From Owenia fusiformis (taxonomy: Eukaryota; Annelida; Polychaeta; Sabellida; Oweniidae), in NCBI GenBank assembly GCA_903813345.2, contig CAIIXF020000011.1, positions 6,224,571 through 6,288,570 of the forward strand: a stretch of DNA of 64,000 bases, read 5' to 3'. Under the pieces are notes generated by a model. The model did not search any database. It was not told the DNA's origin and worked only from the letters and a program-made list of their open reading frames with translations. The translations under genes were made by a program, and so were the position numbers. This document shows positions 1 to 64,000 of this stretch, piece by piece; positions within the stretch are counted from its first letter, which is position 1, and each line of letters opens with the position of its first letter.

Positions 1-254
1 GAGTATTTCATTTTCTTGCATTTCTATCCAATTTCAAGTATTGACTGTATGCATGTGAACTTTATTTCTTGCCAAGTTAATCAATCTAAGTTTATTTTGA
101 ATTTTAAAACAAGGCCCCATGACACCCATATCTTCTTAGGCTATATGGGGTCTGTTTTTCTTGACTGGTATGCACTTAGAGTTTGCTTTTTTTTCTAAGT
201 TCCATTACAACTTTTGGTCCTTTCCCTTTGGCACTTGTCCTTATATATTCTTAC

Positions 255-3200
255 CCTGTTGGGGTTTGCCTTGGTGTTGTATCCAAAGCATAGATGGGTG
301 TCACTCCTGGTTGAATTACAGCATTCTAGGTACCCACCAGGGGTGATATAACCTACAAGTAAATAAAGGAATAAATATGAAATAATAAAAACCACAATGG
401 GCAACATATGAACCAGCCCTAGCCCCTGTTAACCATACACATTTCATTTTACTTTCAAGATAATATAGGTCACTTAGTTTTATATTTTTGTGGAAAATAT
501 TTAACAATACAGTGTTCTCCTTAAAAAACATTTGGTGCAACCTTTCAAGTCTTAAAAAACCGGCGCTTGCAGTGCTCGCCCTCTCCAGGTGACCGCTTTA
601 CTTCACTCATTTTTCAAATCAGAAGTTGGAGGGCAGGGTGCCAACTGGGTGGCCTTTGGTTTCAAGTAGGGAGCCCCTCCCCCCCCCCGGTAAAAGTGAC
701 ATGAGGAGATCACTGCAATAGTTTACATAAATTATGATAAAAAAAGATTGAAAAATTTATAACGGGGAGGGATATGGGTGAATCAAGGAAATTTTTGGTG
801 TTGAACCAATTTGGGATGGAAACTCCTCGAAGGTTTTGGGTGGCTTGACCAAGGACCCCAAGATTACAACCACTATAAAGGGAAAGGGAAAGTTTGAGAG
901 TTTAAACCTTCAATGTAAATATTGTCCTACTTTTTATGGCAGTGTCTTCCTTTCGGACCTGCTCCACTGCCATGCAGAATCCAGGCACTGGTTCTTTCAT
1001 GCTGGCCTGGATGCACTGGCTCCAGTCTGCACTGCTGGTTACCCGGCAACCACTGATACTGGTCACATGATCACCTACATGAAGACCCCTTGGACCAGAT
1101 ACTGCAGAATTCTAAAATAATGGTTAGTATTTTTCTGTTAACATGATTCGTATTGTTATAATTTTGCACCATGGTCTTGTATTAACCCCTAAAAACCCTA
1201 ATACAGATTCAGTCAAAAAGGTACTTAATGTAAGACTTTTATCATCAATAATTTCGGAGTTTCAAAAAAAATTGGACCCACATCTAGGGATTTTTCGGTA
1301 AAAGTAACCCACTTTAGCAGCACATCCCCAAATAGCTAATATATGGGAATACCCCCCCCCAGGGGATTAATTTGGAAACTTATTAGAGGTACCAAATGTG
1401 TCCCACTTAGACAGGTTCACTATCATTCTAATTCTTTGAAGGAAAATGATGTCAGAGCAAACCACAGATCATTACAAATTCAGAACTTGGTTAATTTAAA
1501 TGAATATCTAGCTTGCATCAATTCTGAGGAATAGAGAGAATCAAGGGTCCACCTTATTATACATACCTCAAGAACATAGGTCAGAACCACTGATTTCCCA
1601 GTTGAGTAAAATGGCATGAGAAGCACTGGTTCGGAGTATAGGACAAAAATAGCGACTAAAACAATCACAAAGTTGTGCCACACCCCAGCGCAGTATATCC
1701 TTAGCTGCCTTAGGGGCGAGATAACCTGTAGGTGCTCTGTGTAGAGATCAACGAATGCTCCTGGGTAGAGCGCCATTATGAAGATTCCAAAGCCATTCAC
1801 TCTTACTTGTTCTCTGAAAGAAAGATTTAATGTTTGGAAAGAATGGTGTCTAAATGCTTGACAGTTTTGGAAAATTTTAACAATTTTCTCCCGCATACAA
1901 TATAACAATATTTGAAAATGCTGATTTGCCATTCACAAACATTTTTATTTTTGGGCCAAAAACAACATTTCTCATGAACCAAACTGTCACTTCCCCCCTC
2001 TCAATGGAAATAGATTTGTCTTTTTACTGCTTTTTATATTCAATTTGTGTCCAGATGAGAAATTGATAAAATTGGAATATTTCCCCAGATTTGGAAATAT
2101 TATGGGCAAAATAAGTAAATTAGAATTTTACATCCTATTGAGAAAAATCAAATTGAAGCGTATTCATTTTGTGATCAAACAATTTTTCTAAAGTAATCAC
2201 TTTTCAAAAGTGTTTATTCTGAAGACTCACCTGACAGCTGCAATAGCATGTCCTACTTCATGAAGTATCCCACACACTAGCAATGTCACTAAATAGTAAG
2301 TTACTTGACTCATTGGAAGGTTCACTCCAGGCATCTAAAATATAATTCTTATATTAGAAAGATGTAAATACATCAGTGAGTTTGATGCTGAACTCACTTG
2401 AGATTTTGATAATATATGTAAATTGCCATTCTGAAACTCAGACCATCTCTGCTTTGGTAAAAATGCTCCAAGAAAGGAACTGAGAGAAGGCTAAGATTTC
2501 CCAGGATGGCAAATCGCAGCAGGTTGTTTTAAATTCAAAAATGTGAATATTTCCTTCCATTCCTTTTGCATGATATCAAAATTTATTTGAAATAGTCTTG
2601 AACAGGGAAGATGAAATCATATTTACCACAGGCGAATCGCTGGGTGTTATGACTTAAAAAATACTGGATACTTTCATCCTCCGATCACAGGGCTTCAAAA
2701 TCCAGTATATTTTCTTTCTTTTTTTACCCCCTGCGATAAGCAGTTAGCATTTCCCCGATTAAGAACTTGCAATCTGATTGGCTGTTGTAACACTGCGACA
2801 GATATCATGTATAAGTCATTGCGCATAATTAGATCACATGATTCAGTATAATCGGGCACTTCCAAATTGGTTATAGCAGGGGAAAGAAGAAGGTACGGAT
2901 TCTGGATACCTGCTTAGGAGGATGGATACTTTAGACACTTTAGTCATTTAGCAAACTGCATGATATCAAAAAATACTTCAAAATAGTCTTCAAAGGAAAG
3001 ATGACATCATATTTACCACTGGTGTTAACACTTGTTGCTCAACTGGTTGGCGACTTAACGTATTGTAGACCATCAAACTCAATAAGAATACTGAGAGCAT
3101 CATTGCGAATAAGCCAAAAACTACACCCGCTGTGAACCAAATTCTTAGAAACTGTGGACGCCATTGACCTAGTCTGAGGAATAATCTGTTAAAGCAGGTG

Positions 3201-3726
3201 GTATACCATCGCAACTGCAAGATTGACACGGACAACCCACTCTTCCCAAGAAACGAGATGTAGTATCGGGAGAAGTGTACATGTGTCTGCAAAACAATGT
3301 TGAAACTATCTATTTTTTATGCAAATTATCGTGTATTTCTATTCTCTCTAGCCATGATGTCATTCCGTCGCATTATGGGCTAAACTAAATCAGTTAAGCT
3401 TCTTTAAATTGCAAGGATAAAATTACTCATTTGTTGATCAAATCGTCTTCTAACTCCAAGCCTCTAACAATGCGACAGTCATAGGTACAAAACAAGTATA
3501 ACTGATCGAAATGAAAATCCATCATCCTTATTCTCCGTGTACCAAGGAAAATACAGGTTCCTTGGTATACAGAGAGTGGGGGTGAATTTTCATTTTGGTC
3601 AATTCTACTATCTGTTGCGGCGCTTGTGGCGACAATAGAAATACGCACCTTCAAAAACACATCCAGCAAATAAAGACTTGCCCAGAAGCCAAGCAAAAGG
3701 GCAAAGCCTGTTACAGGCAATATCAT
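255..3726 (-). CDS. MBTPS2: Site-2 protease (MBTPS2), 5' exons, partial
   Basis: This is the membrane-embedded zinc metalloprotease of the Golgi that makes the second, intramembrane cut releasing SREBP and ATF6 transcription factors. Six exons are read on the minus strand: 3649-3726 (start Met), 3017-3286, 2231-2334, 1567-1813, 931-1111 and 255-352. Phases match at every junction and all have GT/AG borders. Exon 1 is a hydrophobic N-terminal segment. Exon 2 carries a conserved [17 protein letters not shown] stretch. Exon 3 holds the catalytic HEVGH (HExxH) after MPGVNLP. Exon 4 holds NGFGIF and YPGAFVDL. Exons 5 and 6 match the PDZ-like and cysteine-rich (ECCN) luminal region. The human serine-rich insert is absent. 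The C-terminal exons with the LDG zinc ligand lie beyond the left edge. I see no further exon in 1-254. The family assignment is secure from motif order; exact borders are by eye. Confidence 0.93.
2569..3020. repeat. Direct duplication of the exon-2 donor region flanking a MITE
   Basis: About 60 bp at 2569-2632 (beginning with tgatatcaaa and ending atatttaccac) is repeated with changes at 2959-3020. The second copy includes the real splice donor of MBTPS2 exon 2. The inverted-repeat element at 2666-2934 lies between the copies. The duplicate therefore carries a second, decoy-like donor sequence inside intron 2. Confidence 0.6.
2666..2934. mobile_element. Miniature inverted-repeat element, copy 1
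   Basis: This is a 270-bp element with imperfect terminal inverted repeats of about 40 bp. The left end reads CATCCTCCGATCACAGGG and the reverse of the right end reads CATCCTCCTAAGCAGG; both continue into ATCCAG/ATCCGTA. A second copy with the same interior (agcagttagcatttcccc) lies at 45781-46029. There is no coding capacity, so it is a non-autonomous DNA transposon of unassigned superfamily. Confidence 0.7.
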
Positions 3727-4179
3727 TTTTCTTGTAACTAAGACATATTTTCCATCTACAACACTAATGAAATTTTGAATATTTCATGATTCATATTCAT
3801 CAATAATCTGCATTCATTTTCCTCAGCTGTTCACATGTTTTGATAAACAAAGCAGCATTGTGATTTTTAAACATCAATAGCTCCTCTATGCGGTAGACCT
3901 TTCTTTCAAATTTGACTTAATAGTTGTAATATATATTTTTCTTTATTCCGCCAGTTTTTGACTGTATTCCTCTGTCGTAAGATTGAGATTTTAAGAAATA
4001 AATCAAGAAAAGTTGACCAAATTTACTTTTTACAAAGTAGGTCAATAGTGATCCCGGGCAGTCGATAGTGCTCGAATCTAATTGGCTAATACATTTTATT
4101 ACAAGTATTTTGATTGGTCCAAATCACCGGCAAGAAAGGAAACACAATTGCATCCTGGGTAAGATTGCATCAGTCCAAA
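3727..4179. promoter_or_regulatory. Bidirectional MBTPS2/EIF2S3 promoter region
   Basis: The start codons of the minus-strand MBTPS2 (3726) and plus-strand EIF2S3 (4180) are only 453 bp apart and point away from each other. The interval contains two inverted CCAAT boxes (ATTGG at 4081-4085 and 4112-4116) close to the EIF2S3 start and no obvious TATA box there. A shared promoter is inferred from the geometry; the CCAAT boxes are seen directly. Confidence 0.6.
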
Positions 4180-7100
4180 ATGTCGAACACGAATACAGAA
4201 TACAAAAGTCAACAGCCGCATTTGTCTAAGCAAGACTTATCTAGTTTGGTGAGTGTGATGTAATAATATTGCCATATGAAAACCTGTAATTTGATATCCC
4301 AGGTAATACCATCAGGGACATACTAACCGAGATATATCTAATCAAACGTGACACATGGATGACGACATGCTGAATTTTAGCCTGACATTTTGTTTCTAAA
4401 TTTCCTCCGAAGTCTGTCATATGATGTGTCCCTCTCACTCAACGATTGCATTCAAGCTTGTGAAATTATAATAATCAATTTTTGGCAACTGTTTCGGCTA
4501 CAGTTGCTTTTCTTTATGCATGTAGCTGTATACTAAATTAAATCACCGAACATGCAAAATACTTTCCGTGAATCTGAAGTGGAGACTTTTGAATCATGAT
4601 ATGGAATTTGGTAGATGATTACTATTGGACACATTTTTCAGACTGGGGTTTCTAACGAACAGGCCTATGCTCATTAATTTGAAAGAGGTGTGTAAAAGGA
4701 AACCGTCCCTATTCATCGAATCCTACGACCCCCTCTACGTTTGTGGTTGTACGCGCGAATCATTGGTCAATCAATGTTTTTGCAAAAATGGAGAAAATAC
4801 TACGCATTGCATACTTAAATGACCTACCTCATTACGGGATTCCCCTTATGACTGGTGCATGCCGGGAGGATGTAGTACTAAATGGAGGAATTTGATGGTT
4901 GAAATAAGTTAAATATTACACGCAACCTATTGCTGTCAAAAACGAAAATCTCTTTGTTCTTCCGATAAACCAACTATTGGGGATTCAACTACATAGTGTG
5001 GATCGTATGCATCAAAATTGCATGAAATTTGTACTTGTTGATTACTGCTGTTAATGAATACTAAAGAAGTACCTATTCTTAATTTGAATTTCCAGATAGT
5101 TCTATTAGATAAATGTTTGTCATACTTTTGTGTGTCATGATTTCCAAGCAAAAACTTTAAGATTGATGACTTCCCTCAAAATAGAGACCAACTGGTCTAG
5201 AAGATCAATGTTTCTTTCTAAAATCCCACTGATTCCTTGGAAAATCAATATTTCCCTCTATGTAAAGGCCCATGAGCATTCTTTTTGATGACTTTCAAAT
5301 AAATGCCCAGGCAAAATAAACATTCAGTGGGTGTATTAGAAAGAAACTCTGGTTGAAGATTTTCAACTACCAATCCAATAACCGAAAAAAGTTAGGATAT
5401 ATAACGACATGATAAAGTCTACTTTCTCTTCATTATAAATTATTAGTCAATCCTTGAGATGGTTTACTTCTTATCTTTCTTTTTAGTCGTTTCTAAACTT
5501 TAAGGGTTTTCCCCTTTGGACATTGAACTTCCATATTGTTATATTTAATCAGTTAATGCAAAGTGAAAAACCTGACGAAATATCAAGACATATTTTTTCT
5601 GACGCAATATCCCATCTTGAAACTGTGCTTCAGTGAGATATGAGAACAAAAAATTAATGTCTGTAAGTCCACCCAGCATTTTATTAGTGCATCAATAAGT
5701 TCACATTATTTATATTACTAATATTTTATAAACAAATCCAGTAGCCAAATAAATTTCAGTGTTTATTGTCTAATGACTGAATTTGTCTCTTTACTGCTAA
5801 AGCCTGTGACCGGATGCTAAAACAATGGGAACATTTTTTTTTAAAATAAGATTACGATATACATTTTACATTTTACAGAAGTGTCTTACAGACCCATAGG
5901 GGACCTGGGGTGATTTTATTTAAATGCAAAAAGTGTTTTATATATGTAGTTGTATTTTAACTCAGAGACTATAATGAATTTTAAAAAATACGATAACAAT
6001 AATAAAAAGTAATGCCATAATGTGCATGTAACAGAATAAATAAATATCGTATTGTCAATATTTGACTTATCAATAAGTTCTGTCAATGGAGTTTGCTCCA
6101 CCCAGGCGTTGCTATTATATTTACTTTAATACATGTACTTATTTCATTTATGGACATGAGCCAATACACAACTCTAGGATATGATTAAGAACGTTCTGGC
6201 TGATGCAATAATATAACAGTAAAACCTGTCAAAGTGAACCATTCCAGAACTGATTAAAAGTGTTCATATATATAGGACAGATTTTCATATTTAAAGGTTC
6301 TGCTGTAAAAGTTTATAGGGTATTTGAAAATAGAATTAAACAAGTGTTCACATTTTGAGTGTTCAGTTTTTGAGTGTTCAGTTTTTGAGTGTTCAGTTTT
6401 GAGATGTGTTCGCACAAACACGTTTTGCTGTAGGTACAAATCGCACAGTATATATAAACCGATTCAAGAATTTGGTTACAAAACTAAAAATAAAAGTCAG
6501 AATTAATTTAGAGGTATAAAACTATAAAACTTTACTGCTGTGAGTATTAAATATGTAACTTAAATGGAGGAATCATTCGGTGGAAACTTGAATAAGTTTC
6601 AGCATAAAAATGACTTGAAAGACATTGTAAGTTGGAGTAAAAAGGGAATTCTTCATTATGATCACACATGTAGGCAGGATATCAGAAAAGGGGAATTTTT
6701 AAAGAAAAAAACATGTCATCTGATTAACTGATTTTTTTTAAAATTTAGGGTGATCCCATATTTAGTGTCAGTCTTGATTTTTCATTTTGCTATTTCTAGC
6801 AGCAGTGGCTTTTCTTTTGTTTACACATATGCTCAAATTTTAAATTAATTGATGAATACATTTTAACTTCAGAATTAAAGAACCATAATTGTTATTTTAA
6901 AAATTTGAATTTAATAATGGCATTCACAGAATAATCTCAGTTTAACTAATAACTAAAAAAATAGCTAATGGCAACCAGTCAATAGCATTGATATACAAAA
7001 TTGTGCTCTCGTTCATTTTAGCATTTGTTTTTCTTAAACTTTTTAACTGTTAAACTGACTGTATTAATTTATTGTATAATATTAAAATATAAATCATGAT

Positions 7101-10100
7101 GTCAATTTTAATATAAGGCATAAAATTTGTCAATCAAAATGAATCATTTTATAAGTTAATGAATAAAACAATATAAACCTGATCAGATGTGGATTTTACA
7201 TAGAATTTAAAGACAAATCAAGCCATTTGTAAGTATTATTGTATCTATAATGAATTAACTTTTAATTTTCCAGGACATTAATAAGCTTAATCCCCTGTCT
7301 CCTGAGATCATCAGTAGGCAGGCAACAATCAACATCGGAACAATTGGTCATGTGGCTCACGGGAAATCTACTGTCGTGAAAGCAATTTCAGGAGTACAGG
7401 TGAGAAGAATTTGTCTTGCAAGAAATATTTGAAGAAAATCTAATTGTTTTAAAAAATCATGTAGCTGTGATAGAATGTATGGCAGGCAATAAGATTACAA
7501 GGTTTTATTGTCAAAATATGCAGACTCTGAAGTTATTCAATTATTTTATCGGCAAATGACCCCTTTGGAACACCCTCTTAAATAACAAGCATTTTCTAAT
7601 GCATTTGATATTCAGTTTCATTGTGTTTATTAAGATGCATCACAGATACTATGTCTATATTTTCCTGGAAACTAGGGGCAGATTAAAAAAACTTGATTGA
7701 AACTGAGAAAAAATTAATTACCTTTTTCAGACTGTCAGATTCAAAAATGAATTGCAAAGAAACATTACAATTAAGCTTGGATATGCCAACGCAAAGATCT
7801 ATAAATGTGATGACGAGAAATGTCCACGTCCAGGGAATTACAGATCATGTGGAAGTAATAAGGAAGATGATTTCCCCTGCGACAGGCCAGGATGTAATGG
7901 CCGATTCAGGCTAAAAAGGTAGGAATCTTTTTTTAGTCATAGTCATAGTCAAGAACATAATATTGATGTTATGATTCTTGCAGTGAACAGTTTCAACTTT
8001 TCTTACTCCGAAATATGGCACTTTTTTTATTTCAGTTTTTCTTTAAGAATCATACAACTGAACGATAAAATATTCAAAACTTGCATCAGTTTATACTCGT
8101 TCGATAAACCCAGGTCAACACTGTGGTTTTAATTAGGAAATGAAAGTACTTTACTCATAAATTCCAATAACTTTTTATGAGAACATAAGAGAACCGACTG
8201 CTATACTTGCAGACACTCATGTCCAAATTATTTGTTCATGTTGTGTACGCACCATTGTTGTGTACTATGTATTTTGGCATTTTGACAAATATTTTACGAC
8301 ATGTACTTCTGTTATTGAATTGGGATTGTATTGTTGTCTTTAACTTCTAAATAAGTAAATATGTTTTACAAGGTTAATGATTAACCTTATTTTGATTGAG
8401 ACATTTTATATTGGATTGCATCAGCCAAATATGTTACAGTTGTGAGTGAAAACCTTAACAACTTGAATCCAACTAATGATCTGAACATCTCTCAATGTGA
8501 ACACTTGTGGTTTATCTATAAGAAGTGTTCACTTCAGATATTTATGCAAATCAATTTTCCATTTAAAAATCTACCTTGCCAATGATTCATCATCCTTTGC
8601 TTCACCTGAGAAACTAGCATATATTTGGTCTTAATTCGTATTATTCATGATGTCATATATTGCAGTGATCTCCCAAGGATTTTTTTTTCGGGTGGTTGCA
8701 AAATTCTCATTTTCACAATTCAGACCAGAATTGGTCAAAAAATGCCATATTTTCATGATTTTTCTCATTTTCAAGTGGGCACAAATAGATTTTCAGGTGA
8801 GTGCAAGCCTATTTTCAAAATCTCAGGTGGGTTACCATTTGTTTTAATGCTGAGGTGATCACTGTATTGAGATAGTTAACATTTCTACATTTAAGTTATG
8901 ACATCATGGATCCCATCAAAAAATGCAGCGACTTTGATGTAGCAAACTGTAATGTGGCAGCATTTATTGGAAATGTTTTTGTAAGTATATACTGAATGAC
9001 ATAATTAACTTGTACAATTTGATTCCAGGCATGTGTCATTTGTTGATTGTCCAGGCCACGACATTCTTATGGCCACCATGTTGAACGGTGCTGCCGTCAT
9101 GGACGCTGCCCTCCTGCTAATAGGTTTGTACACAAAATATTTGAAATCAAGTAGGCCGAACAGCTAGGAATGAATTATATCCCCAAATAGACTTTTACGT
9201 CTTGTTGCTATTAGGGATCATGAAGCTGCAGATAGTTAAGAGAAATGATTTAATGTCAAAAATTCTGCCATTTTTAGTAAACACAAGCTCAAAAAAAGAG
9301 AGTATTTTGCTGTTATAGAAACCATAAACACATCCTACAGTCCTAATTTTGCAGATAGCCAAAAAAGAAAGGGAAATGACAAAATGTAAAACTCATGCCC
9401 ATTATACGATACCCCCATAGCATGAAATAATGTAAAAGCAATTCATATTTCAGCTGGTAATGAATCATGTCCCCAACCACAGACATCAGAGCATCTTGCT
9501 GCCATAGAAATCATGAAACTGAAACATCTCCTAATCCTGCAGAACAAGATAGATATTGTGAAGGAGAGTCAAGCCAGAGACCAGTATGAACAGATCTTGA
9601 AATTTGTGCAAGGTAGGTACTTAATTTACTCAAATTGTGGTTCAAGATGGTACTTCATTGATTAATAAAGTTTATGCGATTAGGTTTTTTGCGATTTGTT
9701 AGCTTTTATTTTGTTTTTATATATTCAAGTCTTTTAACTGGAAATTTAAGTGAGGATTATCAGGGGTCAAATGCAGTTTTATTGAATGTCAGTTTTTTAT
9801 TAAGTTCATAGTTCTATAGATTTATTTTGAATCTAGCATAACTACAAATTATAACAATGAAATTATTACAAAAAATCGTTTTGCCGGATCCATTAACCAC
9901 TTTTAAATATATTTTATAGGGACAGTCGCAGAGGGCGCTCCAATCGTCCCCATATCTGCCCAGCTAAAATATAACATAGAAGTCATATGTGAATATGTTA
10001 CAAAAAAAATCCCAGTGCCTTTGAGGGACTTCACTTCTGCACCCAGACTTATAGGTAAGTCCAGTGTTTGTAACTTTGTATACTGTTTAAAGAAAGCTCT

Positions 10101-12701
10101 GTTTAATACTGTTTGCATGAGAGATGACATCTGAACTCCTCTGAGATGACCTAATTGAGTTGTTGCTCATTCATGATATCCTGTATATGCATAAAATAAA
10201 CCCATATAGGGTGGTACCAATGTCAGAGCATCAAGAGATGCAAATCTTTTTCAGGGTTGAATCATCACCAATATGGCAACCATTTTTCACAAAAATGTAA
10301 TCTTTGATAACTCAAGTACACAGAAGCTCAGCTTGAGAAAGAATTTTCAAAAAGGGAGATATTTTTCATAGAATAACATTATCTTTGATTACTCAAAATA
10401 CCAGTTGACAGATTTGGTTGAAATATTATGTGCTGATTCCAAGAGACAAGAAGCTCAAGAAGATGACCAATTAAATTCAAATTGGCCACCATTTTTCGTA
10501 AAAAACATAATGTTTGATTACTCATGATACCAATGGACAGACTTGTTCAAATTTTATATGCTGATACCAGGGACAAAGGAGCTCTGTTCAAGAAGAGATT
10601 TTCAAGATGGCTGGTTTTTATCAAAACATGTTTTGTTAGTGGGATTTGTTACTCTGTAGAGTTGCTGTTTTCTAGTTCAAAGTGTTCCAAGAAACGGTTG
10701 GAATCTGATATACATTAATAAATTTTAAATTTGTTTCAGTTATCCGATCATTTGATGTGAACAAGCCTGGATGTGAGGTTGAGGACCTTAAGGGGGGAGT
10801 AGCCGGAGGCAGTATTCTAAAGGGCGTCTTAAAGGTATGGACAAAATAGGATTTCTCGAATGGTAGCAAAATTCTCAATTCTCAAATTTTCAATTTTAAA
10901 ATGGGTACAAAAGTTTCCAAGGTTAAAGGGTGTCTTTGTATTGTATTAGGACAAAATAGGATTTCTCTTCTCGAGTGGTAGCAAAATTCTCAATTTCAAA
11001 ACTTAACTCAAAACTTAATACCAAAGTTTCCAAGGTCTAAATATGCCTGTATTTCATGGTATGTCCCATGTTCAAGTAGATGCACCAAGAGTTGGTATAT
11101 TCATGGATGAACCAACAAACTATCAATAAATGAATGTAAATCATGTAAATTATAATTTTTGTTCATTCATTTTAAATTTTACTATCTTTTGTTTCTACAG
11201 GTTGGTCAAGAAATCGAGGTTCGTCCAGGAATTGTAGCTAAAGACGCTGATGGAAAATTAACATGTAAACCCATCTATTCATCAATTGTGTCACTCTATG
11301 CTGAGCAAAACGACCTCCAGTATGCTGCCCCAGGTGGTCTAATAGGTGAGTGAAGAGGAGTGTCTTCAATCCCAGAATGCATTGTACAAATAGTTTAAGA
11401 GGTTTAGAGTTTGTTGTATTCTCTAGATCTTTTCTGTAGTCACAATCTTGCAAGTGTCTGTATTTAGTTGAGGTATGTTATTCTAGTAGTACCATAGCTC
11501 TAGTACAATTATATTAACAAAGATGGCATACTAGTCTCACTAAGATATTTCACAGTTTGTCATATGTGTCAGCATCATGGTCAAAAATGAAACTGATCAA
11601 ATAAGTTTTTAATCCTTTTGCCTTTTTGTAATCCAGGTGTTGGCACCAAGATTGACCCTACCCTGTGCAGAGCTGATCGTATGGTGGGACACGTCCTAGG
11701 AGCAGTTGACACTCTCCCAGAAATCTACACTGAATTGGAAATTTCATATTTCTTGCTCAGGAGATTGCTGGGTGTCCGAGTTGAAGGAGATAAAAAAGGA
11801 GCCAAGGTAAGTTTGTTAAACCATGCACTTACACCAGTACACTGGTATGATATTCCATGTTATATTTCTGTAACCATGAATAAGGATAACATCAAGCAAT
11901 AGTTAAATTGTTGCTTTAGAATCCCATTTGTGTCTGAATCCATCAATTTTGATGATTTGTCATTTTGTTTAGTAAAAATGTTTTTATCATTTTAGTTTTT
12001 CATAACTTTGCCATATTCCAGTGGATTTTTGAAGTTTTTGCTTGAATTTCCTCAACTTTGTAATATTCCAATGTATTTTGAAGATTTCACTAGGTTTCAG
12101 CAGACTTTTACTTTGATATCTCAACACTAATTTTCTAGGTGGCCAAACTCTCAAAGAATGACATTCTGATGGTAAACATTGGCTCACTGTCCAGCGGAGG
12201 TAGAGTGTTGGCTGTAAAGGCTGATTTAGCAAAAATAGGTCTCACCAACCCTGTGTGTACTGAAATAGGAGAAAAAATTGCATTGAGCAGAAGAGTGGAA
12301 AAACATTGGAGGTAGGTTTCAAAAGTGGAAACTGATTTTTCAACTTAATAATTGGTTATGGAACAGTTTGTAAGTTAATTTTCTAAGAATGATGTACATT
12401 TGATTTATATCAATACAATATGAGTATTGTCAACTTTAAGAGTCTGTTTTGAGGAAATTTGCAACGTTTCCATATTAAAATTCTAATTTCGATAATTTTG
12501 TCCGTTATTGAACAAAATTATTGAACAAACAAGGTAATTTCAAATTTTTTCTTTTTTGCCTAATTTTTGCTTAAAAATGTGATGGTCATCACCATATTGA
12601 TCACACTATGTAACTTATTGCTCTTGTATTCCAGGTTGATCGGCTGGGGACAAATCAGAAGAGGGGTAACTGTAAAACCACTATCACCAGATGATTCGTA
12701 A
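4180..12701 (+). CDS. EIF2S3: Translation initiation factor 2 subunit gamma (eIF2 gamma)
   Basis: This is the GTPase subunit of eIF2, which with GTP carries initiator Met-tRNA to the 40S ribosome in the cytosol. Eleven exons join in frame: 4180-4248, 7274-7399, 7731-7918, 9029-9123, 9454-9612, 9920-10054, 10740-10834, 11201-11345, 11637-11806, 12139-12311 and 12635-12701. They total 1422 nt, i.e. 473 residues, against 472 in human. GTPase motifs are visible: P-loop GHVAHGKST (about residue 48), DCPGH (G3), NKID (G4) and SAQ (G5). The third exon carries the cysteine zinc-knuckle ([16 protein letters not shown], then DFPCDRPGC). Domains II and III follow, ending [13 protein letters not shown]. 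All borders are GT-AG. Introns hold dispersed repeats at 8663-8868, 10260-10700 and 10838-11040. No defects were seen; this looks like the functional single-copy gene. Confidence 0.97.
6343..6404. repeat. Short tandem repeat in EIF2S3 intron 1
   Basis: About three and a half contiguous copies of a 16-17 bp unit (tgagtgttcagttttt). It happens to keep a short open frame on both strands, but nothing suggests coding. Confidence 0.7.
8663..8868 (+). repeat. Dispersed repeat, copy in EIF2S3 intron 3
   Basis: About 205 bp with short inverted ends (CAGTGATC at the left, GATCACTG at the right). A reverse-oriented relative lies at 31512-31703; both share a core reading attctcattttcacaattc. It is probably a non-autonomous DNA element. 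Its short open frames are shadows. Confidence 0.65.
10260..10700. repeat. Dispersed cttgaaaat/gttatcaaagatta-type repeat in intron 6
   Basis: A reverse-oriented relative of the repeat array at 21720-22940, with similar sequence at 60990-61175. The end nearest 10690 reads gagttgctgttttctagtt, matching the terminus at about 21720 (inverted) and at about 61170. It is a multi-copy family in this genome and has no coding capacity. Confidence 0.65.
10838..11040. repeat. Two tandem copies of a ~100-bp unit
   Basis: The block beginning acaaaataggatttctc and running through caaaattctcaatt to aaagtttccaaggt occurs at about 10841-10925 and again at about 10951-11036, in intron 7 of EIF2S3. Confidence 0.6.
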
Positions 12702-12882
12702 ATATTGTTGTGTCAAGCGATGCAGCGAATTATGTTTCTGCCCAACTGAAGATCACGTTATAGAACTGTCCAAGAAGTGGTCATAAATTGGGACTTCACT
12801 TGGTGTTATTTTATGTAAATCTCCATTTACAAAGTCTGAATGGGCGAATATGAGATCTATCTCTGCATTCACAAACTATATA

Positions 12883-12888
12883 AATAAA
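12883..12888 (+). terminator. Polyadenylation signal of EIF2S3
   Basis: AATAAA about 180 nt after the EIF2S3 stop codon. Another AATAAA-like site follows near 12930 (gttaataaaatt). Confidence 0.5.
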
Positions 12889-12949
12889 TAGATAACTGTA
12901 TATATAGGAGACACAACCACAAAAGTTAATAAAATTTCTAAGGAACACT

Positions 12950-13590
12950 GCGAACTGTTTTATTTAATGATTAAAAGTACACTTGAAAAAGGAAAATTGC
13001 TATCAGGATACATCATGGATTACTGGTCAAAATTGAACTATTGACCAGTTGCTATATTATTTTCTACACAACAGCTGATCCAGATGGAAAATAAGCCTCT
13101 AGGCTTGTGAGCCCTGCTTGTGATGAACCATTTCACTGATATGCTTTGTATATAAAGCCGAGGGAGTCAGTGTGTACACGGTGTAAAGCGTAAATATAGT
13201 GATCATGGAACTATTTTTGTGTATTACATGTATATGGGAAATATTTCTGTAAACTAAAATTAAATAAATAAATACAGAATATTTGTATTTCAAATCATAA
13301 CAAATCTTAGTTTATTGGTACATTTTCTATACATGCAATCGGAAAATATTTAAGCGATGCATTTGTCTGGGCAATTGGTCATATGTATAGGTGATTGGTC
13401 ATACGTATAAGTTGACGTTTTGATTTTTTTATGCAAGCTTAAACGCTCTATTACTGATGGAAAAAACGGCACCAGGACTCCGTAAACATGCTCAGTATTA
13501 ACAATGGTCAGAAAAAAGTCACCACAAGTTAAAAGGAACAGAACTTGTTTTTTAACCAGTGATTATGGAAGTTAATGGCGTCAGAGCAAC
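12950..13590. other. Intergenic, no gene seen
   Basis: Between the EIF2S3 3' end and the minisatellite I see only AT-rich sequence with chance open frames and no recognisable exon. Confidence 0.5.
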
Positions 13591-13597
13591 GGCACAA

Positions 13598-13928
13598 GTC
13601 CTCGAATCTTTAAACATTGGAGTTTTCCCCTGAACTATGATAACCCCCACATCAGTCTTCTGTAACCACACCAGTCCTCTAATCTTTAATCATAGATATT
13701 TCTCTCCTCAACTATGACCTCCACACCAGTCCTCTATCTTTCAACATTGAGCGATCTCCCCTGAACTATGACCTCCACACCAGTCCTCTGATCTTTCAAC
13801 ACTGAGAGTTCTCCCCTGAACTATGACCTCCACACCAGTCATCTTTCAACATTGAGAGTTCTCCCCTGAACTATGACCTCCACACCAGTCCTCTGATCTT
13901 TAAACATGGAGGGTTCCTCCCTGAACTG
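13598..13928. repeat. Minisatellite, ~56-bp unit
   Basis: About six imperfect head-to-tail copies, each containing ctatgacctccacaccagtc followed by ctctgatctttcaacattga and gagttctcccctgaa. Unit lengths vary slightly because of small deletions. There are no spacers. Confidence 0.85.
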
Positions 13929-15102
13929 AAAATTAAAGAGAACTTTAAGTATCTGCATATTCAGTCTTGCATGGAGCCTTTGGGCAACTCCATGCACTTA
14001 ATATCCAAACCTATTTTGTGTTAATTTTATTATATACTAGTAATCACAAAAATCAAAATGAATTAAAGATCCTGTGTAAAGTTTGAAAATATAAATTTAA
14101 TCATTCAAATATGACTTTTCATGACTTGAAAAACCATTTGAGACATTTTTTGAAAGATGGGACTTCTTGCTTATCATTCAACCAATTTTCTTTATTTTTT
14201 CAACAGAAATAGGTTAGAATGTATGTTCTGTGTTGGGCTAACTTATTGCTTATGTTTTAAGATAAGATAAGAAAAACACCGGCTTATAGGCTTATGTAGC
14301 CTTTTGCCTTTTATCAACAATGTATGTGTGTGACAACTTAAGTTTTATTTGAAATAAATTCTCAAACAAAAAGTCCTTCAAAATACTGAATTGAGTTTCA
14401 CATAGCACATTTTGATTGGGTACATTGAGTAAGACTATAATACTGAAAGACTATAATACTGTAAAAGCCTAAATTTTCAAGATGCCCTAATATTCACTAT
14501 TTTTGCTGAAGAGGCTAGACCTTGAAATTTAAGGCACAGTGATTAACATGGAATTCATTTTAGGGATATATCTTCAAAAAGTGAAATTTAATGTCCATGA
14601 AACATTTCAGATTGAAATCATTAAAAGGAAAACAAAAGATTTGACCAGCATTGAGGTTTTGAAAACTCAATGAACACATGAAACAGACATCTTTTTGTAA
14701 GGGCCTCATTAGAATGTTAGAAGCAACCAGCATGAGAAAATATCAAATTACTAGCAACTGGAGTTACTGCAGTGAAACCTGCCTAAAGCGAACATTACAA
14801 AGCTGGCAAAACAATGAAAACATGATAAACTTGTACAGTTTTCACAAGAACAGGCTATTTATACCATGAACTTTATAAAAACATTTAGGATATACTGCAA
14901 GAGAAAAGCAAACACAAATTATATGTTAAAAACTTCCGGACATTAGGTATGTGTCTACATTAATAAGTTTTACTGTCCTAAGTAAAAGTGTCTGTAATGA
15001 TGGTATGCTATATTTAACTTATTCCCTGTGCAAGCTAAGTACATGTACAGCTATAAGCAATATGACTGAGGATTAACAGCACTGTTGTGTTCACACTCAG
15101 AC

Positions 15103-15181
15103 AGCTTTTTACATATGATTTGTATCGTAAAAATGTATATGTTATATACATTTTTACAATACAAATCATATGTAAAAAGCT
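15103..15181. repeat. Strong 38-bp hairpin
   Basis: The arms 15103-15140 and 15144-15181 are reverse complements with a single mismatch (C in tatcgtaaaa against tattgtaaaa) and a 3-nt loop (gtt). This could be a compact foldback element or a small-RNA precursor; sequence alone does not decide. Confidence 0.8.
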
Positions 15182-15439
15182 CTGTGGTTGTGTTGTTGCA
15201 ACATAACAAATAATATCATAGAAATGCAAAATATTGTAGTAGTTTTTGAATTATTAACGCAAGTATCAGATAAAAGGGCAGCCTTGGAAGCTCCAAAGCA
15301 TACACTTGATTACTGTACAAGTTACATATAAGTACATGTTGTTACCATGCCATAGCTGACATGACTGAGGATAAGAGATGCTGATTTCTCCCAGGATACA
15401 AGAAACTCATACAGGATAAATACTATTGACGTCTACTTT

Positions 15440-15855
15440 ATATTACCCGATCCTGAGATAAATACCACTGAGTTCTGATCCTGTGATATATACCAGTGAC
15501 TTCTGATCCTGAGATAAATACCAGTGGCTTCTGATCCTGGGATAAATACCAGTGACTTCTGATCCTGAGATAAATACCAGTGACTTCTGATCCTGAGATA
15601 AATACCAGTGACTTCTGATCCCGAGAATAATACCAGTGGCTTCTGATCCTGAGATAAATACCACTGACTTCTGATCCTGAGATAAATACCAGTGACTTCT
15701 GATCCTAAGATAAATACTACTGACTTCTGATCCTGAGATGAATACCAGTGACTTCTGATCCTGAGATAAATACCACTGACTTCTGATCCTGAGATAAATA
15801 CCAGTGACTTTTGATCCTGAGATAAATACCAGTGACTTCTGATCCTGAGATTAAG
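15440..15855. repeat. 28-bp minisatellite upstream of the zinc-finger gene
   Basis: About 15 contiguous copies of a 28-bp unit containing gataaataccagtgacttct and gatcctga. Because three units equal 84 nt, minus-strand reading frames stay open and give a 28-residue periodic 'protein' that is a by-product of the repeat. A few more units occur at 16237-16300, immediately upstream of the zinc-finger start codon. Confidence 0.9.
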
Positions 15856-15890
15856 GTACAGCTGGAAAATAACATTTTGGTAAAAAATTG

Positions 15891-16202
15891 CTATACCTGC
15901 ACATGTAATTTTCTGGAACAAAATAAAGTATGAAGGCATGTGTCAATTTTCATGTGTCACTTTGTCTTCTTTTAGAATATCTGGTAGAAGTTCAATGGGA
16001 ACTCCCAGAAATTCTGATATTTCACACTTTCTATTTTTTCAAATTTTCTTTCAAAGTTTCCGGACAACACAGGAGCTACCATTGACCTGTTTCCAGATTT
16101 ACTAAAAGTAGATAGTGTAATGATACTTTCCTGAAAAAAGCAAGGAAATACACATGCCTTCATACTTAATTTTGTACCAGAAAATAACATGTGCAGGTAT
16201 AG
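15891..16202. repeat. Inverted repeat around the zinc-finger 5' flank
   Basis: About 53 bp at 15891-15943 (ctatacctgcacatgtaatt onward) reappears inverted at 16150-16202 with few changes. Minisatellite units lie on both outer sides, so the whole block from 15440 to 16300 looks like a folded-back duplication. Confidence 0.7.
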
Positions 16203-16790
16203 CAGATCTAGTGAGCAGGCCATCGACAAATTGTACAAGTGACTTCTGATCCTGAGATATATACCAGGGACTTCTGATCTTGTGATAAATACCACTGACT
16301 CTCAAACTACAGGAAAACTCTAAAGATTCTATTGCATGTGATGACAGTGAGTAATTTGTAATAAGTAACATATGCAGTTAAATATGCAGAAGAGATGGAT
16401 CTACATGAAACATCTACTAGTGTCATAGAAAAAAGAACTGTATCAAGATCTAGTATTGAACAAACAGCAACAAAACCTTTGGAAAAACATGTGGAAAAAC
16501 ATGTGGAAAAACATGAATGTGATGTCTGTCATAGAGTATTTGGTCACAAGTATGAATGTGAACAACATTATAAAGTTCATACTGAAGAGAGAAATTTCAA
16601 ATGTGATGTTTGTCTGAAGACATTTAAGAAAACATCTAACCTTGTAAAACATTCTAAGATACACACTGGAGAGAGAAATTCCAAATGTGATGTTTGTCAA
16701 AAGACATTTTACCTAAAATCTCACTTGGAGTCACATACTAAGATACATACTGGAGAGAGAAATTTCAAATGTGATGTTTGTCTAAAGACA

Positions 16791-19478
16791 TTTCACCAAA
16801 AATCTGACCTTGTAAAACATTCTAAGATACACACTGGAGAGAGAAATTTCAAATGTGATGTTTGTCTTAAGACATTTAACCAAAAAGCTAACCTTGAAAA
16901 ACATTCTAAGATACATACTGGAGAGAGAAATTTTAAATGTGATGTTTGTCTAAAGACATTTAACCAAAAATCTAACCTTGTAACACATTCTAAGATACAT
17001 ACTGGAGAGAGGAATTACAAATGTGATGTTTGTCTAAAGACATTTATCCAAAGAGTTACCCTTTTGTCACATTCTACGATACATACTGGAGAGCGAAATT
17101 TCAAATGTGATGTTTGTCTAAAGACATTTAAAAGAAAGGCTAACCTTGAAAAGCATTCAAAGATACATACTGGAGAAAAGAATTACAAATGTGTTGTTTG
17201 TCTAAAGACATTTTACCAAAAATCAGACCTTGTAAAACATTCTAAGATACATACTGGAGAGAGGAATTACAAATGTGATGTTTGTCTAAAGACATTTAAC
17301 CGAAAATCTAACCTTGTAAAACATTCTAAGATACATACTGGAGAGAGGAATTACAAATGTGATGTTTGTCTAAAGACATTTAACCAAAAACCTAACCTTG
17401 TAAAGCATTCTAAGATACATACTGGAGAAAAGAATTACAAATGTGTTGTTTGTCTAAAGACATTTTACCGAAAATCTGACCTTGTAAAACATTCTAAGAT
17501 ACATACTGGAAAGAGAAATTACAAATGTGATGTTTGTCTAAAGACATTTCACCAAAAATCTGACCTTGTAAAACATTCTAAGATACACACTGGAGAGAGA
17601 AATTTCAAATGTGATGTTTGTCTTAAGACATTTAACCAAAAAGCTAACCTTGTAAAACATTCTAAGATACATACTGGAGAGAGAAATTTTAAATGTGATG
17701 TTTGTCTAAAGACATTTAACCAAAAATCTAACCTTGTAACACATTCTAAGATACATACTGGAGAGAGGAATTACAAATGTGATGTTTGTCTAAAGACATT
17801 TCACCAAAAATCTCATCTTGAGTCACATTCTACGAAACATACTGGAGAGCGAAATTTCAAATGTGATGTTTGTCTGAAGACATTTAACCAAAAATCTTAC
17901 CTTGTAAAGCATTCTAGGATACATACTGGAGAAAAGAATTACAAATGTGATGTTTGTCTAAAGACATTTTACCTAAAATCTCACTTGGAGTCACATACTA
18001 AGATACATACTGGAGAGAGAAATTTCAAATGTGATGTTTGTCTAAAGACATTTAATCAAAAATCTAACCTTGTAACACATTCTAAGATACATACTGGAAA
18101 GAGAAATTACAAATGTGATGTTTGTCTAAAGACATTTCACCAAAAATCTGACCTTGTAAAACATTCTAAGATACACACTGGAGAGAGAAATTTCAAATGT
18201 GATGTTTGTCTTAAGACATTTAACCAAAAAGCTAACCTTGAAAAACATTCTAAGATACATACTGGAGAGAGAAATTTTAAATGTGATGTTTGTCTAAAGA
18301 CATTTAACCAAAAATCTAACCTTGTAACACATTCTAAGATACATACTGGAGAGAGGAATTACAAATGTGATGTTTGTCTAAAGACATTTATCCAAAGAGT
18401 TACCCTTTTGTCACATTCTACGATACATACTGGAGAGCGAAATTTCAAATGTGATGTTTGTCTAAAGACATTTAAAAGAAAGGCTAACCTTGAAAAGCAT
18501 TCAAAGATACATACTGGAGAAAAGAATTACAAATGTGTTGTTTGTCTAAAGACATTTTACCAAAAATCAGACCTTGTAAAACATTCTAAGATACATACTG
18601 GAGAGAGGAATTACAAATGTGATGTTTGTCTAAAGACATTTAACCGAAAATCTAACCTTGTAAAACATTCTAAGATACATACTGGAGAGAGGAATTACAA
18701 ATGTGATGTTTGTCTAAAGACATTTAACCAAAAACCTAACCTTGTAAAGCATTCTAAGATACATACTGGAGAAAAGAATTACAAATGTGTTGTTTGTCTA
18801 AAGACATTTTACCGAAAATCTGACCTTGTAAAACATTCTAAGATACATACTGGAAAGAGAAATTACAAATGTGATGTTTGTCTAAAGACATTTCACCAAA
18901 AATCTGACCTTGTAAAACATTCTAAGATACACACTGGAGAGAGAAATTTCAAATGTGATGTTTGTCTTAAGACATTTAACCAAAAAGCTAACCTTGTAAA
19001 ACATTCTAAGATACATACTGGAGAGAGAAATTTTAAATGTGATGTTTGTCTAAAGACATTTAACCAAAAATCTAACCTTGTAACACATTCTAAGATACAT
19101 ACTGGAGAGAGGAATTACAAATGTGATGTTTGTCTAAAGACATTTCACCAAAAATCTCATCTTGAGTCACATTCTACGAAACATACTGGAGAGCGAAATT
19201 TCAAATGTGATGTTTGTCTGAAGACATTTAACCAAAAATCTTACCTTGTAAAGCATTCTAGGATACATACTGGAGAAAAGAATTACAAATGTGATGTTTG
19301 TCTAAAGACATTTTACCTAAAATCTCACTTGGAGTCACATACTAAGATACATACTGGAGAGAGAAATTTCAAATGTGATGTTTGTCTAAAGACATTTAAT
19401 CAAAAATCTAACCTTGTAACACATTCTAAGATACATACTGGAAAGAGAAATTACAAATGTGATGTTTGTCTAAAGACA
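16791..19478 (+). repeat. Exact-period 1344-bp tandem duplication of 16 fingers
   Basis: The block starting at 16791 (fingers 4-19) is repeated from 18135 (fingers 20-35) at an offset of 1344 bp = 16 x 84. By eye the copies are essentially identical at nucleotide level. A third copy begins at 19479 and diverges after one or two fingers. Confidence 0.9.
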
Positions 19479-19898
19479 TTTCACCAAAAATCTGACCTTG
19501 TAAAACATTCTAAGATACACACTGGAGAGAGAAATTTCAAATGTGATGTTTGTCTTAAGACATTTAACCAAAAAGCTAACCTTGTAAAACATTCTAAGAT
19601 ACATACTGGAGAGAGAAATTTTAAATGTGATGTTTGTCTAAAGACATTTAACCAAAAATCTAACCTTGTAACACATTCTAAGATACATACTGGAGAGAGG
19701 AATTACAAATGTGATGTTTGTCTAAAGACATTTAACCAAAAAGCTAACCTTGTAAAACATTCTAAGATACATACTGGAGAGAGAAATTTTAAATGTGATG
19801 TTTGTCTAAAGACAATTAACCGAAAAGCTAACCTTGTAAAACATTCTAAGATACATACTGGAGAGAGGAATTACAAATGTGATGTTTGTCTAAAGACA

Positions 19899-19900
19899 TT
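19899..19900 (+). other. Frameshift site in the zinc-finger array
   Basis: The repeat consensus here is aagacatttaaccaaaaacc, as in fingers 11 and 27; this copy lacks one T of the TTT. The frame ends 22 nt later at TAA (19920-19922), while the fingers continue in the -1 frame. Confidence 0.85.
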
Positions 19901-21325
19901 AACCAAAAACCTAACCTTGTAAAGCATTCTAAGATACATACTGGAGAAAAGAATTACAAATGTGCTGTTTGTCTAAAGACATTTTACCAAAAATCTGACC
20001 TTGTAAAACATTCTAAGATACATACTGGAGAGAGAAATTTCAAATGTGATGTTTGTCTTAAGACATTTAACCAAAAATATCACTTTGAGTCACATTCTAA
20101 GATACATACTGGAGAGAGGAATTACAAATGTGATGTTTGTCTAAAGACATTTAACCGAAAATCTAACCTTGTGAAACATTCTAAGATACATACTGGAGAG
20201 AGGAATTACAAATGTGATGTTTGTCTAAAGACATTTATCCAAAGAGTTACCCTTTTGTCACATTCTAAGATTCATACTGGAGAGAAGAAGTTCAAATGTG
20301 ATGTCTGTCTAAAGACATTTAACCAAAAATCTTACCTTGTAAAGCATTCTAGGATACATACTGGAGAAAAGAATTACAAATGTGATGTTTGTCTAAAGAC
20401 ATTTAACCAAAAATCTAGCCTTGTAACACATTCTAAGATACACACTGGGGAGAGAAATTTCAAATGTGATGTTTGTCTAAAGACATTTTACCTAAAATCT
20501 CACTTGGAGTCACATACTAAGATACATACTGGAGAGAGAAATTTCAAATGTGATGTTTGTCTAAAGACATTTAATCAAAAATCTAACCTTGTAAAACATT
20601 CTAAGATACATACTGGAAAGAGAAATTTCAAATGTGATGTTTGTCTAAAGACATTTCACCAAAAATCTGACCTTGTAAAACATTCTAAGATAAATACTGG
20701 AGAGAGAAATTTCAAATGTGATGTTTGTCTTAAGACATTTAACCAAAAATATCACTTTGAGTCACATTCTAAGATACATACTGGGGAGAGGAATTACAAA
20801 TGTGATGTTTGTCTAAAGACATTTAACCCAAAATCTAACCTTGTAAAACATTCTAAGATACATACTGGAGAGAGGAATTACAAATGTGATGTTTGTCTAA
20901 AGACATTTATCCAAAGAGTTACCCTTTTGTCACATTCTAAGATTCATACTGGAGAGAAGAAGATCAAATGTGATCTCTGTCTAAAGACATTTAACCAAAA
21001 ATTTAGCCTTTAGTCACATTTTAAGATTCATACTGGAGAAAAGAATTACAAATGTGATGTTTGTCTTACAACATTTAATCAAAAATCTAGCCTTGTGTCA
21101 CAATTGAAGATTCATACTGGAGAAAAGAATTACAAATGTGATGTTTGTCTAAAGACATTTTATGACAAATCTAACCTTGTATCACATTCTAAGATTCATA
21201 CTGGAGAAAAGAATTACAAATGTGATGTTTGTCCAAAGACATTTTACAACAAATCTAACCATGATCACATTCTAAGATACATACTGGAGACATTTAACCA
21301 GAAATCTAGCCTTGTAAACATTTAA

Positions 21326-21629
21326 GAATGCAAACTCAGTCATACTGACATAGTGGAGAGAAGGATTTTGAATGTGAATGTTACAGATTCTTCACAACAA
21401 TATTATCTAGTATTATATTCTAAGATCCATATCGGAGAAAAGAACTTTAAATGTACAGTTTGTATTACAAACTTCACACAAAGAAGAAGTGTACTTTTCA
21501 TGCTTGTTCCGATGTTCCAATTTTCTTAAATTTCTCAGCAAAAAACATGTGAGGATGAATGCTATGTATTGGTGTGAATTATCACTTATTAAAAGATATG
21601 TGTGACCTCTAAAAGTTAGATAAAATAAA
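21326..21629 (+). pseudogene. Degenerate zinc-finger remnants and poly(A) signal
   Basis: Beyond the last readable finger, at about 21419-21490, a further finger-like stretch reads KIHIGEKNFKCTVC in one frame without the second half of the finger. AATAAA occurs at 21624-21629 and may be the transcript end. Confidence 0.55.
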
Positions 21630-21719
21630 TTCATGATTTTTCGAAATCAAAAAGTCCTTCAAAAACCAAGTTCAAGCCCAAGTGGTTTAAACTTTATATG
21701 GGGGCTAGTCCTGGATTCA

Positions 21720-22945
21720 ACTAGAAAAACAGCAACTCCACGGAGTAGCAAATCCCACCGAACAAAACATATTTAGATTATTTGTGGCCATCTTGAAAAT
21801 TCCTTCTTGAGCAGAGCTTGTTTGTCTCTAAGCATCAACATATAAAATGTAAACCATATCCATAAATCAAAATTTGAGTTATCAAAGATTACATTCTTTT
21901 TTACTAAAAATGGCGGCCATTTGAAATTCCGCAGTCATTTTGAAAATCTTTCTCGAACAGAGCTATAGTGTCCCTAGGTATCAGCATATAAAATTTGAAT
22001 TAAGAAAAATGACAACCATTCAGCTGCCATTTTGAAAATTCTTCCTCAAACAAAGCAACTGTGTCCCTAGCCATCATCATATAAAATTTGAACCAAATCC
22101 GTTCACTGGTATTTGAGTTATCAAAGATTATGTTTTTTTAACGAAAAATTGCTGTCATTTTGAAATAAAGTGGCCATCTTGAAAATTCTTTGTCGAACAT
22201 AGCAACTGTGTCCCTAGGCATCATCATATAAAATTTGAACCAAATCCGTTCACTGGTATATGAGTTATCAAAGATTACGTTTTTACGAAAATTGGCCGCC
22301 ATCTTGAAATTCAGCCGCCATCTTGAAAATTATTTCTTGAACAGAGCTACTGTGTCCCTAGGCATAATCATATAAAATTTCAAACAAATCTGTTCACTGG
22401 TATTTGAGTTATCAAAGATTACGTTTTTTACGAAAAATTGCCTCCATTTTGAAATTAAGTGGCCATCTTGAAAAAAATTTGAACCAAATCCGTTCACTGG
22501 TATTTGAGTTATCAAAGATTACATATTTTTACGAAAAATGGCCGCCATTTTGAAATTAAGCGGCCATCTTGAAAATCTCTTTGTGCCAAACTCCTTTGTC
22601 CCTAGGCATCAGCATACAAAATTTGAACCAAATCCGTTCACTGGTATTTGAGTTATCAACGATTACATTTTTTACGAAAAATGGTGGCCATTTTGAATTG
22701 AGCGGCCATATTGAAAATTCCTTCTCGAGCAGAGGTCCTACACTCACAAGCCATAAGCCTTTAAAATGTGAACCAAATATGTATGCCAGTATAGTTATCG
22801 CCCGGACACACGGACAAACGAACGGACGTCTTGTTTATATGCTGTTCATGTCATCATCATTCAGTCCAGCTTGAAAAACGGATGGACGGACGTCTTGTAA
22901 TATATAGATATGGACGGACGGACGGCTAGTCTATATCCCCCTCGA
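21720..22945. repeat. Tandem array of dispersed repeat (ggccatcttgaaaat type)
   Basis: About seven units of roughly 100-160 bp, each containing a gccgccatcttgaaaat segment, gtgtccctaggcat, ataaaatttgaaccaaatcc, gttcactggtatttgagtt and atcaaagatta. The left end begins ctagaaaaacagcaactcc. The right end runs through cggacggacgg to cttcgttcggtgggataatc. Partial relatives lie at 10260-10700, 30760-31160 and 60990-61175. Confidence 0.8.
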
Positions 22946-22979
22946 ACTTCGTTCGGTGGGATAATCAAACATAAAATGA

Positions 22980-23325
22980 TACAGTTGTCATGATAAAACT
23001 ACATGTATTATTACTTATTTCCAAAATTATGCTATAAAAGGTGGGTGTCATTTTTGCGTAAAATCCAAGTGTGCCTGCAAAGGAATAGACACCATATCTT
23101 ATAACACTCATGAATGTGCATCTAGTTGAGCTAGTCATCAGAAACTTCTTAAATTCCAATTCTAATGAGTTCTGATTTCTTGTATGAGTTTTGCTACTTA
23201 TAAATATTTTTTGTTTAATATAAAGTGGATCATATGCCCCTTGGGGTGTCTTCGACTGTTGTGATTGTACTTGTATTATTTTGAATTTAGGAAATAAATA
23301 AAACAAACAAACAAACAAATTAACA
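22980..23325 (+). mobile_element. Probable 3' tail of a non-LTR element
   Basis: A segment that ends gaaataaataaa followed by (acaa)n. Such simple-repeat tails after a 3' UTR are typical of CR1/L2-group LINEs. No reverse transcriptase sequence is attached, so this is a tentative call. Confidence 0.35.
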
Positions 23326-23868
23326 TTCACAATATAGTTCATGCGCTACCAAGTATCTGGGCTGGACTAAATTGTATTTTCAGCTGTGTACAGCAAGCTC
23401 CATGCACGGATTTGTGACGTAGATTTCCACGAACCAACAATCCTAATGGGGTTTATTTCATTGCAGTGTACATCAATTTTTTAAAACTGCGCTATCTACA
23501 TGTATTATGCCATTCGTCAAGAGCATTAAATTAATTGGCCAGTTTGTACAGCCGAATCTGTCATCATGATTTAATGTGCAAAAAACAAGTCAGATTTTCT
23601 GCAGACTAAAAAGTTATGCAACAGTACTATGTAGGTGGGTGGCATTTTTTGTGTCTCGCTGTATTTTTCTCATTTTTGTGGATATTTATATATTCTTGTG
23701 TAAGAATGCATGATTCAAAATCAAAATATTTAAAAATGGAAATGAATTAAAATGACACATGCATTTCAACATTCAACTAAGCAATATTTTTTGAAAGTTC
23801 AGAGCTACACCTTATTTCACAAACTGTTAACCCCCCCCCCCCCCCCCATGACTCCCTCAGATTCTCAC

Positions 23869-26800
23869 CTTGGCTCCATCGGGAGTTCACTCAGATTCAA
23901 ATACTCCATGACAACGGTTTGTAGCCTAGCAACCTGTGCATCATCTGGTGTGTTATACCATTGGTTCTTCAGAAAATTCACGAGGGCTTCTGGGAGTCGT
24001 GACAACATACGATTAAAGCTATCACAATTTCTGTTCTGTTCCACAACATTCAACAACCAATACTGAAAGGCCTGCCATCTAGGGGGTTCCTGGAAAGTGG
24101 AAACATTTCATAAAACAATAAACGCAAAAAAACAGTGTACCTATATCTGAAAACATATTGCACATGTTTGAATGCAAAACAATTATTTTATTTTAGAATG
24201 TGGTGGCATGCATTTGTTTTTGCCACACCCTTAGTGTCACTGTCTCACCACTTGTCATCTCTGTCAAAAAAATTAGTACCGTGGGTACTGGGCTCACATG
24301 GTGTTGCTCAAAAGTGAAAATAAAAAAAAGACGGGTATAATTTTTTGCAGATTTTTTGTGACAAAATTATTTCATACAACTACTCTTTACAAAGACATTG
24401 CTTTTTATAATGCAGGACACCTGAACTTATTTGTAAAGCTAGGAAATGGGCCAAAAGTGAATTTCCCGAGACAAAAATGGTGGCCACTTTGAAATTACGC
24501 GAGATTTTGAAGCAGGAGTCACAGGTTTTTTTTCTTTATTGATGTTGAACAAAATTATTAAATCGGGAATCCTATCTACAGAGGATTTAAAAAGTGTTGA
24601 CAGAGGTTTAAAACTTGCCACTTTTTTTGGACTGACTGAGAGACAGATGGACAAATCAATGTTAACTAAAATGGCTGAAAATAAAAAAAACTGATATAAT
24701 ATTTTGCCGATTTTTTGTAACAAAATTATTTCATACAACTACTCTTTACAGTGACATGGCTTTATACAATGCACCAATACACCATATATGGCAAATGTTA
24801 TTGAATGACAAGGCATTAACATGCAAAATGTCACTTCCTGCCATTTGTTACAGATGCTGAATGCCAGCTGCAAAACATTGATGGCAAAACACCATCCACA
24901 AAAGAAGTTGGAGACTATAACAATATGTCACCATTTCTGGTGGTGACATAAAAATGCAGAAACTATTGTGCCCTTGGAAAAAAATTCTGTATTTACAAAA
25001 GGTCATATCAGCTGATCAAGTCCCATTTTATCACTTGCCCCTTGAGGATCGAGAGAATTTGTTTGAACTTCATTTGGCAAAATCCAATAGAATCACTGCA
25101 GAGCAGGTCCACATAGTGAGAGCTGAGAGGGAGCAAAGCCCAATGTACTTAATAAAAGTCCTGACAAGCCTACCAAATATCAACATGATCAATGTCCCTC
25201 ACTGAGACAATCACACATCATAAGGGTAACCAGGGGGGGTGTGATCCAACCTATATAACCCCCCAACCTATAAAAAAAATTATAACCATGAGATAGAAAA
25301 AGAAAAGAGCTTTAAAATGCTTTTTATTTGAAGCTTCTAGCTCAATTTTGAAGGAAGTTGCATCAATTTTTGTAAAATTTAAGATAAATCTTAATTTTTT
25401 GGCTTGTTTATGCCACAATCGCACCCCCCTGACTGAAAACCGAAATTCTTTTGGCGATCGCACCCCCCCCTGACTGAAAGCTGGCTACGCCCCTGCACAT
25501 GAACCCAGCCTGTCTAATTTCTCACTTTTTACATGTTTTGCCGTAATTGCTTCCATGTTACTCACATTTGTACTTTTTATTTTGTTCAGCTTAGCCTACC
25601 CATAAAGGTGATTGGTATGTTATTGTGTACGACAAATTTTTATGATAAAATATAATGTCTATGTATAAAAAATGTTATTCAATTCTTACTTACCATAACT
25701 TTTGCAATGAAAGCATTTTCCCCTGCATCTCCAAAGAACATGTTGACTGATATTGTTGTTTGTGTAGAAGTCACTTGGTGCCACCAAAACGCTGGGATAA
25801 ATAACCTGTAACACACAAATCATTACCCTTTTCAATCAGTATGCAACACCAACCTCTGACTCTAATGGTACTCCTCTTATAAAGCAAGGATCTTATGCAA
25901 TATATTGCAATACGGGGCCCCTAGCCCACAAAACATGTGGAATAAAACATTCAAGGACCTTTGATATACCCCCTCCATGCCCGTAGAAAGGGAGATCCAG
26001 AGCATGAGAGGGTTCGATCGGCCAAAAATTCTTTCAAAATCATGCAGTTTTTCACAATTTTTTAAAATATTTTTTAAAGACTGAACTCCCCTTGACAAAA
26101 GCTGGCTATGGGCCTATCTTCTATCAAGACTATACTTTTTAAGTACTGAACCCCCTTTGGCAAAAGCTGGCTATGGGCCTACCTTCTATCAAGACTATAC
26201 TTTTTAAGTACTGAACTCCCCTTTGGCAAAAGCTGGCTATTGGCCTACTTTCTATCAAGACTATACTTTTTAAGTACTGAACTCCCCTTTTGCAAAAGCT
26301 GGCTATGGGCCTACTTTCTATCAAGACTATACTTTTTAAGTACTGAACTCCCCTTTGGCAAAAGCTGGCTATGGGCCTACCTTCTATCAAGACTATACAT
26401 CTATGAAGGCTATACATGTCATACAATTACAAAGTATTTTTTTTTTTTTTTTTTTTTAATTAAAATCAATGTAACATATTTACAGGTTGTAGTGGCTATG
26501 ACCCCCAAGAGGGAGTATTAGGTGCCACATAATGGTATTTACAATGATTTGTGAAATATTATGAGAAGTGTACATGTAATTGTGTAAAGTATGATATTGT
26601 ACATAATTGAGAAAATAAACTGATTTAATGGAAATGATTAAAGGTCTCTTCTACAATAACAGGTGCAAGCAGTAAAAATGTGTAAAGAAATAGTACAAAT
26701 TTCAATATTACATTATTAAATAGTATAACATGATAGCATCTGATGAGATTGTACAGTAGTTCAAGGAACTACTCCTCCAAGTATAGATTGCAGTAATAAT

Positions 26801-29800
26801 CTTTAAATGACTTTTTGAGAATAGGGATGCTTTTTGAGGTTTTGATATCAGAGGGTGTTTCATTCCATATAAGGCCACCTTGAACTAAAATACTCTTCTT
26901 TCCATAGTTAGTGTTAAATTTGGAGATATGGAGATCATTCACTTGTCGAGTGAAATGATGATGAATGTCCATATTGCATTTATAATAATTACAAAAAAGA
27001 TCAACTGGAAAATCAATTTTTCTTAAACATTTGAACATGAATATAAGAACATTAAGATGGTAAACATCAACTATCTTTAAGATTTTAAGTTGGGCAAAGA
27101 AACCTGATGTATGCTCCCTATTGCTTTTGCATTGCATAGCTATTCTAAGAAATCTTTTCTGCAGTTTTAAAAGTGGTTCTAAAGTTGTTTTACTTGCTGT
27201 ACCCCATATTGGGATGCAGTATTGCAAATGAGAGTAGATTAGTGAATAATATATTGTCAAAAGAGTTTTTAAACTGAAGAGAGATCTTGTTTTGAAAAGT
27301 ATTCCCAAGGTTTTTGAAATTTTGAGAGAGATCTTTTGTATATGTTCCTTCCAATTTAGATTTTGATCAATGACTACACCAAGAAAGTTTGTTGAAAGAA
27401 CTCGGTTGATTTTTGAATTTCTAATCTTGATGGATATATCAACAGGAACCTGTTGCTGATTCGTAGAGAATATCATGTAATTTGTTTTTTCGATATTAAG
27501 GGATAATTTATTTGTGCTAAACCATTTGTCAACTGTACATAGCTCATTATTAACTTTATGTGTAAGGGTATTGATGTCTCTATCAGAACAAAGTAAATTT
27601 GTATCGTCTGCAAATATGACAGATTTAAATACATTACTGACTGAAATAAGATCATTTATATATATAATAAAAAGGAGAGGACCCAATATCAATCCCTGAG
27701 GGACGCCACACGTGATTGTATTCAGTTTAGAGCTTTCAAAGTTAAAATATGTAAATTGTTTTCTATTAGTCAAATAGCTTTCAAACCAATTATATGCCTT
27801 ACCTTTGAATCCATAAAATTTGAGTTTTGAGAGGAGAATAACATGATCAACGGTATCAAAAGCCTTACTAAGATCTAAAAATATTCCAATACTAAATTGT
27901 TTAGTATCCATTGCTTTTCTTAAGTTTTCGAGAAAAGTGAGAATAGCTAGACAAGTGGATCTGTTTCTTCTGAAGCCAAATTGTTCTTTACATAAAATTT
28001 TGAATTTTTCAATAAAATCAATTGCTCTATTGTACATAATTTTTTCAAATACTTTAGAAAATACGGATAATAATGATATAGGGCGATAGTTACTGAATAG
28101 CATAGGATCATTCTTTTTGAAAATTGGGATAATTTTTGCAATTTTCAATGAGTCAGGAAATATGCCAGTTGATAAAGAAAGGTTGGTTAGAAAAAGTAAT
28201 GGTGGTGTTAAAGTGTCACAGGTATTTTTCACTGTTATTGGTTTAATTTGATCATGACCTGCTGATGAATCTTTTAAGTTTTTCAAAATTTGATTTACCT
28301 CTTCTGATGTCACTTTTTCAGATATATACTTTGTTCAAAATTGTCAGTTAGCTGTTTAAGGAAAAATGTTGGGGTTTTATTTGATACAGGAATTTGGTTT
28401 GCTAAATTTGGACCTATTTCGGTAAAGTAGTTATTGAAGTGATTGGCAATTTCTTTAGGATCTGTGATTTTATTTTTATTATGAATAAAGTGTTGTCTCT
28501 TTTTTCCAGGTTGTTTTTGTCTTCTAAGAATTTCATTTATAGTTTTCCATGTATCTTTTAGATTTCCAGCTAATTTTTGAAATTTATTTTTGTAGTAAAG
28601 CCATTCAGCATTACGAATAAGTTGTCTTAAGATCCTTTTGAATGATTTATATTCAGTTAAATTAATATTTGTTGGGTATTTCAAGTATTTAATGTAAAGT
28701 TTATTTTTTCTTTTAATTGAGTTGAAAATTGCATTGGACAACCATGGTTTGGAATTGTTAAATTGATATCTCAGTATTTTACTTTTTAAGGGAAAACATT
28801 CATTGTACACAGTCATTATTTTTTGGTAAAAGATTTCATAACCTTCATTAACATCTGTACATTTATAAAGATTGTCAAAATCAGCACTAGCCATTTTATT
28901 TTTGAAATCAATATGATTCTGTTGTTCATTAATCGAAAATTTATTTTGTCTGTGACCTGCTTAGTATAAGTAATATTAGCAATGGCATATATGGGAAAAT
29001 GGTCTGATATGTCAGTTAGAACTATTCCAGATTTATCAACATTTAAAGAATTAGTGAAAATATTATCAATCAGTGTAGCTGTTGTAGGAGTTACTCGAGT
29101 TGGTCGAAATATTGTTGGATAAAGGTTAAAAGAAAGCAATGTATTCAAAAAAAGTTCAGTACCATCATGGCCTGTGTTTAATAAATCAATATTAAAATCA
29201 CCCATGAGAAAAATATTCTTATTTTCTTTGTTTAGAAGATTAAGAAAGTGCATCATGTCATTATTAAATTGATTAAGATTAATGTCAGGAGGTTTATATA
29301 CTACTGATATTAAACTATTTTTACCACGATCATTGATAATCTCAATGGTTATAATTTGTGTCTCATAATCATTAGTAATATTTAAGTCAGCTCTTAATTT
29401 GTAGTTAATATTTTCCTTGATGAAAATCCCAACCCCTCCTCCCATTCTATCTACACGAGAAACAAATTCAGATGAAAAGCCTTTAATAAAATATTCAGCC
29501 TCATTTTCAGGTTTAAGCCAGGTTTCAGTAATGCCAATAACGTCAAACTGGTTTTCAATCATTTCATTCAGATTTACAAGTTTTAAGTAATTATGAGGTA
29601 AGCTCCTCATATTGATACATGCTGTAACAAAACTTTCAGTTTTCATTGATTTAATATTTGAATTGAGGGTTTCAGGATACTGGTACTTGCAGGAGTTCAT
29701 AATATTTTGACTACTTATGTCTTGTGGTGTAAGTTCGTAATCCTGAGAATGTATTCCAATTTGTCTATCTGTTGATGGGTCAAAAAGTAGGTTTTGAAAA

Positions 29801-32800
29801 TCATCATATTCCTCCATATAGTCTTCTAAATGGAGGAAAAAAGGCAGATGCATCATTAAGTTAGTTTCATCAGAATCAACCATTGTATATATGTTTAAAA
29901 GTACTCAAAATTCTGAAGGTTGCACCCACGATTGGTGAAGAGATCTGATTAACCGTGATAACAATCATACTCATATCTTAAAAGAAGAGTTATGACTAAG
30001 ACAAAGCAAGTGTCATGTCAATTTAATCTGAAGAAATGCATAATATAGTCAAATATGTTTACATGCATGGAAAATCAAAAATTAAAACCAGCTGATGTAG
30101 TGCATCAGAAATAAAAACAACCCCAATTATTGACCTGTCTCTTCTATACATATGTACATACGACTATATTCAGATTGGTTATAAAAACAAACCAATTTAT
30201 TGACCTATTGAGAAAAGTTATAATAAGAAACAGTATGATCTGAGTATGGCAGGATGTCCACTCATGGTTTATAAATGTAGAAAAGATGCCAATACAATGA
30301 GTAATGTTAGTCAGTGGTAAGTAAAATATTTTCAATCAATGCTCTCCAATAGAGCATAGTAATTACCAGTACAATAATGTAGTGTTAGCCAGTGTAGTGT
30401 AAGTAGAATGTTTTCAATGCAAGGGTGGCTGTTTGAAAATACATAGGATTAGCTCCTAGATTTAGCAATACAAAATCAACACAAACAGGCCAATATATAA
30501 GTAAACTCACATGTCTCCAGAGTTTAAGGTGCCATATCTGCACTTAGCATTGCAGAAGTTTGGATGCATATTCCAGTCAGGATCATCAAAGTTTACCCCA
30601 GATTGCACAGTCCTGCCTTTGGTACCTTTAGGATTAGGGTACATGGAGTCAATATCACATCCATAGAGTCTGACATGTTTTTGCCCATTCAGAATTATGA
30701 GTAGACCATCATCAGGGTCAAAATGGCAATATTCTGAAATAAGAATGTACTTTATAAAATTTTAACCAAATCAGTCCACAGGTATTTGAGTCATCAACAA
30801 TTACAAAAAAAGGCAGCCATTTTGAAATTCAGAGGCCATCTTAAAAATGTCTTCTTGAGCAAAGCTCCTTTGTCCCTTGGCATCAGCATATAAAATTTGA
30901 AATGAATTTGTCAACTCGTATTTAAGTTATCAAAATATTACATTTTTTACAAAAAAATGGTAACCATTTTGAATTGAGCGGCCATATTGAAAATTCCTTC
31001 TCAAACAGAGATCCTACTCCCATATAGGCATAAGACTATCAAATTTGAATGAAATCCGTCAACTGGTATTTGAGTAATTGGCCTGACAGATTGACGAATG
31101 GACTTACAGACGGACGGCTTCACTATATGATCCCTCTTGAACTTCATTTGGTGGGATAATAAATTTATAGATATTTACCATAATGATTCTGCAAAGCTAT
31201 CCACATGAATGGTCCTCCATGTAACTTTCCCACATATTCAGGAATTTTTATATCATCCTGAAAATGAATGAAGCCAATCAGGGAATAATCTTTTCAATAG
31301 TTAATTTCACTTATTTTAACTCAAGGTAGTAGTCACCACTAACCCCTCAGGGAAATATGAGAAAATACACGTTGAGAACTATCTCAATAAAATATTCAAA
31401 TTTTCAATCTCTGAAAAATGTATTTTATCTTACTGAAATAGAGAACCATTTGAAACTCAATTCTGCTTGACTACCACTATTTCCCTCTTTTGTTGTTATG
31501 GTCAAAGAACAACAATGATTTCCCAGGCATTAAAGCAAGTGGGCGCAGTACCCACCTGAAAATATAGGCTTGCACCCACCTGAAAATCTATTTGCACCCA
31601 CTTGAAAATGAGAAAAATCATGAAAATTGGCTTATTTTGACCAATTTTGGTCTGAATTGTGAAAATGAGAATTTTGCAAATAATCCTGGGGAGACAACTG
31701 AAAAAGTTGCCCATTGGGCAATTGCCTGAATGCCAATATGTTAATTATGGCGGTCATGTTTTAACATTAACCATGAATAAACCTGGATACAATATATTCA
31801 TTATATTTCATCTGTCATAACTATTCATTCTCATCTTAATGCAATTCTTTCTCCGCATCTTTCCAATAAATTAAAAAATTCTTTATTTTATGAACCCTTT
31901 TAGAATGATAAAGGTACCTCTACCAAAGATTCACACCTTCGCACAACAAATGTTTTAAAAACTTCTTACCAGTAATTCAGGAAATGTTTGTTTCATATTC
32001 TGTACTGCCATGTAAGAGCTCTTAGCCTTGGCATTCATTGCTTTGATATCTGAGATGTACTCCTTTAAGGTTGTCTGGCGTATAAAGTACTGTTTCCCAT
32101 TCTGTAAAAATGTAAATGTACATGTACATGTAAATATTACCATAGACAAAGCTAGCTCTGAGGATATGAAGTTTCACATTTATTTTTATTTATTTAGTTT
32201 TACTCAATGTGATTGCAGTTATAGTTAATACAAATCAATTACAATAAACACCCTGTGTATGCTTAGTTAAAAACAAATAATATAGACAAGGTATGATGTC
32301 TAATAGGAGTGAAATATCATCTTTGGCTCAGGTTTTGCCTTATATACCTGTATCTACTGTTACGTACAATTATTGACCTGTACAGAGGTAGCCTGTACAA
32401 ATTGTATACTGACAGTGAAAACGGAAACCCCAGTCTTAAATTGTCCTGTTTATGAGAAACAATGAATTTTGAACGGTGTGAATTCATGACCTTATAAAAT
32501 AGTTTGTACCTTGTATTCTTCTGTGTTTGTTTTCCACCTGACATTGCAAGTTTTATGCCCCACCCTTTCAGAGAGTGAATCAAGAGTCCATTTCCCTGCG
32601 GGCCAGTCATCTATGGCATTTTCTATAATAATGGGTTCTCCTGGAAAAATAAAGGAATTTTTCTATGACATTCATTTAACTTAGCTTCTTAAAAGGTACA
32701 ATGTAATCACAGAGACAGTCGAAGCTTAGCCGTTGCCAGAAGGATGATTTTCTATACAGTGCGTCTCAAAAAATGCCACAAACAAAAACAATTGTAATAT

Positions 32801-34527
32801 CACACAACAAGTGATAATTGCACCAATTTCATTAAGTTTACCATAAAGCCATGTGTCTCTTATTTCGAATGAAAATTCTTTCGCCCAAAAATTCTTTCAA
32901 AATCAGGCAGTTTTTCACCATTTTGGGCACTTTTCAATTCAAGTGATTTTAGCCATATTTGGGCCAAAATTGTCAAATGTGAACCCCCCCCCCCCCCCAG
33001 GCAATTTTTGAAAACTGAACCCCCCCCCCCTTGGCAAATCCTGGCTACGGGACTGATGATCATTGTTTTTTGCACATGGGTGAAGAGGCCTTTGTGCCAT
33101 CTTGATTCACAATGTTTCAATTGTTCCTATCTCACCTTGATAAATCTGCATCTTTATTATGTAATCAGGTAAATCATTATGTAATTGGGGCTCTTGATCA
33201 AAAGACTAACATAGCAATGTTACATACATTTCAGACTTGGTTAAGGTATACATAAAAATAACTTATGAGACTTGAGAATTAGTATGTAGTGTCACTCAAA
33301 ATTGAAACTTCTGATTGGGTAAGGAGGGGAAGTCTCACGAGTTACCCAGATTGTTTGCCCATATAGGTAAACTCCGCCTTTTTGGCCATAAAGGAGAGTG
33401 TCAATTTCTGGATTGCTAAGTGTAAACTCCGCCTTTTTGCCCATTTATGGAGAATGTCATTTGGGAACAGTTCAGTCTAGAAATTTTGAAGTGCTTATGT
33501 ATGAAACATGGGAAGTTGCCTACCCTTTCTAGTTGAAAGTCGATGGTGTAATGAATACTGTATGTATGCTTACATATAAAACATCACAACAATGTGTTAT
33601 TTTCTAAAACCATCTGCGGTTAGAAGTTACGCAAACGAAAGTGGTACGAAAGTGGTACGCAAGAGATGTTATCATATTATCAACTCTTAAACTCTGGGGC
33701 TTTCCCCCTCTTATGCGCCTACATGTAGGCTAAGTGACACAGGCTGGTATCCCAGCATAATTGGACTTCACACAGAAGTGAAAGTTACCCGCAAATGATA
33801 TATCAATTGCATGGAGTAGATCTAAGTAATTGTGTATGTTATAACGAAACATGAGTTAAAAAATAAATGGTGAAGTATTCTTAGTGTTTTTATGAAAAAT
33901 AGCATGCCCCGTCACAGCGGATAAATATTTCGATACCAGCCTGTGAGTGATACTACTTTTTTCAAGGCCTGACTGCGTCGCTAACATGCTAAATATAAGA
34001 GTTAGCTGACGTTTGGGAGTCTGACTTACCTTCTAAAGGTTAGAACCCGAATCTTAATGAAACCATATCACCTTTGTTTGCGTCGATGATGATGCATAAA
34101 CATAGCATTTGATAGAAATTAGCGTAAATGCTTTTCCGACTTTTTCATTTTTCATCAATGTTGACTTCCGGGAAGGCGTTGTAGTTATCACGAAATAACG
34201 CATTGACCCTTGAACTTTACTTTGTTGACGTGTCAACCAAGCATGTCTGGTGTGAAAATTAAAAGAATATTAAGCAATGTTCTACATCCGCCAAGCTAAG
34301 TGAAGAAGTAGTCGATTAATAGAGTAAGACCTGTTGGTGATGCTTTATAATTTAGACCAAAACATTGAAGAACAAACGAACCTGTAAATCGTGAAAACAA
34401 CGAACAAATATTCGGTTTTCACATATGTTCGGTAATTTTTCGTATTGAAACTTCCGGAACTTACAAGGAAATAATTCATTTTCTCGATCCATGATTTACC
34501 TCTTGGATGTTGTGGCAAATGCTCCAT
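23869..34527 (-). CDS. JmjC-domain Fe(II)/2-oxoglutarate hydroxylase, TYW5/FIH-like
   Basis: The exons are 34500-34527 (candidate start), 33136-33192, 32510-32640, 31970-32101, 31179-31257, 30511-30733, 25694-25805 and 23869-24089. All phases agree and give about 328 residues, close to TYW5 (315). The N-terminal segment reads GEPIIIENAIDDWPAGKW. The JmjC core has the HxD motif in CHFDPDDG and the distal iron-binding His in FIPAFWWHQV, so the iron triad is complete. A helical C-terminal region follows. The fold assignment is firm. The order of segments resembles TYW5 (tRNA wybutosine hydroxylase) more than FIH, but the substrate is not deducible. The first exon (MEHLPQHPR) is less certain; an alternative acceptor for the second exon lies at 33206/33205. 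The last coding exon below 23869 was not identified. The intron between 30511 and 25805 carries a LINE. Confidence 0.82.
23880..24089 (-). other. C-terminal helical exon of the JmjC gene
   Basis: This exon encodes a tryptophan- and leucine-rich region (PPRWQAFQYWLLNVVEQ, then a RLPEAL stretch) after the catalytic core. It ends at a GTGAGA donor at 23868, so at least one further exon must follow. The only weak candidate I saw lies near 23520-23560 on the minus strand and is not annotated. Confidence 0.6.
24311..24772. repeat. Direct repeat of ~105 bp
   Basis: The block at 24311-24415 and that at 24668-24772 share aaaattatttcatacaacta followed by ctctttaca, with minor changes. The region between holds no gene. 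Confidence 0.65.
24840..25205 (+). pseudogene. NACHT/NPHP3-like ATPase fragment
   Basis: The plus-strand open frame at 24954-25205 includes LPLEDRENLFELHLAKSNR and, after a gap, SPMYLIKVLTSLPN. This resembles the region just after the NACHT ATPase core in TPR- or WD-repeat NTPases, where a PLS..DR..I...L segment is followed by NPLYL.VLLEEL. No P-loop is present in the window, and the fragment sits in an intron of the opposite-strand JmjC gene. It is most likely a retrocopy or duplicated fragment; the family call is tentative. Confidence 0.35.
25974..26116. mobile_element. GGCCCGTAGCCAGG-type MITE (old copy)
   Basis: This shares with 32880-33055, 49643-49822, 50928-51072 and 52708-52916 the interior ggccaaaaattctttcaaaa followed by tcatgcagtttttcac, and a tggctatgggcct right end. 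It is a degraded member. Confidence 0.65.
26105..26400. repeat. Minisatellite, ~63-bp unit
   Basis: About four and a half tandem copies of a unit containing aaaagctggctatgggccta, then tctatcaagactatac and tttttaagtactgaactccc. The unit derives from the right end of the adjacent MITE, showing that the element terminus was amplified in tandem. Confidence 0.85.
26769..28313 (-). pseudogene. LINE reverse transcriptase region
   Basis: 514 residues of reverse transcriptase. Visible motifs are SNYRPISLLSVFSKVFEK, QFGFRRNRST, FLDLSKAFDTVDH (catalytic Asp), GVPQG and the active-site box FADD (Tyr of YADD replaced by Phe), followed by LSLNIEKTNYM. The thumb and a C-terminal region complete it. It follows the endonuclease part after a frameshift near 28320. 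Confidence 0.9.
28310..29883 (-). pseudogene. LINE endonuclease and linker region
   Basis: 29883 to about 28895 encodes an exonuclease-endonuclease-phosphatase domain. It carries the motifs ITETWL, GGGVGIFIKE, LMGDFNIDLL, IDNIFTN and SDHFPI, which include the Asn, Asp and His of the active site. About 28894-28310 in the next frame is the linker preceding the reverse transcriptase. Confidence 0.88.
30760..31165. repeat. Dispersed repeat related to 21720-22945
   Basis: Contains ccattttgaaatt, ataaaatttga, tgagcggccatattgaaaat and ends with gacggacggcttc and gaacttcatttggtgggata. It lies in the JmjC intron between 30733 and 31179. Confidence 0.7.
31512..31703 (-). repeat. Dispersed repeat, inverted relative of 8663-8868
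   Basis: Reverse complement of the element in EIF2S3 intron 3, sharing the cttgaaaatgagaaaaatca core. Confidence 0.65.
32878..33055. mobile_element. GGCCCGTAGCCAGG-type MITE (left end truncated)
   Basis: The interior aaaaattctttcaaaatc and right end aaatcctggctacggg match the other family members. The C tracts (for example 32984-32998) are expanded. Confidence 0.75.
33784..33960. repeat. Dispersed repeat, intact relative of 52643-52995
   Basis: Shares gttacccgcaaatgatata, atggagtag, gaaacatgagttaaaaa and tcttagtgtttttat with the copy at 52643-52995. That other copy is interrupted by a MITE exactly at aacatg; this one is the empty version. Confidence 0.75.
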
Positions 34528-34638
34528 GGTTGACGGAACAAAGGTGATATGGTTTCATTAAGATTCGGGTTCTAACCTTTAGAAGGTAAGTCAGACTCCC
34601 AAACGTCAGCTAACTCTTATATTTAGCATGTTAGCGAC
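33977..34638. repeat. Perfect 102-bp inverted repeat with 458-bp spacer
   Basis: The arms 33977-34078 and 34537-34638 are exact reverse complements as far as I can compare them (starting gtcgctaacatgctaaatat). The spacer contains the candidate first exon of the JmjC gene (34500-34527). Each arm contains a donor-like gaaggtaagtcag pointing outward. The sequence just outside the left arm (tactacttttttcaaggcct, 33949 onward) recurs inverted at about 35661-35701. Confidence 0.85.
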
Positions 34639-35714
34639 TGTCACGGAGTAAGGTTCATATACTTAACAAGATAGCAGAATTGTACTTAAATTACATATTT
34701 CTAATTGTCTTTATTGTAAAAATATAAAACAATGTGTAGAATATGACATTTGGCAGAGTAATTATCACAATTAAACATATATTATGAATCCTATAGATAA
34801 GACTTATCTAGATCAATAGCTCACAATGGTACACACCAGGGAACCTTAAGACGGACAGTTCCTTTAAGTCCGATGCCCACAATTTAATCCTTTTGTGGAA
34901 ATAAATGCCGTACAACTTCAAATGATCGCATCTTTGTATATCTAGTAATGCTTCTCCATTATCCCAACACACATGAAACCTGCAGCACCTCGCAAGTAAC
35001 ATAGTTTGCGCTTCCCAAGGATCCATACGACTTTACACAAGTATTGTAGTATAACCCTTGTTATCTACACATACCTAACACAGTATTCCTACGAGTCCGT
35101 CCGTCGAAAACTAAACACAGTGCGTAAGTTCCAAGGCCAAGCACATCACCAAATAGGATTTCTAACATCACTGTTCACATACACAAGTCACTGATGGAAC
35201 ATAGTAGTATTCGACATAAATTAGCGAGCGTCACGACATCAAAAAGGTAAATCCAAGAAGTGGCCATAGAAGAATTAATTCACTGTCAAAGTCTTGAAAG
35301 GTGGTAGACGTAACTGTTCAATTATATTTCACTACATAATATCTCCAACACTGCCTCGATAATTTCATGTCATTTCACTTCTCTTGACTCTACACATTTC
35401 CTTCTCTAATGTCATTTCTCTCTTGCCTCATAAAACTCTCCTACTTCACTAAACCAGTTCATGAGTTCACTCTAGTGTTAGAAGGTTACTCTACTCAGTA
35501 TTAAAAAGTTGAAATAGAAATCACTTGACTAAAATTAGTAGGATTCAATGAACTGTAAAATACACATAGTACAAAGAAATGAGGTGTATGGCTACAATAT
35601 TGAATAAAGGACCAGGTGTCCTTGGCAATATAAAACAAGATTGTACACAAATGACTATGAACTGTGACAGCGACGCAGTCAGGCCTTGAAAAAAGTAGTA
35701 GTCTTGGCCTTGAG

Positions 35715-36553
35715 TAGTTCAACGTCGTTAAACTCAATAACGGCGTTATTTATTATTAAGAATTTTCTTCGGGCCATTATTGAGTTTAACCTCTTTACTA
35801 TTCTTTCCATTGATGCAAGTTTTGGATCCACCGAAACCATTTTTCCGCGATAACATGCAACTGATACTTGACAACAATATAAAAACACATAACATCAAGC
35901 GATTCAACACAATATTATTGTATTAAATGGTCATTTATACAAGTAGAATGAGGTTAAACTTACCAATCTCTAAAATGACATTTCCGCATGTCCGGCATTG
36001 TGTCTGTTCGTCCCGGGTTAAAATTTAAACTATTGAAACGAAATTGTTGTCAAATAGATTGATAATTATCACGCGATTACTCGGGATAAAATAACCATTT
36101 TTGAGGATAGCAGGTATCTTTGATTGATTTATATAGCGCTTGTATACACACAAAATCGTTATTAATTGCAAACCTACTGTTCGTTGATGCAGTGTCGCAA
36201 TGACGGTTAATTCCTGATACGATTTGCAATTTCGATGTTACCGGAGCTGACCGATATTTTCGTAAAATTCCAAACCTGTCTCCAATATTTTCGTAATTAT
36301 GCATCAATATGGTCCAAGGGGGGTACGGGATGGTGTGTATGTATTTATAAGGTATGTATGCATGCTTGAATCACATTCTTTATGTAATATTACCATGTTT
36401 TCGGAGTTAAATTAGTTCCGCATGTCGAAACCTGCTGAACGATTAAATGATCGCATCAAGGGCAAAATCATCATGGAAGTTAGACCTAGCCGGGGCCATA
36501 AGACATGTCAGATAATAAACGAGGCCCAGGCTAGGTCTAATGTTGTTGGACTA
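35715..36553. repeat. Low-copy duplicated segment, copy A
   Basis: Matches 45144-45677 (copy B) almost throughout, except that B lacks about 310 bp (here about 35980-36290). The segment includes a minus-strand open frame (35679-35888, with MVSVDPKLASMERIVKRLNS) and ends about 300 bp before the POLR2F start. In copy B that frame carries changes. I do not recognise the peptide. Confidence 0.75.
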
Positions 36554-36850
36554 GGCCTTGAGTGAACAATTTTTCATTTTATTCTCATATGTTTTGTCCT
36601 GGTGCCTCAATCAACTCATGTATGACCTGATTTTATTGTTCGCTGATAAACCATAATGTTTCCTACCTTTTGATAAATATTCATCTTCAAATTCACCCTT
36701 AGATAGCTTACAAACACGGTTTATTTCCACATTTTCACAAACTTTGTACATGTTGACGATCAGGTATTTCCCAGAATGACGTCACTAAATTTAAGAAATC
36801 CTTTACACACATATTAGTGACGTATTTCACAAGCAGCTCCAAACGTGACA
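36554..36850 (+). promoter_or_regulatory. POLR2F 5' flank
   Basis: About 300 bp upstream of the POLR2F start. A CRE-like GTGACGTA lies at about 36812. No TATA box is obvious. Confidence 0.35.
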
Positions 36851-39800
36851 ATGGCTGACGAAGATAATGAGCCTCAAACGTAAGATTTCATAGTAAATTA
36901 GACTATTTAGACCAAGAAACTTCGCTGTAATCAAAAAAATATAATGTTACATCAGCTGAACCAGAAAATATGGTTTGAAATGTCCACATCAAAAAGAATT
37001 CTTCAACTCAAAATTTAAATTTGAAAACATTTCGAAAAAAATGAAAAGTGCACACTCAAATTTTTTATTCTGGAAACCAGTCTTTGGGAACACGTTCATA
37101 TGTATCTACTGACCAGTATGTTCTGTGTCATCCATCGGACTAGGTTACATTGTGGAACACACTCAAACACGATACTGAAGGCAGCATTCTGAGGTTATAA
37201 AATCTAAATAATTTCCCATTTGTAGCCCCTTGGAGATTTCTGGAATAGAACAAAGTAGCGAACGTTGCGATCTTTCAACTTAAGTTCCTTGTTTATCACC
37301 ACTTTCCATGTAGCGTTTTAATTTACTTATTTCAATGCATCATTTCAGGTCTTTATGACAGTGATGTTGATAGCTCGCGTCTTTGGCGCAATTTTAACAG
37401 GGAAGACGCAGATTCCTTACCTCAGTGCGTCCAATCTGTAAAATCATGACGCAGTCTACGATCTAGATCAATACTTACTTGAAATCTCCCGACATTGAAC
37501 TAAATAAACCCGTCAATGTGGTAGAATAATCGTGAAAAAAGTCCATGTCATTGCACATTCAGTAGAAATAGTAGAGTTATAAATAATAAAATGCAAAATG
37601 ACTTGCCTTTCTTTGAAGAAATGCTGCTAAGGTTAGATTGCCATCGCTGGCGATGTTTTTTAATTTCTTTCTCAGCGGCATTTTTAAAACCCAGACTCAG
37701 GAATGAAACGTTATTACTGATTGGTCAGTGGGGAGTTCTGCCCGATTACGCTACATTCTTTCGACTAATCAGATTTCCCGTCTCTAAATTAGGCCCGTAA
37801 TTGACTCCCAGAGGGGTCTAGCAATTGCAATCAATCGCCGAAAGGTGAAAGGTCAAAAAAGATAATTTTCTGAGTCCGCATTATCCCTACCCGAATTTGT
37901 CCCCAAAAAATTGAAATGACCCACATTTTTAGTTGGAGTGGGACATTTTTTTGATCTGTGTCCCATACTTAAAAATTTCTATCAACATCACTGTATGATT
38001 CATAAAATCAATAAGTTTCCTAGCGTAATATGTTGAATAAAGTTGATTTTAAATAGTCAGTAGCTTCAGTTGCCCTTCCTATAATATTTGACATCGCTAT
38101 CTTGGAATATTTTCTTCTGTATTCAGCAGCAGATGTTCGAAAAATCATTTTTCTAATAAATTAATATCTTTCTATGAAGACATGGTTGAGCGACACATCA
38201 CAAGTCACATGATATCAACTAGTAACTAGACACATGATCAGACACGTGACTGGTAAAATGGCTGATCTAAATTTTTTAAAATTCTGCTAAGATCAATATC
38301 GATTTGTTGTTGCCTTCAGTGTCATGTTTGGCTGAGTTCCACAATGGAACTTAGTCCAATGGATGTCATAGAACATGCTGGTAAGTAGATACGTGGTTAC
38401 ATCACATCATTTCATTATTTTAACCATATGAACTGGTTCTCAGAATAAAAAATAAAATTGTAAAGCCCATTTCACTGTTTTATTGCATCAGTAAAACCCC
38501 AAAAATAAGGAATATGAGATCATTGTGCAATAATATATAGAAAAGTACAAGGCGTATCAAAAAAACGCAACAAGTAGTTATCTCGTAAAATCACAAAACT
38601 AGTGATGACTACATCAATTTCATTCAATGTGCCATAAAGCCACGTCTCTCCTCTCTGCAATGATATGTCATTCATTCACATTTGGTGATGGTTGGGTGAG
38701 AAATCCTTCCATTTGCACAGTGGGTCAAAATCTGCTCTTGGCCAAGTTTTAGATATTGAAAAAATCAGAGTGCAAGGGCTAAGTGCCCATGGACGTTCCC
38801 CTGACTTGAATTCTTGTGACTTTTTCTTTTGGAGCTTTCTCAGGAGCATCTGTGCTCACAATTCTTCCACCAGATATTGCAAAACCTCGAGAAAGAATTG
38901 CCCACGGGCTGCTTTTCTCTGCTTTAACCCACAGATGACTCAGGGCTGAACCATGCATGACGTGGACAGATGAGCGCATCTTTATGTGCAAGAAAGTGGT
39001 GGCAATTTGGAGGGGTATAGGATGTTTTCTTGCAAGAGTATGAGTATGAACACTTTAGTGTCTATACCACACCTGTCACATCTTCTTCCAATAGCCCCAA
39101 TGCAAGTTGTACTGACTTTTGCAATGTTTAAAACTTGGGTCCGAGCTGAATTTTGCCCCACTTTGCAAAATTAATGATTATTCGGCCAGCCATGACTCCC
39201 TGTCGATGAATGATATTCCATTGCAAAGAGGAGTAATCCAGCTTTTTGGTACATTGAATGAAAAGGATGCAGTCAGCATTGGTTTTATGTTTTCTTCCAA
39301 TATTGCATCGGGCTCCGTACACTGACTTTTGCGATTTTTATAACTTGGCCCAAAGCTAATTTTGACGCACTTTGCAATTGGAATGATTACTCGTCCAACC
39401 ATGACTAAATATCAATGAATGATATATCATTGTAAAGAGGAGACACATGGCTTTACTGTGCATTGAATGAAATCAAATGCTGTTATCACTGGTTTTGTGC
39501 TTTTCCGAGATAACAATCTGTTGCGTTTTTTTATACGCACTGTATAATTAACATGATATATGAATTCACAATATATAATAGATGTCAAAATAAACATAAA
39601 AAATAATTAAAACCAAATATAATGATAAAAATCATCATTTCAAAAAGTGGTCCGAGTTGTCTTGGGTCCGAGTTGTCTTGGGTTCGAGATGTCTTGGGTC
39701 CGAGTTGTCCAGGGTCCGAGTTGTCCTGGGTCCGAGTTGTCCGGAAACCTATATTTATATTAAGATTGTACATGAATGAGAATTGTATATTGCAGATTAT

Positions 39801-42747
39801 TTGTTGTTTTTTTTGCAATAAGCCTGTGCCCTCTTGTAATTTAAAGAATTTCAGCCGTGTTAATCTTATTGAAAATAACATGGCAGAGAAGCATCCAAAT
39901 ATAACAGTCTAGAGACCACACACTTTATTAGTTAAACTAGAAGCAATCCAAGATAAATAAATGTCATTTATGTACAATAGGAATATATTTTTCCATATTA
40001 TATAATTGGACAAAGATCTTTTGATTTCTTATTTTTTAGGTTTCACAGACCCAATAAAACAATGAATTGGGCTTTAATCTACTCCAGTTCCATTATTTGG
40101 AATTGAAGCTTTGATTTTCTGTTTCAGATTCGATGAAGATTTGGATGACCTAGAAGATGAAGAACCTTTAGACGAAGTTGAAAATGCTGTAAGTAATTAA
40201 ACAAAAACCAAGTCTTTCACATTGGAGAATGATGACGCGTACTCTCATGAATCTTAAAAAGATCTTTGGAAATAATGTTATAATTTAGCCTAGCATCCAG
40301 TTCTTTATTTTCCGTTCACTGTACAATGATATTCTTAACTTTACGATCTGATTGCACTTTCCATGAATGGAATGGGATTTACAAGGTTTCGGTTACGTGC
40401 AATCAGTATATCCCTGATGTCACACAACTACTTCCGGTAAAAATTGTTACTTGGCATCCCTCATTGGGAAAAATGTCTGACAGACCTGAATATGATACCT
40501 TGTACAGTATTTTGCTATCTTACTGATGAAAGGCTTAGTAGACATATAGGAAAGTAAACTAAATTCTAGTATCACTTAATAACTTAAAAGGTAAAGATTA
40601 AAAGGTGGATTGGATTGAGTGGATTGGATTCACGTAAAATGTGGATTGGATTGGCTATCTTCAAAATATGGATTTTCCTTTAAAAAATTCTATTGATCTA
40701 CCTTTTGGAAGATTGGTGCTCTCTTCACTTGCACAATGTCAAATAATAGATGTAATATTATATTATTTTGCTTGGGTGGGCTAGAAGGATGACCTGGTAC
40801 CCGCTTTCTGATACACGATCTTATTCATTCCAAGTGCAATTTGAGACATTTCATAAATCATAAGGCAGACTGGTTTGAAGATCCATATCATCTGATTTGA
40901 ATCCAAACTGAACATACCAGAAATGTTTTGTGAACATTCACACATCAATTTGAATGACTGGTTTTCTTTTTCTAAAGATCTATGTCTTACAAAAGTTGAT
41001 TTACAAGGGAAAGCGGTTAAATACCTAAGAGTGTCCATGAACTAATTGGAGTATGTATTTGTCATTGCTTTGTTCTGATTTCTCAAAAGGGACCTACAAT
41101 ACTGTAGAGGGAAATTGTTTAGAGGGAGATCAACAGAATTTTTTTTATAAGAAATTCCACATTTTGAAGATTCCCGATCCAATCCACCTTTTACATGAAT
41201 CCAATCCACTCGATCCAATCCACCTTTTAATCTCTACCACTTAAAAACCACTCGATTAATCCCTCTGGGATTCTTAAAACCTTTTCAACGTGAGTTTTTT
41301 GATTTTAGGATGGCCAGCAGGAAAATATTGATGTTCTCCCAGCTGATGAAGCGACACTTAGGGTAGCCCCAGAAAAACGTATGACAACACCATACATGAC
41401 AAAATATGAGAGAGCACGAACATTGGGTACTAGAGCTCTTCAAATAGCGTAAGTTTGTTTTAAACGAATGTTTTATTTGATTGCTTTAATGAGACAGTTA
41501 GGAACCACTTAAGATGGGGAAAACACCTTTCATTTAATGTTTCCTTTTTGGCTCACACAGTGAGCCTATGGGATCGACCAGGCGTCCATCCGTCCGTTGG
41601 TCCGTCTGTCAACATTGGCCGCACAAATTAAAACTGCTATTCGGATTGAGTCATATCCACATTCATTCATCCATAATGCCTGTTTGACCTATCATAGCCA
41701 TTTCCCAAGTTCGCCCGGTTTCCGAGAAATTGCTGATTTTGACATCAAAAAGTCAAATTTTCTGTAAATATGAAGGTTCTACACTGTGTGAGCACAGGAC
41801 CGTGGGTCCTTTATTCAGTGTTAGGATAGAAACAAAATAATCATGTTAATAAGTGAAAATAAAGATTTAAAACTTAATCTGATAATGGGAAGTAAGAAAG
41901 TAATAAAGCTGTCAAGGCGTGGGTAAATATCGACAAAAAAGTGCAGCAGCTCATAGAATGACAAGTATGTGGAAACTGCCAATGTATGTCTTATACACTA
42001 CCCATGTATGATGTGGAAGAAGCTACCCTTGTATTATTCTACATTTGTATTTGATTTCAGTATGTGTGCTCCTGTTATGGTTGAGCTGGAAGGAGAAACA
42101 GATCCTCTACAGATAGCTATGAAAGAACTTAAGTAAGTTAATGAAACATTATCCAATTAACATAATATTGCATGTTTCTTTTACATGCCTGTCATGCCTT
42201 TTCTAACCACATTTGAAAAATATTTTCCCATGATATTTCATGTAGAGTCAACAGAGTCACTTTGGGAAAATAGCATGGAGCAATTTTATTTCTACTTTCA
42301 ACTTAGTTTCACTCATCAGATATTTTTTTCATGTAAACGTATGCTGTAACATTAAAGTTGCAGATTCAAGATTTCTGAAGCTCATTTTTCATAGCTGATG
42401 AAATGTCAAAAAAAGCACTAAGTGAGGTTGATAATACATGGATTATTTTAATTTTGCGGCATTGTTGAACCTTATTAGAATTAGATACTGCAATGTATTC
42501 TATCATGATTTCCCTTAATTGATTTGATATGTATAGTCTAGTATGTATCACTGGTGACTAGACAATTTTAAATTTAAAAAATACAATTTGATATGTTTGC
42601 AGTTGCATATTATAATCCTTGTTTTACATTCATGACCGTTTTATGTTTTCCAGGGCACGCAAAGTACCGATTATAATTAGGAGATATTTGCCAGATGGAA
42701 GTTTTGAGGATTGGGGTATTGATGAACTGATAATCCCAGAATATTGA
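36851..42747 (+). CDS. POLR2F: RNA polymerase subunit RPABC2 (RPB6)
   Basis: This is the shared subunit of RNA polymerases I, II and III, acting in the nucleus, where it stabilises the clamp. Five exons, 36851-36879, 40128-40188, 41309-41448, 42061-42132 and 42654-42747, total 396 nt (131 residues; human 127). The N-terminus is the expected acidic tail ([20 protein letters not shown]). The conserved core follows: [40 protein letters not shown], and the C-terminus [18 protein letters not shown]. All splice sites are GT-AG and the phases agree. The large first introns contain mobile elements at 38546-39544 and 40583-41246. AATAAA at 42943-42948 is a likely poly(A) signal. Confidence 0.97.
38546..39544. 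mobile_element. Mariner-like element with transposase relic
   Basis: A 1-kb element in POLR2F intron 1. The terminal inverted repeats TACAAGGCGTATCAAAAAAA and (reversed right end) TACAGTGCGTATAAAAAAAC extend with divergence over about 110 bp, and the insertion is TA-flanked. On the plus strand 38791-38832 reads [14 protein letters not shown], matching the Tc1/mariner catalytic-region motif SPDLNPCDFFLW. The rest of the transposase is decayed. The right half contains a ~215-bp tandem duplication (39106-39320 against 39321-39535). Confidence 0.75.
39650..39745. repeat. 16-bp minisatellite
   Basis: Six contiguous copies of ggtccgagttgtcttg with small changes. Confidence 0.85.
40583..41246. mobile_element. 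Foldback element with ggattggat-rich arms
   Basis: Inverted arms of about 115 bp at 40583-40700 and about 41129-41246. Each carries repeated ggattggat motifs (gattaaaaggtggattggat) and continues inward through atcttcaaaatgtgga and attctgttgatct. It lies in POLR2F intron 2. There is no coding region. Confidence 0.8.
41550..41830. mobile_element. Dispersed element with ggctcacacagtg ends
   Basis: Begins ggctcacacagtgagcc followed by a ccgtccg-rich stretch and ends with acactgtgtgagcacaggac, so its ends are related by inversion. It lies in POLR2F intron 3. Probably a non-autonomous DNA element. Confidence 0.5.
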
Positions 42748-42959
42748 CCCTGGCTCATACCAGATGTCATCAAATTCATCATTCCGCCAAACTCTTCACC
42801 ACTCACAAAGTTTGGCTTCATTTTCCTGGTACAAGGACAGATAAACAAAGCAAAAGGGACAAAAGTGTCAAACAAATCAATTTTTACTTCAAACATTCTG
42901 TTTCTTTGTTGGCCCAGGAATGTTCAATTTATATGCAATTCAAATAAATGGTTCGCCTA

Positions 42960-44870
42960 GGGCTTTATTTGATACCACTGTAACAATAGCATCTTATTTC
43001 CGATATTTTCGTATTTTGGTGATTTTTTATATCATGGATACCTGAAAATTAAGCGGGGCACCTCGTTAACCCATATTACAGTCAGTTGTCTTGACATAAT
43101 CTGTAACTGTAATCTGTAATTATGGTAACTGAGTGTTACTTTAAAAATATGAAGGATACATATGCATGTATTTCAATAAATATAAAAACGGTATCAGGAA
43201 AATATTTACATTTTCATCTGTATATATGTCACATAATATTATAGTATGTCTTATAATAAACTTGATTTTATACAAAAACTATGCATTTGTTGTTACATTA
43301 TTCAGCAAGAGTCTAGATTTTGGTTGAAGGAATATTTCAGATGTTCAAAATATCCCAGGAAGTAGACCTTACTTTCTTTTGCAAGACCAGGGCACCATTA
43401 CGAGAAAATCCAGTAAGTGCCATGCTGCGCTGGTGAAGATAGAACAATCAAAGCATTAACGGTTTGAGCTTTGGGCATTTCAAGAAAATTGGCACAATGA
43501 GTGATGTGAGCAAGAACAATTGTTAAATTTGCTGATCTAAAATGGAGCCACATCATAATGCTCCAAAATCCCCTGTACCTTGTGAATTGAAACTACTGTT
43601 AGTTCTTCCAAAATTAAATATGGTCTAGCTCCTCCCCCCTCCCATAAGGTGGGCCCCGAAAAAATGCAGACTAAAATCTGTTAGTCCCCAGGCAAATTGA
43701 GAAAAGATCACAAACTGGTTTTACTAGGCATTATTTTTTAATTTTTGGCCTATTTTTAACAGGGAGTTCTAAATAGTTTTAAGTTCAACAGACTTTATGC
43801 ATTATTATCCGTTGATAGTGAATATTCAGTTTTAGAGATATTTCAAAACACTGCAGCTACCTTAAAATGGGTAAAACAGAAAATAATATTCCACTTAAAT
43901 ATACATAATGGTAGTATAACATATAAGTACACTCGGAGGACGTGTAAGTTGTCACTCGTTATTTTTTGTGAATTCTGTACAGAATTTCCATGCTTATCAC
44001 CCTTATTTCCTGGTTTTTCAATATGTTTTGAGAAACTATAAAAGGTCAGTGAGGCAAATGAAAAGATGGTGTTGAATTACTATAGAAGTTGACTTTTGAA
44101 CTTTGAAGTGCAGACATGACTTAAAAATCACCAAAAAGTGGGTTGACATTGTACATTTCCTAAAACTTTAGTATGGCAGATGATCTCTAATTTTCAACAT
44201 TATTTTTCTCCCTTGATGTGCACTCAGAAAGGTTTTGGTTCCAAAACACACAGATTAAACAGTTGATATATATTACTGTTGATAAGAATAGTTGAAGACT
44301 ATTAACTACTTCTTATTATCAACAATATAATTTGTAGATGGATGGTCTTAATAGATCTTACATATACAGTATTAAAAATCTATCATATTCATGCCATTTA
44401 CATTCACATTTATATCTCAACATTCCCGGGTAATTGCTATACTGCACGAAAATAAAACTATGACAGAAATATCATTCTTTGGACTATCTACTAAAATTGA
44501 TAAATGTACATAATGAAAATATTGAAAATTATTAATGATAACTAAAGAGAATATTGAATGTATTCAAATGGCTAGGATAATCTGATTTATTTCCTAAATA
44601 CTATTTTGATGAAATAAGATAAGATGGTTGATTCGTGTCATGAAGGTCAACTTTGGAAAAAGTGGAAATTTTTATTTTCTTACTTCAAATCATATTTTAA
44701 GCTTATTGTCTACCTAATAGATATCCCAAGGCAGATATTCTGACGATTTATCATTTTAGTGATATATTGATATCCTCAGATACCCACAAAAGGCAAAATG
44801 GCAGCTAGAAACACAGGGATGGAATTTGGTAATTTTTTTCATTACACACACGACACAGTGCACCAGGCAC
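42960..44870. other. Intergenic, no gene seen
   Basis: AT-rich sequence downstream of POLR2F. I see no exon, RNA gene or strong repeat. Confidence 0.45.
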
Positions 44871-44872
44871 TG

Positions 44873-45144
44873 TAGGGCGAAGGGGTGTAACGTCGACACC
44901 ATTTTGGGGTAACTTCGACATGTGGGGTAACTTCGACACCTTGTTGTTTAATTGCTCTAATTTCCGATCTAAGGGAAGCCATGTTTTTTTCTCACATGGA
45001 TCGAGATCTCGCGAGATTTAAATTTTTCCAGAAATCAAACATGGCGGAAAACAGAAATTCTACTTCTAATACGTAAGTGTCGAAGTTACCCCGTCTATTA
45101 TGTCGACATTACCCCTCACGTCGACATTACACCCCTTTGCCCTA
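44873..45144. mobile_element. MITE with GTCGAC subterminal repeats, TA-flanked
   Basis: Left end TAGGGCGAAGGGGTGTAACG; reversed right end TAGGGCAAAGGGGTGTAATG. Iterated gggg-taa-ttcgaca units follow on both sides (ggggtaacttcgaca), giving inverted arms of about 65 bp. The interior carries TCTCGCGAGA at 45007-45016, and 45041 begins ATGGCGGAAAAC running to a GTAAGT donor at 45073. Confidence 0.8.
45007..45073 (+). promoter_or_regulatory. TCTCGCGAGA motif and possible first exon
   Basis: The palindromic TCTCGCGAGA is a known core-promoter element of many animal housekeeping genes. Twenty-odd bases downstream an ATG opens the frame MAENRNSTSN, ending at a GTAAGT donor. Its phase (2) does not fit directly to the first identified DERA exon at 47641, which needs phase 1. 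Either another exon intervenes or this is unrelated to DERA. Confidence 0.3.
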
Positions 45145-45677
45145 GTTCAACGTCGTTAACTCAATAACGACTTTCTTTATTATTAGGAATTTTCTTGGGG
45201 CCGTTATTGAGTTTAACCTCTTTACTATTCTTTCCTTTGATGCAAGTTTTGGATCCATCGAAACCATTTTTCCGCAATAACATGCAACTGATACTTGACA
45301 ACAATATAAAAACACATAACATCAAGCGATTCAACACAATATTATTGTATTAAATGTTCATTTATACGAGCAAAATGAGGTTAAACTTACCAATCCCTAA
45401 AATGACATTATTAGCGTAATTATGCATCAATTGGGTCTAAGGGGAATACGGGATGGTGTGTATGTATTTATAAGGTATGTATGCATGCTGGAATCACATT
45501 CTTTATGTAATATTACCATGTTTTCAGAGTTTAATTAGTTCTGCTTGCCGAAACCTGCGGAACGATTAAATTAACGCATCAAGGGCAAAATGATCATGGA
45601 GGTTAGACCTAGCCGGGGCCATAAGGCATGTCAGATAAGAAACGAGGCCCAGGCTAGGTTTAATGTTGTTGGACTAA
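45144..45677. repeat. Low-copy duplicated segment, copy B
   Basis: Matches 35715-36553 with about 310 bp deleted near 45407. Its left boundary coincides with the right end of the MITE at 44873-45144. Confidence 0.75.
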
Positions 45678-45780
45678 GTGCACCGGGGCAGTGCACTTGC
45701 ACTGACTTCTGCCTGCAGGCGGGCCTGCATGTTGCACTCCAGCCTCAGCTTCGGTTTTAGTCAGAAACTGAGTTTTGTGG

Positions 45781-46029
45781 CATTCTTCGATCACAGGGCT
45801 TCAGAATCCAGATACTTCTTTCTTTTTACCCCCTGGGATAAGCAGTTAGCATTTCCCCTATTAAGAACTCACAATTTGATTCGCTGTCGCAACACTGCGA
45901 CAGCAATCATGTATATGTCATTGGCGCATAATTAGATCATGTGATTCAGTTTAATCGGTTGCTTCCAAATTGGTTTTTGCAGCGGGGAAGAAGGAGATAC
46001 GGATTCTGGACACATGTTAAGGAGAATGG
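45781..46029. mobile_element. Miniature inverted-repeat element, copy 2
   Basis: Second copy of the element at 2666-2934, with left end CATTCTTCGATCACAGGG and reversed right end CATTCTCCTTAACATG. Both continue into AATCCAG/AATCCGTATC. Confidence 0.75.
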
Positions 46030-46039
46030 TTTTGTGGTG

Positions 46040-47640
46040 ACTGATCAAGATTCGTTTGTAAAAGTAAACATGATTATTGCACTGATAAATCAGTAATATC
46101 TCTGCAAAAACATTGTTGGAATCAAGTTTTCATCAAATTCGAAGTTACTGAAAATGTTGCAGACATCCAAAGAGTACATAGGGGAATTGTCAGACACATG
46201 GCATTATCGGACAATATCTAATAATTTTTTTATGATTCCTTTATTGAAACTTCAGACACATCGTTTTATCGATTTTTCTTATGAATCCTCAAGCTCTGTA
46301 AACTAAGTTACCTTTTGTACAGTAATACAACTATCCAATATTATATTTAGATAAGGTTTACAATTACTAGGTCTTGGTCCATGGCACGCTGCCATCTCAA
46401 CCTCTATTACATCGCCATTTTTTGTTGGTTTATTTGATCCAATAAACTAGTGAAAGAGACATTGTTGCTAGTATCTTATTTATCACTAATAATTCGCTTG
46501 GATGAACGTTTTACATAAAATGAAACACAAGGGAGTCCCAGGTATTAAAGGCACATTGTAACATACAGTGGACAAAATGGTTCAAAATTTTGTTTTCATG
46601 CTTTAGAGTCGATTTCATGGTTTAAAACCTTCTCTGATGATTCTATTTTCAAACTCAGCATGAAGGTCCATTCAAAGTCGTCTATTGAACCTTGAAAAGA
46701 CATATTTAGACTTAGGATTGAAAGGTGTTCACAACAACTTTCAGCTCATCTTTATTTGATAGACTGGAAGTGAATTTTCGAGTTGAGTAAATGATGATAA
46801 TGTTGTTTTTATGAAATGGGGAAGTCAAAACATTACAAATAGAAATCATGGTAAGCATTTGAAGATCAGTAAGAAGCACGGCAAAATTTGAAATAATTGA
46901 AATATTCCACACAGACCTCAAAGAAAACCCTTCCGGTTTTATAATCCATGATTTTATGGATCAAAAAATATTTTTATCAATTTTTTCGATATCTGCTGAA
47001 ATATGGTATACTTGTGTTGATTGAAATTACAAAATAGGTAGGGTAAAGATTATGTAAAAGTCATTTGATCTTGTCCCAGAAGCAATATTTTGTTATGTTT
47101 TTATCGCCTAGAATTCCTTTAACAAATTCCCTTCAGATTCAATTGCAAAATTTCACAATATTTTTACCAAGTACTTTAGTGGTATGTGAAATTTAATCAA
47201 ATGGGAAAATACTGGGAGTACATGTATTTATATATTTCTGGGAGTGTAGGATGTGCCATTTTCACTAACTTCATATTTGATCAGAACTAACTTCCAATAA
47301 AATTCATGCAGAAGGATGATCTGTTTAGTCATTGCATTATTCATCTGAGATGGATCAACTAGAAAATAAATTGTTTGAAATTCTTGATATTTTTGGGTAA
47401 AATTCCATGCTCCAGTTAAGAAATTCTAATGTTTCTATCTGATATCCTTACATCACCAATCACTAAACACTAATCATTTCTACATAATTTTGGTTTTTAC
47501 GTAAAATGAAAAAATTCCCATAACGGAGCACTTTCTCCTTGTATCTTAACAGTGAAGTCACAATGTCATATTAGGAATAACATTTTTAAATGTGACTGAA
47601 ATTAGGATAAAGAGCTGAGTCTACTTTTATTTGACTACAG
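46040..47640. other. Upstream of DERA, first exon not found
   Basis: The N-terminal exon of DERA (about 15-20 residues, ending in phase 1) should lie here or further upstream. None could be identified by homology. Confidence 0.4.
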
Positions 47641-50600
47641 ATTCTAGCCTGGTGGAGAATGTACATATTAACCTTGCTGCTATCAAAAGACGTGCAGAGA
47701 CATTAGGGACCAGGAGGTGTGTCAAGAAACAGTGGCAGGTAGATGGGATATTATACTCTTGTTTCTGCCCATGGGCCTTTGATAAAGATGGAAATTTTAT
47801 TTTTGCTGTGTATCTATTTTAAGTGAATCTTCGATTATTGATTCTCTTCATACATAAAGTTGTTCTTGTTACATTAATTTATAGGCTGCCTGGCTACTTC
47901 GTGCTGTAACATGTATAGATTTGACGACACTTGCGGGTGATGACACAGAAAGTAACGTGAGCAGACTCTGTTTTAAAGCCAAACAACCAATCAGACATGA
48001 CCTTATCCAAGCCTTGAAACTTGGCGATTTAGGTAATTTATACACCGCCTATTTTTTTATTTAAAATCTTTTCAAACTCTATGATTTGTAATGTTTATTT
48101 TTCAGGAACATTTCACAGTAGAGTAACCCAGGAAAGTAACTCTACATTATAAATTATAGCGATTTCCCCAAAATTTTTGCAACAGGCATCATAATTTTTA
48201 AAAACTTGCACGCTCATGTATTCAAATCTTAACAAAACAATATGTGATTTTGGTGTTTATTCTATCGTTGCCTGCTGTTAATGAAAATCATCTAAGTTTT
48301 TCATGTTTCAGAGATCAACTGTGGTGCAGTTTGCGTTTACCCAAACAGGGTGGCAGATTGCGCTAAATACCTCAAACGTGCAGGGGCCTCACATATACCT
48401 ATAGCATCAGGTAAGAGCCTCAGATAAACCTATAGCATCAGGTAAGAGCCTCACATATACCTATAGCATCAGGTAAGAGCCTCACATAAACCTATAGCAT
48501 TAGGTAAGAGCCTCACATATCTGTAGTGTCAAGTAGGAGCCTCACATAAACCTATAGTATCAGGTAAGAGCCTCACATAAACCTATAGCATCAGGTAAGA
48601 GCCTCACATAAACCTATAGCATCAGGTAAGAGCCTCACATAAACCTATAGCATCAGGTAAGAGCCTCACATGAACCTATAGCATCAGGTAAGAGCCTCAC
48701 ATAAACCTATAGCATCAGGTAAGAGCCTCACATAAACCTATAGCATCAGGTAAGAGCCTCACATAAACCTATAGCATCAGGTAAGAGCCTCTCATAAACC
48801 TATAGCATCAGGTAAGAGCCTCACATATACCTATAGCATCAGGTAAGAGCCTCACATAAACCTATAGCATCATGGAAGAGCCTTGCATACACATATAAGA
48901 GCCTCACATATATCTGTATCATCAGAGTGTCACACATACATTAAAAGCCAGACTAGTAAAAGAACTGGCCCCTCATATTGATGTTGTATATTCTATTGTG
49001 TACTATAGACTGGATTATTAATGGAAAAGATGGCCTCTCAGATTAATGCTGTATAAGGTTCAGAATAAAATTACAAACTTTCAAAGACTTACTGACGATG
49101 AGAAGTTCTATATCTTGATGTCAAATCATGAGATTGCTGTTGATGTGGCAAAGGCCTGTGGCCAAATGTTTAAAAAAAGAGAACATAAACTGTACAGTTA
49201 ATTTTGATGAATATCGGTTTATACATAGTATCTTATAGGCCGAACACGGCCTGGGGTAAGAATATTGAATGTTTTTAATACGTTTGAATTTTATTACCAT
49301 TTGTATTTTAGCTACATATTGTATTATTAATATATGCCCAGGACACTTTAATAAATTTTACAAATACAAATACAAATAATTTATTGTATATTCTACTGTG
49401 TATTCTAGATTCATTTATTAAAGGAAAAGATGGCCAGATTGATATTGTATAATCTATTGTACATTCTATTGTGTATTCTAGTTGCAACTGGGTTCCCCAC
49501 AGGGCAGACACCCCTGAAAACCAGACTTGAGGAGATCCGCCTCGCTGTATCGGAAGGAGCCTCCGAGATTGACATAGTCATCAACAGAACACTAGCATTA
49601 GGAGGGGACTGGAAAGGTACAATGGTTTTATCTCATCACCACAAGCCCGTAGCCAGGTGTGTGGGTTCGGGCTGGCCAAAAATTCTTTTAAAATCATGCA
49701 GTTTTTCACCATTTTGAGCACTTTTCAAGTGATTTTGGCCATTTTTGGCCAATGTTGTCAAAAGCATACACCCTGGAATTTTTCAAAAAATAAACTCTCT
49801 TGGCAAATCCTGGCTACGGGCTGTCATCACAAGTGTTATAGTCTCAAACTTATTTGGGGACAGTGTTAAGCATTTGGTAGTTGGTGTCTGTAACAAATGG
49901 CACGTGGTGACATTTTGCATGTTTAATATGTCTTGTTTATAGATGCAATTTATTTCATCATTTCAATACATACTGGAGATTGATACAATAAGTTTGGCTT
50001 TAGTTCTTATTTGGCGATTTGAAATTAAATTTCTTCCAATTTTCACTTGTGTCATTATTCCCGTATGGATATCAGTGACCTTACTGTAAGTAATACACAT
50101 TAAACTGAAATGCTTATTTGCAGAAGAATGATACAACTTAAGCTCAATCCATTAAGTGTATCTAAAGTATGTATTCTGCAGTTATAGGCCTAATGAAAAA
50201 TATAGTATCAATACACACTCAGTACAATTGAGTAGATATATTCAAAGGAGGTTCTTTTATCCCATCATTGTACTTCTAGGTGTTTATGAGGAAGTAAAGT
50301 TGATGAAAGAGGCATGTGGTGAGGCTCATTTGAAGACAATCTTGGCTGTGGGAGAATTAGGTACACTTGCTAATGTACGGAAAGCAAGCATGGCGTGTAT
50401 GATGGCAGGTATGTCAATGGTCCAATTTTGTATCATTAAAACTGTCATGTGGTACTTCATCTCTTACCCAGTACCCATTGGCTTTAATGTTACCTACTTT
50501 ATGATGGATACCACCTGATGGGAACACTTCCTTGTATAATTAAAGATGTTCGACATTCATAGGTTTATTTGAACACCTCTGTCAAAAGAACACTTTTAAA

Positions 50601-51611
50601 TGTTCATTTTAAGTAACTCACATATTGGCTAATTACACTCAACAAGTTGATTTTGAGTTTGAAAAATGATGAATGTTCATTATCTAGTGATGTTCATTTT
50701 TACAATATTTTCTCTCGTTTTATCATTTCCAATATAAATGTACATTGATACACATATTTGATTAAAGCGATTTTTCAATATTTGATATTACCATAGGTGC
50801 TGATTTTATAAAGACCTCAACTGGCAAGGAAGGTGTGAACGCCAACTTTGTGGTGGCTCTAGTCATGGTTCGTGCAATCCGGGATTACTTCCAACTAACT
50901 GGATTTAAAGTAAGAATCATAGAGCGCCAGGCCTGTAGCCAGGGAAGGTGGGGAGGGGGGAGGGGGGTTCAAGTGTATTTATTTTAAAATCATAGAGTTT
51001 TTCACCATTTTGAGCAATGATTTTGGAATTGGAATTTTTTTTAAATTGACCCACCCACAGGCTACAGACCTGAGCTCTGTTCTCACATTCTTTCTCCACA
51101 AAAAATTGATTTGCATGTTACTGAACCTTTTCTATAAGGAACAACTACTACATAAAAGGAACAATAATGGCCTGTGAAGATTCCCAGGTTTTATTGCTTT
51201 TCAATCAAGAATTTAATACCATTGGAAATTTTCTCATGATTCATATTGCCCGCCAAAATATGGCTGTAACCAAAGTACAATACAATACTATAGTATAATA
51301 GTATTATAGTTTGGATAACTTTAGTTCAAGAATACTCAAAAAGGAAAATGATCTAGTGTTTAAATTCTACACCTTGATGGACGATTTGAAATCTGTACTT
51401 GCAGGTGGGTTTCAAGCCAGCTGGAGGAATCAGAAGTGCTAAAGACGCCTGCACGTGGTTGTCTCTAATGAAGGAAGAACTAGGGGAAGAATGGATGAAA
51501 AATGATCTGTTCAGACTTGGCGCGAGTTCTCTCCTCGGTGATATTGAACGCCAGATCTTCCATTACGTCACGGGGAGATACGCTGCAGCCCACGAGTTGC
51601 CTATGGCGTAA
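47641..51611 (+). CDS. DERA: Deoxyribose-phosphate aldolase, first exon missing
   Basis: A cytosolic class I aldolase that cleaves 2-deoxyribose 5-phosphate to glyceraldehyde 3-phosphate and acetaldehyde in deoxynucleoside breakdown. Exons: 47641-47738, 47885-48032, 48312-48410, 49482-49616, 50280-50408, 50797-50909 and 51405-51611 (TAA). Phases match throughout and give about 309 residues of the usual ~318. Visible motifs: TCIDLTTLAGDDT, VCVYPNRV, ATGFPTGQTPLKTRLEEI, the Schiff-base lysine in DFIKTSTGKE, the second lysine in GFKPAGGIR, and C-terminal RQIFHYVTGRYAAAHELPMA. The catalytic set is intact, so the enzyme should be active. The donor of the exon ending at 48410 opens directly into a 31-bp tandem array made of copies of itself. 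Other introns contain MITEs and a LINE fragment. Confidence 0.95.
48386..48876 (+). repeat. 31-bp tandem repeat built from a splice donor
   Basis: From the true exon end (cctatagcatcag|gtaag at 48410/48411) about 15 contiguous copies of a 31-bp unit (gtaagagcctcacataaacc then tatagcatcag) follow. The last 25 nt of the DERA exon are the first, partial unit. Most units recreate CAG|GTAAGA, a strong 5' splice site. Confidence 0.95.
49055..49380 (+). mobile_element. 3' fragment of a LINE
   Basis: 49055-49201 encodes a reverse-transcriptase C-terminus-like peptide (RLTDDEKFYILMSNHEIA) ending at TAA. A 3' UTR follows, ending in (aaatac)n. Similar sequence on each side (gaaaagatggcc and tattctattgtgta at about 48985-49035 and 49390-49480) suggests insertion into, or duplication of, the intron region just before the exon at 49482. 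Confidence 0.55.
49643..49822. mobile_element. GGCCCGTAGCCAGG-type MITE in DERA intron 4
   Basis: Left end agcccgtagccagg and right end cctggctacgggct form inverted repeats. The interior matches 52708-52916. The exon-4 donor (49617) is only 27 bp upstream. Confidence 0.85.
50928..51072. mobile_element. GGCCCGTAGCCAGG-type MITE in DERA intron 6
   Basis: Left end caggcctgtagccaggg and right end aggctacagacctg. The interior is shortened. The insertion begins 18 bp after the exon-6 donor. Confidence 0.75.
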
Positions 51612-51639
51612 TCTTGCAGCAGCGGAGACATTATCCAAA

Positions 51640-52640
51640 AATAGGCGAGGCATATCTATGTAGGCAAGGCTAAGGCTGTTTTACGACCACAGGACATAAT
51701 TTTCACAGCATGGGTTGAAGATATTGAAAATTAATTTTCTGCAATATTTTGTCTCGCCTGGCTTATACGTATCAATGCCCATGGATTTTATAACATTGCC
51801 AATCAAAAAACGATAAATAATCAAGATATTTATACGAACTTGAATATGGTCATGGGTATATTAAGACAAGGTACATAATAAGGACCAAGTACATACTGAG
51901 GACCATGAGCTTATAGATTGGTACCTCATTAAAGACAATGTACAGTATTCTTAATGATGGATTGTCAGTCATAATCACAGTATATAGTTTACTGAATGTA
52001 TATGCAAAAGGTTAACCATCGGTAAAAAACGAGAAACTAGGGAGAAACTTCTCTGTTTTGAAGAGGTTTTCAATTAATCGAATCGTAAATGTGATTTATG
52101 CATTCTAATTTAAGGCAGCTATACATTTCTTATAATAGTATGTAATATTAAATATATATGAAATGCAAATAATATTTTATATTTTCCTGTTACAGTGAAC
52201 ACTAGTTCAGAATGTAAGGAAATCAAATATTTAATGTCTTTCACTTAAAACAAAAACATTAATTTATTATATTCCTCTTACTATTAGGTTACTATAAGGC
52301 TACACAAATGCCATAAAACAAGCAAACAAAAAACAGGGTGTCAATTTGGGAAAGGGGTTGGGCAGGTCCCGTAAATTGTAGCTGTAAAAGATATATTTGG
52401 AATCTAAATGTATTTCATATTTGAAACTGCTCCCCAAAAATTGAAACATTAAAATACCCAATACATCTAGATCTCATGAACACCATCAGAGTTATAATGG
52501 AAGCATACCTTAATATTATCAAGTCACTATATCATACCATTTAAAAGTTGAAATAGAAATGGTGCATTTAAGAGTGTAATAGTCTGATACCGTTTTCAAT
52601 AGCTTTTACTTCTAGCCTTATTAGCCTTCAAACAGAAATG
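51640..52640. other. DERA 3' flank, no gene seen
   Basis: AT-rich sequence with no exon, RNA gene or clear element. Confidence 0.45.
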
Positions 52641-52642
52641 AG

Positions 52643-52995
52643 GGTTACCCGCATATGATATACCCATTACATGGAGTAGGTAATTTTCTTTGGTATCATG
52701 AAACATGCAGGCCCGTAGTCAGGGGGGGTTCGCATGGTTCGGGCGAACCCCCCCCCCCCCCCCCCCCCCCCGGCCAAAAATTCTTTCAAAATCATGCAGT
52801 TTTTCACCATTTTGAGCACTTTTTAAGTGATTTTGGACCAAAATTGTCAAAAGTGAACCCCCCCTGGAATTTTCCAAAAAGTGAACCCCCCTTGGCAAAT
52901 CCTGGCTACGGGCCTGAACATGAGTTAAAAATAATTTATGAAGTTGTCTTAGTGTTTTTATCCCCACGCCGGACAAATCTTTTGATCACAACCCG
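52643..52995. repeat. Dispersed repeat, copy interrupted by a MITE
   Basis: Relative of 33784-33960, split at aacatg by the element at 52708-52916. Confidence 0.75.
52708..52916. mobile_element. GGCCCGTAGCCAGG-type MITE with AACATG target duplication
   Basis: A 209-bp element with inverted ends CAGGCCCGTAGTCAGG and CCTGGCTACGGGCCTG, flanked by AACATG at 52702-52707 and 52917-52922. Comparison with the empty relative at 33784-33960 defines the insertion precisely. The ends resemble hAT elements, but the visible duplication is 6 bp, so the superfamily is open. Confidence 0.9.
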
Positions 52996-53129
52996 TGACA
53001 CAAGTGCTTTCATATTTTAATTGGATCTCTGATACGCTGTGTGTTAAAACATTATTTCAACAAAGCATGAGTTTATACTTAAACGTTTTTACATATTTTG
53101 TGGATTTTTATGCTTATTTGATTTTTACA

Positions 53130-53280
53130 ACTTGTATTGTTAGTACCTCAGTTGAAATACTCGATTTTGATTGGTCAACGAGCGGTGAATAATTTTAATT
53201 GTTAGTACCTCAGTGTAAATACTCGCATCTGATTGGTCAATTAGCGGTCAACATTTTTGCCTGTACCTCACTTGTGCATC
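53130..53280. repeat. Two ~70-bp direct repeats
   Basis: gttagtacctcagt, aaatactcg, tgattggtcaa and agcggt occur twice in the same order. Each copy contains an inverted CCAAT box (attgg). Confidence 0.7.
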
Positions 53281-53644
53281 ATGGGATATCATATTATTGA
53301 CCGCGTATGTTACTGTACTACACTTGTGAATTATGGGAAATATGACGTCACAATGTTTACAGAAAAAAACATGGTAGTCCGACATTTTGTACACGTTGAT
53401 GAAAGTGATATTTTGACTTTTCTACACGACGAGTATAGCAACAATACAAATAGAAACGCAAAATTAACATTAATTTACTAGTGAGTACGCAGTTATGTGC
53501 CGAAAACAGAGAGTTTAGCTTCCACTGTCTTCAGATTTTCTTTAAAATTATTGCTGGCGTGGTTCGTAGAAAAGATTGTGAAATGAAGCCATGATTGATG
53601 ACTGTCGTATATATGAGTATTATTAGTTTCTTCTGACTAACAAA

Positions 53645-53816
53645 ACAATTGTAGACCTCTCCATTCGGTCAACCGTCAAAATCATATACCTCGACTGTAA
53701 ACCTTGAAACACTGTTGACCTCGACCTTCGGTCTCTGTCAACAGTAGCTTCTCGGTTTACAGTCTCGGTATACAATTTTGCCGGTTGACCTCTGGAGAGG
53801 TCAACAATTGTATACT
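53645..53816. repeat. Palindromic element, copy 1
   Basis: An imperfect palindrome from acaattgtagacctctcc through to ggagaggtcaacaattgta, with nested inverted stretches. Related to 54931-55066. Confidence 0.8.
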
Positions 53817-53868
53817 GTACACCGCGCAATGCATTGCCGGTGAATAATATTCCCAGCATTCCACTAAA

Positions 53869-54082
53869 ATGACGTCATTATCAGACGATAAAATGGCCGC
53901 CGCTAGCACTAGCCGTTTCAAAAATGTTGAAGATGAGGATATTATTAGTCTCTTAGAGAGTAAAGACGGTCAAAAAACGAAGAAAAATCTAAAACTTTGT
54001 ACAAAGCTTTTAGTGGACTTCGCCCAGGAGAGTAATTTGACTCCATTGAGTGAACTTACTGCCGATATACTGAAATACAACA
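53869..54082 (+). pseudogene. Crypton/KIAA1958-like N-terminal fragment
   Basis: The open frame from 53869 (second Met at 53893, in MAAASTSRFKNVEDEDI) continues with LLESKDGQKTKKNLKLCTKL. The SRF..V...I..L...K...TKK pattern resembles the N-terminus of KIAA1958-like and ZMYM/QRICH-related proteins derived from Crypton tyrosine recombinases. The frame is cut at 54083 by a hAT-like element, and no continuation of the domain is evident beyond it. Most likely an exon-sized fragment of a multi-copy family. Confidence 0.5.
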
Positions 54083-54843
54083 CAGTGGCGTAGCGTCGTT
54101 TACGCAAAGTACGCAAATGCGTCCACTGGAACAATCCAATGTTTATCTGAATATTTGGAAATTCTAAATTTCTCAAGTTTTAATAAGCAAAGCCATTGTT
54201 CAACCTTATCATTTCGTATCTTTGAACAGGGTTCAACCATAGAAAGGTGTTTATTTTAGTCCCGACATGTCATTAATGATTCTTTCAAATTATACTCTCA
54301 TAATTTCGTGAATACTCTTATATAATCCATGACCTCCCCGTATTAAGTACACAATGGCTGCTCGAATCCAGCTCCAGTTTTGGCGTAAGTATCTTTTGAA
54401 TTTAATGATTAGGGATAGTTAATCAATTACGCTAATATCTATATCTCTACTATAATAATATTCAAGCAAGATTTGGCTGTACCTTTTATCCATAAATCTT
54501 ATCGGAAGACATTGAATAAGAGTAATCAACAGTGCTGTCTGCTGCAGACATCTTTTTGTTCAGTGTAAATTATTCAGGTAAGATTTTTACAACGATAATA
54601 GATTTTTTAAATGTTCAAAATTATTTTTGTGTAAAAATGGACCAGATTATGATGATCTTCGTGGAGACGAGGCACTGCGTGATTGTTTGACTGATCCAGG
54701 GAGAAAGCGACGTCTTGTTGAGGGGCAATGAGTACTTATGAGTACATTTCAAGTGGAAATGAATGCGTATCGGGTAACCCCCCCCCCCCATCCCAATTTT
54801 GGAATTTTGCGTCCCCTAGTAAAATTGCCACGCTACGCCACTG
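54083..54843. mobile_element. hAT-like non-autonomous element
   Basis: Terminal inverted repeats CAGTGGCGTAGCGTCG and (reversed right end) CAGTGGCGTAGCGTGG, flanked by CAACA on both sides. The CAGNGGCGTAGC-type end is common in hAT elements. There is no transposase. It is inserted in the fragment at 53869-54082. Confidence 0.75.
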
Positions 54844-54930
54844 CAACATGAACGTCTCGAGGGTCTAGGATCCAACTTCAAGTCAACTTCAAGGGTCAGA
54901 AAAATCTAAGATATTCTTCGGACTAACAAA

Positions 54931-55066
54931 ACAATTATAGACCTATCCATTCGGTTTACTGTCAAAATTATATCCCTCGACTGTAAACCTCGACCTACGG
55001 TCTCGGTTTACAGTCTCGGGATATAATTTTGACAGTAAACCTCTGGAGAGGTCAATAATTGTATAT
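54931..55066. repeat. Palindromic element, copy 2
   Basis: A roughly 136-bp imperfect palindrome: the left half ends in ctgtaaacctcgacc and the right half begins tctcggtttacag. It is preceded, as in copy 1, by ggactaacaaaacaatt. Confidence 0.85.
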
Positions 55067-55504
55067 AGTTAACCAAAGATGTCACCTGTGTCTGGGGTAC
55101 AGCCTTAAAACTAGAAAATCAAAAATCAAACTTCTTCAAGTGAGCATACTTGCACAAAGTTTCAGCTGAAAATATTCTCAATTGAAATATAAATTAATAG
55201 CGAATGTGACCTTAACCAAGTTGCTATGTATTGCACATCTACCTCCTGGGTCCATCCTTGGTCCAACATTAAGGGTATTTTAATTCTTTCTATAGCTGCT
55301 ATAACAGTGGAGTCTGATCTTGAAGGATACCAGGTGTGAAAGAAATTATGGTCCCCAAGGGATTATGGTCCCCTTTCTTAACGGCCCTTACTGGCCCTGA
55401 TTGCGTATAAGATAATGAGGGAAAGAGTTGTATTGATAGAACCTCCTACCCTTTTACACCCTGGTTTATGAACAAACAGAATGTTTAATTATTCAATGTA
55501 GTAA

Positions 55505-55510
55505 TTTATT
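55505..55510 (-). terminator. Poly(A) signal of fibrinogen-domain gene 1
   Basis: AATAAA on the minus strand 21 nt after the stop codon at 55531. Confidence 0.45.
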
Positions 55511-55530
55511 TCACTTCATGGAGTCGGAAT

Positions 55531-58500
55531 TTAACAGCAATGTATCTTCAATGACGCCTTCTTAAATGAGTACTGCCGATTATCAGGGGATCCGATGACT
55601 GTTGGCCAATCACGCCATGCGACACATTGGGCAAACTTTGGGCAAACTGGTCCTTTGTACCAACCAAACAGATTTGAATTGTGGCACTTCTCGTACCACC
55701 AACCTCCTTTATAAACGCTTGCACAATTTCCGCTGTGAATATCATTATCTTGATCGTATGTTGAAAACCGATGTCCATTATGACGTGCCATTGAATCACC
55801 AGCAGTTCCGCTGTATCCTCCAATGGTAAGACGATACTTGTCGGTCTTGTCTGCGATGGAGAATACCGAATATTCAGCAAATCGTTTAGCCGGTGATACA
55901 GGTGGCCATGCTTCCAAATCAATTCGCATTTTGCACTTACGCCCTTTTACAAAACTGGCAAGGTTGTCCAGTCCAATGAAGTATTCTTTCCATTTTGGGC
56001 TACCGAAACCATGTTGATACTCGACCCAAGTACGATAGAAATCCTCAGCCCCGTTGAATCGTCTAAATATGTACGTCCAACCTTCGTCACAGAACGCTCC
56101 GAAAATTCTTCCGTCGCTTGTTCTTATGTTTCTTGCACCAGTTGCTATAGGGTCTTCGCAACAGTCATTCAAGTAACAAACTAGACAAAATTGAAAAACC
56201 AATTAGCAGAAATTATCAATAATGATTTTTGTCCGAATTGTCTTTGTTCTGTTGTTAGAGCAGGTTGAAGAATTTCCATTTGATTAAACATAAAGATCCA
56301 ACGATAGCTAACAACATTGTCCCTTGGTCCATCTAAGTAGGCAAAACTCGCGATAAAAGAAGCTTGTTTCAGTATGCGAGAAGTGGACAATGATCATGCT
56401 TTCAAAATCAAATCGCAACTTTCAATTTCCTCCATTTTGAGCAACACTCTGGAAGCAGTGGAAGCTGGTGACGTCAATTATGATGAAAATTCATATTACC
56501 AAGAATATAGGGTGTCTCAAAACATGTACCCAAAAGTATATCAAATGCAAAGAGAAACCAATCAATATTTTCAGATATTCTTTGCATGGTCATTTTGGCA
56601 AAACATGAACGTTTTCCCCCCAATTCTAAATTTTTAGTTCAGCCATGCCTTTTTAATGCTTTAACCCTTTTTATACCATGTCTTAAATTTAACCTCCTCA
56701 TATTTCGATGACAGTCTGCATCCTTACTGCTGCTACATTGTCGATCACATTTCAAAATGTTTGAGGTGGAATATTTTGAATTTCTTTTGAGATGTTGGCC
56801 TTAGAGATGTATTATACCATAGGTTTCTCCCCAGACAATCAATGATGTCCTATTGTTATTGCTCATATAATATCTCATATCCTATGGATATATCTTGAGA
56901 ATAAATTTTGGGTATATTATTGCCGAAATATTGAAATAATCAACAGAACAACCGAACTCCAGAATTAAACACAATCGATTCCTCGGCTAGCGAGGCTAAT
57001 CCCCATTGAGTCACACAAGCGCCCACAAGCGCCTTGAACCAGGCAGCCAATCGGGTTCATAAATTCAACGACCAATCAGATAACAGGAGGACTTTCCCGG
57101 TATATTCAAACTTCAGATTGAATTAATTTCTTAAAAATAATTAGATCGCAAAATTAACACTGAAAGAGAGGGATTTTGGATTTGGGACTATGCAAAAAGT
57201 CTAGAGGAGTCTTGATTGTGCAACCTATGGCATAGGGCCTCTTTAAGTTGTTCTAGGTTTCTTTGGTTGGGGACCTAGAACAACGTAAGGCCAACATCCA
57301 AAGAGAAATGCAAAACGTTCCACCAGAAGCATTATTAATGTGATGAACAATGAAGCATAACGATGCAGGCTGTCATCGAAATTTGTAATAAAAAAGTAAG
57401 GGATTAAACTATCAAATAGGCAAGACTGACCTAAAAATTGTGTATTGGGGAGAAAACTAACATGCTCTAGCCACATGATCATGCAAAAAATATTTAAAAA
57501 TATTGATTGGTTTAGTTGTGCTGTTGATATACTTTTGGGTACATTTTCTGAGACACCCCCCGTATACATTTCAAAATACATTTCTACCCCAGGAATGAAT
57601 TTGAAGTACTTTGTCAAATTCCCAACACCTGACATTACATCGCATCATCCCAACCATTTCCCGACCCTTCCCCCATTGGGGCCACTCGTAAAGTTTTGAA
57701 CAGTGTTCAATGTTTGATTGTCTACACAGGGAGATATGCCGAGTACTAAAATAGTACTCATTGCATTTTAGCGCTAATTGAGTACTCATTTCAGCAAATA
57801 TTAGTACTAAATGAGCACTTATGACATGAGTACTGTTTTATTGCATGTTTTAGTACTAAATGAGTACTCATATGATGAGTGATAAAATAGCGCTAAATTC
57901 ATTGATTTTTCATTACTCAATGAGCACTCATTCTATGAGCACTAATTAATTGCATGTTTTAGTACTAAACGAGTACTCATATGATGAGTGATGAAATAGC
58001 GCTAATTCAATTGATTTTTCATTACTCAATGAGCGCTCATATTATGAGTACTAATTTATTGCTCATGTTTCACGAGTGATAGAATAGTACTCAAAGATTA
58101 AAATGTTGATAATTTTTTTTAATTGATGAAGTAAAATATAGAATACGTTATAAATTACATTTTAATTGTACGAAAACATGGATAAATATATCATTAAGCT
58201 TTTCAAAAAATTCCCATTCCTTTAGCTATATCATGTAATGGGTTGAAGCTAGGAAACAAAATGACAGACACCATACTGTTCCATTCTTGAGAAAAGTGCA
58301 TATATATATACATTGATTTGTTACTTAAAATAAGTGAAAGATGAGGTAAGTTGTATTAAATGAAAAGTTACTAAAATTACAAGGTAAGTGAGATATATCA
58401 TGTGTTACAAACATAAGGTGATGTGGGAGGTAGTCTAAATTACAAAATTGAAGGTAGCATGTCAATTGTATGCGAGCTAGAATGATACCTACTGAGTGCT

Positions 58501-59653
58501 TATTATTTAGTAAATGAATACTATTTTAGTGCTAAATGAGCAATTTTTTAGTACTAAAACAGCACTCAATTAGTACTAAATCATTACTTAAAATATTGTT
58601 ACTAAAACGGTACTAAAATAAACCCTTATTTTTCACAAAATTAGTACTAAAATAGCACTCAAGTAGTAATAAATTAGCACTCTGGCAAAAGTGCACTCAT
58701 GAGTACTCATGGCACGAGTGCTAATTTAGTACTAATTTTGTACTAATTTAGTACTCGGCATATCTCCCTGTGTAGCATGTTATGATAATCTTTAATTAAT
58801 TGCATTGTTCTTACCTTCACATTTGTCATCACCTGATGCGTGCAAAAACGATAAGAAAATAGATTAATTAGTGCATTTTAGTTTAATTTTTGCAACATTA
58901 CTCATATACTCGTACTCTAATACTCATATTTCAAATTTTTCAATGTACTAGTATATCTTTGAAACAACGTATAGCACAATCATTTTGTGCTGTCTTTGAG
59001 ACAAAATATGAATAAAATATCCACGCATTGGGACAACTGACTCAAACAGTTATAAGGTCAAATGTTACGGTTGCTATTTTTACAAGACGTTTGGCCTTTT
59101 GTTTGCCAAATACACGAATTTCTAACAAAATGCCATGAATTATACCATTTTCAATCGAGAAACACATTATTTTTCAATGCCAATATTATTATTTTTAAGT
59201 TAATAATATGAGGATTCTTGTTATTTGTTGTCAAATTTTGAAGACAAATGCTTTTTGGAAAAAATTATATTTTATGCGTTAATGTGCGTGGCAACTTAAG
59301 CCAACTGCATAAGAATGCAATTACATTAAATTCTTTTGACAATTTCTTTTGACAATATGTTATTCTTTTGATTTAAGAAAATGTTTCATACATCACATTT
59401 TGATAAAATTGTGGAAGACTACAAAACCATATATCTGTATGATATTTGAATGATATTGACTTTTTAAAGATCAGCGTATTTTACTTGAGTTTAAGTTAAT
59501 ACGAAACATAATACATTATATTGATTTTATTAATTATTGACTTGTGTACGATTATCAAATACCTTGTGTACGACCAATCATGAAGACGAGGATCGCTCCA
59601 AACAGCAATGTCAAAAGATGCATCTTTCTGAAAGCTCCTATGTTAGCCGTCAT
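55531..59653 (-). CDS. Secreted fibrinogen-related protein 1
   Basis: A ficolin/techylectin-like extracellular recognition protein. Three exons: 59563-59653 (start Met plus hydrophobic signal peptide with LLTLLFGAILVFMI; a second Met at 59623 could also start it), an 18-nt microexon 58815-58832 (GDDKCE across the junctions), and 55531-56180, the whole fibrinogen C-terminal domain. Total 252 residues. Domain landmarks: GWTYIFRRFNGAEDFYRTW, YFIGLDNL, the calcium-loop-like DQDNDIHSGNCA, GGWWYEKCHNSNLFGWY, and a terminal region ending in two cysteines (KIHCC). There is no collagen or coiled-coil region, so oligomerisation would rest on the N-terminal cysteines (CYLNDCCED). The ligand cannot be predicted. 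The intron between 56180 and 58815 hosts two large inverted-repeat elements. Confidence 0.9.
56508..57564. mobile_element. 1.05-kb element with ~120-bp inverted ends (GGGTGTCTCA)
   Basis: Left end tagggtgtctcaaaacatgt; reversed right end ggggtgtctcagaaaatgt. Both continue through acccaaaagtatatcaa and caatcaatattt to ttctcccc/ttttcccccc. No transposase was recognised. Insertion is near TATA sequences at both flanks. It lies in the large intron of fibrinogen gene 1. Confidence 0.8.
57725..58772. mobile_element. AGTACT-palindrome element, TA-flanked
   Basis: A 1048-bp element with 26-bp perfect terminal inverted repeats (CACAGGGAGATATGCCGAGT, then ACTAAA), flanked by TA on each side. Its left ~360 bp and right ~290 bp are filled with dozens of AGTACT, AGCACT, AGCGCT and related motifs (agtactaaatgagtactcat). 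The middle is plain AT-rich sequence. There is no open frame of note. Confidence 0.9.
58815..58832 (-). CDS. 18-nt microexon of fibrinogen gene 1
   Basis: Flanked by acceptor gcatcag and donor gtaagaaca, phase 1 on both sides, encoding most of GDDKCE. Conserved in the paralogue at 62308-62325. Confidence 0.85.
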
Positions 59654-59769
59654 CAATGTTTCAATTCGGCTGCACGTCTGATTTGAAATGATAAGTTCTG
59701 ATTATATTAATGATGCGTTTCAAAAGTGCAAAGTCACGTGGTAGAGCATCATCTCACTGTGTTTGATTG

Positions 59770-60168
59770 TACAGGGTGGGTTAAAAATCAGAATTTTGTA
59801 TCCCTTTCCAAAGAAACTCGTATGGTATAGATGGCAACTTATTTTAGACTATGGTTATTTTCTCTCCATACCCGAGGTCCATACATTATTTTTCATAAAA
59901 ATACGACGTTATCGTCAATGTAATGTTACCTATTATGAAGAAGATTTTCTGAACTAGTTTTAAAGTTTTAAAGAATTCTTTTCTAGATGCCAACTAATAT
60001 TATTACTGGGGCTTCATTATTCTTGTAGTTATGTCATAAAATAACCTTTATATAAAATATCGGGATGTATCTCGAATATTAAAAAAGGACTTCATGCCAC
60101 TTATTACACGGTTAAACCATTCGCAACGCCATTTAAGAAAAAATCAAAGTTTTCTGGCCCACCCTGTA
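59770..60168. mobile_element. TACAGGGTGGG MITE, ~400 bp
   Basis: Left end TACAGGGTGGGTTAAAAATC; reversed right end TACAGGGTGGGCCAGAAAAC. The insertion is TA-flanked. It lies just upstream of fibrinogen gene 1. Confidence 0.85.
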
Positions 60169-60989
60169 TATTGGCTAACTTTCTATGCCCAGTTAAACTA
60201 TTGACTTCGTGCATTGAATCATTTTTATTGTTCGTTTTTGAAAGCAATAAAAATGTAAAAGTATATAACAATATACCGCTACATTTAATGTTTTTCAATT
60301 GTTCAAAATGCAATGTGAACTCTACTGTTCGTATCGATAAGCACATCACGAAACAACATTAAAACATTGTCAAAGACTTAATAGTATATAGAACAATACT
60401 TTATTACTTTGTTTTTCTGGTTGAAATTTCAATTATGATAACAAATAATAACATATTTCCCCATTTAGACCAGGATGTGAAATTCAAATAAAAGAATACT
60501 TAATGGACTTAATGGTAATGGACTTGTTTTGCCAGCCTGTTTTATCAAATTAAATCTAGTTTTAAAGCTCAGATAGAATCCTTATCTATGTGTCAACTAA
60601 TATTTTTACGGGGGTTTCATTATACTTATAGTAAAAACTTATGTCATAAAATATCATTTATATATGCATATGACAGCTTCAACAGATTTATCCAACAAGA
60701 TCAAAGGCCTAAAAGAAATCAATTCTTGACTGTGATCACTCCTTGTACTGTACGTCATGACGTACAGCGTGTGTGCTGATGCATATTCACTGATGCAAGA
60801 GGTGGTGTTTAATTACCTCCACCCTTTTAATCACTTTACACAGCTGAATGACTCTAACTGCAGTTAGTATCATTCAAACTGGTAAACAAAATTCTTTCAA
60901 TTTCTATTATCTCCGATTTTAGCCAAACTAATATAAAATTATGCCCGAAAATTTAAGTGCAAGTACCAACGGAAAGACACCAAAAATGA

Positions 60990-61175
60990 TTACAAAAAAT
61001 AATCTTTGATAACTCAATTATCAGTTGATGGATTTGGCACAAATTTTATATACTCACTGATACCTTGGGACAAAGAAGCTTTGTTCAAGAAGAGATTTCC
61101 AAGACGACTGCTTTTTATCAAAACATGTTTTGTTCGGGAGGATTTGCTACTCAGTGGAGTTGCTGTTTTCTAGTT
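60990..61175. repeat. Dispersed repeat related to 10260-10700
   Basis: Contains aataatctttgataactcaa, accttgggacaaagaagct and ends gagttgctgttttctagtt. Confidence 0.7.
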
Positions 61176-61306
61176 ATGTATAGAATAAATAAAATGTAAA
61201 TATTTGGAGGCGCTTATATCTCGGAAATTTAATCAGAAAATATGATTCCATTATTTAATCGGGAATGATCTATTTCACTTTGATGAACAGAAAACTCGAG
61301 TGGAAT

Positions 61307-62325
61307 TTAACAGCAATGTATTTTCATTGAGGCCTTCTTAAAGGAGTAGTAATAATTTGAAGGGGATCCGATGACTGTTGGCCAATTATTCCATGCGACA
61401 CATTGGGCATAACTTGGGCAAACCGGTCCTTTGTACCAACCAAACAGATTCGAAGCATGGCACTTCCCGTACCACCACGCTCCTTTAAAACTGCTTGCGC
61501 AATTTCCATTGTAAATATCATGATCTTTATCGTACGTCGAAAACCGTTGTCCATTTTGAGCTGCCATTGAATCACCAGCTGTTCCACTGTATCCTCCAAT
61601 GGTAAGACGGTACTTGTCGGTCTTGTCAGCGATGGAGAATACTGAATATTCAGCAAATCGTTTAGCCGGTGATACGGGTGGCCAGGCCTCCAAATCAATT
61701 CGCACTTTGCACTTACGCCCCTTCACAAAACTTGCAAGGTTGTCCAATCCAATAAAGTATTCTTTCCATCTTGGTTCACCAAAACCATGTTTATACTCGA
61801 CCCAAGTACGATAGAAATCCTCAGCCCCGTTGAACCGTCTAAATATGTACGTCCAACCTTGCTCACAATACGCTCCGAATATTTTTCCTTCGCCTGTTTT
61901 GATGTTTCTCCCACCAGAGGATATGGGGTCTTCGCAACAATCCTTCAGGTAACAAACTGGACATATTGAAAAAATAATTATTCATTTATGCCAGTGACGC
62001 ATAATCACTGGTGATGCAATCGATTACGGTGGTTAGAACCGTTTCGGTAATAAAATGTCGGAATCTCGACGTTAAGATTTTTCTTTTTTCCTTATTTTAC
62101 GCGTTGTAGGCTTTAAAAAACGGTTAAGATCTGCACTTCTAACCGTACCTTCGAGGTTCCAAACGAACCAGCGTAATCGAGTGGATCATCAGTTATAATG
62201 ATCTTGCTTCGTAATCGAATCTCACCTTGCTTACATATGGATGTTTACTCAACTGTTAAATACACTTGCACTATAAATATGACGTTTAGGATTTATGTTG
62301 TTCTTACCTTCACATTTGTCACCAC
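61307..62325 (-). CDS. Secreted fibrinogen-related protein 2, first exon missing
   Basis: A tandem paralogue of the gene at 55531-59653. The terminal exon 61307-61956 is exactly 650 nt, as in gene 1. It encodes CYLKDCCEDPISSGGRNIK, GWTYIFRRFNGAEDFYRTW, YFIGLDNLASF, a calcium-loop-like DKDHDIYNGNCA, GAWWYGKCHASNLFGWY and a KIHCC terminus. The 18-nt microexon is 62308-62325. The signal-peptide exon was not found between 62326 and the window end. A minus-strand frame ending in phase 1 at about 63541 (HTHAG) fits by phase but is not hydrophobic, so the true first exon may lie outside the window. The frame is fully open, so the gene looks intact. Predicted to be extracellular like its neighbour. 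Confidence 0.85.
62308..62325 (-). CDS. 18-nt microexon of fibrinogen gene 2
   Basis: Acceptor ttcatcag, exon GTGGTGACAAATGTGAAG, donor gtaagaac. It differs from gene 1 by a single base. Confidence 0.85.
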
Positions 62326-62339
62326 CTGATGAAAAACAA

Positions 62340-63705
62340 TAAGAAACTAAATTAGGTTTATTATATAGAATTATGTTCATGCAAAAATGCTTTCGTTTTC
62401 ATGGATTATGAATAAAAAACTTCGCATTGGCACACAAAATTGTTTAATTTAAAGGATTCAAGCCCAAAATTCAATGAATTGTAGATGATTTAGACCATGC
62501 ATGTTTTGTATGAATACTTTGTATGAGGATGGCAGCCCTAATTCAACCTCGAAGATACAAGCCTTGAATTTATTAAATCATCCACAATCCATTGATTCTT
62601 GTGTTTACGTTATTTTCACACATTGCATCTGCATCTTTTTATCCTTGCTATTCCTTAATTGCACCATTTATAGATTTTCATTATTTATTACATCATATTC
62701 TACGAGTTTTTGACTTCAACTTCTATCATTTTTTTTCAAGTTTCACACATCACATTTTTATTACATAAGGCAATAACTCAGAGCCTGCAGAAAATGTTTC
62801 TAAACAAATCTATAATTTTATATTCCGACAGGATGACTGCTTTAAGTATTTTGATAATAATAATGCCATCATGTGTCTCATGGTGCCTTTTTGAGGGGTT
62901 ATCCCCCTCCCTACCCAAACAATCTAATGATATTCCGTTAATGTTTTATGTCCTGTTGCAGAACTACTTTTTTCAATACTTTAAAACAGTATGCAATTTT
63001 TACAAAAGCCAAATCCCTTGTAGAATCATTAAGTTATAACAGTGTTTAACAGGTGTCATTTTATGAGCAAAACTCCTAACAAAAAATCTAATTCACAAAT
63101 TCAATGAGATATACTCTCTTTATAAGTAACAATACGGTCATTAGAGAGATTTCGCACATAAGTGCTTATACGTATACGTATACTTTAAAGGGTCATGTCG
63201 AACTATTATATTTACTAAAATCAATTTCAAATTGTACTTAATGGAACATAACTATTCCCGATATAGAAAAGCTCCATCAACTAGAGGCTGTGAATGCACT
63301 GCCATCTGCACGTGTAGATTATGCACATTATATTTAAATATACTTGCTTCCGTGTCCTAGTAGCTGTAGTGTATTATAAACACGATCCTTTAAAGTGAGT
63401 CACGATCCTTTAAAGTGAGTCATTACATAAACAAGTTGATAATTTCAAAGTTTTCATGATCTGTATAATTTCAATGAACTTACAAAACGGTATATATACG
63501 AGATGATAAACATATACAGTTGGATCTCCGCATAAAGCTTTACCTGCATGTGTGTGGAACAATTGACCGCAAGCAATTTTTTTTAAAACAATTGGCTGAG
63601 TAGGAACAGTATCCAATCAAATACTTTAACCATCAAATTGAAACACCAATCAAACCAGTAGGTTCTAGCAATTCCTGGAAACGACCCATTCAGTAGCTCA
63701 ACAAA
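62340..63705. other. 5' flank of fibrinogen gene 2, no exon assigned
   Basis: AT-rich sequence. A short direct repeat (cacgatcctttaaagtgagt twice at 63381-63420) is the only clear structure. Confidence 0.45.
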
Positions 63706-63710
63706 TGACA

Positions 63711-63934
63711 TACAGGGTGTTTCATAACGAGTACTTCAAAAAGTCAATTTGAGAAGAGGTAGGTCTATAACATACGTACTATACACGAGCCTATTTTATT
63801 CTAGACAAACACATTTGGATCAACTAAATATGCTACAATTCAAGAAAGAACGAATGGCATCCCTTTGACCTTTATTTATTACAGTCCGAGAAGATCTTTC
63901 CTGACGAAAAGCCCAAATTATGAAACACCTTGTA
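63711..63934. mobile_element. TACAGGGTGTTTCATAA MITE, 224 bp
   Basis: Left end TACAGGGTGTTTCATAA; reversed right end TACAAGGTGTTTCATAATTT. TA-flanked, no coding. Confidence 0.85.
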
Positions 63935-64000
63935 CGTTTGCTTATAAGTATAAGTATACGTTATAAGTTGTACTTTCACGCCGTGCGAAATCTCTCTATT

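Follow-up and report, generated by a model that had tools for sequence, protein, structure and literature searches.

The end of a coding exon and the splice donor that follows it are repeated into a 31-bp tandem array in a gene of the 64,000-nucleotide stretch of Owenia fusiformis DNA analysed here (the window), a gene that its family match assigns to deoxyribose-phosphate aldolase (DERA/DeoC). We read this array as a minisatellite that grew at an exon edge and is tolerated since the donor nearest the exon is the one taken, and as one case of a growth that affected the donors of at least 13 other genes in the same way, as well as some acceptors. We consider this reading probable, at about three chances in four. 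The array, the intact reading frame, the near-identical donors, the stop codon that they share, the recurrence in other genes and the mirror image at acceptors are all described here from the DNA. The DERA array itself is probably without a job.

The DERA gene and the array at its exon end

Six exons of the gene, all on the forward strand, join without a break from 47885 to a stop codon in the exon that ends at 51611. These are the exon before the array exon (47885..48032, bounded by TATAG/GCTGCC and TTTAG/GTAATT, the slash marking the splice junction, with the joined frame intact), the array exon (48312..48410, 99 nt, phase 1 to phase 1), the next exon (49482..49616), which starts VATGFPTGQTP, and the remaining exons at 50280-50408, 50797-50909 and 51405-51611 (TAA). 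Another coding exon was read by hand upstream, at 47641-47738 of the same strand. The joined protein scored 146.7 bits against the deoC model TIGR00126 of NCBIfam, the cut-off of which is 117.3, and matched E. coli DeoC (1jcl) with an E-value of 4.3e-46. With a curated family cut-off passed, the predicted product is deoxyribose-phosphate aldolase. A search of the genome with the Pfam DeoC family gave no match, while the protein query did find DERA; single exons probably score too low for the family model.

The array was placed by TRF at 48386..48897 of the forward strand, with a period of 31 bp, 16.6 copies, 92% matches and a score of 870 (repeat family D1, in register). It has the head-to-tail units of about 10-60 bp in several near-identical copies that characterize a minisatellite. 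Each unit is composed of a 25-nt exon part and a 6-nt intron part. The array straddles a real exon end, as judged by the joined DERA frame and the protein match: its first 25 nt are the last 25 nt of the array exon, and the rest is intron. The intron with the array (48411..49481, forward strand) is 1071 nt long, 487 nt of which are array, and the intron on the other side of the array exon measures 279 nt.

The array contains 15 donors. Fourteen units end in GTAAGA, 13 of them as CAG/GTAAGA and one, at 48504, as TAG/GTAAGA; the fifth unit is 29 bp long and ends CAA/GTAGGA. Donor 1 (CAG/GTAAGA, 48411..48416, forward strand) is the sole donor that keeps the DERA frame. The other donors span 48442..48848 on the same strand and begin at 48442, 48473, 48504, 48533 (GTAGGA), 48564, 48595 and 48626 (donors 2-8) and at 48657, 48688, 48719, 48750, 48781, 48812 and 48843 (donors 9-15). 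Distal to the last of these no donor is left (TGGAAG stands at 48873), and the copies fade gradually. The 14 units showed one substitution in 126 donor cells and 7 in 308 other cells, numbers that are too small to judge selection on the donor columns. The original prediction described about 15 copies of a 31-bp unit at 48386-48876, composed of the last 25 nt of the DERA exon plus its donor, with CAG/GTAAGA in most copies. The structure found agrees with it in all of these points, the motif being present at 13 of the 15 donors and the array extending to 48897. The prediction also named the exon as exon 3. It is indeed the third coding exon located, but the number is uncertain because the exon that carries the start codon was not found.

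A weaker second observation is that the array-bearing intron carries a 52-nt block of its acceptor region three times on the forward strand. The first (48984..49035) contains an acceptor-like stretch, the second (49384..49435, 85%) has TATTCTAG at about 49408, and the third (49445..49496, 62%) holds the true acceptor, TATTCTAG/TTGCAA, at 49481/49482.

Four partial DERA copies were found at C11:6313462-6370474, on contig 11 like the window itself and about 25-82 kb beyond it. They are 3′ parts of the gene, with matches that begin after the exon at 49482-49616 in the 7.5-9.5 kb examined around each. Over the aligned part of the last exon the protein identity is 95-100%, and a TAG lies inside the matches of two of the four. 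Their use as an array-free or array-length comparison was ruled out, both the array exon and the array being absent from the examined stretches. Among the copies found, the DERA gene of the window alone has the exons of 47885-49616. A working enzyme could therefore be made from this assembly only if splicing took out the array from donor 1 onward, whether at once or in several steps.

Arrays at donors and acceptors across the genome

The whole genome was searched with patterns of three motif copies at short spacing, each compared with a reversed-motif control. Three copies of CAGGTAAGA at a spacing of 17-47 bp gave 66 matches, 9 of them in the DERA array, and the reversed pattern gave none. 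The excess was not uniform among patterns, since three copies of CAGGTAAGT matched 72 times and their control 56 times. Three copies of CAGGTAAG gave 303 overlapping matches against 65 reversed, and the counts were 190 against 93 for AAGGTAAG and 326 against 18 for CAGGTGAG. Pattern counts are swollen by large arrays, and distinct arrays were therefore taken instead. They numbered 46, with 22 in a first set that includes DERA and 24 in a second set. The matches of CAGGTAAGA, CAGGTAAGT and the control GAATGGAA were covered whole, and the arrays from CAGGTAAG, AAGGTAAG and CAGGTGAG are those among the matches listed, which reach part of C4, C7 and C3, respectively. Matches at C3:7460328 and C4:3454492/3455628, with a unit the same as or similar to that of array L002, and at C5:3014138, with the unit of L037, were set aside. 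The rows at recognized exon ends hold between about five and upwards of seventy near-identical donors.

Fourteen of the 46 arrays begin at an exon end that is recognized by a Pfam or NCBIfam model or by the sequence of a PDB entry. Pfam matches above the cut-offs were obtained for Peptidase_M24, kringle, PF15874, B56, MIX23, ankyrin, tRNA_bind, SNF, UDPG_MGDP_dh_N and Rieske_4; PDB sequences identified ARL8B (5.5e-12), NCS-1 (2e-10) and stomatin (2.3e-7); and DERA was recognized by NCBIfam (TIGR00126). Where a gene name goes further than the family or molecule label given by the tools, it is the name that we take to apply. The Pfam runs comprised 30 donor peptides from 29 arrays, with frames picked by eye and 16 arrays with short frames left out; the last glycine of the L020 peptide was added on expectation. 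Known protein sequence reaches the exon-nearest copy in every recognized array, and the ARL8B, NCS-1 and stomatin matches include even the final residue ahead of donor 1 of their arrays. When the exons before and after the array were joined by hand, a single domain match ran across it in the kringle (68.6 bits), B56 (99.9 bits) and MIX23 (33.3 bits) genes. Another 12 of the 46 arrays are likely cases, with an open frame up to the first donor and no firm family, and in 20 of the 46 no exon was seen at the array start.

Several candidates were not counted as recognized: L049 (Ku_N, E 0.01), L038 (hydrolases, E 0.055-0.085) and L024, in which the dynein DHC_N1 match of 22.6 bits fell below the cut-off of 28.3. 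Neither L049 nor L054 had a match among PDB sequences. Array L003 (region of C1:50109063-50109154, reverse strand, at about 1400-1563) was rejected as an exon-end array and counted as negative. It follows a phenylalanyl-tRNA synthetase exon (E 3.2e-4) that, in our reading, has a likely donor, the weak-looking CAACAG/GTCAGT, 54 nt before the first donor of a five-copy GTAAGC array. From its sequence this locus appears to be a natural contest in which a weak donor comes first and a strong one second.

Two arrays, L026 (1575-2084) and L034 (1588-1842), are open in the frame of their exon for 170 and 85 codons, respectively; as their units are multiples of three, the use of an inner donor would add protein repeats and not a stop. 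In L023 (C3:6490900-6494000, from about 1544), the 17-bp unit is a T-rich stretch plus CAG/GTAAG. The units resemble a row of recursive splice sites, and no exon was seen beside this array.

The reversed motif GAATGGAA gave 22 distinct arrays over the whole genome. None of the 22 was recognized and none resembled an exon end. Twenty control peptides from 11 of these arrays, some of them cut to the last 40-60 residues and with two frames of 20 and 23 residues left out, had no Pfam match better than E 0.077. The difference between 14 of 46 and 0 of 22 has a Fisher p of 0.002. In this comparison the frames of the donor set had been chosen by eye and five of its peptides were searched against PDB sequences as well, with the control peptides searched against Pfam only. 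When the open frame at the array edge was taken by a script, its median length was 51.5 codons for donor arrays and 23 for control arrays (p 0.001), or 51.5 against 25 codons (p 0.005) without three control arrays that have almost no flank (L069, L075 and L077).

The place where the repeat unit ends relative to the donor was also compared. Ten of the 14 recognized arrays have a unit that stops at intron base +5 to +7, against an expectation of about 1.6 under uniform placement, which assumes a break anywhere that leaves the donor whole; the unit lengths of L020 and L030 were set by hand in this comparison, TRF having given double and triple units. There was no such pile-up among the likely arrays (2 of 12, against 1.4 expected). 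That an array must have bases +1 to +5 intact to be picked up by the search sets the lower limit of the unit end and does not account for the pile-up. A unit end at +5 to +7 falls immediately beyond the U1-pairing part of the donor. This position raises the idea that donors seed the growth of arrays, a recurrent process breaking or stalling the DNA at active donors and copying the exon tail behind. A paused, U1-bound transcript may serve as an example of such a stalling point. We regard donor seeding as a tentative and unlikely idea. If true, introns would be lengthened at their 5′ ends, and rows of decoy donors, which only a strict cross-exon rule could ignore, would fill the genome.

Mirror arrays were found at acceptors. 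Three copies of TTTTNCAG matched 611 times and the control 349 times, one dispersed family accounting for part of this. The sample comprised 24 of about 32 distinct places outside that family, among the matches listed (part of C3), and ten acceptor-side peptides were run against Pfam. In at least 2 of the 24 places recognized coding sequence starts at the last acceptor. One belongs to an unconventional myosin (myosin-Ib, 2e-7; Pfam Myosin_head at 14.6 bits, below the cut-off) and the other to TMEM144 (9.3e-12). Among the 24 places, L095 and L105 had no tandem array and L098 runs beyond the examined end. Thus, at both edges, acceptor and donor, the known protein begins or ends at the exon-nearest copy.

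Choice among near-identical donors

The U1 duplex was scored at -11.0 kcal/mol for 13 of the 15 donors, -9.4 for donor 4 and -4.2 for donor 5, using what we take to be the 5′ end of U1. Four other DERA donors, those scored in register with the donor at 47740 left out, ranged from -4.5 to -8.3 kcal/mol. U1 pairing is equal in 13 of the 15 donors and therefore cannot single out donor 1. Secondary structure was rejected as the cause of a first-donor choice, the unpaired value predicted by local folding being 0.34 for donor 1 and those of the 15 donors ranging from 0.22 to 0.53. We infer from the frame and the protein matches that donor 1 is the donor used.

Whichever of donors 2-15 is taken, the frame would reach one common TAA, which belongs to the first unit of the intron and precedes the last exon junction by 393-794 nt, a layout expected to trigger decay. 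These data uphold what had been proposed for the inner donors: that strong, near-identical donors stand in a row, most of the later ones equalling donor 1 in U1 pairing; that the frame past donor 1 reads TCA GGT AAG AGC CTC AGA TAA; that only the first donor preserves the protein, the deoC match being obtained from donor 1; and that the others would give a premature stop and probably decay, which the layout allows for. The idea that the array tests, in nature, how a first donor is selected from a long row can be widened to at least 13 further genes. A last proposal, that copy number could modulate DERA expression, was not supported, the nearby partial paralogues having neither the array exon nor the array.

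In another reading, for which one can cite the same stop given by 14 of 14 inner donors at such a distance from the last junction, the array is regulatory: a share of the messages would pass through inner donors and decay at the shared TAA, and copy number would set the DERA output. We find this unlikely, since the class affects unrelated genes and the unit lengths are multiples of three in 9 of 26 arrays. Unrelated genes and the lack of a frame bias are as expected for tolerated growth.

For the tolerated exon-edge minisatellite the sequence of events could be as follows. A segment made of the DERA exon tail and the first six bases of the intron would have been duplicated in tandem and expanded to about 16 copies within the intron, the copies presumably being made by slippage or unequal exchange. 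The spliceosome would pair sites across the exon first and would so settle on donor 1, which is closest to the upstream acceptor, and the remaining donors would then be plain intron. Exon definition may thus be the reason why the array is tolerated. In minigenes with two identical CAG/guaagu donors and flanking introns of 365 nt, the upstream donor was reported to be exclusive in five of five constructs (PMC9225289). The use of the first donor in DERA is therefore expected under exon definition, and the puzzle is smaller than first implied. The cut-off of the short-intron class in the two-donor minigene study is reportedly about 250 nt. The upstream intron of the DERA array exon, at 279 nt, is close to that class, which has the opposite preference, and this counts against the exon-definition reading.

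The same report describes short introns as favouring the sites closest across the intron, and the downstream donor as favoured, before strength matching, in the majority of human alternative-donor events of each of the four intron classes (PMC9225289). For acceptors under exon definition it gives an upstream preference that is reduced, not reversed, so that the acceptor mirror is less well explained by the rule (PMC9225289). Judged on their sequences, the recognized donor arrays fit the exon-definition rule obtained with two-donor minigenes.

The array might also correct itself. Any donor could be used first, and the leftover units (GTAAGA...CAG) would be removed as introns of 31 x n nt to leave one message. 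The consensus unit is bounded by GT...AG and contains a single branch-like CTCAC, the A of which stands 19 nt from the end. Set against this, the 20 nt before the AG are only 55% pyrimidine, compared with 70% at three real DERA acceptors, and we know of no intron as short as a single 31-nt unit. Tandem AGGT duplicates of 24 bp are reported to be spliced out in fission yeast (PMC4974935), which speaks for the idea; on balance we consider self-correction quite improbable. That the array is an error of a single assembly, tandem arrays being error-prone, is very improbable, given that the units carry distinct substitutions and one of them is 29 bp long, that the distal edge fades gradually and that similar arrays occur in unrelated genes. 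A mobile element with donor-like sequence as the source of the repeat is hardly credible: the L002 unit is common to loci on C1, C3 and C4, but a genome search found the DERA array DNA at one place only in the 498-Mb, 525-contig genome, and its first unit lies inside matched DERA protein sequence.

Relation to known systems and other features of the window

Internal tandem repeats with units of about 30 bp have been described at exon-intron boundaries in human segmental-duplication genes, where they can alter splicing (PMC2812944). Those repeats are like the DERA array in being minisatellites of about 30-bp units on an exon-intron boundary. As reported, they were found through length differences between paralogous exons, average four copies and include 27 intron modifications (PMC2812944), whereas here an existing donor is itself repeated, in about five to more than 70 copies and at exon ends of unrelated genes. 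The tandem duplication of AGGT is known as a route to new introns in the Rogers model (PMC4974935). The DERA unit shares with it a duplicated AG/GT segment (ATCAG/GTAAGA) and copies bounded by GT and AG. However, both ends of the intron are duplicates in the model as described there (PMC4974935), and in DERA the acceptor, at 49481/49482, is not a duplicate copy of the unit but lies outside the array, so that the duplication lengthens an intron. The rule in PMC9225289 likewise concerns identical CAG/GTAAG donors that compete, the one nearest the upstream acceptor being expected to win; the work reported there used two donors in designed minigenes, and DERA has about fifteen in a natural gene, with more or fewer in other genes.

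Recursive splice sites, which give zero-length exons, combine a pyrimidine tract with a juxtaposed CAG/GTAAG. The DERA unit has CAG/GTAAG in common with them but is without a strong pyrimidine tract (55%, against 70%). The available portion of PMC12783039, on intronic minisatellites, holds no boundary case. Among the papers listed from an open-licence library, none was seen to describe a donor expanded into a long row, or arrays like these as a genome-wide class, and absence there proves little.

Donor choice among equals has so far been tested, in the work reported in PMC9225289, in minigenes with two sites. At least 14 recognized genes, and perhaps many more, hold natural rows of donors in which the protein sequence marks the exon end. 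RNA from one species could measure, gene by gene, how strict the choice of the exon-nearest donor is, and this strictness could be related to copy number, distance, exon size and intron length. The arrays also suggest a way in which introns lengthen.

Other features were observed in the window. An 84-bp tandem repeat of 56 copies at 16365-21325 is open for 1185 codons and then continues in other frames; we take it to be a long run of C2H2 zinc fingers. Three overlapping open frames on the minus strand at 26769-29904 presumably resemble a reverse transcriptase and an endonuclease such as non-LTR retrotransposons carry. A tandem pair of similar open frames, 223 and 224 codons long, stands on the minus strand at 55531-56202 and 61307-61981, and we assume that they are perhaps secreted fibrinogen- or lectin-like proteins.
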